From contig NZ_JAMSLS010000002.1 of assembly GCF_023806465.1 (NCBI RefSeq), forward strand, positions 248,001-312,000: a stretch of DNA of 64,000 nucleotides. Reading direction: 5' to 3'. This document shows positions 1-64,000 of the stretch, piece after piece. Within the stretch, counting starts at the first letter, position 1; the number at the start of each line of letters is the position of its first letter. A program made the translations under genes and the position numbers. The notes beneath the pieces are model-generated. The model worked only from the letters and a program-made list of their open reading frames with translations. It was not told the origin of the DNA and did not search any database. The stretch is from Thermomicrobium sp. CFH 73360 (GTDB lineage Bacteria > Chloroflexota > Chloroflexia > Thermomicrobiales > Thermomicrobiaceae).

Positions 1-36
1 TTGGATGAAGTCCGGATTGTCGGGGCGCCGCTCCAT
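1..36 (-). CDS. start of an unidentified gene, cut by the window edge
   Basis: An ATG at 36-34 begins one base after the hisA stop, preceded by a GGGGGAG ribosome-binding-like run inside the hisA 3' end. Twelve codons are visible (MERRPDNPDFIQ). Position suggests the next gene of the histidine operon, but the residues do not match the usual HisF or HisI start, so I do not name it. Confidence 0.35.
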   Translation of the reverse strand, partial: MERRPDNPDFIQ

Positions 37-37
37 G

Positions 38-772
38 TCACACTGCTCCCCCGGCGACAATCCAATCGTCCGGCCGCTCACACCGCAGGCGTCCCTCGTA
101 GAGAGCCCGCCCGACCACGACTGCTTCCACACCGCGAACTTGAGCGAGCGCCTCAAGATCTGCTCGACTACTAACCCCACCGGAGGCAATCACTGCGACT
201 CCGAGGCTCGCCAGTTGAGCCATCAACTCAAGGTTTGGGCGTGTCAGCATGCCGTCACGGGCGACATCTGTCGCGAGGATGCGCCGCACACCAAACTGCA
301 CCAGGCGCCCGACGAGATCGACCGCGCGCACTGGTTGCAGTGTCTCCCATCCATGCGTCGCCACCCATCCATCGCGCGAATCGACGGAGACCACGAGGCG
401 CTCGGCCCCGAAGACCCGTACTGCTTCTGCCACGAACTCCGGCTGCTCGACCGCTGCCGTCCCAATCACCACTCGTGCAACGCCGGTCATGAGGAGACGC
501 TCGATCGTCTCCAGCGAACGGACGCCTCCCCCAACCTGCACCAAGAGCTCCGGAGCAGCTCGAACCACCTGCTCAACGAGCCCAACCTGGAGCGGCTGCC
601 CAACACGCGCTCCGTCAAGATCCACAACATGCAGCCAGCGCGCGCCGCACTCCGCCCACAGGCGGGCGACACGCAAAGGATCGTCGCTATAGACCGTCTC
701 TCGGGAGAAATCTCCCTGGACAAGCCGGACACACCGCCCGCCCCGGAGATCAATCGCTGGGATGACGATCAC
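38..772 (-). CDS. hisA: ProFAR isomerase HisA
   Basis: Converts ProFAR to PRFAR in histidine biosynthesis, in the cytoplasm. The 244-residue protein has the usual family length and a TIM-barrel layout: MIVIPAIDL with the catalytic Asp at residue 8, the first phosphate-binding half with VQVGGGVR near residue 80, DSRDGW near 130, the second catalytic Asp in ATDVARDG near 168, and the C-terminal phosphate loop IASGGV near 195. The start overlaps the hisH stop by four bases, indicating translational coupling in a his operon read on the minus strand. The assignment is firm; HisA and HisF are related, but the MIVIPAIDL opening is HisA-like. Confidence 0.96.
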   Translation of the reverse strand: MIVIPAIDLRGGRCVRLVQGDFSRETVYSDDPLRVARLWAECGARWLHVVDLDGARVGQPLQVGLVEQVVRAAPELLVQVGGGVRSLETIERLLMTGVARVVIGTAAVEQPEFVAEAVRVFGAERLVVSVDSRDGWVATHGWETLQPVRAVDLVGRLVQFGVRRILATDVARDGMLTRPNLELMAQLASLGVAVIASGGVSSRADLEALAQVRGVEAVVVGRALYEGRLRCERPDDWIVAGGAV

Positions 773-1413
773 GTGCTCGCCTCCATCGCGGCATTGTGCT
801 GCGCGCGCTCAACGATCCGCACGAAGTTCGCGAGCAGCTGTAGTCCCCAGCTTCCACTCTTCTCGGGATGGAACTGCGTCGCCATGACATTGTCACGAGC
901 CAGTACACTCGCGAAGCGGACGCCGTAGTCAGTTTCGCCAAGCACCCATGTCGGATCTTGCGGCTCAGCGTAGAAGGAGTGAACGAAATAAAAGTCTGTT
1001 CCGTTCGGAATTCCTGCAAAAAGCGGGTGGGGACGATGCAGCCAGACCTCGTTCCAACCCATGTGAGGAACCGTAACGTCACTGGGCAGCTGGCGAACAA
1101 TGCCCGGAACGACCCCGAGGCAGCGGTGCTCGCCCCCCTCGTAACTCACTTCGAGCAAGACCTGGAGACCCATACAAATCCCCAGAAACGGAATCCTGCG
1201 CTGAATCGCGCTCAGCAACGCCGGCACGAGCCCGAGTGCCTGAAGCTGCCGCATCGTGTCGGCAGCAGCGCCAACACCGGGCACAATGACCCCGTCAGCC
1301 TGCTCGAGAAGCACCGGATTGTGGCTGACGACGACCGGAGCGCCGATCCGTTTGAGCGCGTTGACCACGCTAGCGAGATTCCCCGCGCCGTAATCGACGA
1401 CGACGATTGCCAT
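769..1413 (-). CDS. hisH: imidazole glycerol phosphate synthase glutaminase subunit HisH
   Basis: Glutamine amidotransferase subunit that supplies ammonia to HisF. The class I glutaminase nucleophile motif GICMGLQVLLE is near residue 83, and the His/Glu pair lies in TQFHPEKSG near residue 181. I place the start at the ATG ending at 1413, giving MAIVVVDYGAGN as in the family; a 15-codon upstream extension carries no conserved sequence. About 214 residues, the usual size. It lies 22 bases after the histone-deacetylase-like gene and overlaps hisA by four bases. Confidence 0.95.
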   Translation of the reverse strand: MAIVVVDYGAGNLASVVNALKRIGAPVVVSHNPVLLEQADGVIVPGVGAAADTMRQLQALGLVPALLSAIQRRIPFLGICMGLQVLLEVSYEGGEHRCLGVVPGIVRQLPSDVTVPHMGWNEVWLHRPHPLFAGIPNGTDFYFVHSFYAEPQDPTWVLGETDYGVRFASVLARDNVMATQFHPEKSGSWGLQLLANFVRIVERAQHNAAMEAST

Positions 1414-1435
1414 GCTGCTCCTCGCGCTCTTGTGT

Positions 1436-2386
1436 TCATGCACGCCCGTCGAGCGCATCCAATGTCACGCCAACGCTCGAGGCGAGCGCACTCAGATTGT
1501 AACCGCCTTCTAAAATGAGCACGAGCCGCCCGCCGCACCACTCCTCGGCCCAGCACCGCACGCGCGACGCCATCGCCGCAAAGCCATGCTCTGTCACCGC
1601 CATCGCCGCCAGCGGGTCGGCGTAATGCGCGTCGTAGCCCGCTGAGACAAGCACGAGCTCAGGTCGGTAGGCCGCGAGCCGCGGCTCGATGTCACGGTCG
1701 AACACCTCAAGATACACACGGTCGTCACTGCGTGGTGGGAGTGGAATATTCAAGGTGTATCCGCGGCCAGGCCCCTCACCAATCTCATCGGCACGGCCTG
1801 TTCCAGGGTAGAGTGGCCACTGGTGGATCGAGACAAAGAAGACCCGATCGGTCCGGTAGAACGCCGCTTGCGTACCATTGCCGTGGTGGACATCCCAGTC
1901 GATGATGGCGATGCGTTGCAGTCCATGTCGCTCAAGTGCGTACTGCGCCGCGATCGCAACGTTGTTGAAGAGGCAGAATCCCATCCCGCGATCTGGTTCA
2001 GCGTGGTGACCAGGTGGGCGCACGAGGCTGAAGGCGCGTGGCACTTCACCAGCCAGCACCACATCGACCGCCTGAATCGCCGCTCCGACTGCGAGCCGCG
2101 CGACATCGAACGAGCGCGAGGTCACGACCGTATCAGCATCAAGCCATCCGCCGCCACGCGCCGCGAATTCGCGCAACTCGCTGATGTACTCCCGTGTGTG
2201 CACAAGCGCGATCGTCTCCTCGTCCGCCGGATCAGGCTCAAGGATGCGTCGATCGTCGAGCCGCGCCGTCCGCTCGAGGTAGCGGAGGATCGCTTCCAAC
2301 CGCGCGGGGCGCTCTGGATGATCGCCGGTTTCATGCTCGAGAAAGATGCGTGATGTTACAAGCAGCGTCTGGCTGTCCGCCTTCAC
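1436..2386 (-). CDS. histone deacetylase superfamily protein (class II type)
   Basis: Zinc-dependent deacetylase of the HDAC/acetoin-utilisation/acetylpolyamine-amidohydrolase superfamily. Visible motifs: HPERPARL near residue 18, the active-site His pair in RPPGHHAEPDRG near 128, the metal-binding IDWDVHHGNGTQ near 163, a second metal Asp in SAGYDAHYADP near 250, and the late EGGYNLSAL near 298. At 316 residues it is a complete catalytic domain. Its ATG overlaps the inositol-phosphatase-like stop (ATGA). Substrate cannot be told from sequence; acetylated polyamines or protein lysines are the usual options. No acuA/acuC partner is seen. Confidence 0.9.
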   Translation of the reverse strand: MKADSQTLLVTSRIFLEHETGDHPERPARLEAILRYLERTARLDDRRILEPDPADEETIALVHTREYISELREFAARGGGWLDADTVVTSRSFDVARLAVGAAIQAVDVVLAGEVPRAFSLVRPPGHHAEPDRGMGFCLFNNVAIAAQYALERHGLQRIAIIDWDVHHGNGTQAAFYRTDRVFFVSIHQWPLYPGTGRADEIGEGPGRGYTLNIPLPPRSDDRVYLEVFDRDIEPRLAAYRPELVLVSAGYDAHYADPLAAMAVTEHGFAAMASRVRCWAEEWCGGRLVLILEGGYNLSALASSVGVTLDALDGRA

Positions 2387-3183
2387 TCCGCCACCTCGTT
2401 GGTCCTTCGGAGAAGTTCGAGCATCGCGTCATGAATGAGTCCATTTGAGGCAACGCATGTTCCTTGGTCGAACTCGTACGGGTGCCCAAAGTAGTCCGTC
2501 ACACGTCCGCCAGCTTCTTCCACAAGCAGCACGCCTGCAGCGGTATCCCAGGGTGACAGCTCCTGTTCCCAGAAGCCGTCGAACCGCCCCGCCGCAACAT
2601 AGGCCAGGTTCAACGCAGCACTACCGTCCCGCCGCACTGCACGGGCGGTCAACGTGAACCGCCCAAACGCCGCCAACGCCTGACGACGGCGTTCTCGATC
2701 GTACGGGAAACCTGTGGCCAAGAGAGCGCTGCGGAGCTCCTGGTGGCCTGAGACGCAAAGCCGCTCCCCGTTCAGGAAGGCACCCACTCCCCGCTCTGCG
2801 AGAAAGAGTTCGTCCAGCACTGGTTGGTACACCACACCGAACTCTGGTGTCCTATTGCGCAGGAACGCAATGGAGACGCAAAACATCGGGTACCCGTGGG
2901 CGTAATTCGTGGTGCCGTCAAGCGGGTCGATCACCCAGAGCGCGGGGGCATCGAGCGTGCCCTGCTCTGTCCCCTCCTCAGTCAAGAGAGCGTGGTCAGG
3001 AAAGGCAGCACGGATTGTCTCCACAATCAGTCGCTCACTCGCCAAATCGACCTCGGTAACAAGATTGACTGCGCCTTTGTAGCGAATCTCACGGACTCGA
3101 CCAATTCGCTCGCGGAGCAGTCGCCCTGCTGCCAACGCAGCAGCGACTCCCACGGCACGGATCGTCGCCATCGCCTGCATCAC
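2383..3183 (-). CDS. inositol monophosphatase family protein
   Basis: Mg-dependent, lithium-sensitive-type phosphatase fold (IMPase/SuhB/CysQ group). The 266-residue protein shows the metal-site motifs LLTEEGTEQG near residue 65, the signature WVIDPLDGTTNYAHGYP near 83, and the second signature SPWDTAAGVLLVEEAGG near 209. The phosphate ester used is undetermined; inositol-1-phosphate, histidinol phosphate and PAP-type substrates are all known in the family, and the nearby his genes make a HisN-like histidinol-phosphatase role possible but unproven. It starts 3 bases after the tsaD stop, within the same minus-strand run. Confidence 0.9.
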   Translation of the reverse strand: MMQAMATIRAVGVAAALAAGRLLRERIGRVREIRYKGAVNLVTEVDLASERLIVETIRAAFPDHALLTEEGTEQGTLDAPALWVIDPLDGTTNYAHGYPMFCVSIAFLRNRTPEFGVVYQPVLDELFLAERGVGAFLNGERLCVSGHQELRSALLATGFPYDRERRRQALAAFGRFTLTARAVRRDGSAALNLAYVAAGRFDGFWEQELSPWDTAAGVLLVEEAGGRVTDYFGHPYEFDQGTCVASNGLIHDAMLELLRRTNEVAE

Positions 3184-3186
3184 CTC

Positions 3187-4284
3187 TCACGGTACCGCTG
3201 TCTGTATGAGCGTGCGGGTGACCAGCGGCAGCTGCGCCTGCACATCGAGGTCAAGATCTGCCCGCACACCGCGCTGCGCGAGATAGTAGGCGGCTCCTGC
3301 AATCATCGCTGCGTTGTCCGTGCAGAGAATCGGCGCTGGATAGCGCACGGGCACAGGGCTGAGTTCGTGCAACCGCTGCCGGAGCGCTGCGTTGGCGGCG
3401 ACTCCACCGGCGAGGAGAACCATTGTCGCGCCGAACTCTCGGGCAGCACGAGCGGTCTTTTCGGCGAGCACGTCGACCACTGCTGCTTGGAATTCAGCAG
3501 CCAGATCAGCAATCGGGACGTTCGGTCCGTATTCCGGCGCCACATATTCCGGAAACGGCTGCCGCGTCGTGACGCGACGCGGTGGACGACGCTGATACTG
3601 TTCCAGAATGCGCAGCAGTGCGGTCTTCAAGCCGCTGAAACTAAAGTCATAGCTGTCACCCAGCCATGCCCGCGGCAAGCTGAAACGTCCCGGACGTCCT
3701 CGCTCCGCCGCCTTCTGGATCGCCGGTCCACCAGGGAAACCGAGGCCAAGCAAGCGCGCCGCCTTGTCGAACGCCTCGCCTGCCGCATCGTCGAGCGTTC
3801 GACCAAGCAGGATATAGTCCCCATGCCCGCGCATCAGGACGAGCTCAGTGTGTCCACCCGAGACGATGAGGCAGACAAGCGGGAAGGACGGTTCTTGCAC
3901 CTCCTCCTGTCCGGGGAGTGTCAACCAGTTCGCGTAGACATGCCCCTCCAAGTGATTGACCGGGATGAGGGGCTTCTCCCAGACAAACGCCAGTGTCTTG
4001 GCGACATTGACACCAACCAGGAGTGATCCGGCCAGGCCCGGCCCTTCGGTCACGGCCACCGCATCGATCTGTGAGGGACCAACCTCTGCCTGCTCGAGCG
4101 CAAGGTCGATGACCGGAACGATCGTCGTCACATGGCGCCGTGAGGCGAGCTCCGGCACCACACCACCGTAGCGCTCATGCAGGTCGACTTGCGAGCGGAT
4201 CACATTGGAGAGGACAAACCGCCCATCCCGTACAACTGCTGCTGCGGTCTCGTCGCACGATGTCTCGATGCCGAGGATAATCAC
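3187..4284 (-). CDS. tsaD: tRNA N6-adenosine threonylcarbamoyltransferase TsaD
   Basis: Transfers threonylcarbamoyl to A37 of ANN-decoding tRNAs, working with TsaB and TsaE. The 365-residue protein begins [18 protein letters not shown], the ASKHA nucleotide-binding opening. The metal-binding histidines lie in [10 protein letters not shown] near residue 110 and [11 protein letters not shown] near 142; [13 protein letters not shown] is near 285. Slightly longer than typical (about 335-345) owing to an internal segment around residues 225-245. Its start overlaps the rimI stop (ATGA). The run tsaE-tsaB-rimI-tsaD groups all dedicated t6A components except TsaC. Confidence 0.97.
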
Positions 4285-4961
4285 GCCGCTTCCTCCAGGA
4301 TTTCGATCCCCTCCGCCGCGAGTCGGGCAAGCAGCTGGTCACGCAGCTGGAGCAGGTGCTGCCGATAGTTCGGATCCCGCAGTGGTGGCGAAGTCATGAT
4401 GTACGCGTCCTCTGCGTTGTCGCTATAGTAGCGTGGCCGGACACCGCGGCGCGTGAAGCCGTACTTGGCATAGAGCGACTGAGCCGCCACGTTGGAAACA
4501 CGCACCTCGAGCGTCACAAATTCGGCACCGCGACGCATCGCCTCACTGATTAACGTGAGAAACAGCACCTCACCCAGTCCCAGCCGCCGGTGCTCCGGCG
4601 CCACTGCAATAGTCGTGACGTGCGCTTCGCCATAGATGACCCACATGCCAGCGAAACCGACGACTGGCTGGGTACTCGCACGCGGCCGAGCCATGCGGAG
4701 CAGCCGTGCAAGCGTTCCGCCGCTCACAGCCGGCTCGGGTTCTACGTCAGACGGGCTCACCTGCCAACGCAAGACAATGTAGTAGTTCCGATCCGGCTCG
4801 CGGAGCTCGCGATAGTAAGCCGACTCCGGCCACGGGTTCGTGAAACAGCGACGCTCCACCTGAGCGACTTCCGGAACGTCGTCGCTCCGCATCGGTGCCA
4901 ACAGATACCGCCGAACCTCGCTTTGCGGTTCGGCGCTTGGTAGTTGCGACGCTTCCTTCAC
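4281..4961 (-). CDS. rimI: GNAT N-acetyltransferase, RimI-like
   Basis: Predicted acetyl-CoA-dependent N-alpha-acetyltransferase; RimI acts on ribosomal protein S18. The GNAT core spans roughly residues 20-180. Markers are [15 protein letters not shown] near residue 40, the acetyl-CoA loop [16 protein letters not shown] near 118, and [18 protein letters not shown] near 165. At 226 residues it is longer than the usual 150, with an insertion near residues 70-95 and a C-terminal tail. Position between tsaB and tsaD is typical of rimI. It begins 4 bases after tsaB and overlaps tsaD by four bases. Confidence 0.88.
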
Positions 4962-4965
4962 GCTC

Positions 4966-5694
4966 TTACTCCTGACCGGACCGGACCTCGTAACTCACCG
5001 GCAATTGTACCGGAGGGACGATCTCGGCTCCGCCGCCGTGCACGTAGATCGGCTCCAAAGCAGCCACCGGATCAGCTTCTCCTGCTCGCCAGCGGTGGAA
5101 GGCCAGTTCGGCAATCCACGCTGGACGCAGCTGTCGCAGGCTAGGCGGTGGCAAGATGATCGCTGGGCGCCCCCGCAACAGCTGCTCGTGCTCACCAGGG
5201 AGTGCCCCAGCGAGGACAGTCTGGCTCATTAATCCTTCTGCCAGCTCTTCGATCCGCACTGACCGCAGGGACGAATCGCGTACCCAAGCCACTCCTTGCC
5301 GCCGGTAGTCCGCGTAGACCACACGGCCGCGTCCTGCAACAACGAACGCGCGAATTGGACGCCCGAGCGCCGTATGAGGATAGGCGAGTGCATCCAGGGT
5401 AAGCACACCGAGGAGTGGCACATCGAGTGCGTAGGAGAGCGCCTTGGCGATGCTCATCCCGACTCGCAGTCCATTGAAGCTTCCTGGCCCGGTCGTCACA
5501 GCAACCGCACCCACGTCGCGGATGCTCCGCCGGTTGTCCGCCAGCAACTCTCGGATCCGCGGGAGGACAGTCGCGGTATGCTCTCGCCCGGCGTCGTACA
5601 GGAGCTCGCCGATCACGCTCCCGTCATAGAGTGCCATCGCCACCTGCTCCCCACTGGTCTCAAGTGCGAGGAGCAGCTGACCGCTTCGTCCCAC
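4966..5694 (-). CDS. tsaB: tRNA threonylcarbamoyladenosine biosynthesis protein TsaB
   Basis: Non-catalytic ASKHA partner of TsaD in the TsaBDE complex. Residues LLALETSGEQVAMALYD near the N-terminus and TTGPGSFNGLRVGMSIAKAL near 70-90 are diagnostic. A longer reading frame exists, but I choose the GTG at 5694-5692 because a perfect AGGAGG lies six bases upstream; a TTG three bases earlier is the alternative. The gene then starts inside the 3' end of tsaE, a 35-base overlap implying coupled translation. About 242 residues, normal for TsaB with its C-terminal extension. Confidence 0.93.
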   Translation of the reverse strand: MGRSGQLLLALETSGEQVAMALYDGSVIGELLYDAGREHTATVLPRIRELLADNRRSIRDVGAVAVTTGPGSFNGLRVGMSIAKALSYALDVPLLGVLTLDALAYPHTALGRPIRAFVVAGRGRVVYADYRRQGVAWVRDSSLRSVRIEELAEGLMSQTVLAGALPGEHEQLLRGRPAIILPPPSLRQLRPAWIAELAFHRWRAGEADPVAALEPIYVHGGGAEIVPPVQLPVSYEVRSGQE

Positions 5695-6196
5695 CAACGA
5701 CCTCCTTTCGGAGCGCTTCAACAATCGCTCGTCCCCGCTCACCGAACGGATAGAAGGCGAGTCGCCGTTTGGTCTCCGCAAGCGGCTCGAAGCGGATGAC
5801 CACATAATCGTCGACCCAACTTGCAGGTAACCGCTCCGACCATTCGATCACCACGATGCCGTGCGGATCGCTGAGGCAGTCATCCAGCCCAAACGTCGCC
5901 AATTCGCTCGGCTCCTCGAGCCGGTAGAGGTCGACATGATAGAGCCGCACAGGACTCCCGTCGGGGAGTGTCCCGCGATGCTCCATAACAAGAATGAAGG
6001 TCGGGCTCTGCACGTACTCGCGAACGCCGAGCCCGCGTGCGAGGCCCTGGACAAATGTGGTCTTGCCGGAGCCAAGTGGTCCCTGCAGCAGGAGCACATC
6101 ACCACCCCGCAGCTGACGAGCAAGCGTCGCTGCGAATTGCCGGGTCTGGTCCGGACTATGACTCACCAAATCGAGAGATGGCATGCGCTCGCTCAT
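5660..6196 (-). CDS. tsaE: tRNA threonylcarbamoyladenosine biosynthesis ATPase TsaE
   Basis: Small P-loop ATPase that drives the TsaBD cycle. The Walker A motif GPLGSGKTTFVQGLARGLG is near residue 40, SPTF follows near 65, and the Walker B-like LYHVDLYRL is near 90. The ATG at 6196 is preferred over an in-frame ATG 42 bases upstream because GGAGG lies six bases before it and it overlaps the amidase stop as ATGA. About 178 residues, slightly above the usual 150-160. Confidence 0.94.
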   Translation of the reverse strand: MSERMPSLDLVSHSPDQTRQFAATLARQLRGGDVLLLQGPLGSGKTTFVQGLARGLGVREYVQSPTFILVMEHRGTLPDGSPVRLYHVDLYRLEEPSELATFGLDDCLSDPHGIVVIEWSERLPASWVDDYVVIRFEPLAETKRRLAFYPFGERGRAIVEALRKEVVGGTKRSAAPRT

Positions 6197-7617
6197 CGTG
6201 TTCCTCCACTCGTCATGGGCGGCCGCCATTGTGTCCATGGGCGCACGCGCTCAAATGCTGCCGCTGCCTGGAGGACGCGAAGGTCCTCGCGCCAGCGGCC
6301 GACAATCTGCAGACCAATAGGTAGCCCATCACGCGTGAACCCGCATGGGACGCTTATCGCCGGCTGACCTGTGATATTGAACGGGTAGGTGAACGGTGTC
6401 CAGCTCAGATACGTCGTCGGATACCCCTCGATCACACCTGGATGATCCGCTCCCGCCGCAAAGGCAGGTATTGGTGTCGTCGGGCTCACAACGAGATCGA
6501 ACCCTGTGAGCTGGCGTCGCACTCGCTCGGCATAACGGTTCCGCTCTGCCAATGCCCAAGCAACGTCAACACCCCGCCAGGTTTGTCCACGCTCGACAAC
6601 TGCCAACCGGCCAGGATCGAGGAACTCCCGCACCCGCTCCAGATCTTCACGATGGACAGCGGCCATGGCCGTCGACCACAGGACATCGAGGATAGGATAT
6701 GGATCCTCCAGTGGCTCCTCCAGTTCTTCGACGACACAACCGAGTTCTGTGAAGACCGCGACCGCTTCCTGAACCACCCGTTCGACTTCTCGATCCACCG
6801 GCACATCACCGACGCGCCGGAGCCAGCCGACACGCGTCCCCTGCAGTTGGCCGTCCAGCGCGGTAAAGTCGACCCCGCTCGCCGGCAAGGAGTGCCGATC
6901 GCGTGGATCAGGCCCGGCCATGACCGCGAGCATCAGTGCTGCATCCGCAACCGTTCGCGCCATTGGCCCAACATGTGCGAGGAGCTCCACTGCACTCGGC
7001 GGATAGTATGGCACCAACCCAAACGACGGTTTAAACCCGACAATGCCGCAGAACGAGGCCGGGATACGAACTGAGCCCGCCCCATCCGTTCCCTGGGCAA
7101 GCGGCCCCATACCGGCGGCAACGGCCGCTGCTGCCCCACCACTGGAACCCCCAGCGGTACGTTCGAGCTGCCATGGATTTCGGGTCGGACCAATCAGCCG
7201 ATTGCCCGAATCGCCTTTCCACCCCAGTTCCGGTGTATTCGTTTTGCCAAGCAAAATCGCTCCCGCAGCGCGCAGCCGCTCGACAATCGGAGCATCTTCC
7301 TCGGCGATGCGGTCTTTCCAGAGCAAGGAGCCGCTGGTCCAACGGACCCCGGCTACTGGGGTTACGTCCTTGATAGAGACCGGTACCCCAAGAAGAAGCC
7401 TCCGGTCGCCATGCGCATACGCGTACTCCGCCTCGACCGCCTGCCGTCGCGCCTGCTCCGCTGTGACCGTGAGAAACGCCCGCACCACAGGATCGAGCCG
7501 TTCGATCTGCTCGAGCACTGTATCGATGACCTCGACTGGCGAGAGCGCACGCCGACGATACTGCTCCAAGAGCTCAGTGGCGGACAGGAAACAGAGCTCC
7601 AGCTGCGCCGCGTTCAC
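6193..7617 (-). CDS. amidase signature family hydrolase
   Basis: Ser-cisSer-Lys amidohydrolase. The catalytic Lys is in VSIKDVTPV near residue 80, the glycine/serine-rich signature in TAGGSSGGAAAAVAAG near 155, and the second active-site segment GTDGAGSVRIPASFCG near 178. I use the GTG at 7617, with AAAGGAGGG six bases upstream, rather than the longer open frame; this gives 474 residues. It resembles GatA and other amidases, but with no gatC/gatB beside it and a small-molecule-amidase-like C-terminus I do not call it GatA. It sits 54 bases downstream of thiL and overlaps tsaE by four bases. Confidence 0.88.
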   Translation of the reverse strand: MNAAQLELCFLSATELLEQYRRRALSPVEVIDTVLEQIERLDPVVRAFLTVTAEQARRQAVEAEYAYAHGDRRLLLGVPVSIKDVTPVAGVRWTSGSLLWKDRIAEEDAPIVERLRAAGAILLGKTNTPELGWKGDSGNRLIGPTRNPWQLERTAGGSSGGAAAAVAAGMGPLAQGTDGAGSVRIPASFCGIVGFKPSFGLVPYYPPSAVELLAHVGPMARTVADAALMLAVMAGPDPRDRHSLPASGVDFTALDGQLQGTRVGWLRRVGDVPVDREVERVVQEAVAVFTELGCVVEELEEPLEDPYPILDVLWSTAMAAVHREDLERVREFLDPGRLAVVERGQTWRGVDVAWALAERNRYAERVRRQLTGFDLVVSPTTPIPAFAAGADHPGVIEGYPTTYLSWTPFTYPFNITGQPAISVPCGFTRDGLPIGLQIVGRWREDLRVLQAAAAFERVRPWTQWRPPMTSGGTR

Positions 7618-7671
7618 CGGGCTCCCTCCTTTCTCAGCAGCGGCCCGACCGGATGCTAACACGCCTTGCGA

Positions 7672-8697
7672 TCAGGATGCTCGGAAATGATCAAAGCCAC
7701 GCGCATCGGCCGGGCGAAGACGCCCGGCTGCGTCACGCAGCTGGACGGTTGGTCCGGCAGCTCCAGCCTCGACGAGTTCGCCGATAACGCGGGGTGGCAA
7801 CAAGCCGATCCGGGTGAACGTGCGGGCCACACGCGCGAAGACCGTTGGTGGCGCGCTGAAGAGCAACTCGTAGTCGTCACCACCGCGGAGCGCCACATCT
7901 TCCCAATCCGGGAAGGCCCATTTCACCGCGTGCGGCACCGGCACACGCAGGAGATCGACAATGGCCGAGACTCCGCTCGCCCGGCAGAGTTTCTGCAAGT
8001 CTCCCAGGAGGCCATCGCTAATGTCCATCGCCGCACGAACGCCACAGCGCCTCAGGAGCAGTCCTTCACGCACCCGCGGCTGCGGACGGTGGTAGCGTTC
8101 CTGCATGATCGGGTTCCCATCGAGGGTCTTGAGCCCACGTTCGAGAACCCGAAGTCCAGCAGCCGCCAGACCGAGCGGCCCGGTGACTCCAATGAGATCG
8201 CCGGGCCGCGCTGCATCGCGCCGCAACAGTGGCCGACCGTCACGGGGTACTTCCCCAATCAGCGTGACCGAGATCGCAACGCCAAGCGGCGACCGCGTCG
8301 TATCACCACCCACAATCACCACACCATACCGACGAGCAAGTTCACGAGCGCCGCGATAGAAGTCGAACACATCGCGGTCCCGTTCGATCCCACGGAGCGC
8401 GAGATCCACCACTGCCAGACGTGGTTGCGCTCCCATCGCCGCGACATCACTCAGGTTGACTGCCAGTGCCTTATGGCCGAGCGCGGCCCAGTCTGTCCAT
8501 TCCAGCCGAAAGTGGACGCGCTCGATCAGTGTGTCCGTGGTGATCACGAGCTCGTGACCTGGGCGTGGCTGCCAGACTGCAGCGTCATCACCAATCCCAA
8601 TCCGTACCCGCGAGCATCGGTCACTCACGAGCCGGGCAATCTGTTCGATCAGCGTCTCCTCTCCGACCTCCCGCAGCACGCGACCACCACTTGTCAT
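7672..8697 (-). CDS. thiL: thiamine-monophosphate kinase ThiL
   Basis: ATP-dependent phosphorylation of thiamine monophosphate to the pyrophosphate. The PurM-like N-domain shows RIGIGDDAAV near residue 32, VITTDTLIERVHF near 52, HKALAVNLSDVAAMGAQP near 75 and GGDTTRSP near 129; the C-domain has AAMDISDGLLGDL near 222 and GGDDYELLF near 263. These are the Mg and nucleotide sites of ThiL. 341 residues, as expected. The start overlaps the glycosyltransferase stop (ATGA). No thi biosynthetic genes or TPP riboswitch lie beside it. Confidence 0.95.
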   Translation of the reverse strand: MTSGGRVLREVGEETLIEQIARLVSDRCSRVRIGIGDDAAVWQPRPGHELVITTDTLIERVHFRLEWTDWAALGHKALAVNLSDVAAMGAQPRLAVVDLALRGIERDRDVFDFYRGARELARRYGVVIVGGDTTRSPLGVAISVTLIGEVPRDGRPLLRRDAARPGDLIGVTGPLGLAAAGLRVLERGLKTLDGNPIMQERYHRPQPRVREGLLLRRCGVRAAMDISDGLLGDLQKLCRASGVSAIVDLLRVPVPHAVKWAFPDWEDVALRGGDDYELLFSAPPTVFARVARTFTRIGLLPPRVIGELVEAGAAGPTVQLRDAAGRLRPADARGFDHFRAS

Positions 8698-9854
8698 ACC
8701 GTTTCTCCTCCTCGCTCTCCCAACCGCTGCTCACTGAGGGCACGGTAGACCGCGGCAGTCTCCCGTGCTGTTCGCTCCCACGTGAACTGCCGTGCACGCT
8801 CCCGTCCCGCCTGCGCGAGCACTCGGCGACGCTCTTCATCCATCACGAGCGATTGGATCGCCGCTGCGATGGCCAGGGGATCGGTCGGCTCAACCAGGAC
8901 TGCCGCATCACCAGCGACTTCGGGAAGTGCCGAGCAGTTCGACGTGATGACTGGTGTCTCACACGCCATCGCCTCGAGTACCGGCAGGCCGAACCCCTCA
9001 TAGAGCGATGGATAGATGAAGATCGTCGCCGCGCTGTACCAATAGCGGAGTTCCTCAGGTGGCACGTAGCCGGTGAACCGCACACGTCGGGCAAGTCCCA
9101 GATCCTCGACGCGCCGATAAATCGGGCTGTCCAGCCAGCCGGCTGCTCCGACGACGAACAGTGGCCAAGGGAACTCCGGTCCGAGCTGGGCGAATGCCTC
9201 CAGGAGCGCGATCAGGTTCTTGCGCGGCTGCACTGTCCCGACAAAAAGAAGGAATCGCTCCGGTAATCCCTGCTGACCGCGCCAGCGCTCGAGTTCCGCA
9301 TCGTCGATGCGCCGCCAGTCCGCGTCGATGCCGTTTGGGATCGTCGATATCCGTTCCGGAGCAATCCCGTACGTCCGTACGACATCACGCCGCGTCGTCT
9401 CCGAAACCGCGATCACCCGCCGGGCGCGTCGGACACTGAGCCCTGTCAGCAACCGGAGATACCAGCGCTTCGCGGCCGGATAATGCTCAGGGAAATACAC
9501 GAAGGCAAGATCATGCACCGTCACCACGCCGGGTGGCGCGAGCGCCAGTGGCAACACATGAACGGGGCCGTGGATCACGGTACAGTCACGCGTCGCCCAC
9601 GGTCCGACCAGCTGCTCCCAGGCGATACGCACAGATGGCCGCTCGGTCGGCCAGTGTGTGACACGCCAGGCGACGGCAGGCGGGAACTCCGCGTGCGCAG
9701 CCCGCCAGACTGTGCGCGAGGTGTAGGCGATCATTTCGAGATCGGGTGCGACCGCTGGGAGATACTGAAGCAACGCCTCGATGTACCGGCTGACGCCGGC
9801 ACGCCGGTAGGTCGCTTGGCGACTTAGCAACGAAGCTAAGAGTCCAACGCGCAC
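8694..9854 (-). CDS. glycosyltransferase family 4 (GT-B fold)
   Basis: Retaining GT-B glycosyltransferase, probably nucleotide-sugar dependent. The N-terminal acceptor domain has RRAGVSRYIEALL near residue 20 and TVHDLAF near 118. The C-terminal donor domain shows FVGTVQPRKNL near 205, SLYEGFGLPVLEAMACETPVI near 290 (the EX7E donor motif) and ALPEVAGDAAVLV near 312. GTG at 9854 follows a GGGGGG run; an in-frame GTG 12 bases upstream is possible. First gene of the minus-strand run, divergent from the helicase gene across about 120 bases. No other polysaccharide genes are close, so the product is unknown. Confidence 0.88.
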   Translation of the reverse strand: MRVGLLASLLSRQATYRRAGVSRYIEALLQYLPAVAPDLEMIAYTSRTVWRAAHAEFPPAVAWRVTHWPTERPSVRIAWEQLVGPWATRDCTVIHGPVHVLPLALAPPGVVTVHDLAFVYFPEHYPAAKRWYLRLLTGLSVRRARRVIAVSETTRRDVVRTYGIAPERISTIPNGIDADWRRIDDAELERWRGQQGLPERFLLFVGTVQPRKNLIALLEAFAQLGPEFPWPLFVVGAAGWLDSPIYRRVEDLGLARRVRFTGYVPPEELRYWYSAATIFIYPSLYEGFGLPVLEAMACETPVITSNCSALPEVAGDAAVLVEPTDPLAIAAAIQSLVMDEERRRVLAQAGRERARQFTWERTARETAAVYRALSEQRLGERGGETV

Positions 9855-9975
9855 ACAGCCCCCCACGCGATTCTACCGACCGCGAAATGCGCGTGCTGCT
9901 GCGACCGAACAGAGCGGAGAGCCTGATATACTGATGCAGATGTGGAACCGTCCAACATCCGGTTCTCGGATCCTG

Positions 9976-12807
9976 ATGATGGCAGAAACCGTTTCACTGC
10001 CGGAGAGTATCGAACAGTTCATGACGTTCTATCCGTTTCAGTTCGATCCCTTCCAGTTGCAGGCGATGCTCGCTTTTCTGGAAGGGCGATCCGTCATGGT
10101 CGCCGCGCCGACCGGGACTGGGAAGACGGTTGTTGCGGAGTTCGGGGTCTATGAGACGTTCCGGCGCGGTGCGAGGGTGATGTACACCACACCGATCAAG
10201 GCACTGAGTAACCAGAAGTTCCGCGATCTCCGAGCAATCTACGGTGAGAACGTCGGTCTTTTGACCGGGGACGTGACTGAGAACCCACGTGCGCCGATCC
10301 TGGTCATGACCACTGAGGTCCTGCGCAACATGCTGCTCCAGACGCCGTGGGAGCTGGAAAGCGTCGAGTGTGTCATCTTCGACGAAATTCACTATCTCGC
10401 CGATCCCGAGCGCGGTACGACCTGGGAAGAATCAATCATCCTCTGCCCAGAGCACATCCAACTGATTTGCCTTTCAGCGACCGTTTCCAATGCCCAAGAG
10501 ATCGCCGACTGGATCAGCCGCACGCATCGGCCAATCGAACTGATCGTCCACACGGAGCGAGCGGTGCCGCTCGCCCTCTGGTACTTCTACGATAAGAAGC
10601 TCCGTCTCGTCATCGATCACCACGGCCGGCAAGTCGCGGACTACTCAAACGTCGGCGGAGAGATCCGTGCGCTCATGAGCCGTGGCGGCCTCACTGCTGA
10701 GCGTCGGCGTGAGGCTGAAGAGGCCGAGCCACCACCCTGGGAGATTATCCAAGCCCTTGCAGCTGAGCACATGCTGCCGGCCATTTACTTCCTCTTTAAC
10801 CGCCGGGACTGTGAGGATTACGCGACGCGCCTGGCGATGATGCGCGTGAACCTGGTGCGAGATCGCACGACCCGACAACGGATCACCCAGGTCGTCGAGT
10901 CTTTTCTGGCCAGTCTCCGTCCGGAAGACCGCGAACTTGGGCAAGTACAGACAATCGTCCAGCTCGCGAACAAAGGGATCGGCTTCCACCATGCCGGGTT
11001 ACTCCCGGTGCTGAAACAACTCGTGGAGGTGCTCTTCACCGAGGGGTTAATGAAGGTCGTCTTCGCGACCGAAACGCTGGCCCTCGGAGTCAACATGCCG
11101 GCACGGACCGTCGTTATCGGCCGCATGACCAAATGGGACGGCCGCCGAAGGCGTCTCTTGACCCCCAATGAGTTCCAGCAGATGGCCGGCCGGGCTGGTC
11201 GCCGCGGTATCGACGAGCGCGGCAATATCATCGTCCCGTACAGCCCCTGGATCACCTTCAAGGAAGTACTGGCCGTTGCGACTGGGGAACTCGAGCCGGT
11301 TCGTTCCGCGTTCACCATTCGTTACAACACGGTACTCAACCTCTGGGATCCACCCCGCGGCGACCGCGTCCGCCAGCTCTTCCAGGAGAGTCTTGCGCAG
11401 TACCAGGCGGCGCAGCGCGTCCGCATGCTTGAAGAAGAAATCCTGGAAATCGGTCGAGAAATCGAGGCGATTCCGCGCGGATGCCTCATTGGTCTTGATG
11501 GAGACGAACTCCTGTATGACTATCGCAACGTCGTCGCCCAGCTCAACCACGCCAAGAGTCAGGAACGGCATCTTGAGCACGATCTGGCACAACTGATGGC
11601 CGACCTCGACGATCGCCCCTGGGCGGTTCCTGCTCGCCCCGTCCTTCGGCGCTTGATCCGCGAAATGGCTCCAGGCACGCCGTTGCATACCCGCGAGCGG
11701 GGCTGGGTGCTGTTCCTGAATCGGCTCCCCTACGGCGGGATCGCGCTCGTCCTGACACGCGAGGGTGCGGCCGAGCTCCTCACCGAATATCGGCAGATCG
11801 ACTATGTCCCGCACGATATCGAACCGGTACCAGTACCGGAGGCGCTCGCCCAGCTGTCCGAGCCAGTCAGCGACGTGCGTGGAATGGTGAGCGATGAAGC
11901 GCTCGCTGCGATTTGGCACGCCGTCGATCAGCGAGAGCTCCCCAATCTCGACGCCATGCTCGCCGAGTACCGTCGCCAGCTCGAGGAGCGGATGGCACCA
12001 GAGCGGCGCCGGCTTGAAGAACGGCTCAGCGCTGTCCGACAAGCGGTCCACGAGTTGACCCAGCAGCGCTTCCAGCATCTTTGCCACGCTTGCCACCGGC
12101 GCAAGGAACATCAGCGCAACCTCCAACGCATTGCTCGGCTCGAGCAGGAGCGCGCCGAACGAGAAACCCAACTTGGGCGCGAGATCGCTGCCGAGGAGCG
12201 GCGTATCCGCGAACTCCTGCGTGGTATCCGGAATGTGCTCGAGTATTTCGGCTATTTGCACCGAGGGTATCCGACCAACAAGGCTGATACCTTGGCGGAC
12301 ATCTTTGACACCAATGGACTGATTCTCTGTGAGATGATCGACCGAGACTTCTTCAAGGGGCTCGATCCCCCGGATATCGCTGAGGTCTTCTCCTGGTTTG
12401 CCTTCGACCGAGAGGCACGCTTCGCCAATCACTTCACGCTACCCACGAAGCTTGTGCTCCTCCGACGCCGGCTGGAGAGTTTGGAGCAGGAGGTCTTCGA
12501 GATCGAGCGGCGCAACGGTCTGGCGCTCTCGACCGGTCACCACGAAGGGTTCTACGGCGCAATGCGCGCGTGGTGCAACGGCGCCACGATGGCGGAACTC
12601 ATCGAGCTGATTGAACTCAGCGAGGGCGATCTCGTGCTGACCTTTAACAAGACGCTCGACTTGATGCGACAAGTCCGCGAGATGCTGGAGAAACTCTACC
12701 CCGATCATCCGCTGCGCTGGTCTATCGCAGCGGCCGAAGCTCTCGCTCGCCGCGACATCATCGAGCAGTCGCTCATGATTGGATTGTTACCCCCCGTCGG
12801 CACATGA
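9976..12807 (+). CDS. Ski2-like DExH-box RNA helicase
   Basis: Superfamily 2 ATP-dependent helicase related to yeast Ski2/Mtr4, expected in RNA unwinding or decay. Counted from an upstream in-frame ATG at 9934: APTGTGKT (Walker A) at residues 58-65, FDEIHYL (DExH, motif II) near 150, LSATV (motif III) near 180, FHHAGLLP near 350, and QMAGRAGRRG (motif VI) near 415. A long helical middle section and a C-terminal DSHCT-like domain (DFFKGLDPPDIAEVFSW to the end) follow. The start is uncertain: 9934, 9976 and 9979 are all ATG. TATACT at 9927-9932 looks like a -10 box, which favours the start at 9976. The 3' end overlaps lipB by 35 bases, tail to tail. Confidence 0.93.
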   Translation: MMAETVSLPESIEQFMTFYPFQFDPFQLQAMLAFLEGRSVMVAAPTGTGKTVVAEFGVYETFRRGARVMYTTPIKALSNQKFRDLRAIYGENVGLLTGDVTENPRAPILVMTTEVLRNMLLQTPWELESVECVIFDEIHYLADPERGTTWEESIILCPEHIQLICLSATVSNAQEIADWISRTHRPIELIVHTERAVPLALWYFYDKKLRLVIDHHGRQVADYSNVGGEIRALMSRGGLTAERRREAEEAEPPPWEIIQALAAEHMLPAIYFLFNRRDCEDYATRLAMMRVNLVRDRTTRQRITQVVESFLASLRPEDRELGQVQTIVQLANKGIGFHHAGLLPVLKQLVEVLFTEGLMKVVFATETLALGVNMPARTVVIGRMTKWDGRRRRLLTPNEFQQMAGRAGRRGIDERGNIIVPYSPWITFKEVLAVATGELEPVRSAFTIRYNTVLNLWDPPRGDRVRQLFQESLAQYQAAQRVRMLEEEILEIGREIEAIPRGCLIGLDGDELLYDYRNVVAQLNHAKSQERHLEHDLAQLMADLDDRPWAVPARPVLRRLIREMAPGTPLHTRERGWVLFLNRLPYGGIALVLTREGAAELLTEYRQIDYVPHDIEPVPVPEALAQLSEPVSDVRGMVSDEALAAIWHAVDQRELPNLDAMLAEYRRQLEERMAPERRRLEERLSAVRQAVHELTQQRFQHLCHACHRRKEHQRNLQRIARLEQERAERETQLGREIAAEERRIRELLRGIRNVLEYFGYLHRGYPTNKADTLADIFDTNGLILCEMIDRDFFKGLDPPDIAEVFSWFAFDREARFANHFTLPTKLVLLRRRLESLEQEVFEIERRNGLALSTGHHEGFYGAMRAWCNGATMAELIELIELSEGDLVLTFNKTLDLMRQVREMLEKLYPDHPLRWSIAAAEALARRDIIEQSLMIGLLPPVGT

Positions 12808-13501
12808 GCCGGGGGCGTACCGAAGCGAGTGAGTCGACCGGCTCTGGATCGAGCCAGACCTCCCGCTGGAAACGGCGCGCAAAGGCGGCCAACCAGTGGT
12901 GGAGAACCTCGTCGAGTTCGACCCGGTACCCAAGAAGTCGCGCCAGCGAAGTCACACCTCGGTCGGGAATCCCACACGGCACGATCCACCCGAATGGTTC
13001 CAGGTCGGTCGTGACGTTGAAGGCGAACCCGTGATAGGTAACGCCGTGGTGGATCGCGATTCCGATGGCAGCAACCTTCTCGTGACCAACCCAGACACCC
13101 GGATGCGCCGGGTCCAATACCCCCCGGATCCCATAAGTCGCCAGCACGTCGAGGATTGTTCCCTCCAGTTGCTCCACGAAGCGGCGCACCCGGCGTTGTC
13201 CCTCGCCCAGGCGAAGGATGACGTAGGCAACGAGCTGCCCCGGTCCATGGTATGTCACGTCCCCACCGCGGTCAGTCACATAGTACGGAATGCCGCGCGC
13301 CGCAAGCCAATCGAGCGGGATTCGGAGGTGATGGGTACCGCCGCGCCGCCCCGTCGTGAACGTCGGCGGGTGCTCAAGCACAAGCACAGCATCAGGTATC
13401 TCCTCGAGCCGACGAGCGCGAGCGAGCGTCCTTTGGAGGTCCCACGCGGCGCGGTAGTCGACTTGTCCGAGGCGCAGCGCAATCACTGGCTCACTTGGCA
13501 C
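12773..13501 (-). CDS. lipB: octanoyl-ACP:protein octanoyltransferase LipB
   Basis: Transfers octanoyl from ACP to lipoyl domains, the first step of endogenous lipoylation. Visible: LEHPPTFTTGRRGG near residue 50, DRGGDVTYHGPGQLVAYVI near 80 (substrate-binding region), KVAAIGIAIHHGVTYHGFAFNV near 143 containing the catalytic Lys, and PCGIPDRGVTSLARLLG near 175 containing the catalytic Cys. The GTG at 13501 is chosen because the open frame upstream lies in lipA and is not LipB-like; lipA ends within the first codons of lipB. About 242 residues, normal. Confidence 0.95.
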   Translation of the reverse strand: MPSEPVIALRLGQVDYRAAWDLQRTLARARRLEEIPDAVLVLEHPPTFTTGRRGGTHHLRIPLDWLAARGIPYYVTDRGGDVTYHGPGQLVAYVILRLGEGQRRVRRFVEQLEGTILDVLATYGIRGVLDPAHPGVWVGHEKVAAIGIAIHHGVTYHGFAFNVTTDLEPFGWIVPCGIPDRGVTSLARLLGYRVELDEVLHHWLAAFARRFQREVWLDPEPVDSLASVRPRLMCRRGVTIQS

Positions 13502-14414
13502 TGTCCCCCACTCCCTGCTGAAGCCGGCGTGCTCGGTACCGCTCGTACTGCTCTTTTGCATGATAGGACGAACGAACGAGCGGGCCGGCCTCGACGTAGA
13601 CATAACCGAGCTCTTCCTCACCGATGCGGCGCAGCTCCTCAAACTCCTCGAGCGTGTAATAGCGATGCAGTGGGTAGTGACGTGGCGTTGGCGGGAGATA
13701 CTGGCCGATGGTCAGGATCTCGACACCAACCTCGCGCAAGTCCTGCAGAACGGAGACAAGCTCGTCCCAGGTTTCCCCCATCCCTACGATCACGCCCGAT
13801 TTCAACGCAATGTCCGGATCCATCGCCCGGACCTGCCGAAAGAGTTCGAGGCTACGGCCGTAGTCGTCCCACGGCTGGATACGCCGGAAGAGGCGTGGAA
13901 CCGTCTCCACGTTGTGCGCGATCACCTCCGGTCGTGCCTCGACCACCGTACGGAGTGCCTCCCAGTTCCCCTGAAAATCCGGGATGAGGACCTCAATCCC
14001 ACAGGACGGAAGACGCGCACGGATCTCTCGGACTGTCGCGGCGAAGATCGCTGCTCCCCCGTCTGGGAGATCATCCCGGTTGACAGAGGTGATCACAGCG
14101 AAGTCCAACCCGAGTCGCTGGACTGCTTCCGCCACTCGACGCGGTTCGTCCCAGTCGACCGTACCCGTGCGCCCCCAGCGGACATTACAGAAGCGACAAG
14201 CTCGCGTGCAGCGGTCGCCCAAGATCATGAATGTGGCGGTCCGCTGATTCCAGCACTCATAGATGTTCGGGCACCGCGCCTCCTGGCAGACGGTATGGAG
14301 CCCCTCCTGGAGGACAAGACGGCGCAGTTCTACGTAGTTCGGCCCGTGCTCGCGACGCACGCGGAACCAGTCGGGCTTTTTCTGGAGGAGAATCGGCTGC
14401 CGTGCCATTGTCAT
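13491..14414 (-). CDS. lipA: lipoyl synthase LipA
   Basis: Radical SAM enzyme inserting two sulfurs into protein-bound octanoyl groups. The auxiliary cluster cysteines are in CQEARCPNIYECW near residue 40, the radical SAM cluster in DRCTRACRFCNV near 70, and the C-terminal RSSYHAKEQY supplies the conserved serine of the auxiliary cluster. The first ATG at 14414 has AGGAGG six bases upstream and overlaps the preceding acetyltransferase stop; a longer frame upstream is a shadow. About 307 residues. With lipB it provides a complete endogenous lipoylation route, relevant to the lipoate-binding proteins near 26 and 37 kb. Confidence 0.96.
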   Translation of the reverse strand: MTMARQPILLQKKPDWFRVRREHGPNYVELRRLVLQEGLHTVCQEARCPNIYECWNQRTATFMILGDRCTRACRFCNVRWGRTGTVDWDEPRRVAEAVQRLGLDFAVITSVNRDDLPDGGAAIFAATVREIRARLPSCGIEVLIPDFQGNWEALRTVVEARPEVIAHNVETVPRLFRRIQPWDDYGRSLELFRQVRAMDPDIALKSGVIVGMGETWDELVSVLQDLREVGVEILTIGQYLPPTPRHYPLHRYYTLEEFEELRRIGEEELGYVYVEAGPLVRSSYHAKEQYERYRARRLQQGVGDSAK

Positions 14415-14911
14415 TCCGCGCCTCCTTCCCCCTGTCGCGGTCGGAGCTCCAGTTCCATGAGCTGGTGCTCGATATGCCCCATGTAAAAGGGTCGCCCGAT
14501 TGGGCGGAAACCAAGTTTCTGATAGAAACCAAGTGCGTGTGTCTGTGCATTCAGAGTGACGATACGCGCTCCGTGCTCGCGGGCCCATCGAAGGAGAGAG
14601 TGCATCACTGCACGCCCGACGCCCTGACCACGATAGGGCTTACGCACCGCGACCCAGGCGATCTGCGCTTCGTCACCCCAGAGTGATACCCGCCCGGTGC
14701 CAACCGCCTGGCCGTCGATCCAGGCAAGCACGTTCAGACTGTGCTCGTCTTCCGGGAAGTCTCGTACCCAGGTCGTCAGGTGTTGCTCTTGGTCGAACAC
14801 TTCCCGCCGAATCTCGTACACCAGCTCGAGTTCTTCCGGTGTACGCACTGGCTCGACGTCTACCGCGTGCAATTCTGAGGAGAGCCGGGCATCTGGCTCA
14901 ACGCTGGTCAT
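14411..14911 (-). CDS. GNAT family N-acetyltransferase (ElaA/YjcF type)
   Basis: Predicted acetyl-CoA-dependent acetyltransferase. The acetyl-CoA loop is AVRKPYRGQGVGRAVM near residue 93; TLNAQTHALGFYQKLGFRPIG near 120 is the family's late motif. The segment EIRREVFDQEQ near 28 is typical of the small ElaA/YjcF group. 166 residues, full length. Its start overlaps argH and its stop overlaps lipA, so it is co-transcribed with them; the substrate is unknown. Confidence 0.88.
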   Translation of the reverse strand: MTSVEPDARLSSELHAVDVEPVRTPEELELVYEIRREVFDQEQHLTTWVRDFPEDEHSLNVLAWIDGQAVGTGRVSLWGDEAQIAWVAVRKPYRGQGVGRAVMHSLLRWAREHGARIVTLNAQTHALGFYQKLGFRPIGRPFYMGHIEHQLMELELRPRQGEGGAE

Positions 14912-16365
14912 GGGAATTCCTCGCTCAGCAAACGCGCGAACGCCTCATCAATGCGCTGCCGCTCCTGCTGAAGCCACCGAGCTGTGCGCTCGAGTTCGCT
15001 GCGACTCGCTTCGAGTGCCCTGGCAACATGCTCTGGCCCGGTGCCTCCTGGATGCTCTCGTGCTCGGACGGCATCCCACACCGTGCGGGGGAAGACAATC
15101 TCGGCGAGACGGGGGTGGAAGCGGACGAGCTCGTCGGCGGCTAGCTCACCAAACGTCTTCCCTTCGGCAATGCAGTAAGCGACCAGTCGGCCAACCGCCT
15201 CGTGAGCGTCGCGGAACGGCACACCGGCGCGCACAAGCGCGTCGGCGACATCTGTCGCCAACGTGAACCCTTGCTCTGCCGCCGTGTGCATTCGCCCGCG
15301 GTCGATGCGAAGCGTGCGCAGCATCGGCGGGAGCACACGGAGGAGCAGGGCGACAGTGTCCAAAGCGTCAAAGACACCTTCTTTGTCCTCTTGGAGATCC
15401 TTGTTGTAGGCGAGGGGCAAGCCTTTCACGACTGTGAGGAGGCCCATGAGGTGCCCGAAGACACGACCACTCTTGCCGCGCAAGAGCTCTGCGACATCTG
15501 GATTCTTCTTCTGCGGCATGATCGATGAGCCGGTTGCGAACGCGTCGTCGAACTCGATAAAGCCGAACTCGCTGCTTGACCAGAGCACCAGCTCCTCAGC
15601 GAGTCGCGAGAGGTGCGCCATGACAATGGCGAGGTCAGCGAGGAACTCGAGCGCGAAGTCCCGGGCAGAAACGGCATCAATGCTGTTCTCGAGGATACCG
15701 TCCATCGCCAAGAGCTCAGCGACAAACGCACGGTCGATCGGGTACGGGACACCGGCCAGCGCTCCCGAGCCAAGTGGTGAGCGGTTGACACGCCGATAAA
15801 GCTCCTGCAACCGAGCCAGGTCGCGCGCCAGCATCGCGACGTAGGCGTGCAGGTGATGAGCGAGGAGAAGCGGCTGGGCACGCTGGAGGTGCGTATATCC
15901 TGGAAGCACCACGTCGCGGTGTTCGTTAGCCAGGTCGAGCAGGGCTTGACTGGTCTCGACAATCCCCTCACCGACCTCGAGAATGGCCTCACGCATCCAG
16001 AGCCGGAAGTCCAGTGCCACCTGATCATTGCGACTGCGGGCCGTATGGAGACGCCCAGCCGCTGGGCCGATGAGCTCGCGCAGTCGGCGCTCGACACTGA
16101 GATGGATGTCTTCGTCGGCCAGGCGGAACACAAAGCGTTCCTCTTGGATCTCCTGGAGGATTACGCGGAGCCCCTGTGCAATCGCCCGAGCATCCTCCAG
16201 GGGCACAATCCCTTGCCGCGCCAGCATCGTCACGTGGGCGAGGGATCCAAGGATATCGTGCCTTGCCAAGCGACGGTCAAAGGGAAGCGACGCGTTCAGC
16301 TGGTCAACCAGCTCATGGGTCGGCTTCTGAAAGCGCCCACCCCAGAGTTTCGATCCCCCGCTCAT
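14908..16365 (-). CDS. argH: argininosuccinate lyase
   Basis: Cleaves argininosuccinate to arginine and fumarate. The 485-residue protein begins with LWGGRFQKPTHELVD, has ARSRNDQVALDFRLWMRE near 110, GYTHLQRAQPLLLAHHL near 155 and the fumarase/aspartase superfamily signature GSSIMPQKKNPDVAELLRGK near 280 with the catalytic Ser. Slightly longer than the usual 460. It overlaps the acetyltransferase gene and the DUF1385 gene by four bases each. argG is not in the window. Confidence 0.96.
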   Translation of the reverse strand: MSGGSKLWGGRFQKPTHELVDQLNASLPFDRRLARHDILGSLAHVTMLARQGIVPLEDARAIAQGLRVILQEIQEERFVFRLADEDIHLSVERRLRELIGPAAGRLHTARSRNDQVALDFRLWMREAILEVGEGIVETSQALLDLANEHRDVVLPGYTHLQRAQPLLLAHHLHAYVAMLARDLARLQELYRRVNRSPLGSGALAGVPYPIDRAFVAELLAMDGILENSIDAVSARDFALEFLADLAIVMAHLSRLAEELVLWSSSEFGFIEFDDAFATGSSIMPQKKNPDVAELLRGKSGRVFGHLMGLLTVVKGLPLAYNKDLQEDKEGVFDALDTVALLLRVLPPMLRTLRIDRGRMHTAAEQGFTLATDVADALVRAGVPFRDAHEAVGRLVAYCIAEGKTFGELAADELVRFHPRLAEIVFPRTVWDAVRAREHPGGTGPEHVARALEASRSELERTARWLQQERQRIDEAFARLLSEEFP

Positions 16366-17366
16366 TCCGCTGTCTCTTTCCCGAGGGTAATAACAGCGAT
16401 GCGTTCCGCTCCGGTGTCATCCACATCCATAACCAGCGTGCGGAGGACGGGAGCGGTGACATCATGCCCTTCCGCCACGAGAACGCGATGCAGCGCCACT
16501 ATAGCTGTCTCCAACATCGGGTCGTCCGGCTCGCGCGTGGTCAGCCGCTGCAATGCCAAGCTGGGCCACAGCACAAGACGCACCACCGGCAGATGGAACC
16601 ACCGCGCACCGAGCCGAATAAGCTCATAGGCAAGTGCCGCGATCACTGGGATCAATGCCACCCGCGAGACGACCCGCCAGACGAGTGAGGGCCAGCCGAG
16701 GAAAGCGAAGATCACGACCGAGAGGGCGACGACAATCAAGAGAAAACCCGTCCCACAGCGAGGGTGCAGCACACTCTGGGGACGTGCCCCCTCCACAGTC
16801 ATCGGGAACCCACGCTCCCAGGCGTGAATCGTCTTGTGTTCGGCACCGTGATAGCCGAAGACGCGGGCAATGTCCGGCGTCCGACCGATCAGAGCAAGAT
16901 ATCCGAGCAAAATACTGAGGCGAATCGACCCCTCGACCGCGTGGATAGCCCAAGTGGTACTGATCCACCGATCAAGTAGACTCGCAATGCCGAGCGGCAG
17001 CAAGAAGAAAAGCCCAACAGAGAGCGCAAGTGACAGAGCAACTGTGCCCCAGAGGAATCCGCGGAACGATTCAGAAGTAGAACGCTGCTCCTCGGTACTG
17101 AGCTCCGGATCATACCGGACAGCCACCTGTGCAGAAAAGACAAGCGCGCGGATACCAAGGACAAGCGTATCCCAGAGCGCAAAGACCCCTCGGACAAATG
17201 GCACGCCGCGGAGACGCGCTGCCCAACGCTGCGGATCGAGCGGCTGCTCCCAGACCGCAATCCGCCCGTCCGGTAGACGCACGGCAGTTGCCATATGGCG
17301 GACGCCGCGCATCATCACGCCTTCAAGGACTGCCTGGCCTCCGTAGATCGAGCGCTCGCCCGCCAC
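16362..17366 (-). CDS. DUF1385 family membrane protein
   Basis: Member of the DUF1385 family of unknown function, found in Firmicutes, Chloroflexi and thermophiles. Diagnostic segments are YGGQAVLEGVMMRGVRHMATAVR at the N-terminus and GYHGAEHKTIHAWERG near residue 180, followed by HPRCGTGFLLIVVALSVVIFAFLG. Four or more hydrophobic segments lie around residues 60-80, 110-160, 215-240 and 245-265, so it is an integral membrane protein. I favour the GTG at 17366 (GGGGCGAG upstream); a TTG at 17384 also fits. It heads the argH-GNAT-lipA-lipB run. Confidence 0.85.
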   Translation of the reverse strand: MAGERSIYGGQAVLEGVMMRGVRHMATAVRLPDGRIAVWEQPLDPQRWAARLRGVPFVRGVFALWDTLVLGIRALVFSAQVAVRYDPELSTEEQRSTSESFRGFLWGTVALSLALSVGLFFLLPLGIASLLDRWISTTWAIHAVEGSIRLSILLGYLALIGRTPDIARVFGYHGAEHKTIHAWERGFPMTVEGARPQSVLHPRCGTGFLLIVVALSVVIFAFLGWPSLVWRVVSRVALIPVIAALAYELIRLGARWFHLPVVRLVLWPSLALQRLTTREPDDPMLETAIVALHRVLVAEGHDVTAPVLRTLVMDVDDTGAERIAVITLGKETAE

Positions 17367-17384
17367 ATTCTCGCCCCGCAACAA

Positions 17385-18087
17385 TTCCGATACACCACGC
17401 CGATTGTATCACCTCCCGCCGGGTACGCCGGCGATGTCACCGCTCTGATCAGGTGATCCGCAGCTCAGATCGACGCGCCGGGGAGTTCCTACGCGGGCTG
17501 CTACCAGAATCATCAGAACTACGTGGCCTACCGCAGCTATGCGACCAAGTCTCTCCCCCACTCTCGACTAAAGTGATGACTCTTTGTCGCAGAGCGCGGT
17601 CGACCGAGTATTCGTCACCAGCGGTTGCCTTCACCGAGACTGCCCCTGTTTTACCACTCCGCTGATCAGTGCTCCCGGTGCAGAAACGGTGCTCGTTGTT
17701 CCGTTCTCGTAAGGCAGACTCTCCCTCGTCATCGCAGCTCTCCTCCTCCGACCGCTTGAAGGCGCTTTCTCACCACGATGCACGCCACGCGGAACAGTCC
17801 CGTTACGAACGAACCTGTGCGCACGCTATCGCTCTCCACCAACTGAGGCGCCGGCACTCGTCGCTGATTCGCCGCTCGTAGAGAGTGGTACGCTGCCGAT
17901 TGCCTCAACATCTTCCGCTGCGAAAGGCATCCGTGCTTCTGCACAGCAGACGGAGTGCACGTCCCCTCCACGCACCGTGCACCGACACAACTTGTCTTCA
18001 GACTGGGTTACCTGTTCCCGATTGCTGAACGGTGCGAAGCATGCTAGGCTACCCCCGAGGCTGGGATCTCGCGTGGGAGGGTGAACG
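17385..18087. other. intergenic stretch without a supported gene
   Basis: About 700 bases between the divergent DUF1385 and gcvPB genes. Open frames here are short and show no protein-like composition, and I found neither a gcvPA remnant nor a convincing glycine riboswitch core. It holds a candidate gcvPB promoter near its right end. Confidence 0.5.
18022..18050 (+). promoter_or_regulatory. candidate promoter for gcvPB
   Basis: TTGCTG (18022-18027) and TAGGCT (18045-18050) are separated by 17 bases, in the right place for gcvPB; GGGAGGGTG at 18074-18082 would be the ribosome-binding site. The -10 match is moderate, so this is a prediction only. Confidence 0.35.
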
Positions 18088-19554
18088 ATGCGCGTGGAAC
18101 CGCTGATTTTCGAACTTTCAAAACCAGGACGGTCTGGCACATCAGTGCCCGAACTCGACGTTCCGGAATCGACGCTCCCTGAGGAGCACCTCCGCTCGGA
18201 ATTACCCCTCCCCGAGGTGAGTGAAATCGACGTCGTCCGGCACTTTACGCGCCTCTCCCAGCTGAACCACGCGGTCGATATTGACTTCTACCCGCTCGGC
18301 TCCTGCACCATGAAATACAACCCAAAGATCAACGAGGTTGTGGCACGCTTTCCCGGTTTTGCGCATCTTCACCCGCTTCAGGATCCACGAACCGTCCAAG
18401 GCATCATGAAGCTCATGTACGAGCTGCAGCAATTCCTCGCTGAGATTGCCGGCTTTGATGCCATCTCACTGCAGCCCGCCGCGGGCGCCCACGGCGAGCT
18501 CACGGGAATTCTGATCGCGCGGGCCTACTTCGACGCCCGGGGTGAGCACCAGCGCCGGACCGTGATCATCCCGGATTCAGCGCACGGGACGAACCCAGCC
18601 ACTGCAGCCATGGCCGGCTTCCGTGTGGTCGAGGTCAAGTCGGACGCACGTGGGAATGTCGACATCGACCAGCTCCGCCAGTTGGTCGGCCCAGACACCG
18701 CAGCAATCATGATCACCAATCCGAACACACTTGGTCTGTGGGACGAGAACATCACGGAGATTGTGGAACTGATCCACAGCGTCGGAGGACTCGTTTACAA
18801 CGATGGTGCGAACTTTAACGCTCTTCTGGGTATCGCTCGCCCTGGCGACTTCGGTGTTGACATCATGCACTTCAACCTCCACAAAACCTTCTCGACGCCA
18901 CACGGTGGGGGTGGCCCAGGCAGTGGGCCAGTTGGTGTCAAGGCGCACCTTGCCGAGTTCCTCCCCGGGCCGATCGTCGTCCGGCGGCCGGGCGAAGACC
19001 CGGAGTACACCTGGAACTGGCCCGAACGGTCAATCGGCAAGATTCATTCGTTCCACGGTAACGTGGGGATGCACATCCGGGCATACACCTATATCCGGAT
19101 GCACGGGGCAGAGGGGCTGCGCCGTGTCAGCGAGAATGCGGTGCTGGCAGCAAACTATCTCCTCGCGCGCCTCCGCGACGTCTACGAAGTCCCCTACGAC
19201 CGGACGTGCATGCATGAATTTGTGCTCTCGGCTGTCCGTCAGAAGCGTCATGGCGTCCGTGCCATGGACATCGCCAAGCGCCTACTCGACTTTGGGCTGC
19301 ATCCACCCACCGTCGCATTTCCTTTGATCGTGCCAGAAGCCCTGATGATCGAGCCGACGGAAACGGAGAGCCTGGAAACACTCGATCGCTTTGTGGCTGC
19401 CCTCCGACAAATCGCCGAGGAAGTTGAGCGCGATCCGGAGTTCGTGCGTCAGGCTCCGCACCAGACATTCTACAAGCGACTCGACGACGTCCGAGCGAAC
19501 CGAGAACTGGATCTCCGCTGGCAGCCAGAACGAGCGACGGCCCATGCGTCCTGA
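18088..19554 (+). CDS. gcvPB: glycine dehydrogenase (decarboxylating) subunit 2
   Basis: PLP-containing half of the split P-protein of the glycine cleavage system. The PLP-lysine segment [19 protein letters not shown] is near residue 258; [11 protein letters not shown] near 71, [21 protein letters not shown] near 128 and [14 protein letters not shown] near 210 are characteristic. 488 residues, full length. Split P-proteins need subunit 1 (gcvPA), normally immediately upstream; it is absent here, as are gcvT and gcvH. The lipoate-binding proteins further right resemble GcvH but belong to the sulfur locus. The partner subunit is presumably elsewhere in the genome. Confidence 0.95.
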
Positions 19555-19598
19555 TCTGCGGTATACTACCCGCCTGAATCCCAGGGAAGGAGAGAGTC

Positions 19599-20021
19599 AT
19601 GGACAAGAAGGCATTAATCGATGGACTCAACCAGGACTTAGCCGGTGAGCTTCAGGCAATCATTATGTATATTCACTATGCTGCGGCTGCGACCGGGGTT
19701 GATCGCATTGAGCTCGCTGAGTTCTTCGAAAAGGAGATCCAGGATGAGCTGCGCCACGCGCTCTTTCTGGCAAACAAGATTACGGCCCTTGGGGGAACGC
19801 CGGCTGACGAGCCGCTACCCGTGCCGAAAGCGGGCTCGAACCGTGAGATGATCGAGCGTGTGCTTGAGGCTGAGGAGCGGACGATCGGGAACTATGTCCA
19901 GCGGATGAAGCAAGCCGAAGAGTTCGGCGACTACGGTCTGGCCAACGATCTGCAGGACATCATCTCCGACGAAACGCGCCACAAGGAAGAGTGTGAAAAG
20001 CTCCTGCGCGGGGTCGCCTGA
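19599..20021 (+). CDS. ferritin-like four-helix diiron protein
   Basis: Small bacterioferritin/Dps-like protein, probably iron storage or peroxide handling. The 140 residues show the four-helix carboxylate pattern: NQDLAGELQAIIMYIHYAAA (Glu near 17), FFEKEIQDELRHALFLANKI (Glu near 47, E50 and H53), EAEERTIGNYVQRM and ISDETRHKEECEKLL (Glu near 126, His near 129). It starts 44 bases after gcvPB with AAGGAGAGAG as ribosome-binding site; TATACT at 19562-19567 could be its own -10 box. The exact subfamily cannot be settled by eye. Confidence 0.85.
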   Translation: MDKKALIDGLNQDLAGELQAIIMYIHYAAAATGVDRIELAEFFEKEIQDELRHALFLANKITALGGTPADEPLPVPKAGSNREMIERVLEAEERTIGNYVQRMKQAEEFGDYGLANDLQDIISDETRHKEECEKLLRGVA

Positions 20022-20041
20022 AACGCTCTTCTGGTCTATGC

Positions 20042-20695
20042 TCACTGGCTCGCCTCGCTGAGTCCCACTGCCCGGCGAGCACGGGCCAGCGCATCGCTGA
20101 GTTTCTGGTGTTCCACGGCCAATGTCAGATCTCCCCGGGTTCGCTCGAGGACACCACGGACCATATCGGTGGTCCGACGGAGGCCATTCGTCACTGCATC
20201 GGGATAGTCGACTTGCACGAGGACGCCGTAAATCTCATCCATCACCTGAAGCACCGCCTCAGCTCGGGCAAGGTCACCAGCGCGGATCACATCCATGATG
20301 TGGCGTCGAAGCTCGCCACAGGCTTCACCAAGCGCGTTCAGGTACACCGCATCTTCGACCTGCAGGGTTTCAGGACCTGGGAGGGGCTGGCCTGCCACCA
20401 GGGCCAGAGTTAGGCTGGCTTCGGCAAACTCTTTGTGAGCATCCTGGACGTAGCCAGACCAGTAGATCGATGGGTAATCAACGAGGTGGGCGGTCAACGC
20501 ATCCTTGATGCGGCGAGCCTCTTCCAGCATGGCCTCAGCCTGGTCGAACTCCCCGCGGTGCACCGCCCGCACCGCGTTGGCGCTCAGACGGGTAATCTGG
20601 CGTGTCTCGGCGAGCGCACGCTCCCGCGCACTATTTACCAGGTCCAGCCGCGCCAGCACCCGCTCCGTGATCCGCGTGATCTCCTCCGTCCGCAT
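20042..20695 (-). CDS. translin family protein
   Basis: All-helical protein resembling bacterial and archaeal translin homologues (often mis-annotated as haloacid dehalogenase), a family that binds single-stranded nucleic acid. Recognisable features are the start ITRITERVLARLDLVNSARERAL, RLSANAVRAVHRGEFDQAEAML near residue 45, SGYVQDAHKEFAEASL near 85 and DYPDAVTNGLRRTTDMVRGVLERTRGDL near 170. I use the ATG at 20695, which has GAGGGAGGGG just upstream, giving 217 residues. It is convergent with the ferritin-like gene with a 20-base gap. Function inferred from family only. Confidence 0.8.
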   Translation of the reverse strand: MRTEEITRITERVLARLDLVNSARERALAETRQITRLSANAVRAVHRGEFDQAEAMLEEARRIKDALTAHLVDYPSIYWSGYVQDAHKEFAEASLTLALVAGQPLPGPETLQVEDAVYLNALGEACGELRRHIMDVIRAGDLARAEAVLQVMDEIYGVLVQVDYPDAVTNGLRRTTDMVRGVLERTRGDLTLAVEHQKLSDALARARRAVGLSEASQ

Positions 20696-20779
20696 CGCCC
20701 CTCCCTCAGCCTCCACACACTAGCTAGCCAGCCGGGACAACGATAGCAAGAGGAGCCGTAGCACGCAGAGACCCGGGCA

Positions 20780-21795
20780 TTACCGCCCAGCGAGCCGACG
20801 TTCCACGAGCCGACGGACCCGCTCGTGCACAGGCGGGTGCGTCGAGAGCCAGCTGGCCGTACGCCTCTCCTCGTCATGAGGCGCGACAATCAGGAGTGGC
20901 CGCAGGCCCTGCCACCGCCGCCCTCCCTCGGACGGCATCTCCCAGAGTGCTTGATCCATCTTGACAAGAGCGGAGGCCAGCGTGCGTGGGCTTCCCGTCA
21001 CGAGGGCCGCGATATGGTCGGCGATGAACTCCCGATAACGCGAGAGCGGCAGAGCGAGCAGCACCCTGATGACGGACAGGAACCGAGAGTCTGCGGCAGC
21101 CAGCAGTGGCCCCAGTTCGAGCGGCAATGCCACACAGCCAGCCTGCGCCCCGAGGCCAGCACGCAGACAGCCGACTCGCACCTCATCGCTCCCCGAGAGT
21201 CAGGTGGTGATCCGACCGAGCAGTCCGGTTAGCCAGGCGTAGAGGGCCACAATGGCTGACACCAGTGCGCCGAAGGCGAACGTGAGAATGGTCACACTGT
21301 TTGCCGCTGTCAAGAGCGCTGCATCGTCATTCTTGAGGTAGCGGTGCACGGGCTCGTGGGCCAGCATGCGTTCCAGCTCGGCCGAGTCTAGGAGTTCTGG
21401 CAGTCCACGCGTCACCGCGACGACGCTCCGCTGCACGCCACCGGCTGTGAGCCTGTAGCGAATGGAAAACGCGTGAGGCACGGACGTCTCACTACGACCG
21501 AGACGCGGAGCTGGAATACCGGAGAGTAGCGCCAGCCGCCCCCTCCGCTCGCGGAACGGCGCGAGTTCCACTGCCGCCTCCCGCACTCCTCACGCGCGGC
21601 AGGCCAGCTGCGGACTGAGCGCCATCCAGCCGAAGAACAGGACGCTGCCGCTCCCAAAGACGGCGAGGACATCGAGACCAGTCGAAGGGACAGGGCCAGG
21701 CCGCACCAGCGCAGGAGCAGCAGGAAGACGACGAAACAGGCTATCAGCCCGCCATCGATACTCCACCAGAGTAACGCAGCGACAATTGCCCTCAA
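20780..21795 (-). pseudogene. broken HtpX-like M48 metallopeptidase
   Basis: A membrane zinc peptidase gene interrupted by one frameshift and two in-frame TGA codons. Segment 1 (from 21795) reads a hydrophobic N-terminus, IVAALLWWSIDGGLIACFVV; the frame changes around 21690 to one reading LDVLAVFGSGSVLFFGW. A TGA at about 21592-21590 precedes the SVPHAFSIRYRL region and the zinc motif LAHEPVHRYLKNDD (HEXXH retained). A second TGA at 21202-21200 precedes the late motif SRYREFIADHIAALVTGSP and THPPVHERVRRLVE. The remaining pieces keep family order, so decay seems recent; sequencing error cannot be excluded for the frameshift but is unlikely for all three lesions. Confidence 0.8.
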
Positions 21796-22200
21796 CGCTA
21801 CTGTGCGCTGGCCATGCTTCAGCTGCCGAAACGAGTGTATGGTGCAATCCAGTTTGTCTGTCCGAGCCGACTACCATGCTGGCACAGCAGGTCGATAGGT
21901 AACGGCAGTCGAGCAAATCACACGATGGTGAAGGCATCGTGGTCAACTACTCGACACAACAAGGTCGAAACCCGGCCACCTCTCACGCGCCAGGTTCGAC
22001 GGACCACCATCACCACTTGTCAGGCGAGCGGTGCGACACGGCTCACCACCCAGGTAGCGAGACCGTAGGCGTCTCACACTTCACCCCACCCGTCTTCCGC
22101 TGGAACCCGAACTTTTTGGGACACTTGACGACACTTGTTACGACCGCATAGACTTGGCTTAACCAGAAAGTCCTTTCATGTGCGACCCAAGTCCTAGGCA
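21796..22200. other. intergenic stretch without a supported gene
   Basis: About 400 bases between the peptidase pseudogene and the CARDB-type gene. Short open frames here show no family resemblance and no strong promoter or tRNA is seen. Confidence 0.4.
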
Positions 22201-22235
22201 TCGCTGACCGACCAGCTCCGCTGATCGGTCAGCGA
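22201..22235. repeat. 11-bp perfect inverted repeat
   Basis: TCGCTGACCGA (22201-22211) is repeated in reverse complement at 22225-22235 with a 13-base spacer. It lies just upstream of the secreted CARDB-type gene. It could be an operator for a dimeric regulator or a 5'-leader hairpin; the absence of a U-tract and the position before a gene argue against a terminator. Confidence 0.5.
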
Positions 22236-22248
22236 AAGAAGCGCACAG

Positions 22249-24108
22249 ATGGGGGAAGGGATGGAAGCCACGCAGCTCGCGCTTCGCAGTAGTCGTGGGT
22301 TCACGTGGCGACGTTGGAGTAGGCTGTCCGGACTTCTCACTGTGCTTCTCGTCCTGAGCTTTCTTCCAGGGAAGGCCTTCGCTGCGGAGTCGCTACCCGA
22401 TCTCACCGTCTCCGCCCTCCGTATCCGTTCTACTGACCAGTACGGGGTCTACCAGGTCGAAATTCGCGTCACCAACCGCGGTAGGGCTCCCAGTGGTGCG
22501 ACATCCGTGAGGCTCATGCTGCGGTCAGCCAGGGACGGGGCTGAGACTATCGTGGCGAGCGAGCCTGTCACTGCATTGCAGCCACGCGAGTCGATCCGTA
22601 TCGAGACGACGGTCCAGCCCAGTGATCCAGCCAGCCGCCCGTACCTGGTCGCAGTCGTTGATCCGGACAATGCGATCGCTGAGCGACGGGAGACGAACAA
22701 CCGGCGCTCGGCCCGTCTGCCCAAACCGCGCGGGACTCCGCCGAGCGACGGTAGCATGCCATCCGGTGGTCAGCTTCAACTCGGCTTAAGGGTGTCGCCA
22801 CTGGATCCAGCGGTGAACGGGTGTGCCGACATCACGGCTGGGGTGCACCGTGACTCTACCGGTGTCCCGAATGTCCGCGTGCTCTACGGGACAGCTTCGG
22901 AGGATCAAGAACCCGCCGAGTGGCTGGTACTCGGTACGACTAATTCGTATGGCTACGTGCCCCCTCAGCGAATCTGTGGGGATGGGTCCTCACGTGTCAT
23001 ACGTCTCTTCACTTGCGCTGACACGAACGCCAATGGTCGCTGTGACACGAATGAGCCCCGAGCACAGCCCGCTTGGATCTACTTCGGCTTGCGACAGGAG
23101 CTGCGCCGGAGCACCCAAGCACAGCTTGTCGGACAACCTGTGGAAGTCACGTACTGTGCTTGGCTTGGTGGCAGTCCGCTTCCAAACCTTCCGGTGATCT
23201 TTCTTGTGAGTCTGGAACGCAAAGGTTCGCAGGTGACGGACTCTGAGGGCTGCGCGCGTTTCAGCTTCCAGCGTGACACGGTACCGACGGGATGGTGGCG
23301 AACAGTCTCGGTTGCCGCCTGCGCCGACTTGAACCGCAACGGAGAGTGCGACAGGGGTTCCGGATCAAGTGACGAGCCTTGGCGTGAGACGGAGGTGGCA
23401 TGGGGCACGATCGACGAGATTTACCTCTCTTCATGGCCTGGACCTGTCTTCAGCTATCTCCGGACTGGTGAATCTCGCGTAATTACCGTGGAGGTTCTGT
23501 TAGTTCCAGGTGGTTCTGGTACCGTTTGGGGTGGAGTCGCCGGGCAGCAGGTGATCGCGGCCTGGAGCGGCGCTAACAACGGGTATCAGGTGGGGGAGAC
23601 CGATTGGGAAGGGAAAGTCACATTCCAGTACCAAGGAACGAACCCTGGTGAAGATGAGATCATCCTCTGCTTGGATCGTAATCGGAATGGCCTTTGCGAG
23701 GCGACCGAACAACGCTTGGAATACTTCCGCTCCAGCTGGATTACCGGCGCGAGCGTGGAGGCCGTCGGCATTGCCGTGGACGGGGATCCGGCAACGCCGT
23801 GGACGACGGGCGCATGCAGCACTGAAGGTCCGCTCAGCCTCCGCGTACGCGCTGAGGGTGGCCCATCTGTACCGCTCGTGGTGCAGGTTCAGGACGGTAC
23901 TGCCCGCGTGGCACTCGACTGCAGCGGGGTCGTCAAAGCGCGGCGGTACTGGGTGGGAAACTACGGTACGACGTTGAGGGTGTTCGTCCAAGAAGGTGGG
24001 CCTGGTGACACATTCCAGGTTCAGCTTTGGCTCGACCGTAACGACAACGGACTAGCCGAAGATAACGAACTCTTGGTGGTCGAGCAGACGATCACCCTGA
24101 CCGAATGA
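22249..24108 (+). CDS. secreted CARDB-type adhesion-like protein with DxNxNG motifs
   Basis: Exported 619-residue protein. A basic N-terminus followed by a hydrophobic core (LSGLLTVLLVLSFLPGKAFA, about residues 26-45) is a signal peptide. Residues about 50-155 form a CARDB-like beta domain (LPDLTVSALRI, YQVEIRVTNRGRAPSGATS, DNAIAERRETNN). The rest is beta-rich with four spaced motifs of the form C/W-x-D-x-N-x-N-G near residues 254, 357, 473 and 593, reminiscent of calcium-binding or dockerin-like loops. ATG at 22261 is an alternative start. The function is unknown; a cell-surface binding role is inferred. No sortase or anchor motif is visible. Confidence 0.75.
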   Translation: MGEGMEATQLALRSSRGFTWRRWSRLSGLLTVLLVLSFLPGKAFAAESLPDLTVSALRIRSTDQYGVYQVEIRVTNRGRAPSGATSVRLMLRSARDGAETIVASEPVTALQPRESIRIETTVQPSDPASRPYLVAVVDPDNAIAERRETNNRRSARLPKPRGTPPSDGSMPSGGQLQLGLRVSPLDPAVNGCADITAGVHRDSTGVPNVRVLYGTASEDQEPAEWLVLGTTNSYGYVPPQRICGDGSSRVIRLFTCADTNANGRCDTNEPRAQPAWIYFGLRQELRRSTQAQLVGQPVEVTYCAWLGGSPLPNLPVIFLVSLERKGSQVTDSEGCARFSFQRDTVPTGWWRTVSVAACADLNRNGECDRGSGSSDEPWRETEVAWGTIDEIYLSSWPGPVFSYLRTGESRVITVEVLLVPGGSGTVWGGVAGQQVIAAWSGANNGYQVGETDWEGKVTFQYQGTNPGEDEIILCLDRNRNGLCEATEQRLEYFRSSWITGASVEAVGIAVDGDPATPWTTGACSTEGPLSLRVRAEGGPSVPLVVQVQDGTARVALDCSGVVKARRYWVGNYGTTLRVFVQEGGPGDTFQVQLWLDRNDNGLAEDNELLVVEQTITLTE

Positions 24109-24230
24109 GCAGCGGCTCGCTAAAGCAAGGCCGTGGATCCTGAATGGGTTCACCGTGACTGGCTCCATTTTGGGAATCGCGAGCCACTGCAGGCTCTGTG
24201 GCCCAAGACGCACAATGGTCCTTCCGCAAT

Positions 24231-24260
24231 GCTCGGGTGGCCATGAATGGTCACCCGAGC
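24231..24260 (+). terminator. strong hairpin downstream of the CARDB-type gene
   Basis: GCTCGGGTG (24231-24239) pairs perfectly with CACCCGAGC (24252-24260), and the interior can extend the stem. It lies about 120 bases after the gene end. There is no T-run after it, so termination is inferred from structure and position only. Confidence 0.45.
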
Positions 24261-24450
24261 GCCTTCGCCCCCCTGCAGCCGAGTCACTCCCGGAGGAAGG
24301 AGACCGGATCTGCAACAGCCCGTGAGCGGAACCACCGTCCGAACCGTTGGCACGCGCACAACTGCTCAGTTCCCATAACCAGCACGGATTGTCCTCGAAC
24401 AGAAAGAGAGCTCAACCGTAAGGCGGGCTGATACCCTCATTGTGCGGGAC

Positions 24451-24486
24451 AATGCCGCACAGTCCTCGCCAAGTCGGTGCGGCATT
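24451..24486. repeat. 10-bp perfect inverted repeat upstream of the sulfur operon
   Basis: AATGCCGCAC (24451-24460) and GTGCGGCATT (24477-24486) are perfect reverse complements with a 16-base spacer; the left arm also forms a smaller TGTGCGG/CCGCACA repeat with sequence just before it. It lies about 150 bases upstream of the predicted operon promoter and could be a regulator site or a hairpin. Confidence 0.4.
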
Positions 24487-24634
24487 CCCACTCCGTGAGT
24501 TCAAACGACTCCCACTGCACCGCGCGAAGGATGCGGCAGGGTCGAACGCTGTGTCTGGCAGTGTGTCGCTTGGGGCCTCACGGTCCCCCTGAGGGACATC
24601 AGCTGGCCGTATCGGGTCACCCAGCGTCACCTTG

Positions 24635-24663
24635 TTGACTGATGACCGGGTGCCTGCTATCAT
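24635..24663 (+). promoter_or_regulatory. predicted sigma70-type promoter of the sHdr operon
   Basis: TTGACT (24635-24640) and TATCAT (24658-24663) are separated by exactly 17 bases, the best promoter match I found in the window. Transcription would begin near 24670, leaving a leader of about 78 bases before tusA. The leader contains a small GGGTA-CTG-TACCC hairpin around 24704-24717. The rest of the 24109-24747 gap holds no supported gene. Confidence 0.6.
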
Positions 24664-24747
24664 GTGGATGATTCCTAATGCGTGTAGTGCTTCGCAATTC
24701 AGGGGTACTGTACCCGAGTAGGGTGCATTAGTAGAGGAGGCGACGGC

Positions 24748-24990
24748 ATGACGGAGGTTTTGCAGCCGGACCGCGTGCTCGATTGCAGCGGCTTGCTCTG
24801 CCCGCTGCCGGTGATCCGCACCTCCAAGGCGATCAAGGAACTCGGTATCGGGCAGGTACTGAAGGTGATTGCTACCGACCCAGGCGCACCAGCCGACATG
24901 GAGGCCTGGGCACGCCAGACTGGCAACGAGCTGATCGATGCCCACGAGGAAGACGGCAAGTACGTCTTTTTCTTCCGTCGCATGCGCTGA
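24748..24990 (+). CDS. tusA: sulfur carrier protein TusA
   Basis: Small cytoplasmic sulfurtransferase that carries persulfide sulfur. The family signature LDCSGLLCPLPVIRTSKAIK covers residues 11-30, with the active Cys18 in CPLP. 80 residues, usual length, with the beta-rich C-terminus NELIDAHEEDGKYVFFFRR. AGGAGG lies upstream of the ATG. It opens the sulfur operon, where TusA is expected to pass sulfane sulfur to DsrE-type proteins and then towards the sHdr-LbpA system. Confidence 0.94.
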   Translation: MTEVLQPDRVLDCSGLLCPLPVIRTSKAIKELGIGQVLKVIATDPGAPADMEAWARQTGNELIDAHEEDGKYVFFFRRMR

Positions 24991-25008
24991 GTTCGAGAGG
25001 AGGAGGCC

Positions 25009-25530
25009 ATGGCCCGACGCGATCCTGACGCACCGAAGCGACTGGCCATCATTGCCAGCAAAGGGACGCTGGACTTTGCCTATCCTCCCTTCATCCTCGG
25101 CTCGACAGCCGCGGCCATGGGCTGGGAGGTTGGCATCTTCTTTACCTTCTATGGGCTACCACTCTTGTTGCGGAACTACGATCCCAAGGTCAGCCCGCTC
25201 GGTAATCCAGCCATGCCGCTCAAAATGCCCTTCGGGCCCCCAGGTTTCCGCCAGATCTCCTGGCCGATCCCTGCCATCGTGGAGGCACTCCCGGGCTTCT
25301 CGCTCCTGGCAACCTCACTCATGCAGGAAACATTCAAACAAAAGGGCGTCCCCTCACTCTTGGAGCTCCGCCAGATGTGTATTGACGCTGGTGTCAATCT
25401 GATCGCCTGCCAGATGACCATGGACGTCTTCGGCTTCAAGAAGGAGGACTTCATTCCGGAATGCACCGTTGGCGGGGCCGCGACCTTCCTCGAGTTTGCA
25501 GGCGACGCTGATGTCTCGCTGTTCGTCTGA
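25009..25530 (+). CDS. DsrE3-like sulfurtransferase (DsrE/DsrF/DrsH family)
   Basis: A 173-residue DsrE-superfamily protein of the kind found beside tusA in sulfur oxidisers. It starts RLAIIASKGTLDFAYPPFIL, has the long inserted middle segment with MPLKMPFGPPGF near 69-80, and three cysteines at about 124, 134 and 152; the pair in LIACQMTMDVFG and FIPECTVGG matches the likely sulfur-binding positions. It begins 18 bases after tusA with GGAGGAGG upstream. Role as persulfide acceptor/donor with TusA is inferred from family and context. Confidence 0.85.
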   Translation: MARRDPDAPKRLAIIASKGTLDFAYPPFILGSTAAAMGWEVGIFFTFYGLPLLLRNYDPKVSPLGNPAMPLKMPFGPPGFRQISWPIPAIVEALPGFSLLATSLMQETFKQKGVPSLLELRQMCIDAGVNLIACQMTMDVFGFKKEDFIPECTVGGAATFLEFAGDADVSLFV

Positions 25531-25547
25531 CGGGGGGATGGACGATC

Positions 25548-25931
25548 GTGAGCGAGGAGACCAAGAAGATCCTGTATGTCCAAACCCACGGGGTAGACAC
25601 CCCGGAGCGAAGTGCGACGCCCTTCTTCTTGGCCGCTGCCGCAGCGGCCATGGATATCGAAGCAGCCATTTACTTCACGATGAATGGCCCGACGTTGCTC
25701 AAGAAGGGCGTCCCTGAGACGCTCGTCGTCCCCAAAGCCGGAGGGGGCGGCGCGAAACTCAAACACTTCATCGATCAGGCACTGGAGCTGGGGGTCAAGC
25801 TCTACGTCTGTCAGCCGTCACTGGACCTCCACGGCCTCACGATGGATGACCTGATCGAGGGAGTACAGATGATCGGCGGAGCGGCCTTCAACCTGATGGC
25901 ATTGGAGGCCGATGCAGTGGTGGCGTTCTAA
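25548..25931 (+). CDS. second DsrE-family protein
   Basis: Short DsrE-like protein of 127 residues with a GTG start 17 bases after the first dsrE-like gene. It has ILYVQTHGVDTPERSATPFFLAAAAAAM at the N-terminus, IYFTMNGPTLLKKGVPE near 41-57 and a single cysteine at about 88 in KLYVCQPSLDLHGL, which aligns with the conserved sulfur-binding Cys. Likely partners the preceding protein in sulfur relay, either as a hetero-oligomer or a separate acceptor. The precise DsrE subgroup needs a phylogeny. Confidence 0.82.
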   Translation: MSEETKKILYVQTHGVDTPERSATPFFLAAAAAAMDIEAAIYFTMNGPTLLKKGVPETLVVPKAGGGGAKLKHFIDQALELGVKLYVCQPSLDLHGLTMDDLIEGVQMIGGAAFNLMALEADAVVAF

Positions 25932-25933
25932 CC

Positions 25934-26419
25934 ATGACGCGCGAGGCACCGTCCTTTGCCATCGTCCAGAGCTGCATCCTCCCGCTCGACCTCCATTACC
26001 GGATCGAGCAGCATCAATGGGTGTGCGTCGAAGCTGACGGGACGGTGACACTCGGTTACACCGACGTCGCTCAGACGGTCGCTGGCCGCATTCTCCACGT
26101 CACCTTCCGTCCAACCGGGCGCCACTACGCACACGACGCCACGGTCGCAGTGGTCGAGAGTGCAAAGTGGCTTGGTGCCTACCGTACACCAGTCAGTGGC
26201 CTTCTTCTGGAGACGAACGCTGCCCTACTCGAGGATCCCGAACTCGTCAACCGGAGCCCCTATCGCCGAGGCTGGCTGGTGCGGCTCCAGCCGGATGATC
26301 TCGAACATGATCTTGCCGACCTGCTCACGGGGCACGAGGCGATCGGGGCCTATGACGCTTTCATGTCACGCCGCGGGTTGGACGATTGCGTGCACTGCGC
26401 GGGGTACGAGCTGCCATGA
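25934..26419 (+). CDS. lbpA: lipoate-binding protein LbpA (GcvH-like), copy 1
   Basis: GcvH-fold protein expected to carry lipoate on Lys78 (segment VVESAKWLGAY) and to bind sulfur intermediates for the sHdr complex. Residues about 20-140 form the lipoyl domain: HQWVCVEADGTVTLGYTDVAQ, then the lipoyl hairpin, then YRRGWLVRLQPDD. It differs from ordinary GcvH in an N-terminal SCILPLDLHY (Cys14) and a C-terminal CVHC at residues 152-155. Genomic setting between dsrE and hdrC1 supports the LbpA assignment over a glycine-cleavage role. 161 residues, longer than GcvH (about 130). It overlaps the next gene by four bases. Confidence 0.88.
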   Translation: MTREAPSFAIVQSCILPLDLHYRIEQHQWVCVEADGTVTLGYTDVAQTVAGRILHVTFRPTGRHYAHDATVAVVESAKWLGAYRTPVSGLLLETNAALLEDPELVNRSPYRRGWLVRLQPDDLEHDLADLLTGHEAIGAYDAFMSRRGLDDCVHCAGYELP

Positions 26420-26685
26420 CACGCCTCCGTCTTTTCACCCACCCGATCTGTCACGGCTGCACTGAAGCACTGGCTTTGGTGGAACAGCTCATCCGGGAGG
26501 AGCCGGAGACGGAGGTCGAGATGGTCAGCCTGGCAACACCGCAGGGACGTGCTCTCGCCCAGGCAGCTGGTGTTGTCATCGTCCCCACCATCGTCGTAGA
26601 CAGCGAGCGATTCGTCGGTGTGCCAAGTTGGGAAGAGCTGCGCGCACTCGTCCAGCGCGCGAGCCGCATCGGAGGTGCCGTATGA
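26416..26685 (+). CDS. thioredoxin-like protein with CxxC
   Basis: An 89-residue thioredoxin-fold protein: LRLFTHPICHGCTEALAL places a CHGC redox pair at residues 12-15, and VVIVPTIVVD near 55-64 contains the cis-Pro of the fold. I start at the ATG at 26416, which overlaps the lbpA stop; an in-frame start 30 bases upstream is unlikely. The stop overlaps hdrC1. It could reduce or exchange disulfides on LbpA or on the DsrE/TusA relay; that role is inferred from position. Confidence 0.82.
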   Translation: MTRLRLFTHPICHGCTEALALVEQLIREEPETEVEMVSLATPQGRALAQAAGVVIVPTIVVDSERFVGVPSWEELRALVQRASRIGGAV

Positions 26686-27386
26686 GCGTCGCGACGTGGA
26701 GCCCCACAAAAGCGAGCCAACGCTATGCGGATGTCGCGGAGGAGACCAAACGTCAGCTCTTCGAGGAAGTGAAGAGTGACCCGCGTTATCCGGATTTCCT
26801 CTATGGCTGTTACGAGTGTGGAATCTGCGTCTCCGCTTGTCCCTCGGCTCGCTTCTACGACTTCAGCCCACGCGTCATCGCTCAGGCGTTGGCGCGTGAG
26901 GACGTCGACCGTTTCTACGAGATCGTGATGGAGGATATCTGGAATTGCGCCCAGTGCTTCTCGTGCGTCCGCTGCCCCCGCGGCAATAACCCTGGCGGGC
27001 TCGTCACGTTGATGCGTGAGGTCGCCGTCCGGCATGGCCTGGAGCAAGCCCAGCAGGCACTCCAGGGTTACTCGCGCGTCATTTACAAGATCATGCTGAA
27101 GGGTAACCAGGTCTCCCCCGATATGTTGCAACCGGACTTCTTCCCCGACTGGGGTCCGTGGGTGCGCGAGTTCAGCCGCAACATGACCGCTTGGCGCAAA
27201 GCAATCCCGGTCGACACGCTACGCAACGTCACCGACGCGGCGTGGCGCACCGACGACAAGACCCTGCGCGAGCTCTACACCATCTGGTTTGAGACCGGAA
27301 ACATGGAGGTGATCCGCGAGGTCGACGAAGGGCTCTACGAGCTCCTGGTCGAGATCATGGAAGAAGAATTGGAGGCAGCATCATGA
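26682..27386 (+). CDS. hdrC1: sulfur-oxidising heterodisulfide reductase-like subunit HdrC1
   Basis: Iron-sulfur subunit of the sHdr complex. The 234-residue protein has a first [4Fe-4S] motif at Cys43/46/49/53 (CYECGICVSACP) and a second at Cys89/92/95/98 (CAQCFSCVRCP). The second has CX2CX2CX2CP spacing, one residue shorter than the usual CX2CX2CX3CP. A helical C-terminus follows. Start by ATGA overlap with the thioredoxin-like gene; stop overlaps hdrB1. It should relay electrons between HdrB1 and HdrA. Confidence 0.9.
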   Translation: MSVATWSPTKASQRYADVAEETKRQLFEEVKSDPRYPDFLYGCYECGICVSACPSARFYDFSPRVIAQALAREDVDRFYEIVMEDIWNCAQCFSCVRCPRGNNPGGLVTLMREVAVRHGLEQAQQALQGYSRVIYKIMLKGNQVSPDMLQPDFFPDWGPWVREFSRNMTAWRKAIPVDTLRNVTDAAWRTDDKTLRELYTIWFETGNMEVIREVDEGLYELLVEIMEEELEAAS

Positions 27387-28600
27387 GCGAACACGTGATC
27401 CCCTTGGCAGAGCTGCGTGAACGCAAGGCACAGGTCGTCCGGCCGAACCCCGAAGAGGCTCCACGCCCAGACCTCCGTGAGGAACTTTTTGAACTCGAGG
27501 CGCGTGGGGAGCTCATTGTCCAGCGTGTGCCGGAACCCTACGTCGAAGTGACCACCAAGTTCGGTCGCACAAAGAAGGTGCCAATCGATCATTTGTGGCA
27601 TCATAAGTCATGCGGTCAATGTGGTCACATTCCGGGCTACACGACCTCAATTCTCTGGCTCAATCGACAGTTTGGGATCGACTATCTCGATCCAACCGAT
27701 CAAACCTCCTGCACTGGCTGGAACTACTATGCCTCGGCAACCTCGAATGCAGTGGCCCAGCTCCTGGTGATGTGTCGCAACTTCGCGGCCGCCTATGAGA
27801 CGGGCTACTACCCACTCATCCACTGCGGCACGAGCTATGGTCACTACAAGGAACTCCGCGAGCAACTGGTCCACCACAAGGACCTCCGTGACCAAGTCCG
27901 ACGCATCCTGGACAAGCTCGGGAAGCCGCTCGTGGTGCCAGAAGAGATTGTGCACTACAGCGAGTGGGTGCACGTCATGCGCCACCGCATCGCTGAGCGG
28001 CAGGTCATCGACATGCGCAATATCACCGCCTGTGTGCATCCGGCTTGTCACTACTACAAGATCGTCGCGGAGGATGCAATTTACGATCCGGACATTTACG
28101 GTGGCCAACGTACTGCGACCGTCACTGCGCTCCTGCAGGCCCTGGGCATTACCGTTGCCGACTACTCGACCTGGTTTGACTGCTGCGGTTTCGGCTTCCG
28201 GCACATCCTGGTGCAACGTGATTTCACTCGCTCCTTTGCCGTCCTCCGCAAGATCGAGGTCATGAAGGATGAAGCCAATCCCGACATGACGGTCACGCAC
28301 GACACCGGCTGCGTCACCACCCTCGACAAGAGCCAGTTTGCCGCCAAGGCCCACCAGCGCCGCGTCGGCGTCCCGGTGCTCGCCGATTCGCAGGTTGGCG
28401 CACTGGCCATGGGCGCGCATCCCTTCCGTGTCCTCCAGCTGCACTGGCACTCCACTGACTGGCGCCCGCTGCTGGAGAAGCTTGGCATCGACTGGCAGCG
28501 CCACTGGGCCGAGTTTGAGGAGGACCTGGCAGCAATCGAGCGGGGCGAGAAACCCGGCCTGACCTGGGAAGATGCTGAACAGCCAATTCTGACACGGTAA
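27383..28600 (+). CDS. hdrB1: sulfur-oxidising heterodisulfide reductase-like subunit HdrB1
   Basis: Putative catalytic subunit with CCG-type cysteine-rich domains, which in HdrB bind noncubane [4Fe-4S] clusters. At 405 residues it is longer than methanogen HdrB, mainly through a 70-residue N-terminal extension. Cysteines group as C77/C80, C110 and C148 in the first half, and C217/C222 (CVHPACHYYK), C267-C268 (FDCCGFGF) and C310 (HDTGCVTTLDK) in the second. The last CXXC of the canonical motif is reduced to one Cys. Overlaps hdrC1 by four bases; hdrA follows after 10 bases. Confidence 0.9.
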   Translation: MSEHVIPLAELRERKAQVVRPNPEEAPRPDLREELFELEARGELIVQRVPEPYVEVTTKFGRTKKVPIDHLWHHKSCGQCGHIPGYTTSILWLNRQFGIDYLDPTDQTSCTGWNYYASATSNAVAQLLVMCRNFAAAYETGYYPLIHCGTSYGHYKELREQLVHHKDLRDQVRRILDKLGKPLVVPEEIVHYSEWVHVMRHRIAERQVIDMRNITACVHPACHYYKIVAEDAIYDPDIYGGQRTATVTALLQALGITVADYSTWFDCCGFGFRHILVQRDFTRSFAVLRKIEVMKDEANPDMTVTHDTGCVTTLDKSQFAAKAHQRRVGVPVLADSQVGALAMGAHPFRVLQLHWHSTDWRPLLEKLGIDWQRHWAEFEEDLAAIERGEKPGLTWEDAEQPILTR

Positions 28601-28610
28601 GGGGGATGCT

Positions 28611-29681
28611 GTGCGTGAGAACGGACTGGCAGTGTTAGTGATCGGTGGTGGCCCTGGCGGGCTAGAAGCCGCCCGCACCGTCGCTGCACTTGGTACCCCA
28701 GTGGTGCTGGTGGAGCGACGACACCGGCTGGGAGGAACGCCGGATGCTGAGCATTACGCAAAGCTCACCCACCACTTCCGTGATGCCGAGGAAGCCCTTG
28801 GTGAACTCATCGCTGCTGTAACCTCCCAACCGCTGGTGGAAATACTCACGCGGAGCGAAGTGACCGCGTGTGAGGGAGAAGTCGGCAACTTCCGCGTCAC
28901 CATTCGCACTCCGGAGGGGATGCAGGAACGGACGGTTGGCGCCATCATCGTCGCCACCGGCTTCCAGCACTTCGATCCGGGGCGGGAGACCCAGTTGTAT
29001 AACTACTATTCTTTCCCTGACGTGGTCACGCTGAGTGACATGGAGGCGATGCTCAAGGCCCACCAGGTCGTTCGCCCTTCCAATGGGCAACCACCGGAGC
29101 GAGTGGCCTTTATCCAGTGCGTCGGGTCACGGGATCGCCAGATTGGCAACGAATTCTGCTCCAAGGTCTGTTGTGGTATCGCCTCGAAGCAGGCGATCGA
29201 GATCAAACAGCAGCTACCCAACGCCCGCGTGTTCATCTTCTACATCGACATGCGGATGTACGGCTACTGGGAAAACGAGCTCTACTGGCCGGCCCAGGAG
29301 CAATACAAAGTGAACTATGTCAAAGGGATCGTCAGCGAGATTCTGCCCAAAGGTGATCGTCTCCTCATTCGGGGTGAGGACACGACCATGGGACGACCGA
29401 TGGAGATCACGGTCGACTTGGTTGTGCTCTCGGTCGGCATGGAACCCAGTAGTGGCACACGCCAGATGGCTCGTCTCCTGGGGATCGCGCAGAACAAGTA
29501 CGGCTACATCGAAGCAGGCGGCCCAAGCGGGCTTGATCCGGTCGCCACTTCGCGCCCCGGAATTTTCGTCGTCGGCGCAGCAGCACGGCCAGCTGATCTC
29601 GACGATACCTTCGCGACAGCGGGACTCGCAGCTGCACGGGCAGTCGCTGCACTGCGCCAGGCACCCGTTGCTGCGGACTGA
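28611..29681 (+). CDS. hdrA: sulfur-oxidising heterodisulfide reductase-like subunit HdrA
   Basis: FAD-binding electron hub of the sHdr complex. LAVLVIGGGPGGLEAARTVAAL at residues 6-27 is the dinucleotide-binding motif; AIIVATGFQHFDP near 111 is the second FAD contact. The HdrA-type cluster motif is present: Cys170 in IQCVGSRDRQ plus Cys183, Cys187 and Cys188 in EFCSKVCC. It ends with the FAD motif RPGIFVVGAAARPADLDDTFATA. At 356 residues it lacks the ferredoxin extensions of methanogen HdrA, as in other sHdrA proteins. GTG start with GGGGG upstream. Confidence 0.92.
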   Translation: MRENGLAVLVIGGGPGGLEAARTVAALGTPVVLVERRHRLGGTPDAEHYAKLTHHFRDAEEALGELIAAVTSQPLVEILTRSEVTACEGEVGNFRVTIRTPEGMQERTVGAIIVATGFQHFDPGRETQLYNYYSFPDVVTLSDMEAMLKAHQVVRPSNGQPPERVAFIQCVGSRDRQIGNEFCSKVCCGIASKQAIEIKQQLPNARVFIFYIDMRMYGYWENELYWPAQEQYKVNYVKGIVSEILPKGDRLLIRGEDTTMGRPMEITVDLVVLSVGMEPSSGTRQMARLLGIAQNKYGYIEAGGPSGLDPVATSRPGIFVVGAAARPADLDDTFATAGLAAARAVAALRQAPVAAD

Positions 29682-29709
29682 GCAGTCTTTCGCCGAGAGG
29701 AGGCAGATC

Positions 29710-29961
29710 ATGGCGCAGCGGACAGAACCAACCGTGAATCCCTTCATCCGGTTCATGGCAAGTGGCGCTGGCCGCATCCTGCGCATCGTTCTTGGTGTGA
29801 TCTTGATCCTTCTTGGGGTCTTTGTGCTTCCCGCTCCCTGGAGCTGGATCATGGAGGCGATTGGACTGATCCCGATCGCTGCTGGTGTCTTCGACTTCTG
29901 CCTCTTGGGTCCACTATTCGGGGTTGGCTTCTGGGGACGAGACATCCGCGGTCGGACGTAA
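29710..29961 (+). CDS. small DUF2892-like membrane protein
   Basis: An 83-residue protein resembling the DUF2892/YgaP-type two-helix membrane domain: NPFIRFMASGAGRILRIVLGVILILLGVFVL then MEAIGLIPIAAGVFDFCLLGPLFG, with the single Cys in the second helix at the usual place. GAGGAGG precedes the ATG. In YgaP the domain accompanies a rhodanese and binds thiocyanate or sulfur ligands, so a role at the membrane in sulfur handling is plausible but unproven. It is 28 bases after hdrA and 10 bases before the 'hyp' gene. Confidence 0.8.
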   Translation: MAQRTEPTVNPFIRFMASGAGRILRIVLGVILILLGVFVLPAPWSWIMEAIGLIPIAAGVFDFCLLGPLFGVGFWGRDIRGRT

Positions 29962-29971
29962 GGAGACGACG

Positions 29972-30769
29972 ATGAGCCAGCCCTTGCGGCCAAGCCACCT
30001 CATCAAGCCGAAGACTGGTCCTGATGATCCGGAGCTCCAAGAAACGCTCCAGGAAGGGCTGCAGCAAGTCGCCCCGGATGACATCGTGCAGCTGACTGCG
30101 GAGCTGCTGGCACGACGCCAGCGGCTGCTTCCAACGGTCTTTGCCCTGGCCAGCGGCTCTCCCTGCGAGCCGGAGACTCTTCACGTCCTGGCCAACTCAC
30201 TGACCCCAACCGCCAAGCAGGCCCAGGCAGCAGCCGGTCTGCTGCAGCACCTCCACAGCTGCGAGGCGCTTCCAAAACTCCTCACCGAGGAAGCACCGGT
30301 TGAGGAGCGCTTGCGGTACTTCCTCACCGCCTGTGGAACGGCCGACCGGCGTCTGGCCTTAGAAACGGCAACTGGGCTACTGCACCTCGCGACACCGCGC
30401 CGCTATTGGCTCTGGACGCGCTGGTTATGGGACGTCGAGCACCGTACCGGCATCCTGCCCTTGCTGGCCTCCACAACGCACGCCCTCCAAGGAGAAGACG
30501 TCGGCATCCAATATCGCCACCTCGGCGCGCTCGTCGCGATGGGAGCGGAACTCGGCCGGAACAGTGGCCTTCTCTCGGCCGAGCTGGCCGATGATCCGGA
30601 ACGCGGCCCCTTTGCGACGGACGCTTTCCTGGCGATCGCCTACAGCGTCTACCTTTACGGCATCACGAACTGGCGGCTGAGTCGCGAGTTCAACCGGCTC
30701 CTTCCCTCACTGCCGGATCTGGCCCGGCGACTCTTGGGCTTACCACGCCCTGCTCGAGCGCAGGTGTGA
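29972..30769 (+). CDS. sHdr-associated conserved hypothetical protein ('hyp')
   Basis: A 265-residue protein without cysteine motifs, at the place where sHdr clusters carry a conserved gene called hyp. The sequence is helical, resembling an armadillo/HEAT-like repeat arrangement (for example TAELLARRQRLLPTVFALASG, AAGLLQHLHSCEALPKLL and TGLLHLATPRRYWLWTRWLWD). I start at the ATG at 29972, preceded by AAGGAG, not the longer frame running through the upstream gene. It may be a structural or assembly component of the complex; I know no biochemical function. Confidence 0.75.
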   Translation: MSQPLRPSHLIKPKTGPDDPELQETLQEGLQQVAPDDIVQLTAELLARRQRLLPTVFALASGSPCEPETLHVLANSLTPTAKQAQAAAGLLQHLHSCEALPKLLTEEAPVEERLRYFLTACGTADRRLALETATGLLHLATPRRYWLWTRWLWDVEHRTGILPLLASTTHALQGEDVGIQYRHLGALVAMGAELGRNSGLLSAELADDPERGPFATDAFLAIAYSVYLYGITNWRLSREFNRLLPSLPDLARRLLGLPRPARAQV

Positions 30770-30782
30770 GAGGAGTCACCAG

Positions 30783-32084
30783 ATGGATCCGAGTCTCAAG
30801 AAAGTTGCGGAAGTCTGGGAACGGGAAACAGCGATCGTCGAAGGGATGGACATCTCTGGTCCCTGGAACCGTATGTTCGGCCAGCGGGTGATCTGGGACT
30901 ATTCACCCGATCTCATTGAAGAGATCGCCCAGCTGCCAGGAGCCGAGTCATTCGCCTGGTGCTACCAGTGTGGCAAGTGCGTGCCTGTTTGCCCTGTCGA
31001 CGTGGTTGGCGACTATGGCCCGCGCAAGCTCTATCGGCGCGCCCAGACGGGCATCAACTTGCTCGATTCTCCCGACCTCTGGCTGTGCACGACCTGTGCC
31101 AACTGTCTACGGGTCTGCCCGAAGCTGGTCGACATGGTGCAGATCATGCCTGCAGCGCGGGAGCACGCCATGCTGACCGGGCGAGCGATTCCGGCCGAGC
31201 TGCAGGAGGCACTCGAGAACACCGCCATATACGGAAACCCACTCGGCCAACCGGCCCGCAAGCGGGAAGCGTGGGTGAAGGATGCCGGCGTGCCGGTGCC
31301 GATCCTCCACCAGATCCAGCGTCCGGTTGAGTGGCTCTGGTGGGTCGAGTGCTATCCCTCCTACCACCCACGGGGGATCGATGCCTCCATTGCCCTGGCC
31401 CGTATCTTCAACGCGCTCGGGCTCGATTTCGCCATCCTGGGTCGGGAGGAGAAGTGCGCCGGAGACTCCCAGCGGCTGGCGGGCGAGCGCGGGCTCTTCG
31501 AGATGCTGGCAGAGGAGAATATCCGAACCCTTGCGAAGTACGAGTTCCGGCACATCGTGGTCACTGACCCCCATGCGCTCAACGCCTTCCGCAAGCACTA
31601 TCCAAAGCTTGGCGGGCAGTACGACGTCTGGCACTATACGACGCTGCTGGCACGCGAGCTCCCCAAACTGCAGCCACTCCTGACCAAATCCTTACCCTAC
31701 CGGGTGACCTTCCACGACCCCTGCTATCTTGGTCGCCACAACGGCGAGTACGACGCGCCGCGACAACTCATTCAAGCCTTGCCGGGGGTGGAGTTTGTCG
31801 AGATGCTCCGCTGCCGCGAGAACTCTTACTGCTGTGGTGGCGGTGGGGGCGGGATGTGGTTGGACAGCTTCGCCGCCGGCCACCAGCGTCGCCGTCTCTC
31901 TGAGGAGCGCGTCCTCGAGGCGGTCAGTACCGGTGCAGACACCCTGGTTGTTTGCTGTCCATATGAAGTGTCGCGCTTTGAAGATGCCGCCAAGTCGACT
32001 GGTGTCGAGGGACGCCTGCGCGTGCGCGATATCGCGGAACTGCTGGCAGAAGCAATGGGGTTGATCGGGGAGGATGCAGCATGA
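30783..32084 (+). CDS. hdrC2B2: fused HdrC2-HdrB2 iron-sulfur protein
   Basis: One 433-residue protein combining a ferredoxin-like HdrC domain and an HdrB-type CCG domain. Two [4Fe-4S] motifs lie at Cys60/63/66/70 (CYQCGKCVPVCP) and Cys102/105/108/112 (CTTCANCLRVCP). The CCG part has Cys225 (REEKCAGDSQR), Cys313 (FHDPCYLGRHN) and Cys344 and Cys350-351 before a long glycine run (YCCGGGGGGMWLD). Similar in layout to GlpC/HdrD. In other sHdr clusters HdrC2 and HdrB2 can be separate; here they are one chain. Overlaps etfB by four bases. Gene symbol is descriptive. Confidence 0.88.
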   Translation: MDPSLKKVAEVWERETAIVEGMDISGPWNRMFGQRVIWDYSPDLIEEIAQLPGAESFAWCYQCGKCVPVCPVDVVGDYGPRKLYRRAQTGINLLDSPDLWLCTTCANCLRVCPKLVDMVQIMPAAREHAMLTGRAIPAELQEALENTAIYGNPLGQPARKREAWVKDAGVPVPILHQIQRPVEWLWWVECYPSYHPRGIDASIALARIFNALGLDFAILGREEKCAGDSQRLAGERGLFEMLAEENIRTLAKYEFRHIVVTDPHALNAFRKHYPKLGGQYDVWHYTTLLARELPKLQPLLTKSLPYRVTFHDPCYLGRHNGEYDAPRQLIQALPGVEFVEMLRCRENSYCCGGGGGGMWLDSFAAGHQRRRLSEERVLEAVSTGADTLVVCCPYEVSRFEDAAKSTGVEGRLRVRDIAELLAEAMGLIGEDAA

Positions 32085-32848
32085 CCATTGTCGTGGTGAT
32101 GGAGCAGGTACCGGACGTCGTCGAGGAGCTGGCGATTGCTCCCTCTGGTACCGACCTCGACCGGGATGCGGTCAGCTACGTCCTGAACGAGTACGACGAC
32201 CACGCTTTAGAGGAAGCGCTGCTTCTCGCCGAAGCAAGCGGCGACGAAGTCGTTGCAGTTGGTATCGATACTACCGGTGAGCTTGATCAGACACTCTACA
32301 CCGCGCTCGCCAAGGGAGCTCGGCGGGCTATCAAGCTGACCGGCGACTTTGAGGGGACGTGGCTAAGTACGCGGGCTGCCGCGCGGCTGCTCGTGCCGGT
32401 CATCCAAGAACTCGGGCCACGCCTGGTGCTCACGGGCGTGCAGGCTCCGGACGATCTCGACGGCCAGCTCGCGCCGACGTTGGCCGCCTTGCTCGGCTGG
32501 CCGCACGCCAGTGTCGTCATCGGAAGTGAGCTCGTGGACGGTGTAGTGCAGGTACGTAAGGAACTGTGGGGTGGCATCACGATGACGCTCGAACTGGAGC
32601 TCCCCGCAGTGCTCGGCGTCCAGGCCGCGCGCCAGGCACCACGATACGTCCCCATCAGCCGCGTGCGGCAGGTGATGCGTGAGGCCAGCATCGAGACCCG
32701 CGAGGTCGAAGCACCGGATGGGCTGGTCCCGGCGGTCACCACGCTCCGCGTGCCGGAGCAGGCGGGTCGAGCCGAGATATTGACGGGCAGTCCAGCTGAG
32801 ATCGCCGACCGGATCATCGAACTCCTCCGGGCACGCGGCCTACTCTGA
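32081..32848 (+). CDS. etfB: electron transfer flavoprotein beta subunit
   Basis: AMP/FAD-supporting subunit of ETF. MTIVVVMEQVPDVVEEL opens the adenine-nucleotide-hydrolase-like fold; LVLTGVQAPDDLDGQLAPTLAALLGWPHAS near 112-142 is the signature region, followed by VRKELWGGITMTLELELPAVLGVQ near 158. 255 residues, usual length. Translationally coupled to hdrC2B2 and 15 bases before etfA. In this setting EtfAB should take electrons from the sHdr complex and pass them to the membrane protein encoded downstream. Whether it bifurcates electrons cannot be settled by eye. Confidence 0.93.
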   Translation: MTIVVVMEQVPDVVEELAIAPSGTDLDRDAVSYVLNEYDDHALEEALLLAEASGDEVVAVGIDTTGELDQTLYTALAKGARRAIKLTGDFEGTWLSTRAAARLLVPVIQELGPRLVLTGVQAPDDLDGQLAPTLAALLGWPHASVVIGSELVDGVVQVRKELWGGITMTLELELPAVLGVQAARQAPRYVPISRVRQVMREASIETREVEAPDGLVPAVTTLRVPEQAGRAEILTGSPAEIADRIIELLRARGLL

Positions 32849-32863
32849 GGGAGGGAGTCGACA

Positions 32864-33829
32864 ATGACTCAGCGAATCGCAGTCTTGGTCGAACACCTGG
32901 AAGGCCAGCCGACGGATGTCACGTTCGAGTTACTTGGCCTGGCACGGCGCATCGCCAATACCGACGGTGCGAGCGTCCAGGCATATCTTTTTGGTGAGCG
33001 CGTTGGACACTTGGCCGAAAGTCTACCAGCTGACAGCGTGACGGTGGTCGAGCATTCGGCGCTCCACCATCTTGCACCCGAGCCGACCGCACGTGTCCTC
33101 GCTGCGCTACTGCCGGCCGATCTGCCGCGCCTTCTGCTCGTCCCCAACACCTCTCTTGGGATGGACGTAGCCGCCTGGGTTGCCGCAGCCCTCGAGTGGC
33201 CGCTTGTCGCCTACTGCCAAGCACTCGAGCACCGCGGGAGTCGGCTGGTTGCAACCGCCCAGCTCTTCGGCGGCAAGATCCTGGCTGACGTCACGCTCGA
33301 TGAACGACCCACGGTAATCGCAGCACTCGCTGGCGCCTTCGCGGCCGACGCAGTCAACCCTGGCGCCCCGGGGAAGATCGAGCGGCGTGATGCACCTGCC
33401 GAACTCGCCGCGCTCCGCACGCGCTCCGTTGTCCTGGAGCGACCGGAGGCAGCAGACGTGGACATCACCCGGGCCGAGAAGATCGTCGCGGTGGGTCGCG
33501 GCATTGAAAGCAAGGACAATCTGGAGCTCGCCGAGCAAGTGGCACAGGCACTGGGCGCAGTGTTGGCTGCATCGCGTCCACTGGTTGATGCCGGCTGGCT
33601 CCCGCGCTCGCGGCAAGTTGGGAAGTCAGGACTCAAGGTTAAGCCGAAGCTCTACTTTGCGCTCGGTATCAGTGGCGCTCCCGAGCATTTGGAGGGAATG
33701 AAGGACGCCGAGCTGATCATCGCGGTCAACAAGGACCCCAAGGCGCCGATCTTCGGCGTGGCCGACTACGGAGCGGTTGCGGATCTCTTCGAAGTGAGTG
33801 AGGCACTTCTGGAGCGACTGGAGGGCTGA
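32864..33829 (+). CDS. etfA: electron transfer flavoprotein alpha subunit
   Basis: FAD-binding subunit of ETF, 321 residues. The C-terminal FAD domain is clear: AEKIVAVGRGIESKDNLELAEQVA near 206, LAASRPLVDAGWLPRSRQVG near 233, LYFALGISGAPEHLEGM near 265 and IIAVNKDPKAPIFGVADYG near 285. GGGAGGGAG precedes the ATG. Ends four bases before the GTG of the membrane oxidoreductase gene, so etfB, etfA and that gene form a compact electron-transfer cassette inside the sulfur operon. Confidence 0.94.
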   Translation: MTQRIAVLVEHLEGQPTDVTFELLGLARRIANTDGASVQAYLFGERVGHLAESLPADSVTVVEHSALHHLAPEPTARVLAALLPADLPRLLLVPNTSLGMDVAAWVAAALEWPLVAYCQALEHRGSRLVATAQLFGGKILADVTLDERPTVIAALAGAFAADAVNPGAPGKIERRDAPAELAALRTRSVVLERPEAADVDITRAEKIVAVGRGIESKDNLELAEQVAQALGAVLAASRPLVDAGWLPRSRQVGKSGLKVKPKLYFALGISGAPEHLEGMKDAELIIAVNKDPKAPIFGVADYGAVADLFEVSEALLERLEG

Positions 33830-33833
33830 CGCC

Positions 33834-35876
33834 GTGCTGACGACACCAGAACGGATCGCTTTCGTTCTCCTTGCCCTCGCCTCGCTCCTGCTCACCGCGC
33901 ACGGTGTGTCTCGCATCGTGCGAGCAATTGCCCGCGGTCAGGGCCGTCCGAACTGGAGGCTCTTCTTCCACCGTGTCATCCCGGTGAGCCTGGACATCCT
34001 GCTCCAACGGCCGATCTTCCGGACACGCCCGTTGGTCTCGCTGTTGCACGCAGGAGTCTTCTTTGCCTTCGTCTTCTATGGGCTGGTCAATATCCTTGAC
34101 CTTCTCGAGGGCTTTACCGGCTTTAGTACGCTCCACCGGAGTGGTGTCGCTGCGCTCTACAACCTGATCGCCGACCTGCTGAGTGTGGCAGCACTCGCCG
34201 GGATGCTGGGGCTGCTAATCCGACGCTTTGGGCTACGGCCGTTCCGCTTCAACCAGCGCGTGTTGCTCCTGCCAAGTGTCCGCTTCGGTATCTCACGTGA
34301 CTCAGCGATCGTCGGCGGCTTCATCCTCCTCCACGTCGGCTCACGCTGGATCGGCCAGGCTGTACGGGTGGCAGAAAGCGGGCAGCCCGATTGGAGCCAG
34401 CCGACAGCGAGTTTGGTCGCAACACTCTTCCATGGCTGGAGCGAGGCAGCGCTTACGACGGCAAGTCATGTGACCTGGTGGTTGGCACTCGGCCTGATTC
34501 TGGCCTTCCTCCCCTATTTCCCGTACTCCAAGCATATTCACCTCTTTATGGCGCCACTCAACCTGATCCTCCGAGAAGCGCGACCACTCGGTCAGCTTGA
34601 ACCGCCGCCCAGTAGTGACGGAACCATCGGTGCTGAGCGCCTCGAGCAGCTCCGCTGGTATCAGCTGCTCGATGCCTACGCCTGCATCATGTGCAATCGC
34701 TGCCAAGATGTTTGTCCGGCCCATGGCACCGGACGAGCGCTGAGTCCGGCGGCGCTCGAGATCAACAAGCGGTACTACCTCAACCGCAACCTCGCGACCT
34801 TCGCCGGAGGAGCCACTTCTCCCCCACTGTTAGAGATTGCAACGTCGAAGGAAGCTGTCTGGTCTTGTACCACGTGTGCTGCCTGCGTGCGCATCTGCCC
34901 AGTAGGCAACCGCCCGATGCTCGACTTGATCGACATCCGCCGCGCACTGGTGAACCGCGGCGACCCGCTTGACCCCAATCTTCAAAGCGCCCTGGAAAGC
35001 CTTGCCCGGTACGGAAACTCCTTTGGCAAACCTGCCCGCCAGCGTGCCCGTTGGGCGAAGGAACTTCCCTTTTCGATTAAGGACGCGCGGAAGGAGCCGG
35101 TCGAATATCTCTGGTTCGTTGGTGACTTCGCTTCCTTCGACCCACGGATGCAGGAGAACACGAAGACAGTCGCCCAGCTCTTCCAGGCGGCTGGGCTCGA
35201 CTTCGGGATCCTCTACGAGGACGAGCGGAACGCTGGCAATGACGTGCGACGGGTCGGCGAGGAAGGGTTGTTCGAGATGCTGGTGGAACAGAACCTCGCC
35301 GCCCTCAAGAAAGCGCAGTTCCGCGCCATCGTCACGACCGATCCCCATACCTATAATGCGCTCAAGAACGAGTATCCGGCTTATGGCTTCCAGGTCCCGG
35401 TCTACCACTACACCGAAGTGCTGGCCGAACTGCTCGAACGAGGAATACTGCGCGTCCAGCAACCGCTACGTGCCGCGGTGACCTATCATGACCCCTGCTA
35501 TCTTGGCCGTTACAACCGGATCACCGCAGCACCGCGCCGCATCATCCGGGCACTCGGCTTGGAGCTCCGTGAGATGCCGAGACACGGTGAAAACACCTAC
35601 TGCTGCGGGGCCGGCGGCGGCCAAATCTGGATGGACAGCGGCGGGCAGGAACGACCAAGTGAGCAGCGGATCCGTGAGGCAGTCGCGCTGGGGGACGACC
35701 TTCGCTATTTCGTCGTGTCCTGCCCTAAGGACATGGCGATGTACAGCGATGCGGTGAAGACGACCGGCTATGAGGGTCGCCTCACCGTGATCGATGTGGC
35801 ACGACTTGTCGCTGTCGCCATTGGGATCGACGGCGTGGAACGTGAGGCTGCACCGGTCGAGTCGGAGGCCCGATGA
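33834..35876 (+). CDS. membrane NarI/HdrD-like oxidoreductase, candidate ETF:quinone oxidoreductase (FadF/EMO type)
   Basis: A 680-residue protein fusing a NarI-like membrane domain with a soluble HdrD-like FeS part. About five or six hydrophobic segments occupy residues 8-240, with histidines suitable for heme b. Two [4Fe-4S] motifs follow (CIMCNRCQDVCP near 285; CTTCAACVRICP near 340), then a CCG domain with YHDPCYLGRYN near 553 and YCCGAGGGQIWMD near 592. Where HdrC2B2 has EKCAGD, this protein has ERNAGND, losing that Cys. Such proteins next to etfBA are thought to pass ETF electrons to menaquinone. GTG start at 33834. Confidence 0.87.
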   Translation: MLTTPERIAFVLLALASLLLTAHGVSRIVRAIARGQGRPNWRLFFHRVIPVSLDILLQRPIFRTRPLVSLLHAGVFFAFVFYGLVNILDLLEGFTGFSTLHRSGVAALYNLIADLLSVAALAGMLGLLIRRFGLRPFRFNQRVLLLPSVRFGISRDSAIVGGFILLHVGSRWIGQAVRVAESGQPDWSQPTASLVATLFHGWSEAALTTASHVTWWLALGLILAFLPYFPYSKHIHLFMAPLNLILREARPLGQLEPPPSSDGTIGAERLEQLRWYQLLDAYACIMCNRCQDVCPAHGTGRALSPAALEINKRYYLNRNLATFAGGATSPPLLEIATSKEAVWSCTTCAACVRICPVGNRPMLDLIDIRRALVNRGDPLDPNLQSALESLARYGNSFGKPARQRARWAKELPFSIKDARKEPVEYLWFVGDFASFDPRMQENTKTVAQLFQAAGLDFGILYEDERNAGNDVRRVGEEGLFEMLVEQNLAALKKAQFRAIVTTDPHTYNALKNEYPAYGFQVPVYHYTEVLAELLERGILRVQQPLRAAVTYHDPCYLGRYNRITAAPRRIIRALGLELREMPRHGENTYCCGAGGGQIWMDSGGQERPSEQRIREAVALGDDLRYFVVSCPKDMAMYSDAVKTTGYEGRLTVIDVARLVAVAIGIDGVEREAAPVESEAR

Positions 35877-36346
35877 GCGAGCAAGCGAGTGACGTGATCG
35901 CCCAAGAATTGGCACTCCGCTTCCGGGTCCTCGCCCGGGCGCTGGATCGATTCGACCGGCTCGAGGGGGAACGCGAGTTCGTCGGCTGGCTCGCTCAACT
36001 GGCAGGCGATCAGCGGACACTAGAGGCGCTCAGTACTACCCTTACCCTGCAGGCAGTCCAGGCGGCAGCGGAAGAGGGAAACTACCGGCTGCTCCGGCTT
36101 CTTGGCACCGAAGAGGCGGTCTCGCTCGCGAGGCTCTGCGACGCCAGCGGTCTCGACCGTGCGTCACTGTACCTTCGGCTCGGGCGGCTGGCTCACGCGG
36201 GACTCGTCATCCTGGAACTCGACGGCGAGTCGGTGCGGTCGACGCCGCTTGGGCGAACCCTCTCGCACTGGCTGGGCACCGTGATCACTGAAACGCGCGA
36301 GCGCATCGCCGAGTGGCTAGAACTGGTCGGGAGCACGACGTCATGA
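35873..36346 (+). CDS. winged-helix-like protein in the sulfur operon
   Basis: A 157-residue protein whose middle (about residues 60-125: NYRLLRLLGTEEAVSLARLCD, then LDRASLYLRLGRLAHAGLVI, then VRSTPLGRTL) has helix-turn-helix and beta-wing character like ArsR/MarR regulators. The N-terminal helix and C-terminal helix could dimerise. No cysteine pair is present. Start overlaps the membrane oxidoreductase stop, and its stop overlaps the zinc-finger gene. It may regulate the operon, but lying inside rather than at the edge is unusual for an operon repressor, so an assembly role is also possible. Confidence 0.65.
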   Translation: MSEQASDVIAQELALRFRVLARALDRFDRLEGEREFVGWLAQLAGDQRTLEALSTTLTLQAVQAAAEEGNYRLLRLLGTEEAVSLARLCDASGLDRASLYLRLGRLAHAGLVILELDGESVRSTPLGRTLSHWLGTVITETRERIAEWLELVGSTTS

Positions 36347-36636
36347 GCTTCACCTGTCCCTATTGCCGCCTACGCGCCGACCGGGGAACGATGCATGCGC
36401 ACCTGGCGGGAGTGCACGGCGACCAGATCACCTTCAGCCTGCATGAGCGCTCCGGATATACCCTCGCCACGGTCACCTGCCCGCTCTGCTGTGCGAGCTG
36501 GGAGCAACCGATCCGCAAGGCGCGACGAGATCCGCGCTTTCTCGAGGAATACGCCTATGAAATCCGGCTCGTTCTCTTTGATCTGCTCTTGCACCACCTG
36601 CGCGGTGAGCATGGAGAAGGAGGAGGGGAACAATGA
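36343..36636 (+). CDS. small protein with two Cys2His2-type metal sites
   Basis: A 97-residue protein with two matching half-sites: C5/C8 paired with H20/H25 (CPYC...HAHLAGVH) and C46/C49 paired with H85/H90 (CPLC...HHLRGEH). Both end in the pattern H-L-x-G-x-H, suggesting an internal duplication that binds two zinc ions. I do not recognise a named family. Overlaps its neighbours on both sides by four bases, so it is produced together with LbpA2. Possible roles are nucleic acid binding with the winged-helix protein or handling of LbpA; both are guesses. Confidence 0.65.
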   Translation: MSFTCPYCRLRADRGTMHAHLAGVHGDQITFSLHERSGYTLATVTCPLCCASWEQPIRKARRDPRFLEEYAYEIRLVLFDLLLHHLRGEHGEGGGEQ

Positions 36637-37070
36637 GCGACGTTCGTGGCTGCAGGGTTCCGGAAGATCTCTACTACTGGCCCGAAAAGCATGTCTGGGC
36701 CCGTCCGGAGCCGGACGGAACAGTCACGATTGGGATCACTGACGCAGCACAACACTTGGCGAAGACGATCATTAGTGTTACCCCCCGCGGAGTGGGGCGC
36801 AAGGTGCAACGTGGTAAGAGCGCCGGGACGCTCGAGAGCGGCAAATGGGTCGGGCCGGTGACCTCGCCAGTGTCAGGTGAGATCGTGGCAGTTAACGAGG
36901 ACGCGATCGCCAACCCAAAGCTCTTGAACGAGGATCCCTACGGAGCCGGCTGGTTCGCCCGTATCCGGCCGGACGACTGGGAGGGAGAGGCAAAACTCCT
37001 CGTCACCGGCACGCAGGCGGTCGAGGCCTACCGCCAAGTGCTCGAGCAAGAAGGGATCAGCTGCGCGTGA
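36633..37070 (+). CDS. lbpA: lipoate-binding protein LbpA (GcvH-like), copy 2
   Basis: A 145-residue GcvH-fold protein with predicted lipoyl-lysine Lys71 in TLESGKWVGPVTSPVSGEI. N-terminal GCRVPEDLYYWPEKHVWAR resembles LbpA of sulfur oxidisers, with Cys7 conserved relative to the other two copies. The end, LEQEGISCA, has a single Cys144 rather than CxxC. Of the three copies this is the closest to ordinary GcvH in its central region. It overlaps both neighbours by four bases. Confidence 0.87.
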   Translation: MSDVRGCRVPEDLYYWPEKHVWARPEPDGTVTIGITDAAQHLAKTIISVTPRGVGRKVQRGKSAGTLESGKWVGPVTSPVSGEIVAVNEDAIANPKLLNEDPYGAGWFARIRPDDWEGEAKLLVTGTQAVEAYRQVLEQEGISCA

Positions 37071-37531
37071 TGCAGGACGAGCGTGTCCGCGTCTATCGGG
37101 GGTGCATTCTCCCGCTTGACCTCCTCTACGACGTCGAGCACGACGTCTGGGTACGGCTGGAGGGAGAACAAGCCAGGCTCGGCATGACCGACCCGGCGCA
37201 GACCCGAGCAGGGAAACTGGTGGCAATCCGCTTCAAACGCCCGGGGACAGTCGTCGAGCGGGGGCGCGCCCTGGCAACCATTGAGAGCGGCAAGTGGGTC
37301 GGCCCCTTCCCTGCCCCTTTCCGCTGCGAGATTCTTGAGACGAACCAGTCCGGCTTTGAGCGCGATATTCTCTTAGCCAACCGCGACCCCTACGGGGAGG
37401 GTTGGCTTCTCCTCGTCCGGCCGTTGGCCCCTGAGCAGCTGGACGACCTTCTGCCGGGCGAAGAGGCGTTCCAGCGTTACCGCCAGCGAATTGACGAATT
37501 GGGACTCACCTGCTTCCGCTGCGCAGAATGA
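37067..37531 (+). CDS. lbpA: lipoate-binding protein LbpA (GcvH-like), copy 3
   Basis: A 154-residue GcvH-fold protein with predicted lipoyl-lysine Lys76 in TIESGKWVGPFPAPFRCEI. It shares with copy 1 the N-terminal CILPLDL-Y segment (Cys13) and a C-terminal CxxC (Cys149 and Cys152 in CFRCAE), so copies 1 and 3 look like closest paralogues although they lie 11 kb apart in the operon. Normal GcvH proteins have neither feature. ATG start overlapping the copy 2 stop; the ligase gene follows after 16 bases. Confidence 0.86.
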   Translation: MMQDERVRVYRGCILPLDLLYDVEHDVWVRLEGEQARLGMTDPAQTRAGKLVAIRFKRPGTVVERGRALATIESGKWVGPFPAPFRCEILETNQSGFERDILLANRDPYGEGWLLLVRPLAPEQLDDLLPGEEAFQRYRQRIDELGLTCFRCAE

Positions 37532-37547
37532 GTGAAAGGAGACACTC

Positions 37548-38621
37548 ATGCGCATTCGCGTCGTTGACCTCGGCCTCGTCAGCCCCGTACGCTCCCAAAC
37601 GGTGTATCATGCAGTCGGCTACGCGTTCCGGTCGGATGCGCCACCCACCATCCTCCTTGTGTCAACGACCGACCCCTACGTCTCGATCGGCTATCACCAG
37701 GACGCCGAGCGCGAGGTCGACCTTGAGTACTGTCGGCAGGCTGGCCTGCCGGTGATTCGGCGTGAGGTCGGTGGCGGAGCAGTGTATCTCGACCACAACC
37801 AGGTCTTTACCCAGTGGATTTTCCCCCGGGAACTTGTCCCAGTACGGGTCGAAGACCGCTTCGCCTGGTACGTGCGCCCGCTCGTCGAGACCTACCGTCA
37901 GTGGGGCATTGAAGCGACGTGGCGACCGATCAATGATATCCATGTCCGCGGTCGCAAGATCGGGGGAACGGGTGCAGCCAGTATTGGTGACGCAGAAATC
38001 CTTGTGGGTAGTCTCATGCTCGACTTTGATACCAAGCAAATGGCACGAGTGCTCAAAGTTGCCTCCGAGAAGATGCGCGATAAAGTGTTCCAGAGCCTCG
38101 AGGAATACATGACCACAATGCGGCGCGAGCTTGGTACCATGCCGGATCGCGATCAAGTGGTCCACACCTATCTGGAACAGTGTTCAGCTGCACTTGGTGC
38201 GGAACTCGAGTTTGGTGAGCTGACGCCAGAAGAGGAGGCCGTTGCCGCTGAACTCGATGCACGGTTTGCCTCCGAGGAATGGCTCTACCAGAAGGGTGGC
38301 CTGCGGGAGTCCGGGATCAAGATTCATACCGACGTGCGCCTCCATGAGGCAGCGCTCAAGGTGCCGGGCGGACTGATCCGCGTTATCGTCCGCACCCATG
38401 GCGGACGGATCGACGATGTCAGTCTCAGTGGCGATTTCACCCTGTTACCTGCACTTGGCCTCGCCGCGATCGAGCAGGCGGTACGCGGCCTGAGCACGCG
38501 GCGCGAGGAACTCGCCGTCCGCATCCGCGAGGTCTACCGCGCGCTGGGCCTGCAGTCACCCGGTGTCACCGCCGAGGACTTCGCACAGGCGATCGCTCAG
38601 GCAGCCCACTCTGCGATCTAA
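37548..38621 (+). CDS. lipoate-protein ligase of the sulfur locus
   Basis: LplA-type ligase expected to attach lipoate to the LbpA proteins. The lipoate-AMP site is visible: RREVGGGAVYLDHNQVFTQW at 71-90 and GRKIGGTGAAS near 135 with the likely catalytic Lys137. The catalytic domain occupies about residues 1-215 and a C-terminal accessory domain residues 255-345, including WLYQKGGLRESGIKIH. 357 residues, matching ligases that carry both domains in one chain. AAAGGAGA precedes the ATG. It ends the operon. No lipS1/lipS2 genes are beside it; lipA and lipB occur 23 kb to the left. Confidence 0.88.
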   Translation: MRIRVVDLGLVSPVRSQTVYHAVGYAFRSDAPPTILLVSTTDPYVSIGYHQDAEREVDLEYCRQAGLPVIRREVGGGAVYLDHNQVFTQWIFPRELVPVRVEDRFAWYVRPLVETYRQWGIEATWRPINDIHVRGRKIGGTGAASIGDAEILVGSLMLDFDTKQMARVLKVASEKMRDKVFQSLEEYMTTMRRELGTMPDRDQVVHTYLEQCSAALGAELEFGELTPEEEAVAAELDARFASEEWLYQKGGLRESGIKIHTDVRLHEAALKVPGGLIRVIVRTHGGRIDDVSLSGDFTLLPALGLAAIEQAVRGLSTRREELAVRIREVYRALGLQSPGVTAEDFAQAIAQAAHSAI

Positions 38622-38658
38622 CCCTGCAGCGCTCGTCGAGCAGCTGGTCGTGCAGGGT
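38621..38658 (+). terminator. hairpin after the lipoate ligase gene
   Basis: ACCCTGCA (38621-38628) pairs with TGCAGGGT (38651-38658), with a smaller CTCG/CGAG stem inside. It begins at the ligase stop codon and is a plausible end for the long sulfur operon, although there is no T-run. Confidence 0.4.
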
Positions 38659-40039
38659 GTGGTTGGTCCTTGCACATCGATCAGGTGCGCCGGCACTGTG
38701 ACTGGCGCCTCTATGGTAGCGAGTGCCAAGCGGGTTCGGGCAGGAACCATGAATCGTGCCTCGACGGAAGCTGCATCAGTGCACCATCGGGGCAGAATGT
38801 CTCGCAGCTAACGCGGGTGTCTCGTCACGCCAGGGCGGGTGTACCTCAGCCTGTCGTCGCACAAGGACGATAAACCACCTTCAATGGGAGAGTGCCCTCC
38901 GTGAGATAGGCACGTTCTTCGGCAGAGCGACGAGTGCGTCGCCGGGGCACGACCCGCTGAGCGCCTCCGATGAGGCTGCCTCCCCTGCCAGGAGCATTTG
39001 CCATGCGTAACGTTTCAGTGCGGGTGCTTCAGCAGGTCAGCAAGACCTAGTCCATCACGCCGCCCAGTCAGGTGCCAGTCCTCCTCGCGATGATTGCAGT
39101 CATGCTGTGCGGTCCGTCCCGCTGACGATGTGCGTGAGATGCTGATCATCCCTGATAGGGGCTCTCGCCATCTCGTTGGACTTACTAGGCAGGGAGGCGC
39201 GTCGTTCGCGGACTTCCCGGTGGTCATGACGCCGTCGCAGACGCCCCCACACGCGAATGATCAAGCCCGCCGCCAAGTCCGGTCCAACGTTGTCCAGAAG
39301 GACCGGTGACGTGCTGTGTCCCGGAACGCTCCACCAACTCCGACTGAGGCCGGCCCGGCCTCGTGACGGCTATGCGATCCGCTGATACTTGACCTGGCCT
39401 TGCTGAGCATCCCGGCTCGCGAAGCAAAGTTCCGGAGGCACTGTCCCCCCGACAGTAGCCTCCGACGCGTATGCCAAGGCGTCCGCAGAAGTGCCGACTG
39501 CCATGAGGAAACCAGCATGCCCGTGCACCGCGTCCACAGCAAGCACGCGCTTGGTAACACGAGGTGCTCGGAGCTCCCCGCGCGGAAGGCATCCGGCAGC
39601 CGGTTTCTACCCCCTCCAACCCCTGGAAACGCCCAGCAAGATTGCGCGAGGCGTGCGGGCGCTTGCCAACCGGGAATCTCCTAGCGGGTGCACTCTAGAG
39701 CAGAACCACGCGCAGCATTGCCGGCTGAATCGTCAGAAACGCTCCAGTCTCATACCGTGAACGGACGGCAGACGTGACCGCTCTCACTGCGAGGGATCAT
39801 CCTCTTTCTGCACCGTCATCCCACGAAGCGCAGAGGGCGCCTCAGCAGCGACCGCACTGCGTCAACTGAACACCAGTTGACGACCGATCGAACAGTACTC
39901 GACCGCGCGGCGGTACCCGCTACTGCGCATACTCCGAACATCTGGTCCGTGCTGACAGGAACGTCGGCCATCGCGATTGACCGCCGCGGCGACTGTTGCC
40001 GAAAGTGGGTCGCACATCAAGGGAAGAGAAGGAGAGCAC
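38659..40039. other. 1.4-kb intergenic stretch without a supported gene
   Basis: Open frames in this stretch are short, frequently interrupted and show no recognisable domains on either strand. One minus-strand stretch around 39390-39600 stays open for about 70 codons between stops but matches nothing I know. It may be eroded former coding DNA. Confidence 0.4.
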
Positions 40040-43000
40040 ATGCTGAACGAGCGAGCACTGCGCCCCCACTGGAAATCGAGCATGGCGCGATATCTCATCG
40101 CTCTCCTGCTCACCCTCGGTCTTTCCATTGGTCAGCTCGGATTCCTCCCGCAGCCCGCGGCAGCAGCCAGTTGCGCGACGAGCAGCCCACTGTCCGGCAC
40201 GTATCTAGTCACGGTCTGCCTTACGCAACCGGTGCACGGTGCGCTCCTCTCCGGCACCGTGACAGTGACAGCGAGCGTCTCGGCGACCGGCGCTGCACCG
40301 CGCGTGCAACGCTTGATCTATACCCTCGACGGAGCCCCTCTGCTGACTGAGTTTTTCGCTCCGTACACGTTCCGGCTGCCCACTACACAGTGGGCCGATG
40401 GTCAGCACACACTGGCCGTCAGTGCCCTAATGAGTGACGGGTTCAGCAGCGCAGCAACGAGTATCACACTCTTCTTCCAGAACGGGGTCACCAGCACACC
40501 GGCAATCCCCACCGGCTTCCGACCCACCACCGGTACCACGCCACCCGCTGGCCAACCCTTCCGTATCGTTGCTGTCGGCGACGGGGGTGATGATGGGACA
40601 TACTCGGCCCAGGTCGCCCAGCTCATCGGCACGCTTCAGCCGAATCTCTTACTCTATCTCGGCGACATCTACGAGAAGGGAACGTACACGGAGTTTCTCA
40701 ACTACTACGGGGAGAACAGCGAGCTCTTCGCGGCTTACCGCCCGATCACCAACCCGATCGTTGGGAACCACGAGTACGAGGGGGGTATCGCTGAGGGCTA
40801 TCTCCGCTACTGGCAGAGTCCGCCGGACTACTACAGCGTGAATGCCGGCGGTTGGCACCTCATCGGGCTGAACTCGACGAGCCAGTTCGGTCAATTCGTC
40901 CCGGGCACACCGCAGTACGAGTGGCTCCTGCGTGACCTTCAGGCGCACCGCGATAGCTGTACCATCGCCTATTTCCACCACCCGCGATACAGCATCGGGC
41001 CGCAAGGCGACACGCCAGCACTCCAGGACATCTGGACGCTCCTGTACCAGTTCGGGGTGGAGCTCGTCCTCGTCGGACACGACCACAATTACCAGCGCTG
41101 GCTCCCGCTCGATCGCAATGGACAGATCCATCCGAGCGGTATCGTCCAAGTCGTCGTCGGCACCGGCGGCCACGGCATCCGCGCCTTTGTCCGGAACGAC
41201 AGTCGCGTCGCCGCTGGCTTCGACCGACCACCCTCAGCCTACGGTGTCCTGCGCGTCTCGCTCTCCGCAACCGGAGCCGACCTCGCTTTCATCGATCTCC
41301 AAGGGCAAGTACGGGACAGCACGACCGTTTCCTGCCGCGGGCCCAACGACACGAGTGCGCCCACGACGCCCACCGGTCTCCAGGGAACACTCTTCTCAAA
41401 CCAGCAAGTGAGGCTCATGTGGAACGCGGCGGCGGACGATTACGCCGTCACGGCCTATGAGATCATTCGCAACGGGACTGTCATCGCAACTGTGCCAGGG
41501 AGTGCGCGCTCCTACGTCGACACCGGCCTCCAACCTGATCGGACTTACACCTACCAGGTCGTCGCTGTCGACGCAGTGGGCAACCGCTCAGCTCCCAGCC
41601 TACCAACACCGATCGTCACCTCAACAGCGCTGTTCAGTGACGACTTCGAGTCCGGGACGCTCAGCCGCTGGACGACGGTAAACGGCTTGACGGTGACAAC
41701 GCTTGCACCACACGGAGGACAATACGCCGCCAGAGCGCTCTCGACGAACGGGAATGTTGCGTTCGCTGTCGTCCAGCTATCCTCGTCACAGTCTGATACC
41801 ACGACTGAGGTCTGGTTTTCCCTCACGGCGCGTGGGAAGAACGACCAATTGACTCTCGTCCGTTTTCTCACCGGAAGCGGAAGTCCGATCGGCCTTGTTC
41901 AGATCACCACAAACGGACGGCTTGCCTTCCGCAACGAGGTCGCCGGAACGACGACGACAACCGGCATCACTGTATCCACTAACGCCTGGCACCAGTTGCG
42001 CGTCCGCCTCGTGACCGGTACATCTGGGCGCGTGGAACTTTGGTACGACGGTGTCCTCATCCTCAGCGCACCGCAGAACCTCGGCAGCAGCACTTTCGGC
42101 CGCCTGCAGATCGGCGAGCATCTGACCAAGCGAACCTTCGACGTCCACTTCGATGACGTGCGAGTTGCCCCACCATCCACATCGCCCTCCGATACCACCC
42201 CGCCGGAGACGACGCTCACCGGTACGCCGCCCAAACTGACCAACGAGACCACTGCCACATTCTCCTTCACAGCCAACGAAGCGGCCACGTTCCGCTGCAG
42301 TCTCGATGGTGCACCTGCCCAGCCGTGCACCAGCCCGGTCACCTACACGAATCTGGCCATCGGAATCCATACCTTCAGCGTGACCGCGACGGACCTCGCC
42401 GGCAACATCGATCCGACCCCAGCAACCTTCACGTGGGAAGTCGCTGCGCCGAGCACACCCGACACGACGCTCGTCTCCACCCCGCCCACGCTCACGAACC
42501 AGTCGACGGCGAGCTTTTCCTTCATTTCGACCGATGCCGCTGCGACATTTGAGTGCCAGCTGGACACTGTGCCGGCCATGGTCTGCAGTAGTCCCTGGGT
42601 CCTCACGGGTCTGAGCGAGGGAGCTCATACATTCAGCGTCCGGGCCATTAATGGCGAAGGCGAAGCCGATCCGACACCCGCGAGCTGGAGCTGGAGGGTT
42701 GACCTCACTCCGCCGCCAGCGCCGACTGATGTCAGCGCCGTCGCGACGAGTGGCACACAAGTCACTGTCACCTGGTCAAGCGTGAGCGATCCAAGCGGTA
42801 TCAACGGATACGATGTCTACCGTGACGGGACACTCTTCGCGCGCCTTGGGCCAGTGACGAGTGTCAACGACAGCACGGTGCAGCCAGCTACCACCTATCG
42901 CTATACCGTGCGTGCCCGCGACAACGCTGGCAATATCTCCCCAGACTCTGCCGTCGCGACCGTCACCACATCGACGCAGCGACTCTTTGAGGACGACTTT

Positions 43001-44890
43001 GAGACCGGAAATCTCATTCGCTGGTCAAGCGTGAATGGGCTCACCGTGACGAACGAGTTACCCTACACCGGTTCCTATGCGGCGCGCGCGCTCTCTACAA
43101 GCGGCACTGCCGCCTACGCGCTCGGCACGCTCTCACATTCGACGAACGAACTCTTCTCCCGCATCCGCTTCCAAGTGGTCACCCAGGGCGCCAATAACGT
43201 CTACCTTGAGAAGTGGCGAAGCGGGACGACCTCACTCGGTGGCATCTACATCACAAGCACGGGCCGACTCGCCTTCCGAAACGACGTGACCGCCCAAAGT
43301 CAGATAACCACGACGCCAGTGACGACCGGCGCATGGCACACCCTTGAGGTGCATCTCCGTACCGGAAGCAATGGGCTCATCGAGATCTGGTACGATGGCG
43401 TCCGCGTTCTCCAAAGCTTCCAGAACTTTGGCACGAATGCCCTCACGCAGATCCAGCTCGGCGAGAACAGCACAGGCCGAACCTTCGACGTCCGCTTCGA
43501 CGAGGTCGTCGTCGATACTGGCCCAATCGATGCTCCTCAAGATACGATTGCACCGGAGACGACACTCACGAGCACTCCGCCAGCGACGACCAGTGACACC
43601 AGCGCGACCTTCGCCTTCACCGCTAACGAGCTCGCCACCTTCCAGTGCAGTCTGGACGGCGCACCCACCCAGCCATGCACGAGCCCCACCACTTACACGG
43701 CACTGACAGTGGGCCCACATACATTCAGCGTCGCCGCTACTGACGTCTCTGGCAACACCGACCCAACGCCCGCGACCTACACTTGGGAAATTACCGCCAC
43801 CCCAACAGCACCAGAGACAATGCTCATTTCTACTCCACCCGCACTCACTAATGCCCCGGATGCGACCTTTTCCTTCAGTTCAGACGATGCTACGGCGACC
43901 TTCCAGTGCCAGGTGGACGGCACTGCCCCTGCTGCATGCTCCAGCCCAACGACCCTCACCGGGCTTTCCGAAGGGAACCACACTTTTGCCGTCTGGGCGG
44001 TGAACACTGCCGGGACGGCCGATCCCACCCCCGCCAGCTGGTCGTGGACCATCGACCTGACGCCACCTGCTGCACCCACTGGCCTCACTGCAACCAGTGG
44101 CAACGGACGTGTCACCCTCAACTGGACAGCAGCAAGCGACGCCAATGGGCTCGCAGGCTACGATGTGTTCCGAAATGGGACTCTGCTCACCTCGCTCGGG
44201 GAGACGACAACCTATACCGACACCACTGTGCAACCGAACACGACGTATGAGTATCGTGTCGTTGCGCGTGACCGAGCAGGCAACACTTCCCCACCCAGCG
44301 ACCCGGCCACGATCACTACAGGGTCCATTGTCCTCTTCGCAGATGACTTCGAGTCCGGTACGCTGGGTTCCTGGACGACAGTGAGCGGGCTGACCATAAC
44401 GACCAGTTCTCCCTACTCGGGGAACTATGCCGCTCAAGCGCTCTCCACGAGCGGCACCGCTGCCTATGCGCTCGTGAGCCTCCCCAGTTCGGCGAATGAA
44501 CTCTTTGTTCGCGTGCGCTTTTTCGTCGCCTCACAAGGCGCGAGCACTGTCTACCTGGTCAAGCTGCGTACCTCCACGGGTGGGTCGCTCGGTGGAGTCT
44601 ACATCTCCAGTACCGGACGACTCGGCTTCCGCAACGACGTCGCTGGCCAGAGCACCACGACTACTACAGCTGTCACACCAGGAAGTTGGCATACGCTTGG
44701 CGTGCACATTGTGGTGGGCACGAGCGGTGTCGTCGAACTCTCGTATGACGGCACGTTGATCGCCACCATCAGTGGAAACCTTGGGACGACGGCGATCGGG
44801 CGCTTCCAACTCGGCGAGAACAGCACAGGCCGAACCTTCGACATCCGCTTCGACGAGGTTATCGTCGATACACAGCCGATTGCAGGCTGA
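40040..44890 (+). CDS. large modular secreted metallophosphoesterase
   Basis: Exported 1616-residue protein. Signal peptide at 15-41 (YLIALLLTLGLSIGQLGFL, then AAA-A). An Ig-like domain (50-145) precedes a calcineurin-like phosphoesterase (about 174-434) with metal motifs VGDGGDDG, LYLGDIYEKG, PIVGNHEYEG, FHHPRYS and LVGHDHNYQRW. Then modules repeat: fibronectin III, a jelly-roll/LamG-like domain starting DDFESG, and two Ig-like domains with TLxSTPP and PTPAxxxW; this four-module block occurs twice and is followed by a third FN3-jelly-roll pair ending the protein. I start at the ATG at 40040 with AAGGAGAG upstream. Probably an extracellular purple-acid-phosphatase-like enzyme held on polymer or cell surface; substrate unknown. 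Confidence 0.87.
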   Translation: MLNERALRPHWKSSMARYLIALLLTLGLSIGQLGFLPQPAAAASCATSSPLSGTYLVTVCLTQPVHGALLSGTVTVTASVSATGAAPRVQRLIYTLDGAPLLTEFFAPYTFRLPTTQWADGQHTLAVSALMSDGFSSAATSITLFFQNGVTSTPAIPTGFRPTTGTTPPAGQPFRIVAVGDGGDDGTYSAQVAQLIGTLQPNLLLYLGDIYEKGTYTEFLNYYGENSELFAAYRPITNPIVGNHEYEGGIAEGYLRYWQSPPDYYSVNAGGWHLIGLNSTSQFGQFVPGTPQYEWLLRDLQAHRDSCTIAYFHHPRYSIGPQGDTPALQDIWTLLYQFGVELVLVGHDHNYQRWLPLDRNGQIHPSGIVQVVVGTGGHGIRAFVRNDSRVAAGFDRPPSAYGVLRVSLSATGADLAFIDLQGQVRDSTTVSCRGPNDTSAPTTPTGLQGTLFSNQQVRLMWNAAADDYAVTAYEIIRNGTVIATVPGSARSYVDTGLQPDRTYTYQVVAVDAVGNRSAPSLPTPIVTSTALFSDDFESGTLSRWTTVNGLTVTTLAPHGGQYAARALSTNGNVAFAVVQLSSSQSDTTTEVWFSLTARGKNDQLTLVRFLTGSGSPIGLVQITTNGRLAFRNEVAGTTTTTGITVSTNAWHQLRVRLVTGTSGRVELWYDGVLILSAPQNLGSSTFGRLQIGEHLTKRTFDVHFDDVRVAPPSTSPSDTTPPETTLTGTPPKLTNETTATFSFTANEAATFRCSLDGAPAQPCTSPVTYTNLAIGIHTFSVTATDLAGNIDPTPATFTWEVAAPSTPDTTLVSTPPTLTNQSTASFSFISTDAAATFECQLDTVPAMVCSSPWVLTGLSEGAHTFSVRAINGEGEADPTPASWSWRVDLTPPPAPTDVSAVATSGTQVTVTWSSVSDPSGINGYDVYRDGTLFARLGPVTSVNDSTVQPATTYRYTVRARDNAGNISPDSAVATVTTSTQRLFEDDFETGNLIRWSSVNGLTVTNELPYTGSYAARALSTSGTAAYALGTLSHSTNELFSRIRFQVVTQGANNVYLEKWRSGTTSLGGIYITSTGRLAFRNDVTAQSQITTTPVTTGAWHTLEVHLRTGSNGLIEIWYDGVRVLQSFQNFGTNALTQIQLGENSTGRTFDVRFDEVVVDTGPIDAPQDTIAPETTLTSTPPATTSDTSATFAFTANELATFQCSLDGAPTQPCTSPTTYTALTVGPHTFSVAATDVSGNTDPTPATYTWEITATPTAPETMLISTPPALTNAPDATFSFSSDDATATFQCQVDGTAPAACSSPTTLTGLSEGNHTFAVWAVNTAGTADPTPASWSWTIDLTPPAAPTGLTATSGNGRVTLNWTAASDANGLAGYDVFRNGTLLTSLGETTTYTDTTVQPNTTYEYRVVARDRAGNTSPPSDPATITTGSIVLFADDFESGTLGSWTTVSGLTITTSSPYSGNYAAQALSTSGTAAYALVSLPSSANELFVRVRFFVASQGASTVYLVKLRTSTGGSLGGVYISSTGRLGFRNDVAGQSTTTTTAVTPGSWHTLGVHIVVGTSGVVELSYDGTLIATISGNLGTTAIGRFQLGENSTGRTFDIRFDEVIVDTQPIAG

Positions 44891-44988
44891 ATTTGCTGGG
44901 ATCTTGATTCCCTCAAAGGTGCTCTGGGCCGGTAAGGAAGCGCACCACATCCAACGCGTGTTTGGTTTCTACGCGAAAGGTCGAGCTG

Positions 44989-45918
44989 ATGCACCACTCC
45001 CGCCGGCTCGTTCTCATTCTCGTCCTGACGTTCCTTGTCGCTGCGTGTGGACGGAGCGCTGCGCTTAATCTCACCCCCACCGACTTGACAACACCCGCGG
45101 TCACCTCCCCGACTCCGGTGACCCCGGCGATCCTCTGGGCGGTCGGCGACGTGGCCACCTGTCGCTCCCAGAACGACGATGCCGTCGCCGCGTTCCTGGC
45201 CGGGCAGACTGGGACCATCGCACTGCTCGGTGATGTGGTCTATGAGCGTGGTACGGTCGAGGAGTTTCGGAACTGCTTCGACCCCATCCTCGGTCCCTTG
45301 AAGGAGCGGATCCGACCCACGGTTGGGAACCATGAGTATGGGAGCCGTGACGCCGAGCCGTACTTCGACTATTTCGGGGCTGCTGCTGGCTTGCCGGGTC
45401 AGGGCTGGTACTCTTACGAACTTGGTGCCTGGCACATTGTCGTCCTGAACTCCAATTGCAAGGCAGCCGGCGGCTGTGGTCCAGAGTCACCGCAATACCA
45501 GTGGCTCAAGCAAGACCTTGCCGCCCACCCGAGCCTCTGCACCCTCGCCTACTGGCATCATCCACGTTGGAGTTCCGGCGAGCATGGCAACTTCGAGTCG
45601 ATGCAGCCAGTCTGGGAGCTCCTCTATCAGCAGAGCGTCGACGTCGTCCTCAACGGCCACGACCATAATTACGAGCGTTTCCAGCCGCTGGATGCCGTTG
45701 GTCGGCCCGATCCGGAACATGGCATCATCGAGTTCGTCGTCGGCACGGGTGGTCGGAGCCTGCGCCCGCTCGGCGATCCTCTTCCGGTCAGTGCAACCGG
45801 CTCCGACGATACCTATGGGGTTCTTCAGCTCGAGCTGTATCCGGACCGCTTCACTTGGCGATTTGTCCCGGTGTCGCGTTCGGATTACCAGGATCAAGGC
45901 AGTGCTCGGTGCCACTGA
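44989..45918 (+). CDS. metallophosphoesterase lipoprotein
   Basis: Paralogue of the catalytic domain of the preceding gene. The 309-residue protein has a lipoprotein signal (LVLILVLTFLVAAC, lipid Cys about residue 20). The phosphoesterase domain shows WAVGDVATC, ALLGDVVYERG, TVGNHEYGS, YWHHPRWS and LNGHDHNYERF, the metal ligands of the calcineurin-like fold. I choose the ATG at 44989, with AAAGG upstream, over a TTG 27 bases before. It lies 98 bases after the large gene and probably arose by duplication. Membrane-anchored on the outer face. Confidence 0.9.
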   Translation: MHHSRRLVLILVLTFLVAACGRSAALNLTPTDLTTPAVTSPTPVTPAILWAVGDVATCRSQNDDAVAAFLAGQTGTIALLGDVVYERGTVEEFRNCFDPILGPLKERIRPTVGNHEYGSRDAEPYFDYFGAAAGLPGQGWYSYELGAWHIVVLNSNCKAAGGCGPESPQYQWLKQDLAAHPSLCTLAYWHHPRWSSGEHGNFESMQPVWELLYQQSVDVVLNGHDHNYERFQPLDAVGRPDPEHGIIEFVVGTGGRSLRPLGDPLPVSATGSDDTYGVLQLELYPDRFTWRFVPVSRSDYQDQGSARCH

Positions 45919-46040
45919 ACGCGAGTGACCAGCAGCTGGCCGTCGATCGAGTCCGGTCTGACTATCCACTGCCCTGTGGGTGACGTCAGAAAGCCTCTAC
46001 CCTGGAACGGTCGTGCTGAGACGACCAAGTGAGGGACGGA

Positions 46041-46322
46041 ATGTACGCGACCTATGTCATGCGCGAGGTGCAGCCCGCCATGCGCTCAGGGATTCTTGCC
46101 AAGGCAGCCAAAGAGTTCTGGCCTCTCTTGCAGAAGGCGCCAGGGTTCCGTGGCTTCTTTCTCGTTGAGGGGCCAGGACAACAGACACTCGGCATCGCCT
46201 TTTGGGAGAGTCAAGAGGACGCTGAGGCCTTCCGTGCGACCTTAGATGCGTGGCAATCGACGCTGGACAGCCTTGGCAGCACGATGATCGGCCGAGGTTC
46301 CGGCGACGTGATCGAGATCTGA
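46041..46322 (+). CDS. ABM-domain-like small protein
   Basis: A 93-residue protein with the ferredoxin-like fold of antibiotic biosynthesis monooxygenases: ATYVMREVQPAMRSGILAKAAKE, GFRGFFLVEGPGQQTLGIAFWESQEDAEAF. GAGGGACGGA precedes the ATG at 46041. No cofactor motif is expected. Its neighbour 118 bases downstream has the same fold, so they may form a pair; activity unknown. Confidence 0.75.
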   Translation: MYATYVMREVQPAMRSGILAKAAKEFWPLLQKAPGFRGFFLVEGPGQQTLGIAFWESQEDAEAFRATLDAWQSTLDSLGSTMIGRGSGDVIEI

Positions 46323-46440
46323 CGGCCACACGTCGTGCGGGAAAGCACCCCACAGCGCTTAGCCCACTGAGCCGGCCGTATAGGGTCGCGACACCGGCGC
46401 CGAGAACTGTGCAAGAGCTGACAATGCAAGGAGTAGAGCG

Positions 46441-46746
46441 ATGTACGGCACTGTCTTCCACATGCATGCCAAGCCTGGGCAGGAACAGGCAATCCGCCAG
46501 CTCTTTGAAGAGTGGGATCGGGAGCGCGCTCCCCGGGTACAGGGTTTCCAGGCCGGGTATCTCTTCAAGCCTGATCAGCAACGTGATGAACTGATTGGCG
46601 TCGCCATCTTCCGCGATCGCGAGAGCTACCGAAAAAATGCAGCTGATCCAAAGCAAGACGAGTGGTTCCGCCGCTTACGCGCTCTCCTCACCGACGATCC
46701 GGTTTGGGAAGACGGTGAAGTGATCGAAGTTACCCCACGCGCGTAG
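46441..46746 (+). CDS. second ABM-domain-like small protein
   Basis: A 101-residue protein similar in fold to the previous one: YGTVFHMHAKPGQEQAIRQL, GFQAGYLFKPDQQRDELIGVAIFRDRESYRK. AAGGAGTAGAGCG precedes the ATG. Such proteins often act as heme- or quinol-handling monooxygenases or as stress proteins; no evidence here selects one. Confidence 0.75.
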   Translation: MYGTVFHMHAKPGQEQAIRQLFEEWDRERAPRVQGFQAGYLFKPDQQRDELIGVAIFRDRESYRKNAADPKQDEWFRRLRALLTDDPVWEDGEVIEVTPRA

Positions 46747-46786
46747 CATAGTGAACCTGGTGTCCCGACCCTGCACAGGCTCATGG

Positions 46787-46814
46787 CTGGCCCGGAGCCG
46801 AGGCCCCGGGCCAG
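46787..46814 (+). terminator. hairpin after the second ABM-like gene
   Basis: CTGGCCCGG (46787-46795) pairs perfectly with CCGGGCCAG (46806-46814) across a 10-base loop, 41 bases after the gene. It is followed by TCGTCATCCTTTAG, weakly T-rich. The remaining 460 bases up to the HEPN gene contain no supported gene. Confidence 0.5.
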
Positions 46815-47278
46815 TCGTCATCCTTTAGAAGATTCACTCACCGCCGAAAGTCAGGATTCCCTGCTGACATACCTCTGCACTCACTATCCGACCATGGTCG
46901 ATTGGGATTCGACACGGTCGATCAAACTCGGTGAGTCTCATGAGCCACGCAGAAACGTGGGAATAACTTTCCCACCAGCCAGTGGGCTACGCACCGCAGT
47001 TCACGTGCTACGGCTCGGCAATCTGCGGTGCGGCGATCGCGGCCTTTGGTCCACACCCGAACGCATGCTGGTGTGGCCGAGCACCGTCGCGAGCGTTTGC
47101 TGGTGCAGCGCGGGCCCGCGATCCTCCACCCACCTCTCCTAAGGCCTCAGTTGTTTCCTTTCTGCGCAAGAGCGCATGCAGCGCACTCGGCTTTGCCATC
47201 TCTGTCCGTCTTCCATCGGGCAGACACGCTTGGTATGGTTCAGCGTGGGGAATGCGGGGAGCCTCAGTTGGGACACTC

Positions 47279-47686
47279 ATGGCGCGGCGAGTAGCGGACT
47301 GGCTGAAGCAAGCGGAACGGGACCTGGCGCTGGCCGAGCAGGCACGAGCAACGGGTTGGCATGAGTGGGCCTGCTTTGCCGCACACCAAGCCGCAGAGAA
47401 GGCGGTGAAAGCGCTCTATCAGCAGCTTGGTCTCCTTGGTTGGGGTCACGTGGTCGCACGCCTTTTGCAGGAACTCCCGGAGGAACTCCGGCCGCCGCCA
47501 GAGTTGATTGAGGAGGCACACGAACTGGATACGTACTACATCCCTACTCGCTACCCGGATAGCCACGCGGCCGGTGCTCCCTTTGAGCATTATTCAGCAC
47601 GACAGAGTGAGCGAGCAGTGAACTATGCCCGTGCCATCATTACCTTCGTTCGCCATCACTTGGCCGAACCGTCAGACAGTCGATGA
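47279..47686 (+). CDS. HEPN domain protein, pair 1
   Basis: A 135-residue HEPN-fold protein, the likely toxin or RNase half of a HEPN/MNT module. Markers: ADWLKQAERDLALAEQARATGWHEWACFAAHQAAEKAVKALYQ at the start and IPTRYPDSHAAGAPFEHY near 90-107, a motif typical of this HEPN subgroup; a classical RX4HXY motif is not obvious. The ATG at 47279 is used rather than a long upstream frame. Its 3' end overlaps the nucleotidyltransferase gene by 62 bases. Confidence 0.85.
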   Translation: MARRVADWLKQAERDLALAEQARATGWHEWACFAAHQAAEKAVKALYQQLGLLGWGHVVARLLQELPEELRPPPELIEEAHELDTYYIPTRYPDSHAAGAPFEHYSARQSERAVNYARAIITFVRHHLAEPSDSR

Positions 47687-48074
47687 AGCCGTACGGCGCT
47701 GGGCAGCGGCGTTGGTGCGGAAGCACCCGGTACCGCGCATCCTCGCAATCGGCTACTTTGGCTCCTATGCGCGCGGTGATTGGGCCTTCGGCAGTGACGT
47801 TGACCTCCTTGTCATTGTTGAGGACGATCCTACCCCCTTCATCGAGCGCGCACTGCGCTACCAGACGCTGTCACTGCCCGTCCCAGCAGATCTTTTTGTC
47901 TATACACGGGACGAATGGCAGGAAATTCAAGAACAACCATCCGGCCGCCACATCGCTCGTGAGGTCGTCTGGGTCTGGCCAGAAGATGAGCAAGGGCAGA
48001 CGGGAGAGGCAAGGAACGACGAGCGCGCGACACTCCCCTCAAGCGAGGCCGACAGCGCCGAACCGTCCCGGTAA
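47625..48074 (+). CDS. MNT-type nucleotidyltransferase, pair 1
   Basis: A 149-residue minimal nucleotidyltransferase, predicted antitoxin that modifies its HEPN partner. The catalytic motif IGYFGSYARGDWAFGSDVDLLVIV near residue 42 has GSX10DXD. It begins inside the HEPN gene and has a C-terminal tail after residue 120 that is not part of the fold. The same gene pair occurs again at 59 kb. Confidence 0.85.
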   Translation: MPVPSLPSFAITWPNRQTVDEAVRRWAAALVRKHPVPRILAIGYFGSYARGDWAFGSDVDLLVIVEDDPTPFIERALRYQTLSLPVPADLFVYTRDEWQEIQEQPSGRHIAREVVWVWPEDEQGQTGEARNDERATLPSSEADSAEPSR

Positions 48075-49082
48075 GGCACGGCTGCGCGCCCGACCGCGGA
48101 CGTTCACCGACGCGGAATTTCTCGTGCAGACACGCCTGCCACTCCGTGGAGTGGCTCTCTGCCCCCATCAGCGAGAGAGCGCGTGTTAATTGCCTTAGAA
48201 CGCTCGTACGACAACGGCCTTCGAAGCCCCCTGCGACCTCGGAGTTGACCGGCTGCCCGACTGCCCCGAGGCAGCTCGCATACCCTAGCCATACCTGGTC
48301 GACGTCGGCCCGCTGTTCCCCTCTGGCTGCTCCCCTGAGCCCCTGCAGGAGTGATCATTTCGCCCACTTGCATCATCCTGGTGGGCAGAAGCCAGGAGAT
48401 GCCCTCGACAGCATGCTGCGCTCCCGCCCCGCCACAAGCAACGGAAGAGAGGACACTGACGATGACGAATTGGCCCTTCCCATCACGCTCGCAAACTCGG
48501 TGAGGAGAGAGACGCAATGACTGTCCACACCGCAGCCAGTCTTGAGAGGTGCGCCTGGACGATTGTGCCGTCTTGCAGTCCGCCCAGAGAATCGACCGAG
48601 ACTCGACCGCCATCGGTGACGACTGAACGATTGCGACATCCGTATGAGGTGGTGCTCGTCTTGTTGCACACCGCGCAGGACAGAGCACCACCCTGCTCGA
48701 GCCGTTTGTGTACGGAGACATTGCACGATCCGCCATTCCGCGGCGACCCCACACCCATACCTGCATCGGTTATGAAGCACTGCTCTCCCATGGAGACGAG
48801 CAATAAGGTACAGGCCCAGCTCTCTCCACCCCCCACGGCGTGACGTCTCATACGCGGACCTGACAAGCCCACCTGTTGGAGCCCACCCTTAGACGCAAGG
48901 CGCGTCCGATTGTCAAAGTGTTTGGCAACCAGAAAGTTTGTTCGCGCGTTAGATAGGGAGTAGCTCTTTTTCTCCCTGGTCTTTCTGGTACGGAAGACTG
49001 CTGCGGCAGCCTCAGGCGAAGGAAAAACCGGCACGATACGGATTCATGGGCGTAGGGCTCTCCTGCGCGCAAGGAATGAGCG
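48075..49082. other. 1-kb stretch without a supported gene
   Basis: No open frame here has protein-like character or a recognisable motif on either strand, and no RNA gene is seen. It may be eroded sequence at the left side of the accessory zone. Confidence 0.4.
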
Positions 49083-50394
49083 ATGGAGCAGCACTCTCCT
49101 CTGCGTACCCGGCATCCTCGGAACCTTCCGCGGTTGTGGCTCTGCATTGCGATCATCGTGAGCAGCCTCGCGCTGGTTCAACCTACCAGCGCCACGGAGG
49201 CGTCCCGATCTGACTTCCCGCCAACACTCGCGCAATTTCCGGATCCAATGCACAATGGGGCCGGGATTCACGCCCTCTGTCTCCAACTCTTTCCCGACTC
49301 TTCCCGCGAACGTCTGAACCTCGGCTTGATGAACAACGCCAAAGAGGACCTGACGCTGCGACTGCCAGCGATGGTTCTGGATAGGCCGATCGCCAGCGGG
49401 CAGGAGCAACGTTGAGTCTTTGGCGGTTCGGCCCGACAGAGCGGTTGAGTCGCGACCTTCATCGAGCCGTGCACCGAAGGCCAGGCGCACATTACCTGTG
49501 GCTTCGAAAACGATTTCTTCACCCTTCCACAGCATCGAAAGGTGCTGTACTCCGATAAGGGACGGATCGAGCTCCTTGAGCAACGTCAATCGCTCCTTGC
49601 ACGCTCTCTGCCAGTGGGGTGTGAGTTCTACGAGGAGGTCAGGGGACGCCCACTCTCGATTGACTGTGGTGTTCAGAACAACGCGCTTGCCTGGAGCACC
49701 GACCAGCCATGGACCTTAACGGCTGGTCGCCTGTCATGGGAGATGATGACTGGACAGATCCAGGTTGGTGACGCTGACTTCGTCCGCCGTGAGCCGGCCC
49801 AGATACCGATCACGCGTGACCCCGGCAGTGCCGGCCTCACCTACGCCGCAATGGGTCATTCATCACTGCGCCGGCCCGTGCCCGACCGGCCAGCCAATCC
49901 ACACCACGTTGGATGCACGCGGGACGATCGGCGTGGATCCCAGTCTCGACCGCTACGGCGTCACGTCTGTGGATACGCGGACTTCTTCTGAGTTCAGCGT
50001 CGCCAGCGTCTTTTGGGAGTTTCTGGAGAGACCCGGATGGCAGCTGCGTGACGTTGGGGTGCTCTCGAGCTATGGGCCACGCGGTGACGCGAGCGAATCG
50101 CTCCTTGGAACACCCGTCTATGACGCTGTCCGAGTCCCTGGGACTTGGGTCGTCGGTCTCCCGATCACAGAGCCGTTCTGGACCCACGTTCCCGTTGGGG
50201 GACAGCCTCGGTGGGTTCTCGTCCAGTGCTTTGAGCGCCGCAGTCTCACCTACACCCCTGACAACCCAGAGGGATGGCAGGTCGAGTTCCCGAACTCGGG
50301 ACTCCATTACCTCGAATGGCGCTATGGCTACGTCCCTTCGACACCAGATTGGGCAGCCCCATGGTGGGACTACGACGTGATGCCGAAACGGTGA
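49083..50394 (+). pseudogene. broken secreted protein with Chloroflexi-type ITEPFW/FERR repeat end
   Basis: Remnant of an exported protein. Residues from 49083 give a signal peptide (LWLCIAIIVSSLALVQPTSA). The frame hits TGA at 49413-49415 and a second stop shortly after. Similar reading resumes in the same frame (TFIEPCTEGQAHITCGFEN near 49450, then to about 49860) before shifting by one frame. The last part, to 50394, contains GLPITEPFWTHVPVGGQP, VLVQCFERRSLTYTPDNP and GLHYLEWRYGY, a domain I recognise from many Chloroflexi exported proteins. At least two stops and one frameshift show it is not functional as one chain. Confidence 0.72.
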
Positions 50395-50461
50395 CGGTAG
50401 TACTCGATGCGCGCGCTCGAAGTACTGCAGTGGGACTACCACTTGATGTCGAAACGGCGAC
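50364..50461 (+). repeat. diverged 32-bp direct repeat
   Basis: The 32 bases at 50364-50395 (end of the secreted-protein remnant) recur at 50430-50461 with four differences. This suggests a small local duplication. The rest of 50462-50845 shows no gene. Confidence 0.55.
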
Positions 50462-50845
50462 CAGAGGCTGGCCCCGCTGCAAGGCAAGCCCCAACAACGT
50501 GCCAGTCGGGGTAAAGGAGATCCCATCCTCCCCCTGCCGGCCGAAACTGGAGCGTGGGATGTCAGACCATTCCAAATGTTCGCTGGTGGGCGAGCGGAGC
50601 CGTGGAGCGCCTGAGCCTGGCTGCGTCCCTGTGGGAGGTCACGCGGGAGCCACGATCCTCGTCTTCCCCGCTGGTTTACTTGACTTGTGAACACCGCAGG
50701 AGGAGCTCTCACCCCGGTGCCGGCCAGCACCCCCGGTTGAGAACCGAGTGCGTGACGGGGCCAGCTTCCTTGCGCATGAGCCATCGTCCCTAGGGTCCGG
50801 AGCCACTACGGTGCCCACGGCTCTCCCATTGCCTCCGGCCGTTCT

Positions 50846-52274
50846 CTACGCCCGTCGCGCGCGCCAGAGGAGGAAAACAACCACGAGTAAACCGAGGAGT
50901 CCGAACCCGACAGCCCCCACGCTGAGCACGCCGACTGCCAGCCAGAGGAGGAGATCCCCCATAGCCCCGCCATCCGGGACCGGCCGCTGCCACGCCGTCC
51001 GTTCAGCATTTGCATCGAACGATGAGACCATCAGGTCGGTGGCGGTGACCTCCGCTTTCTCCCCACTCCGGAGCATCACTTGCTCACCACCATGCTTGGG
51101 ACGGAGCTCCACCGCCCCATCGACAACCTTCACGACGGAACGCTGTCCGTCCTCCTCCAAGACCAGTTCGGTCTCTTTGATGCTTGTCGCCGCTTGACTC
51201 ATTTCCACCTCAAAGCACTGATCTGTGAGGATGCGCTTCACATTAGCCCAGAACCGCCCGAAGATGATGCGAATCGCCCTGCAGGTCTCAGGCCGGGGAA
51301 TTTCGACCGTCGATACCCCATTGCTGCGGAGTTCTAACGTGGAGAGGTCGGGGAACCCAATAATCGCTACTGAAGAATACCCAACTTTGATCTGTGCTCC
51401 AAAAGGAATCATTGTCTCAAGGTCTGCCTGCTCCCAGGCATCCTCATCTGGATAGACGGGATTTCCGTTCGCATCGTACCCGAGCGGCCGCCTGATCAGG
51501 ACCTCACCGTGGAGGTCAGTGAACCGCACTCCCGAGTCCTGCGGCGGCTCGACGACTGACGATAGGGGAGGACTCCAGGGTGTTGGGGAAGGACTCGGGA
51601 GAGGCACCGGCGTCGGTGGGAAGGGTTCGCCAAACGTTTACACATAGGCAACACGCCTCTCAGTCCGCGAAGTTACTCCGTTCTCGGCAAATTCCAACAC
51701 CAATGTCAGGGTCTGACCACTTTGGCCTATTGGAGCCTCGAAGCTGCCCTCAACCCGATCACCCGCGGGCCCCTCCCCCCGCGGTGGGAGGTCCGCTCCT
51801 ACAAAGGCAAGTTGCACCGTGCGCGGCGGGTCCCACCGGAACTCGGGATCGGGAGCCGAATCAGCCCAAACAGAGGATACTTACATAAACGCTGATCAAG
51901 CGTAGAATCTCATCGCGCTGCTGCACAGTGCACTCAGCGACAAAAGGGATTGTCGTCCCCGGCACCAGCTCCGCCGGTGGGGCTGTCCACTCGCACCAAC
52001 GGTAGACGGAACCGCGGATCGGACCCTCGCCGGTGCAGGTAAAGTCCACCTCGAGGTGCGACAGGTACCTCCCCAGCTCCCCCGGGCTCCCAGGTTCAAG
52101 GTCCCGCCACAGGTGCTCCTCGGGACACTGCGCTGGCGGAAGTCCCGGCCCATCGATCCGCTCCACCCGTTGCAAGCGCCAGAGCGGAGCGGCGACCGCC
52201 GACTGTGGTGCCTAGCACGATGCAAGGATAACCAGTGCGAGCGTTGCGACCACAACAAGGCTGGATCGGCCCAC
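50846..52274 (-). pseudogene. decayed lipoprotein gene with an intact FecR-domain remainder
   Basis: Reading from 52274 (GTG), a lipoprotein signal VVVATLALVILASC is followed at once by an in-frame TAG (52214-52212). The frame continues (RVERIDGPGLPPAQCPEEHLWRD) until a stop at 51861. After a frame change the reading continues through EGSFEAPIGQSGQTLTLVLEFAENG to TAA at 51640-51638. From the GTG at 51607 a 253-residue frame is intact: a proline-rich stretch, a FecR-like domain (FTDLHGEVLIRR, IGFPDLSTLELR, LRSGEKAEVTATD) and a C-terminal membrane helix near 220-245. The 51607-50846 part might still be translated, but without a signal peptide. Confidence 0.65.
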
Positions 52275-52454
52275 GATGCCCTTTTCTCCACGTCACCGGA
52301 GGCGTTCGTTGCTGACCCACACTTTAGCCGCAGCTGTTATCGCCTGCCAGGTGTCCAAACCACAAGAGGGTCAGCGGGGATCGCAAAACCAGCCTTTTCG
52401 GCCAGGGTACGAACCCGACCGCGCTCAACGCCGAGAGCTCCCCACTGGGGCTGG

Positions 52455-52568
52455 CGTGCCAGGTGACGGAGGCCCTCGGCGCGCTGGTTGCGAGCAGCAC
52501 TGCTCACGGGGGTATCGCAGTCGGCACAGACGCCACCCCCTCAGCAGCCACGTCGCACGTCTGTCCCC
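52455..52568 (+). pseudogene. 3' end of a tyrosine recombinase, left copy
   Basis: This piece is nearly identical to the 3' end of the recombinase remnant next to tRNA-Leu at 60.4 kb (shared reading EALGALVASSTAHGGIAVGTDATPSAATSHVCPLVPEE) and directly abuts a tRNA-Leu 3'-half copy. No catalytic residues remain. The identity to the right-hand copy is far higher than chance and indicates duplication through integration. Confidence 0.65.
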
Positions 52569-52619
52569 TGGTGCCGGAGGAGAGACTTGAACCCACACGC
52601 GGTACACCCCCAGCGGTTT
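52569..52619 (-). repeat. tRNA-Leu 3'-half copy (attachment-site repeat, left)
   Basis: Matches the 3' half of the intact tRNA-Leu at 60493-60545 with a few substitutions, from the CCA end to the anticodon-loop edge. It lacks the 5' half and cannot be a tRNA. Interpreted as an att site left by integration. Confidence 0.75.
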
Positions 52620-52685
52620 GTGGGGCCGGCCCAGGTCGGGCGGAAAAATCCGGAACCGCCGGGACGGGAAGCCGCCGCACCCGAC

Positions 52686-54221
52686 CTAGTGCGGTGGCAT
52701 CTGTTTCATTGCTTCCTGCAGGAGCCGACCGCCTTCCTCGAGTCTAGAAGCCGCCACGCTAATCCTGCGTGCATCGAGATGATCGATACCGTAGGCGAAA
52801 TCATCTGCAGCCAGGCTGAACTGCTCGAGTGCACTCACGTAAGTCTGGTGAAACGCAGCGAATCGCGGCGGTGGAGTGAGGTTCCGGGCTTCTTCATAAG
52901 TCGACTTCCAGATAGCCAACTCGACAGCAACTTTTGCACGCCAAGCAGGAGTGAAGATGACGTAGGGGTCGCTTTGCGCCTGCTCGAGAGGATCGGACAA
53001 CCGCTGCAACGAGTCCTGCATGCGCTTCGATTGGCCCAGGACCACGGAGAGATACTGTAGTTCCTCTGCCGAAAGGCCAGGAGTCGGTGTCGGCTCAGGA
53101 GTAGGGGTAGGTCGCACCGGAGTTGGGGTCGGTGTCGGCTCAGGAGTAGGGGTAGGTCGCACCGGAGTTGGGGTCGGTGTCGGCTCAGGAGTAGGGGTAG
53201 GTCGCACCGGAGTTGGGGTCGGTGTCGGCTCAGGAGTAGGGGTAGGTCGCACCGGAGTTGGGGTCGGTGTCGGCTCAGGAGTAGGGGTAGGTCGCACCGG
53301 AGTTGGGGTCGGTGTCGGCTCAGGAGTAGGGGTAGGTCGCACCGGAGTTGGGGTCGGTGTCGGCTCAGGAGTAGGGGTAGGTCGCACCGGAGTTGGGGTC
53401 GGTGTCGGCTCAGGAGTAGGGGTAGGTCGCACCGGAGTTGGGGTCGGTGTCGGCTCAGGAGTAGGGGTAGGTCGCACCGGAGTTGGGGTCGGTGTCGGCT
53501 CAGGAGTAGGGGTAGGTCGCACCGGAGTTGGGGTCGGTGTCGGCTCAGGAGTAGGGGTAGGTCGCACCGGAGTTGGGGTCGGTGTCGGCTCAGGAGTAGG
53601 GGTAGGTCGCACCGGAGTTGGGGTCGGTGTCGGCTCAGGAGTAGGGGTAGGTCGCACCGGAGTTGGGGTCGGTGTCGGGGTAACTAGCTGCGCTCCACGC
53701 GGGGCATGTCCCTCACCCGTGGGCCTTGACTCCACTTTCGCTTCAGCCAGTGGGGTGGCAACGCAGACTATTCCAACAGTCTTGCTTGTTTTCGTCGAGA
53801 AACTGTTGTCGAGGACCAAGAAATACTGGTGACCCCTTTGAACCCGGACACGTACGACGTTTGTCCCCGCCAGTCGAGGCTCCTCGATAATAGGCTTTCC
53901 AGCGGTATCCAACACTTTCACATTGATATCATTGTTGCCGCCCGTGACCGTGATAGTACACGTCAATGCGGCATCGTAGTCGACAGGAATGCCAACTTGG
54001 TAGACTTGCTTAGGCGGCACCACAACCTCTCGCTTCAGAACCTCTACAGCTGTTGGCGTTGGGGTACCTTTATCAGGCTCTACCAACCCAGCCAGCACCA
54101 GCAGCCAAGTACAAGTGACACACACGGCTGAGAGGCTCAGCAGGCCAGTAACAAGGATGGTTAGCAGGAGATGCTGCCGGGCCCAGGTTGCAATTCGAAC
54201 AATGCTTGAACGAGAGTTCAT
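52686..54221 (-). CDS. secreted/anchored protein with a Pro-Thr tandem-repeat linker
   Basis: A protein of about 511 residues starting at the ATG at 54221 (GGGAGG six bases upstream). An N-terminal hydrophobic segment ([21 protein letters not shown], residues 17-37) is a signal anchor. Residues about 60-165 form a beta domain ([33 protein letters not shown]) like pre-peptidase C-terminal domains. A linker of 13 units of [15 protein letters not shown] follows, then a helical C-terminus of about 125 residues ([23 protein letters not shown] to the end) without a known name. Probably cell-surface displayed; the linker should span the envelope. Confidence 0.78.
53086..53687 (-). repeat. 45-bp tandem repeat, 13 copies
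   Basis: Thirteen near-perfect 45-bp units (marker GTCGCACCGG recurs from 53111 to 53651 at exact 45-base steps). Units keep the reading frame and encode 15 residues each. The near identity between units indicates recent expansion or active homogenisation. Confidence 0.95.
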
Positions 54222-54294
54222 CGAATGCCTCCCATGCGATCGGGATTGTACAGCAACACTGACGACATGTCGCTGACTGGCAACATTGCGATTC

Positions 54295-55179
54295 CTACCC
54301 GGTTTGGCAGCACCCGGCAGACCCCCGCTTGCGCTCGCACTCCGGTCGCTTGAACATCGCCACCGGCGCCGGCCAAGTGCAATGCACACGGGACGCGGTT
54401 AGTACTTCGACCGAGGTTAAGATCAGCAGCCACAGGTAGTAGCACCCAGGGAAGCGGAGCGGCTGGTAGAACCCGGCGGGCAGTGGCTCCCGGCGCAGCG
54501 GCTCAGTCGGCGACTCCAGCGTGATCAGCACGCCGAGTGCTTCCTCCTCACATCCCATCGCGCCCCGAAGATCACGCACCTGCGACAGCACACTAACTGC
54601 GCCACTCTTGACCCGCAACACGACCTTCTTTGGCTCCCTGCTGTCATAGTCGACGAGGTAAAGGTAGCCATCGACGCCGCGGGCTGCCCCTTTGCGCTTG
54701 TCCTGGGCCGGAGGGGCATCGACCAGGCCGAGCGCCCACCACGCGAAATGGCGGAGGTCGCACTGAGCCGTGGGGCGTGCGCTAGGGAGATCCCTCGGCT
54801 CGCCGCGCCGCGCGTACTGGTGTAGCTCATTGCCGAACTCGTCCCGGAGCCAGCGCTCGATGCGGTCGATGACGAGGTAGGTATTGTTGATCCAGCGAAA
54901 CCGCAGCCTCTCGGCTCCGACAATGGCGGTGCCACACCCACAGAAGGGATCGAGCACCAGATCATCGGGATGAGGGCCGACCTGGATAATCCGTTCCAAG
55001 AACGCCTGGGACCTCTGGGTGAGGTGGCCAAGATTTTCTTTACCGATCACTGAGAGGATGTGATCACAGATGTATTGGAGCAAAACGCTAGGTTGCTTTT
55101 CCGGATAGCACTTGTAAGACGGGATGCCACTCTTGGTACAAGCAATGCGACCGGCCCCCTTACCATCGATCATGGTCAC
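54295..55179 (-). pseudogene. truncated DNA methyltransferase (N4/N6 type) remnant
   Basis: The open frame of 294 residues carries the C-terminal side of a site-specific DNA methyltransferase: HLTQRSQAFLERII near 52 (motif X-like), LVLDPFCGCGTAIVGAERL near 74 (SAM-binding motif I), followed by a region seen after such domains (YLYLVDYDSREPKKVVLRVKSGAVSVLSQVRDLRGAM). The catalytic (D/N/S)PP(Y/W) motif, which precedes these in this class, is absent because the frame begins too late. Hence inactive. It lies within the tRNA-Leu-associated islands. Confidence 0.7.
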
Positions 55180-55307
55180 CTTGTTTTACTCCCAATAATA
55201 GTCCCGATAAACTTTGAGTCAGTTACCCTGTAATGTAGGCAAGTCATAACTTATACCTAACTTACCGGGTATAACGCTGAAGAATCACCGTTAGAGTCAC
55301 CGTTTGC

Positions 55308-55840
55308 CTATAAGACATCCTCGTTCTTGATTCGCTCAGCAATTGGCACGTTCCGGGGGTTACTGCAAACCACCGGTGACCAAGCGTCTTCAGCCCCACT
55401 CTTAGCGGGGTCGTACAGTGCAGTGGATTCCAAATCGGCAACAGGAAACGAGTTCTTGATACTGCCAAGATTCATTTTCGCGATGTCCTTGGCAAAGGTC
55501 ATGTCCCGTGGAATATTGGGATCGGAAGTTGGGATATAGGCTTCGCATTCCAAGGCCGGGAGCTATCAGCGGCAGAAGGGCGGCTCCAGCTTCGAACTCC
55601 AGGGCCCCACTTGCACCTCCTCTGTAATGCGCCGGGCGGACAAGAAGAAAAGTATCTTCGCTTCGGAGTATCGCGTCCAGATGACAAGCTTAGTCACCGC
55701 TGGATAGCGTTCCGCATCCGAGTGCAGATGGCAGCAGATGAGAGCGATGTAGGGGCAATCAACCCGGGCCACGATAACACGGGCATCCGGGATCGCTAGC
55801 AGTTGAAGAGTTGGGAACGCACCACCACGAGCAGACGTCC
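55308..55840 (-). pseudogene. unrecognised broken gene upstream of the methyltransferase remnant
   Basis: One reading frame stays protein-like from about 55840 to 55308, interrupted by consecutive TGA and TAG codons at about 55568-55563. Upstream part: AIPDARVIVARVDCPYIALICC and TKLVIWTRYSEAKILFFLSARRI; downstream part: ECEAYIPTSDPNIPRDMTFAKDI and NPRNVPIAERIKNEDVL. I do not recognise the family. Base composition is lower in GC than the surroundings, suggesting transfer. Its place before a methyltransferase on the same strand makes a cognate restriction enzyme possible. Confidence 0.4.
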
Positions 55841-55963
55841 AAAACAGTTAGGTGCCACCGCCTGAAACCGAACGCCGGTTTTCTCTCACCACCGAATGCA
55901 GTATCAGTATCGTGTGGCTCTCCTCACCCGACAAGAGGTACGGATGGGACTCATGAGGAGTAG

Positions 55964-55992
55964 CTGACTACCATACTAGGATCGGCTATACT
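55964..55992 (+). promoter_or_regulatory. candidate promoter of a short transcript
   Basis: CTGACT (55964-55969) and TATACT (55987-55992) are spaced by 17 bases. No coding frame follows; a strong hairpin lies 52 bases downstream. May drive a small RNA. Confidence 0.35.
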
Positions 55993-56043
55993 ATAGGTAG
56001 CATAGGTGGACTACGCTTTCCCCAAGCCTGTACTTCGCTAGCC

Positions 56044-56070
56044 AGCCTCCCGGTGCTCCACCGGGAGGCT
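56044..56070 (+). terminator. strong 10-bp-stem hairpin
   Basis: AGCCTCCCGG (56044-56053) and CCGGGAGGCT (56061-56070) are perfect complements with a 7-base loop. CCCCTCTTC follows. The hairpin could end a short RNA started at about 56000, or end transcription coming from either side. Nothing else is supported in 55841-56299. Confidence 0.5.
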
Positions 56071-56299
56071 CCCCTCTTCACGACTCGCCCTCAACCCCTA
56101 CTTTCCCTGTTCCCCCGGCCCGGGCCGGACGATCACCTAAAGGGGTTGCGGCACAGCGTATCCGTACAATCCACTTTCTAAAGTGAAAAACCGCAAGCCA
56201 TTGGGCAGAACGAACTGCAACCTGCACGGAGCTATTCCCCGCAGACGACGGAAGCGTTCCAGCAGCACAAGCGATAACTCGTAGTCCGGCTGAAGGAGG

Positions 56300-56600
56300 G
56301 GCTGACAGTGGTGAGGGGCAAGCGGGTCTTCGTTACGACGCTGGGGATGATCTCCGACCTTAGCGAGGTGACGCGCCGCTTCCAACGGCTGCTCGCGCAG
56401 GCGCGGCTGCTGCGGGTGCGCTTCCACCACCTCCGGCACACCACGGCGAGCCCGCGCCTAGGCGAGGGATGCGTCCGAAGGTGTGGCGAGCCTCTTGGGC
56501 CACAGCACAGTCTAGCTCGCGCGCGACACGGAGAGCCACGAGCCCGCACGCACGGTGACGGAGCCCCTCGCCGCACTGGTTGCGAGCAGCACTGCTCACG
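56300..56600 (+). pseudogene. tyrosine recombinase C-terminal remnant, middle copy
   Basis: Reads KRVFVTTLGMISDL, SEVTRRFQRLLAQARLLRVRF and HHLRHTTAS, the HxxR box region of phage-type integrases, then loses the frame at a point shared with the right-hand copy. Where the catalytic Tyr is expected (DT-Y-SH) both copies have Glu. The upstream part of the gene is missing. Confidence 0.7.
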
Positions 56601-56661
56601 GGAACGTCTTCGCCGGCGTCGGCGTGACCCCACGCTGACCCCACACCACACGTGTGTCTGC

Positions 56662-56714
56662 TGGTGCCGGAGGAGGGACTCGAACCCACACGGGGTACAC
56701 CCCAGCGGTTTTTG
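56662..56714 (-). repeat. tRNA-Leu 3'-half copy (attachment-site repeat, middle)
   Basis: Matches 60493-60545 almost exactly, with one C fewer in the variable-arm region. The match stops in the anticodon loop, where GAACGGCGGG replaces the 5' half. Interpreted as an att site. Confidence 0.8.
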
Positions 56715-56853
56715 AACGGCGGGTAAGCCACGCGAGACTGTGTGCAGAGATATACGCTCCCAGCGTCCAGCGACGCTGGGAGCCTGTGACGGTTACTCGT
56801 ATCCTCACCCTGGCCCTGCTAACGGAACGGGTGTTTGTTCTCCGCGATTCTTG

Positions 56854-57903
56854 CTAACTGGTCGCCACGCTCATAAGTACCACCGCCATACAGCCAAAGA
56901 GCAGGAGGCTGAACAACACAAGGAGGACAACGCAGCCTATGATGATAGCAGATGTCCTATCGCCGCCAGAGTCTAGGCTTGCCGACAGCCCATCTGATGG
57001 CTGTTGAAATATGTCTCGAAGCATGTGCTGACCGACGCCAGCCACCGGCCCGCCACTCTCGACGTGATCCTCGTCACTGGCCTGCGTCGTACCGTCGGGG
57101 GCAGAAACATTCACCTCCTGCTCCCGGTGGGATCCGATCGTACGGTATAGCTCAGACCAGTGGTTGCCGAGTTCCATCAGAGCGCAGCTCACGATTTCAA
57201 AGTCGCCTGTCGTCCCTAACTCGTATAGTTTAAGTTCGCGCCCATTCACCACGAGGTAGTACGGAGCATGCAACGCGAAGGCATACGAACGAGCCTGATT
57301 AAGCACCCTGTCGTTGAGTGGTTCACGTGGTGCCTTGGCCTCGATCACCACCAGCGGCTCGTTGCTGTCGGCCGAATTGAGCACCCAGTCAGCTACTGCC
57401 TCCACTTGCTGCTGCCCTGCCTGGATAACTACCGGCACCCTAAGAGACACCTGGCGCAGCTCGTAGCCCAGGAAGTCGATGAGGGGAGCGATGACCTTCA
57501 TTTCAACCTCCACCTCGTTGCGAAACTCAAGGTCGTGCAGGTCACGTAACCACTTGACGAATAACGTATGAACTTCATTCGTGGGCAAATCAGGCTGGGG
57601 CCTGCGTGCAAGGACTCTCGTCAGTGAATACTCAAGTTGTGTTAACTCGCGTGGCGTTTGGTTTGGCTTCACTTGCTCCCGTAGCTGCAGCGTTACACGA
57701 GACCCTTGAGGAGAAAGCCAGTGAATCAGGAGAATTTCCGCTGCTGGTCGCTCGACTGAGAGAATTGAATCAAGCAGGACATAGTAGGGACCACCGAAGT
57801 ATCCCGCCTGTAGCACAAGCGCATTCCCGCTTAACTTGGCGCTCACCCGAGCTCCCGGTCTCAGCTCGAAGTGCGGTAGGCCACCGTCATAGATCAGGGT
57901 CAC
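56854..57903 (-). CDS. HsdR-N-like (PD-(D/E)XK-type) protein with C-terminal membrane anchor
   Basis: A 349-residue protein with three parts: an N-terminal beta domain of about 80 residues (FELRPGARVSAKLSG), a type I restriction enzyme N-terminal-like domain at about 120-245 (FRNEVEVEMKVIAPLIDFLGY, VEAVADWVLN, LVVIEAKAP, VLNQARSYAFALHAPYYLVVNG), and a single strong transmembrane helix at the very end (IIIGCVVLLVLFSLLLFGCMAVVLM). The D...EAK residues fit a nuclease core. GTG at 57903 with GGGAGG upstream is chosen over a TTG further up. No helicase domain or hsdM/hsdS genes are beside it, so this is not a normal restriction subunit. Confidence 0.75.
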   Translation of the reverse strand: MTLIYDGGLPHFELRPGARVSAKLSGNALVLQAGYFGGPYYVLLDSILSVERPAAEILLIHWLSPQGSRVTLQLREQVKPNQTPRELTQLEYSLTRVLARRPQPDLPTNEVHTLFVKWLRDLHDLEFRNEVEVEMKVIAPLIDFLGYELRQVSLRVPVVIQAGQQQVEAVADWVLNSADSNEPLVVIEAKAPREPLNDRVLNQARSYAFALHAPYYLVVNGRELKLYELGTTGDFEIVSCALMELGNHWSELYRTIGSHREQEVNVSAPDGTTQASDEDHVESGGPVAGVGQHMLRDIFQQPSDGLSASLDSGGDRTSAIIIGCVVLLVLFSLLLFGCMAVVLMSVATS

Positions 57904-58196
57904 TATAACCCTCCCGCAACGTCTCAAGTCTGGTCGTGGCTAGGCCAGCAACAATGATAATGCAATAACTGTGGATTCCCACAGTTGCGCCTATCGCTCG
58001 AATAGCATCGCACTCACAGCTGTCGGTTCGGGAATCGCGACGTCACGACTCCTCTCCGAAAACCATACACATCGACGGCCTCCCACACCCCTCATCCACA
58101 GGCGCATCGAAGATCAATCATATAGAAACCCACCAGAAAAGAAAAAGCCAAACTCTCACGACATCCACGTAGCTGTGACAGCTTTTCTGGTGTGGT

Positions 58197-58730
58197 CTAC
58201 ATACCGATGTGTGGTGTTGTGCTTAGTACATGTTGCTTCATCGACTCAGATGTTTTTCGGTGCTGATTATGCTGAACCCCGTTCAACGGCCTCTCTCGCT
58301 TGACAACGGGAGGTGTCACCCCCACGTGCGGATACACTGTTCGGTATCCCGTCTTCTCTCTGCGAATGAATAGTTCTCTATCCCTGCCCACAAACTCACG
58401 CGTCGGCGTTAGCTGTTGGTACTGCCCACAATGCTGCTCGAAACGGTCGTGATTCCACCGGTAGACCTCGCTGGCGAGTTGCTTTTGCTTCTCTACGAAG
58501 AGTTTAGGAGCCTCTTCCGACTTTCTCCATAGGCGCACCAGACGACCACCATCCAGGAACAACCACCACCGGGCCAATAAGCCGCTGTAGCAGGCGGTGG
58601 CAGTCGCCGAGTGGGCCGCAGATTGTTCTGGACGGTTCGAGACGGAGATCGCTCTGGGCGGTCCGAGACGGGATGGAACCCGGCGATGCTCGACTCCTAC
58701 AACCGGAACTCCAAAGGCGCCGTTACTCAT
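58197..58730 (-). CDS. unrecognised open frame, possible gene fragment
   Basis: A 177-codon frame whose central part (FLDGGRLVRLWRKSEEAPKLF, ASEVYRWNHDRFEQHC, LTPTREFVGRDRELFIRREK) looks protein-like while its ends do not. No domain is recognised and no ribosome-binding site supports the start. It may be a remnant inside the island. The adjoining 57904-58196 and 58731-58998 show nothing further. Confidence 0.3.
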   Translation of the reverse strand: MSNGAFGVPVVGVEHRRVPSRLGPPRAISVSNRPEQSAAHSATATACYSGLLARWWLFLDGGRLVRLWRKSEEAPKLFVEKQKQLASEVYRWNHDRFEQHCGQYQQLTPTREFVGRDRELFIRREKTGYRTVYPHVGVTPPVVKRERPLNGVQHNQHRKTSESMKQHVLSTTPHIGM

Positions 58731-58998
58731 GGCGGGCGAGCGTTGGCCCTAGCCCGCCAACTGGGCGAACTGGTGCTGCCCAGCGCCGACCTGTGCCACT
58801 TCACTGCGCAGCCTCGGTGCAGCCCGCGCGCTCCTGCACGACCTGCGCCAACTGGTGGCAACCTCGACGAGGCGCGGCTGCATCTGGGCTCTGGTGCGCC
58901 AACCACTGCCGGCAAATGGCCGGCGCCGAGCTGCTTGAGACGCTTTGCTGCGTCGGGTAGCCCACACAGCCTCGGGTATACTCCGGTCGGAGGGACGG

Positions 58999-59400
58999 AT
59001 GGAACGGAGTGCCGACTGGCTGGCGCAAGCTCAGGCCGACCTGGCAGCAGCCCGACTCATGTTCAACAACGGTTTTCACGAGTGGGCCTGCTTCGCTGCC
59101 CAGCAGGCCGCCGAGAAGGCAGCCAAGGCTGCTTTGCAAAGAGGCGGGCGCGACACCTGGGGGCACAGCGTCGCCACGCTCCTCCTCGCGCTGCGCGACC
59201 TGGCGGTTGTCCCGGACCCGCTTGTGGACGCCGCGCTTGAGCTGGACAAGGCGTATATCGGCACGCGCTATCCGGACGTCCACCCGGTGGGCGCGCCGCA
59301 CGCGCTCTATACCCGCGGCGAGGCAGAGCGGTGTCTCAACTATGCGGAACGAATCGTCGAATTCTGTGCGCATCTGGTCGCCGCACTGGACCAGGGATGA
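58999..59400 (+). CDS. HEPN domain protein, pair 2
   Basis: A 133-residue HEPN protein clearly paralogous to the one at 47.3 kb: ADWLAQAQADLAAARLMFNNGFHEWACFAAQQAAEKAAKAAL and YIGTRYPDVHPVGAPHALY align position by position. GGAGGGACGG precedes the ATG at 58999. Predicted toxin or RNase half of a HEPN/MNT module; its 3' end overlaps the next gene by 35 bases. Confidence 0.86.
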   Translation: MERSADWLAQAQADLAAARLMFNNGFHEWACFAAQQAAEKAAKAALQRGGRDTWGHSVATLLLALRDLAVVPDPLVDAALELDKAYIGTRYPDVHPVGAPHALYTRGEAERCLNYAERIVEFCAHLVAALDQG

Positions 59401-59704
59401 TCTGATCGCGCACCTGCGAGCGCGCGTGCGGGAGCTGGCGCGGCTGCTTCCGGTGCGCCGGGCGGTGCTCTTTGGCTCCTGGGCCAGGGGACGCGCGACG
59501 GCCCGGAGCGACGTGGACGTCCTCGTGATCTACGCTGATCCACCGCGCGCTGACGCCCATGCTGTGGTCTGGCGGGCGCTCCGGACGCCCGGCCTGGAGC
59601 CGCACGTTTACGCCGAGTCGGAAGCGGCGTCCATCCAGGAGACGCTCGAGCGGATGACCGCGGGCGGCATCGACCTGCTCGATTCACCACTCAAGGCGGA
59701 GTAA
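59366..59704 (+). CDS. MNT-type nucleotidyltransferase, pair 2
   Basis: A minimal nucleotidyltransferase of about 112 residues with VLFGSWARGRATARSDVDVLVIY near 35 (GSX10DXD). The start is uncertain: the GTG at 59366 lies inside the HEPN gene and lacks a ribosome-binding site, consistent with translational coupling. Predicted antitoxin that adenylylates or otherwise silences the HEPN partner. Confidence 0.82.
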   Translation: MRIWSPHWTRDDLIAHLRARVRELARLLPVRRAVLFGSWARGRATARSDVDVLVIYADPPRADAHAVVWRALRTPGLEPHVYAESEAASIQETLERMTAGGIDLLDSPLKAE

Positions 59705-59784
59705 TGGCGATCCGTTCCCCGATTCCTGCGGTCGGGTCCTCCAGCCGGGCTCCGTGTGGGTTGGGAACCACCAAGTGGAGGTGA

Positions 59785-60150
59785 TCGTGCTGGTGCAAGG
59801 CCTGCGTTGGGCAGTGGCCGGGCGCGATGGTGTCATAGTGAGGGTCGACGTTGGTTAGCGTGTGCCCGGACTAACGCTCGTTGGATGCTGAGATACCACG
59901 GTGTATGAAGCGCGCGAGCAAGTGTGCGTTGGCATCTGGAACTCCGGGGCAAAGTTCCCGCTAGGCTGTATCACCGTGAACCTGGCCCCGGCCGATATCC
60001 GCACGGAGGGGCCGGCCGATGGCCTGCCGATCGCGTTGGGCATCCCGCTCGCCTCCGGTTAGATCGGGGCCAATCACGATAGCGTGCTCATGATCGGCAA
60101 GTCCCATCGCTCTACGGCACCCATGCACCACACTGCCGTCGAGCTCCCAA
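59785..60150 (+). pseudogene. ComM/YifB N-terminal remnant
   Basis: One frame reads VQGLRWAVAGRDGVIVRVDV, then LTLV and TTVYEAREQVCVGIWNSGAKFPL, ITVNLAPADIRTEGPADGLPIALGI and HDSVLMIGKS, which follows the N-terminus of the Mg-chelatase-like protein ComM/YifB. Stops interrupt it at 59856-59858 (TAG), 59889-59891 (TGA) and 60060-60062 (TAG), and the ATPase core is missing. It directly precedes the right-hand recombinase remnant. Confidence 0.75.
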
Positions 60151-60189
60151 TGCTTTGTCTCGTACAGGAACTGGGGCTGCGGCGAGCAT

Positions 60190-60480
60190 TCGTGCCGAGG
60201 TGACGCGACGCTTCCAACGGCTATTCTCGTGGGTGGGGCTGCCGCGGGTGCGCTTCCATGACCTCCGGCACACCACGGCCAGCCAGCGCCTGAGCGAGGG
60301 ATGCGTCCGAAGGTGTGGCGAGCCTCTTGGGCCACAGCACAGCCCGGCTCACGCGCGACACGGAGAGCCACGAGCCCGCACGCACGGTGACGGAGCCCCG
60401 CACCGCACTGGTAGCGAGCAGCACTGCTCACGGGGGTATCGCAGTCGGCACAGACGCCACCCCCTCAGCAGCCACGTCGC
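60190..60480 (+). pseudogene. tyrosine recombinase C-terminal remnant, right copy
   Basis: Reads RAEVTRRFQRLFSWVGLPRVRFHDLRHTTAS (HxxR box), then after a one-base shift VASLLGHSTARLTRDTESHEPAR with Glu where the catalytic Tyr should be, and continues to the edge of tRNA-Leu. The N-terminal and core parts are missing. The 3' end of the gene abutting the tRNA 3' end is the usual arrangement for tRNA-targeting integrative elements. Confidence 0.75.
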
Positions 60481-60492
60481 ACGTCTGTCCCC

Positions 60493-60579
60493 TGGTGCCG
60501 GAGGAGGGACTCGAACCCACACGGGGTACACCCCCAGCGGTTTTTGAGACCGCCGCGTCTGCCGTTCCGCCACTCCGGC
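60493..60579 (-). tRNA. tRNA-Leu (anticodon CAA)
   Basis: Complete cloverleaf on the minus strand: acceptor GCCGGAG (60579-60573) pairs with CTCCGGC (60503-60497), followed by A and an encoded CCA ending at 60493. The anticodon stem GCGGT/ACCGC encloses the loop CTCAAAA, giving anticodon CAA, and a long variable arm (GGGGTGTACCCC) and GGTTCGAGTCC T-arm are present, as expected for a class II leucine tRNA. Its 3' half is copied twice to the left, marking it as an integration target. Confidence 0.95.
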
Positions 60580-60581
60580 GC

Positions 60582-61468
60582 ATTTTCCTTAAAAGTATAG
60601 CGCCTCTACCCCATAGCGTGCACCCTCCAGGGGCCTGAACCGCAACGGTGCACACCCGCCGACCGCTACCCACCGGTATCTCACATCACCGCTGCGCCCC
60701 TCGTCCCAGTCTCGGCACGACAACGCCGAACCCTCCTTCATCAACGTTTGCACTCGTCACACGACACACGACTGACGAGTCCAACTATACGTCGACTCAT
60801 GGTGCTTCGCTCATGACGATTGTGGACGGGTAATAGCCGCCCTCACCGCGCTTTTGGGCCCTACCAAGAGCCGATCTCACGCTGCTTACAGATGGTCTCG
60901 CCGTGCTCCCGCTCGCCGCAGCGATCACGAAGCACCTGCCAGAACGGACTCACTTCCTGCTGTGCAGCACCAGATCGCGCGTTGTCTTGTGACTGCACCA
61001 ACGCCCGGTGTCGTCAACCCAGCTGCCGTTCTACGACATCCGCTGCGCGCCATCTCCAGCTCTCGAGGATCGTTCTACTGCCAACGGCCAGCACCGATTG
61101 CTGCCAAGGGTGCCAAGACTGGTCTTGGCCAGGATTCCAGCATGTGCAGCCCACTCGCTTGAGGAACTCTGCCACTGACAACGACACATCTCTGCTTTGG
61201 AGAGCTCGAGCCGCTGCACCTCCCCGCCTCTCCAATCACCGTCCTTCGACCACGTTAGTCCTTGCACATTTTTTTGGTTATGGCGCACCACTTCCACATT
61301 CACTGTCCCTGGCTCACCGCCACCCTACTGCCTAAGGCCACGCCGCGACGCTATCCGATCACCCGGGCCTACAGGCGCAGATGTGGAAAGCCCCCTTACC
61401 ACACCGCCACCTTACACCCGCCGCCTTCCGCCAGTGCCCGGCAGCCTAGCACGACACGTTATGGCTCG
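60582..61468. other. intergenic stretch without a supported gene
   Basis: About 890 bases between tRNA-Leu and the PucR-type gene. Open frames are low-complexity and Pro/Ser/Arg-rich as expected from out-of-frame GC-rich DNA; I see no motif, RNA or clear promoter. Confidence 0.4.
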
Positions 61469-63028
61469 TCAGGTGCGGTGAGGCTCTTGTCTCTCCAGCT
61501 TGGCCGTATGGCGGCTCACCGAGTCACTCCCGAGCACACCAAGCGCCTCGGCCGCACGTATTGCGAGCCACAGCATGGCCAGATCGCCGACGCGATCCAC
61601 GTGTAGCCCAGTCAGCGCCTCAACGCGCCGCAGTCGGTACACAAGTGTCTGCCGATGAATCCCCAGCCGGCGCGCCGTCTTGCTCCACGACCCCTCACAC
61701 GAGAGAAACACTCGAAGCGAGTCGAGGAGTTCGGTTCCGTGAACGGTATCGTACTCACGGAGTGGTACGAGCACCCGGCCAACGAGCTCCTGCGCCGCCT
61801 CCAAGGTCAGTGGCCATCCTCCCGCACCGTCCCGCATCTCGGCATACCGCACAAGTCCCGCCCTACCGACTTGGACAGCCCACCGGGCCTCGGTGAGGGC
61901 CTCGGGCACACGCACCAGGGAGCGGATCGGGTCGCTCCAGCCGACGGGCATGCTCGGACACGAACGGACAAGTGCCTCCGCAACCGCTGGTCGGTCTGGC
62001 AGCAGGATGAAAAAGTATCCGTCGCGGCGCAGCACGGCGGGCGGCACTGACGCTCGCTCGAGTGCGGTGTGGAGCTCGTTCAGGGTGAGGGCTTGTTCGG
62101 GCACAGCGGCCACGGCGAACGGTGGCTCAGGAAAGCCGTACTCCCGCACCAGAAGATCCACGGCCAGGTCAGGGCTGATCCGCCGGTCGGCCAGCTGCGC
62201 AAACAGTTCCCCGGCGAGGCGCTGCTGCCGCTCCCGCTCCGCAGCCTTCCGCTCCAGCGCCAGCGCGATGACGGTCGCCGCGTGTCGCAGCACCACCACG
62301 TCGTGCCCGCGACGACGATCCTTCGGCATCACCACCAGGAATGCGCGGCCTCGAGCCGGGACAGCGAGTGCGATGGCGCCTGGCTCAAGCCCGGGCACTT
62401 GCACGACCGCGGGAAGTTGGCCCTCTGGATACCGTTCGACGGCCCGACACACCTCATGGAGCAGACGGGCCGGCGGTTCGGCGGGCGGCACAAGCTCTCG
62501 TCCGGTCACCAGGTCGAGGACGACGAGTCGCGCCGCGAGGATCCGCTCCAGGCGTGCCCGAAGCTCCGCCTCGTCCAATGCTCCCTGCATCACCAACCGT
62601 GCTACCTCGTAGATTTGCAGGGTCCGGCGCAAGCGTTCATGCTCATCGCCGCGGTTCGCGTCGGCAACGACGCGCGAGACAGCAACGAACGGCACTTCGT
62701 ACGCGGTGAGCAATACCGGAAGCCCCCACCGGTCGGCTGTCTCCAGCATGGCATCGGTGAGCGGCGGTGCGCGCATTCCCTCGCAGATCATGAGACCGCT
62801 CAGCTGCGCCCGAGCCAGGCGTTCGACGTAGGCCACCTGCCCGGCCTCGTCGCGCGGAATCCCGATCCCCACCGTCATCACCAGCTCGCCGCCGCAGAGC
62901 CAGACCGTCGGATCCTCCAACTCACAGACATGCGCCCAGGTAATCGGCCGATCCAACCCCTTCTCGCCAGCCACGAGCCGCGTCCTGAGTTCGGGATGTT
63001 CCAGGAGCTCTCGCACCGTAATACCCAT
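61469..63028 (-). CDS. PucR family transcriptional regulator
   Basis: A 519-residue regulator with the N-terminal purine-catabolism PucR domain (MGITVRELLEHPEL, VAGEKGLDRPITWAHVCELEDPTVWLCGGELVMTVG, residues 1-125), a middle region resembling a degenerate GGDEF/GAF fold, and a C-terminal PucR helix-turn-helix (LLDSLRVFLSCEGSWSKTARRLGIHRQTLVYRLRRVEALTG, about 435-475). Such regulators control purine, amine or other nitrogen-compound catabolism genes. It is divergent from the SRPBCC and oxidoreductase genes, which are its most likely targets. Confidence 0.92.
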   Translation of the reverse strand: MGITVRELLEHPELRTRLVAGEKGLDRPITWAHVCELEDPTVWLCGGELVMTVGIGIPRDEAGQVAYVERLARAQLSGLMICEGMRAPPLTDAMLETADRWGLPVLLTAYEVPFVAVSRVVADANRGDEHERLRRTLQIYEVARLVMQGALDEAELRARLERILAARLVVLDLVTGRELVPPAEPPARLLHEVCRAVERYPEGQLPAVVQVPGLEPGAIALAVPARGRAFLVVMPKDRRRGHDVVVLRHAATVIALALERKAAERERQQRLAGELFAQLADRRISPDLAVDLLVREYGFPEPPFAVAAVPEQALTLNELHTALERASVPPAVLRRDGYFFILLPDRPAVAEALVRSCPSMPVGWSDPIRSLVRVPEALTEARWAVQVGRAGLVRYAEMRDGAGGWPLTLEAAQELVGRVLVPLREYDTVHGTELLDSLRVFLSCEGSWSKTARRLGIHRQTLVYRLRRVEALTGLHVDRVGDLAMLWLAIRAAEALGVLGSDSVSRHTAKLERQEPHRT

Positions 63029-63252
63029 CGCCGGCCGTCCCTGCTACCGACGCACTTGGATTCGACGTCTCTCCTCTAGAGTGAAACCATACCGGATGGT
63101 TTCCTGCAACTGTCGCACGGTTGCTCGTTCCTTCTGGCAGCTGTGGCATTGCGCTCGCATTGGAGCCAGCTCACAATGGCATTGTCGCCGGTCGAAACGG
63201 CAGCCTTGACCGACGTCCGAACATTCGAGACCGAGTCACGAGGAGTACAAGA

Positions 63253-63753
63253 GTGACCGAACCTATTAGAAGTGAGCGCGCAGTTACAGCCTGCTCCGAA
63301 GCCGTCCTGCCGGCACCGCGCGCCGCAGTCTGGCAACTTCTCCTGGATATCCCACGGTCCACTCGCTGCCTTCCGGGAGTGCACGACGTCGAACAGGTTG
63401 ACGAGCGCACCTACCGCGGCACGGTACGCTTCCGTGCCGGATTCCTCCCCTTGACCTTCCAGGCCACCGTCGAGCTGAGTGAGCTCGTCCCGCCGGAGCG
63501 GATCCGGCTTGCCGCACGTGCGATTGATCCCCTCACCGGTGAGGAGGTCATTGCCAGCGCGCTGGCGGAACTCTCCCAACTCGAGGGATCACGAACCCTG
63601 CTCCGGTACGCCTTCACGATCGAGAACCCCGGATTGCTTGGTGGACTCGGGCGCCGCATGCTGGAAGAGGTCAATCGCCGAATGATTCAGCAGTTCTTGC
63701 AGTGCATCGAGCGGGAACTCGTCACGGCGGACAAGCTCTCAAGCGACTGCTGA
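63253..63753 (+). CDS. CoxG-like SRPBCC family protein
   Basis: A 166-residue protein of the CoxG/SRPBCC (START-like) fold: CSEAVLPAPRAAVWQLLLDIPRSTRCLPGVHDVEQVDERTYRGTVRFRAG, then TFQATVELSEL and TLLRYAFTIENPGLLGGLG near 115-133. Related to the accessory protein of CO dehydrogenase clusters, but no cox genes are in view. GTG at 63253 with GAGGAG seven bases upstream is chosen over longer frames. It precedes an FAD oxidoreductase gene by 41 bases and may assist that enzyme. Confidence 0.8.
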   Translation: MTEPIRSERAVTACSEAVLPAPRAAVWQLLLDIPRSTRCLPGVHDVEQVDERTYRGTVRFRAGFLPLTFQATVELSELVPPERIRLAARAIDPLTGEEVIASALAELSQLEGSRTLLRYAFTIENPGLLGGLGRRMLEEVNRRMIQQFLQCIERELVTADKLSSDC

Positions 63754-63794
63754 GCACCGCTCGCATGAGTTGATAAGGAAGAAGGAGGTAAGCC

Positions 63795-64000
63795 ATGGCA
63801 GCATATGACGTCCTCGTTATTGGCGCCGGGAACCTGGGTCTCTGGACGGCCTATCACTTGGCCAAGCGCGGCGTCCAGCGCATCGCCGTCTGTGAACGCT
63901 CCTGGGCTGGCTATGGTGCCACAATGCGTTCGGCCGGCATCATGCGTCAGCAAGGTGGCTCAGAGACAGCGGTTAAGCTGGGCAAGTGGTCTCGCGAGTT
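63795..64000 (+). CDS. FAD-dependent oxidoreductase (DAO type), N-terminal part
   Basis: Cut by the window edge. AAGGAGGT precedes the ATG. The first 68 residues include YDVLVIGAGNLGLWTAYHLAKRG, a GxGxxG FAD/NAD-binding Rossmann motif, then VCERSWAGYGATMRSAGIMRQQ, typical of sarcosine/dimethylglycine/D-amino-acid oxidase-type enzymes. Substrate is probably an amine or amino acid, consistent with a PucR-type regulator beside it. Confidence 0.85.
   Translation, partial: MAAYDVLVIGAGNLGLWTAYHLAKRGVQRIAVCERSWAGYGATMRSAGIMRQQGGSETAVKLGKWSRE

Follow-up and report, generated by a model that had tools for sequence, protein, structure and literature searches.

The closest described relatives of the locus reported here are the type II sHdr-EtfAB systems, defined by shdrC1-B1-A-H-B3 plus etfAB in one syntenic cluster (PMC11582611) and represented in T. 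roseum by trd_0160-0142, a cluster of 19 genes that is up by a mean of ~45-fold in persistence/starvation (PMC6776052). In these two reports the extra small genes are named just as hypothetical proteins, and the two protein families described below, together with their restriction to sHdr, are absent there (the search covered few subscription journals). The regulators known around such clusters include ArsR-type sulfane-sulfur repressors: the sensors sHdrR, SoxR, BigR, YgaV, and HlyU have two conserved cysteines in common, which are Cys50/Cys116 in H. denitrificans sHdrR, and many of the ArsR-type regulators associated with sHdr have neither cysteine of the pair and may act otherwise (PMC12423496). 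In Thermus, sulfur oxidation is regulated by the CsoR-family protein TTHA1953, whose measured binding motif is TACNNTACNNNNGTANNGTA (PMC10318464).

The window, a 64,000-nucleotide stretch of a Thermomicrobium-like Chloroflexota genome (G000:C12:248001-312000), contains one such cluster as a single run of genes (Table 1). The gene order is tusA, dsrE2, dsrE1, lbpA1, thioredoxin-like, hdrC1, hdrB1, hdrA, small membrane protein, hyp265, hdrC2B3, etfB, etfA, emo, wHTH, zn, lbpA2, lbpA3, and lplA. As in the type II definition, shdrC1-B1-A-H-B3 and etfAB lie together in one syntenic cluster, and both the size of 19 genes and the named parts are the same as in the T. roseum cluster. The associated lbpA genes are present as three GcvH-family genes, with PF01597 matches for lbpA1 and lbpA2 and an assignment of lbpA3 via homology. 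The gene order around wHTH and zn, the two small genes of interest, is maintained in seven genomes of two genera. Another small operon protein, hyp265 (29972-30769, 265 aa), is conserved in sHdr clusters and co-diverges with wHTH; Pfam and NCBIfam gave no match for it.

Table 1. Features of the sHdr-Etf locus, in window coordinates
Feature	Position	Strand	Remarks
Sigma70-like promoter TTGACT-N17-TATCAT	24635..24663	+	Conserved, 5 genomes of 2 genera
Operator candidate TACTGTACCCGAGTAGGGTG	24706..24725	+	11/12 to TTHA1953 (CsoR-family) motif
Type II sHdr-Etf (sHdr-EtfAB-EMO) operon	24748..38621	+	19 genes; comparison with PMC6776052
emo, membrane EtfAB:menaquinone oxidoreductase-like protein, 692 aa, neighbour upstream of wHTH	33798..35876	+	
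wHTH protein (157 aa) with an ArsR-like winged helix and long helices at both termini	35873..36346	+	
wHTH predicted recognition-helix segment, residues 94-112	36152..36208	+	Net charge +2 here, family median 0
zn protein, 97 aa, two CxxC...HxxxxH sites	36343..36636	+	AlphaFold2 pLDDT 91.4; alignment
zn first predicted zinc site: C5 36355, C8 36364, H20 36400, H25 36415	36355..36417	+	
zn second predicted zinc site: C46 36478, C49 36487, H85 36595, H90 36610	36478..36612	+	
lbpA2, lipoate-binding protein, GcvH family, neighbour downstream of zn	36633..37070	+	
lbpA3, lipoate-binding protein	37067..37531	+	
lplA, lipoate-protein ligase, final operon gene	37548..38621	+	

The original prediction placed two small genes within 35873-36636, and both are real, with products of 157 aa (35873-36346) and 97 aa (36343-36636). 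The 4-base overlaps that it described were also found, as ATGA at the emo/wHTH (35873-35876), wHTH/zn (36343-36346), and zn/lbpA2 (36633-36636) junctions. Both genes are under purifying selection, with dN/dS values well below 1 against three genus relatives (0.19-0.27 for wHTH and 0.07-0.30 for zn). Among relatives, the gap at the wHTH-zn junction ranges from -34 to +85 nt, with the genes overlapping or touching in many but not all cases, so that coupling is common and not obligatory. In a comparison of 36343-36633 with L010 13178-13468, the synonymous divergence (pS) of zn from G006 was 0.10, far below that of wHTH (0.58) and lbpA2 (0.26), suggesting a recent gene exchange inside the operon. 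In G603 (L222 8476-9144), the order of zn and wHTH is reversed, and a receiver-like 223-aa ORF separates emo from the pair.

The two half-sites of zn described in the original prediction are indeed present, as C5-x2-C8...H20-L-x3-H25 and C46-x2-C49...H85-L-x3-H90, and the conservation of their residues holds across 38 relatives: none of them departs from C5, H20, H25, C46, C49, or H85, conservation of C8 is 97%, and that of H90 is 89%, with a residue other than histidine in four of the 38. H18 is invariant as well, as are R14, F66, I74, V77, D80, and L83. H84 of the "HHL" stretch is histidine only near Thermomicrobium and elsewhere usually tyrosine. The AlphaFold2 model is of high confidence (pLDDT 91.4, pTM 0.82) and places a strand pair and a helix around each CxxC, with a strand-strand-helix arrangement at site 1. 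A Foldseek search against solved structures gave no match at E <= 0.001 (best 0.2), the PDB sequence search gave no useful match, and no Pfam or NCBIfam family reached its cut-off. The nearest family is zf-Di19 (PF05605), which 37 of the 38 family members match weakly and which the window protein matches at 18.6 bits, below the curated cut-off of 27.5. The zn protein has the CxxC...HxxxxH ligand pattern in common with zf-Di19 and classical C2H2 fingers, but differs from them in its two sites, the second of which has a 35-residue span between the cysteine and histidine pairs, as well as in the sub-threshold score and the missing PDB fold match. The median pI of the family is 6.0, and such neutral to acidic proteins do not suggest nucleic-acid binding.

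The distribution of zn follows that of sHdr. In a survey of 400 Chloroflexota genomes with zn and sHdrB1 profiles, in which most sampled genomes were MAGs or drafts, zn was found in 24 genomes, sHdrB1 in 24, and both in 23 (Fisher p 4e-35). The genome with zn only (G124) carries hyp265-hdrC2B3-etfBA-emo-zn-lbpA2-lbpA3-lplA on a contig that begins inside the cluster. In the genome with sHdr only (G288), hdrB1 is split across contigs and zn is absent anywhere in the genome. The position of zn is between emo (or emo-wHTH) and lbpA2 in 24/24 Chloroflexota loci, and every located copy lies within an sHdr cluster. This also applies to the three zn-bearing genomes sampled outside Chloroflexota, all with sHdr clusters: two of 43 from the phylum to which G452 belongs (record name Armatimonadota) and one of 99 from that of G454 (record name Thermoanaerobaculia, Acidobacteriota). 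Two weak matches, in G003 (E 0.003) and G022 (E 0.009), were rejected as homologues on the basis of neighbourhood and sequence. Plasmid records gave no zn match; they contained three Acidithiobacillus sHdrB1-like matches (54% identity), and the one neighbourhood examined showed no comparable cluster.

The wHTH gene shows the same restriction. Across the 400 genomes its profile gave ten strong matches (E <= 1e-30), each of them inside an sHdr cluster, followed by a gap and then by generic wHTH proteins at 1e-9. In L066, L070, and G609, reached via Neomarinimicrobiota, wHTH lies between hdrC2B3 and etfB of the sHdr operon. Among 80 EMO loci, 34 were in sHdr clusters, with zn nearby in 19 and wHTH nearby in 31 of these, and neither gene was nearby in any of the 46 loci outside sHdr, indicating a link with sHdr rather than with EMO alone. 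In one family, nine genomes carry zn and no detectable wHTH, and L046, L051, L054, and most Acidobacteriota clusters carry wHTH without zn. Since either gene may be absent, neither is universally required, and the two are separate accessories instead of an obligate pair. The tight functional tie to the operon that had been proposed from gene position is supported: no homologue was found apart from an sHdr-Etf cluster in the sampled genomes, and conservation extends to the Cys/His residues. The wHTH and zn proteins are probably helper parts dedicated to the sulfur-oxidising machinery, restricted to sHdr across the several phyla sampled.

Profile and fold searches match wHTH with ArsR/MarR/Lrp transcription factors; the best profile matches were HlyU (E 1.2e-4) and NmtR, and Foldseek pointed to MarR/ArsR, so that the protein is predicted to adopt the ArsR-like winged-helix fold. 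This fold and the encoding with shdr genes are shared with the sHdrR/SoxR/BigR/HlyU-type repressors, but wHTH differs from them in that it lacks a conserved cysteine pair, has an acidic HTH, and carries an extra conserved N-terminal helix motif. Indeed, no conserved cysteine column is present in the alignments (A2, A4), and cysteine-based sensing by wHTH was rejected for this reason. The R16...ALDRxDRLE motif and W39 are conserved. The median net charge of the HTH region is -4 and that of the recognition helix 0, and the wing is acidic like the HTH. For comparison, HTH regions of 0 to +4 and recognition helices of +2 to +4 are found in the products of five canonical ArsR genes that precede sister sHdr operons; these genes lie directly 5' of tusA in L050, L059, L061, L055, and L067, divergently in L055. 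The regulators of this type are encoded beside the operon, whereas wHTH is encoded inside it, and the sister operons with an upstream canonical basic ArsR gene also keep the internal wHTH gene. Taken together, the charge and cysteine data argue indirectly against a classical operator-binding role of wHTH. DNA binding would still be compatible with the acidic HTH because R96 (86%) and R102 (91%) are well conserved in the predicted recognition helix, which in the window protein itself carries a charge of +2.

The leader of the operon points to a different type of regulator. The promoter proposed in the original prediction (24635-24663) is real and conserved in five genomes. The accompanying inverted repeat at 24451-24486 exists, with 10-nt arms, but is not conserved in the aligned relatives and was therefore rejected as an operator. 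A 20-bp element downstream of the promoter is a conserved CsoR-type site: it agrees with the TTHA1953 motif at 11 of 12 specified positions in 5/5 genomes (L010 1515, L013 1048, L014 1818, and L015 2074 in the relatives), and the surrounding leader is variable. A related element with 10/12 matches precedes a gene for a two-cysteine CstR-like (CsoR-family) protein in all five genomes. When the sHdr element of the g3 genome G008 is read as its reverse complement, it has 18 bases (CTGTACCCCGGTAGAGTA) in common with the pre-cstR element of the window genome. The CstR-like protein of the window genome scores above the PF02583 cut-off and possesses C39 and C68, at the residue numbers of the two TTHA1953 cysteines, without histidine at the copper-site position; its best PDB match is 7mq3, a chain deposited as CsoR. 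The gene heads a cassette that also encodes an iron-sulfur/membrane protein resembling TtrB/PsrB and a molybdopterin oxidoreductase resembling PhsA (L257 5409-10172, L258 5981-10746, and L014 from 16070). This cassette adjoins the sHdr operon in three of the five genomes (G001, G008, and G016) and lies on another contig in G000, where the CstR-like gene is at C23:289441.

No genome-wide enrichment of the motif was observed at <= 2 mismatches (24 sites vs 28 for the reversed control), so that the case for a CsoR-type regulator is built on where the site lies, on its conservation, and on its being shared. One further site with a single mismatch (C12:386573), upstream of a permease-like gene, was taken as chance. 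G/C-tract palindromes that recall the operators of CsoR-family proteins, for example CCCCCCTAGGGGGG, were seen upstream of tusA in L042, L043, L049, L051, and L064. The known system TTHA1953/CstR (PMC10318464) is to be likened to the candidate regulator and not to the wHTH/zn pair, with the differences that the pre-cstR sites match at 10/12, that the gene lies on another contig in the window genome, and that control of sHdr by this regulator is presumed for the present lineage. The leader site fits a CsoR/CstR-type regulator, and the role of sulfur sensor more likely belongs to a gene other than wHTH.

Possible partners of the two proteins were sought with partial Mantel tests in which the divergence of core sHdr was controlled for. 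The zn protein co-diverged with LbpA3 (r 0.36, p 0.003), LbpA2 (0.30, p 0.005), and hyp265 (0.29, p 0.003), and wHTH with hyp265 (0.57), EtfB (0.56), and EtfA (0.48), all with p about 0.001 or less and with p < 0.001 for EtfB and EtfA. No link with EMO was found for zn (r -0.09) or wHTH (0.03), and zn showed no co-divergence with lplA (r 0.04). The error of partial Mantel tests is inflated under phylogenetic structure, and these results can only point to possible partners; the assignment of LbpA2/LbpA3 and EtfAB is weakly inferred.

On balance, we consider it about evenly poised that wHTH and zn are dedicated protein-level accessories of type II sHdr-EtfAB-EMO and not the DNA-binding sulfur sensor of the operon. 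According to this proposal, zn would be a small cytoplasmic scaffold held by two Cys2His2 sites presumably occupied by zinc, and may dock or mature the lipoate-carrying LbpA2/LbpA3. The wHTH protein would retain the ArsR fold, having lost both the sensing cysteines and the basic DNA surface, and may serve as an adaptor that binds proteins in the vicinity of EtfAB. Transcription of sHdr would more likely be set by a trans-acting two-cysteine CstR-like repressor at 24706-24725. Whether zn is an undescribed type II sHdr component handling lipoyl-sulfur carriers and wHTH an ex-ArsR regulator turned sHdr-Etf subunit is a more tentative proposition, to which we give distinctly less than even weight.

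The original prediction had considered the two proteins as a sulfur-sensing pair or as LbpA-assembly factors. The former is not supported: wHTH has no conserved cysteine, its HTH and wing are acidic, canonical basic ArsR genes stand upstream in sister clusters, the leader element fits CsoR/CstR, and the pI of zn is 6.0. A broader regulatory pair, in which wHTH is an autoregulator binding the sHdr promoter and zn modulates wHTH or senses sulfur or zinc, would agree with the ArsR/MarR-like fold, the conserved arginines of the recognition helix, the adjacent and often translationally coupled genes, and the existence of many sHdr-associated ArsR-type regulators that may act without the two cysteines (PMC12423496). 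The same charge and cysteine data oppose it, however, as do the retention of wHTH in sister operons with an upstream canonical ArsR, the suitability of the conserved leader site for a CsoR/CstR regulator, the shifting place of wHTH within the operon, and the presence of zn without wHTH, and we regard it as rather unlikely.

The zn protein may have an LbpA-related role, given its weak co-divergence with LbpA2/LbpA3, but no such signal links it to lplA. In its specific form, zn would aid lipoylation or sulfur loading of LbpA2/LbpA3 with the downstream ligase. In each of the 24 Chloroflexota loci read, zn lies directly 5' of lbpA2, which is in line with this idea, whereas L046 and L051 carry lbpA2 and lbpA3 without zn, and in G603 the zn-wHTH pair follows emo with lbpA2/lbpA3 not adjoining; we judge it unlikely. 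The G603 arrangement, in which the pair stays near emo though the lbpA genes are elsewhere, would instead suit structural subunits of EMO or of the EtfAB electron-transfer arm, serving membrane docking. The pair adjoins emo in nearly all clusters, three clusters from the Neomarinimicrobiota lineage sampled have wHTH next to etfB, and wHTH co-diverges with EtfA/EtfB. Against it, 46 EMO loci are without either gene nearby and neither protein co-diverges with EMO; this explanation seems improbable. We prefer the dedicated accessory role described above.

The transfer of sulfur and electrons by sHdr, LbpA, and EtfAB is understood only in part, and there has been hardly any work on type II systems. 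The zn gene tracks Chloroflexota sHdr almost one to one and thereby offers a genetic and biochemical handle, as well as a metagenome marker. The CsoR-type site is a testable candidate switch for a cluster that is reported to rise about 45-fold in starving T. roseum (PMC6776052).
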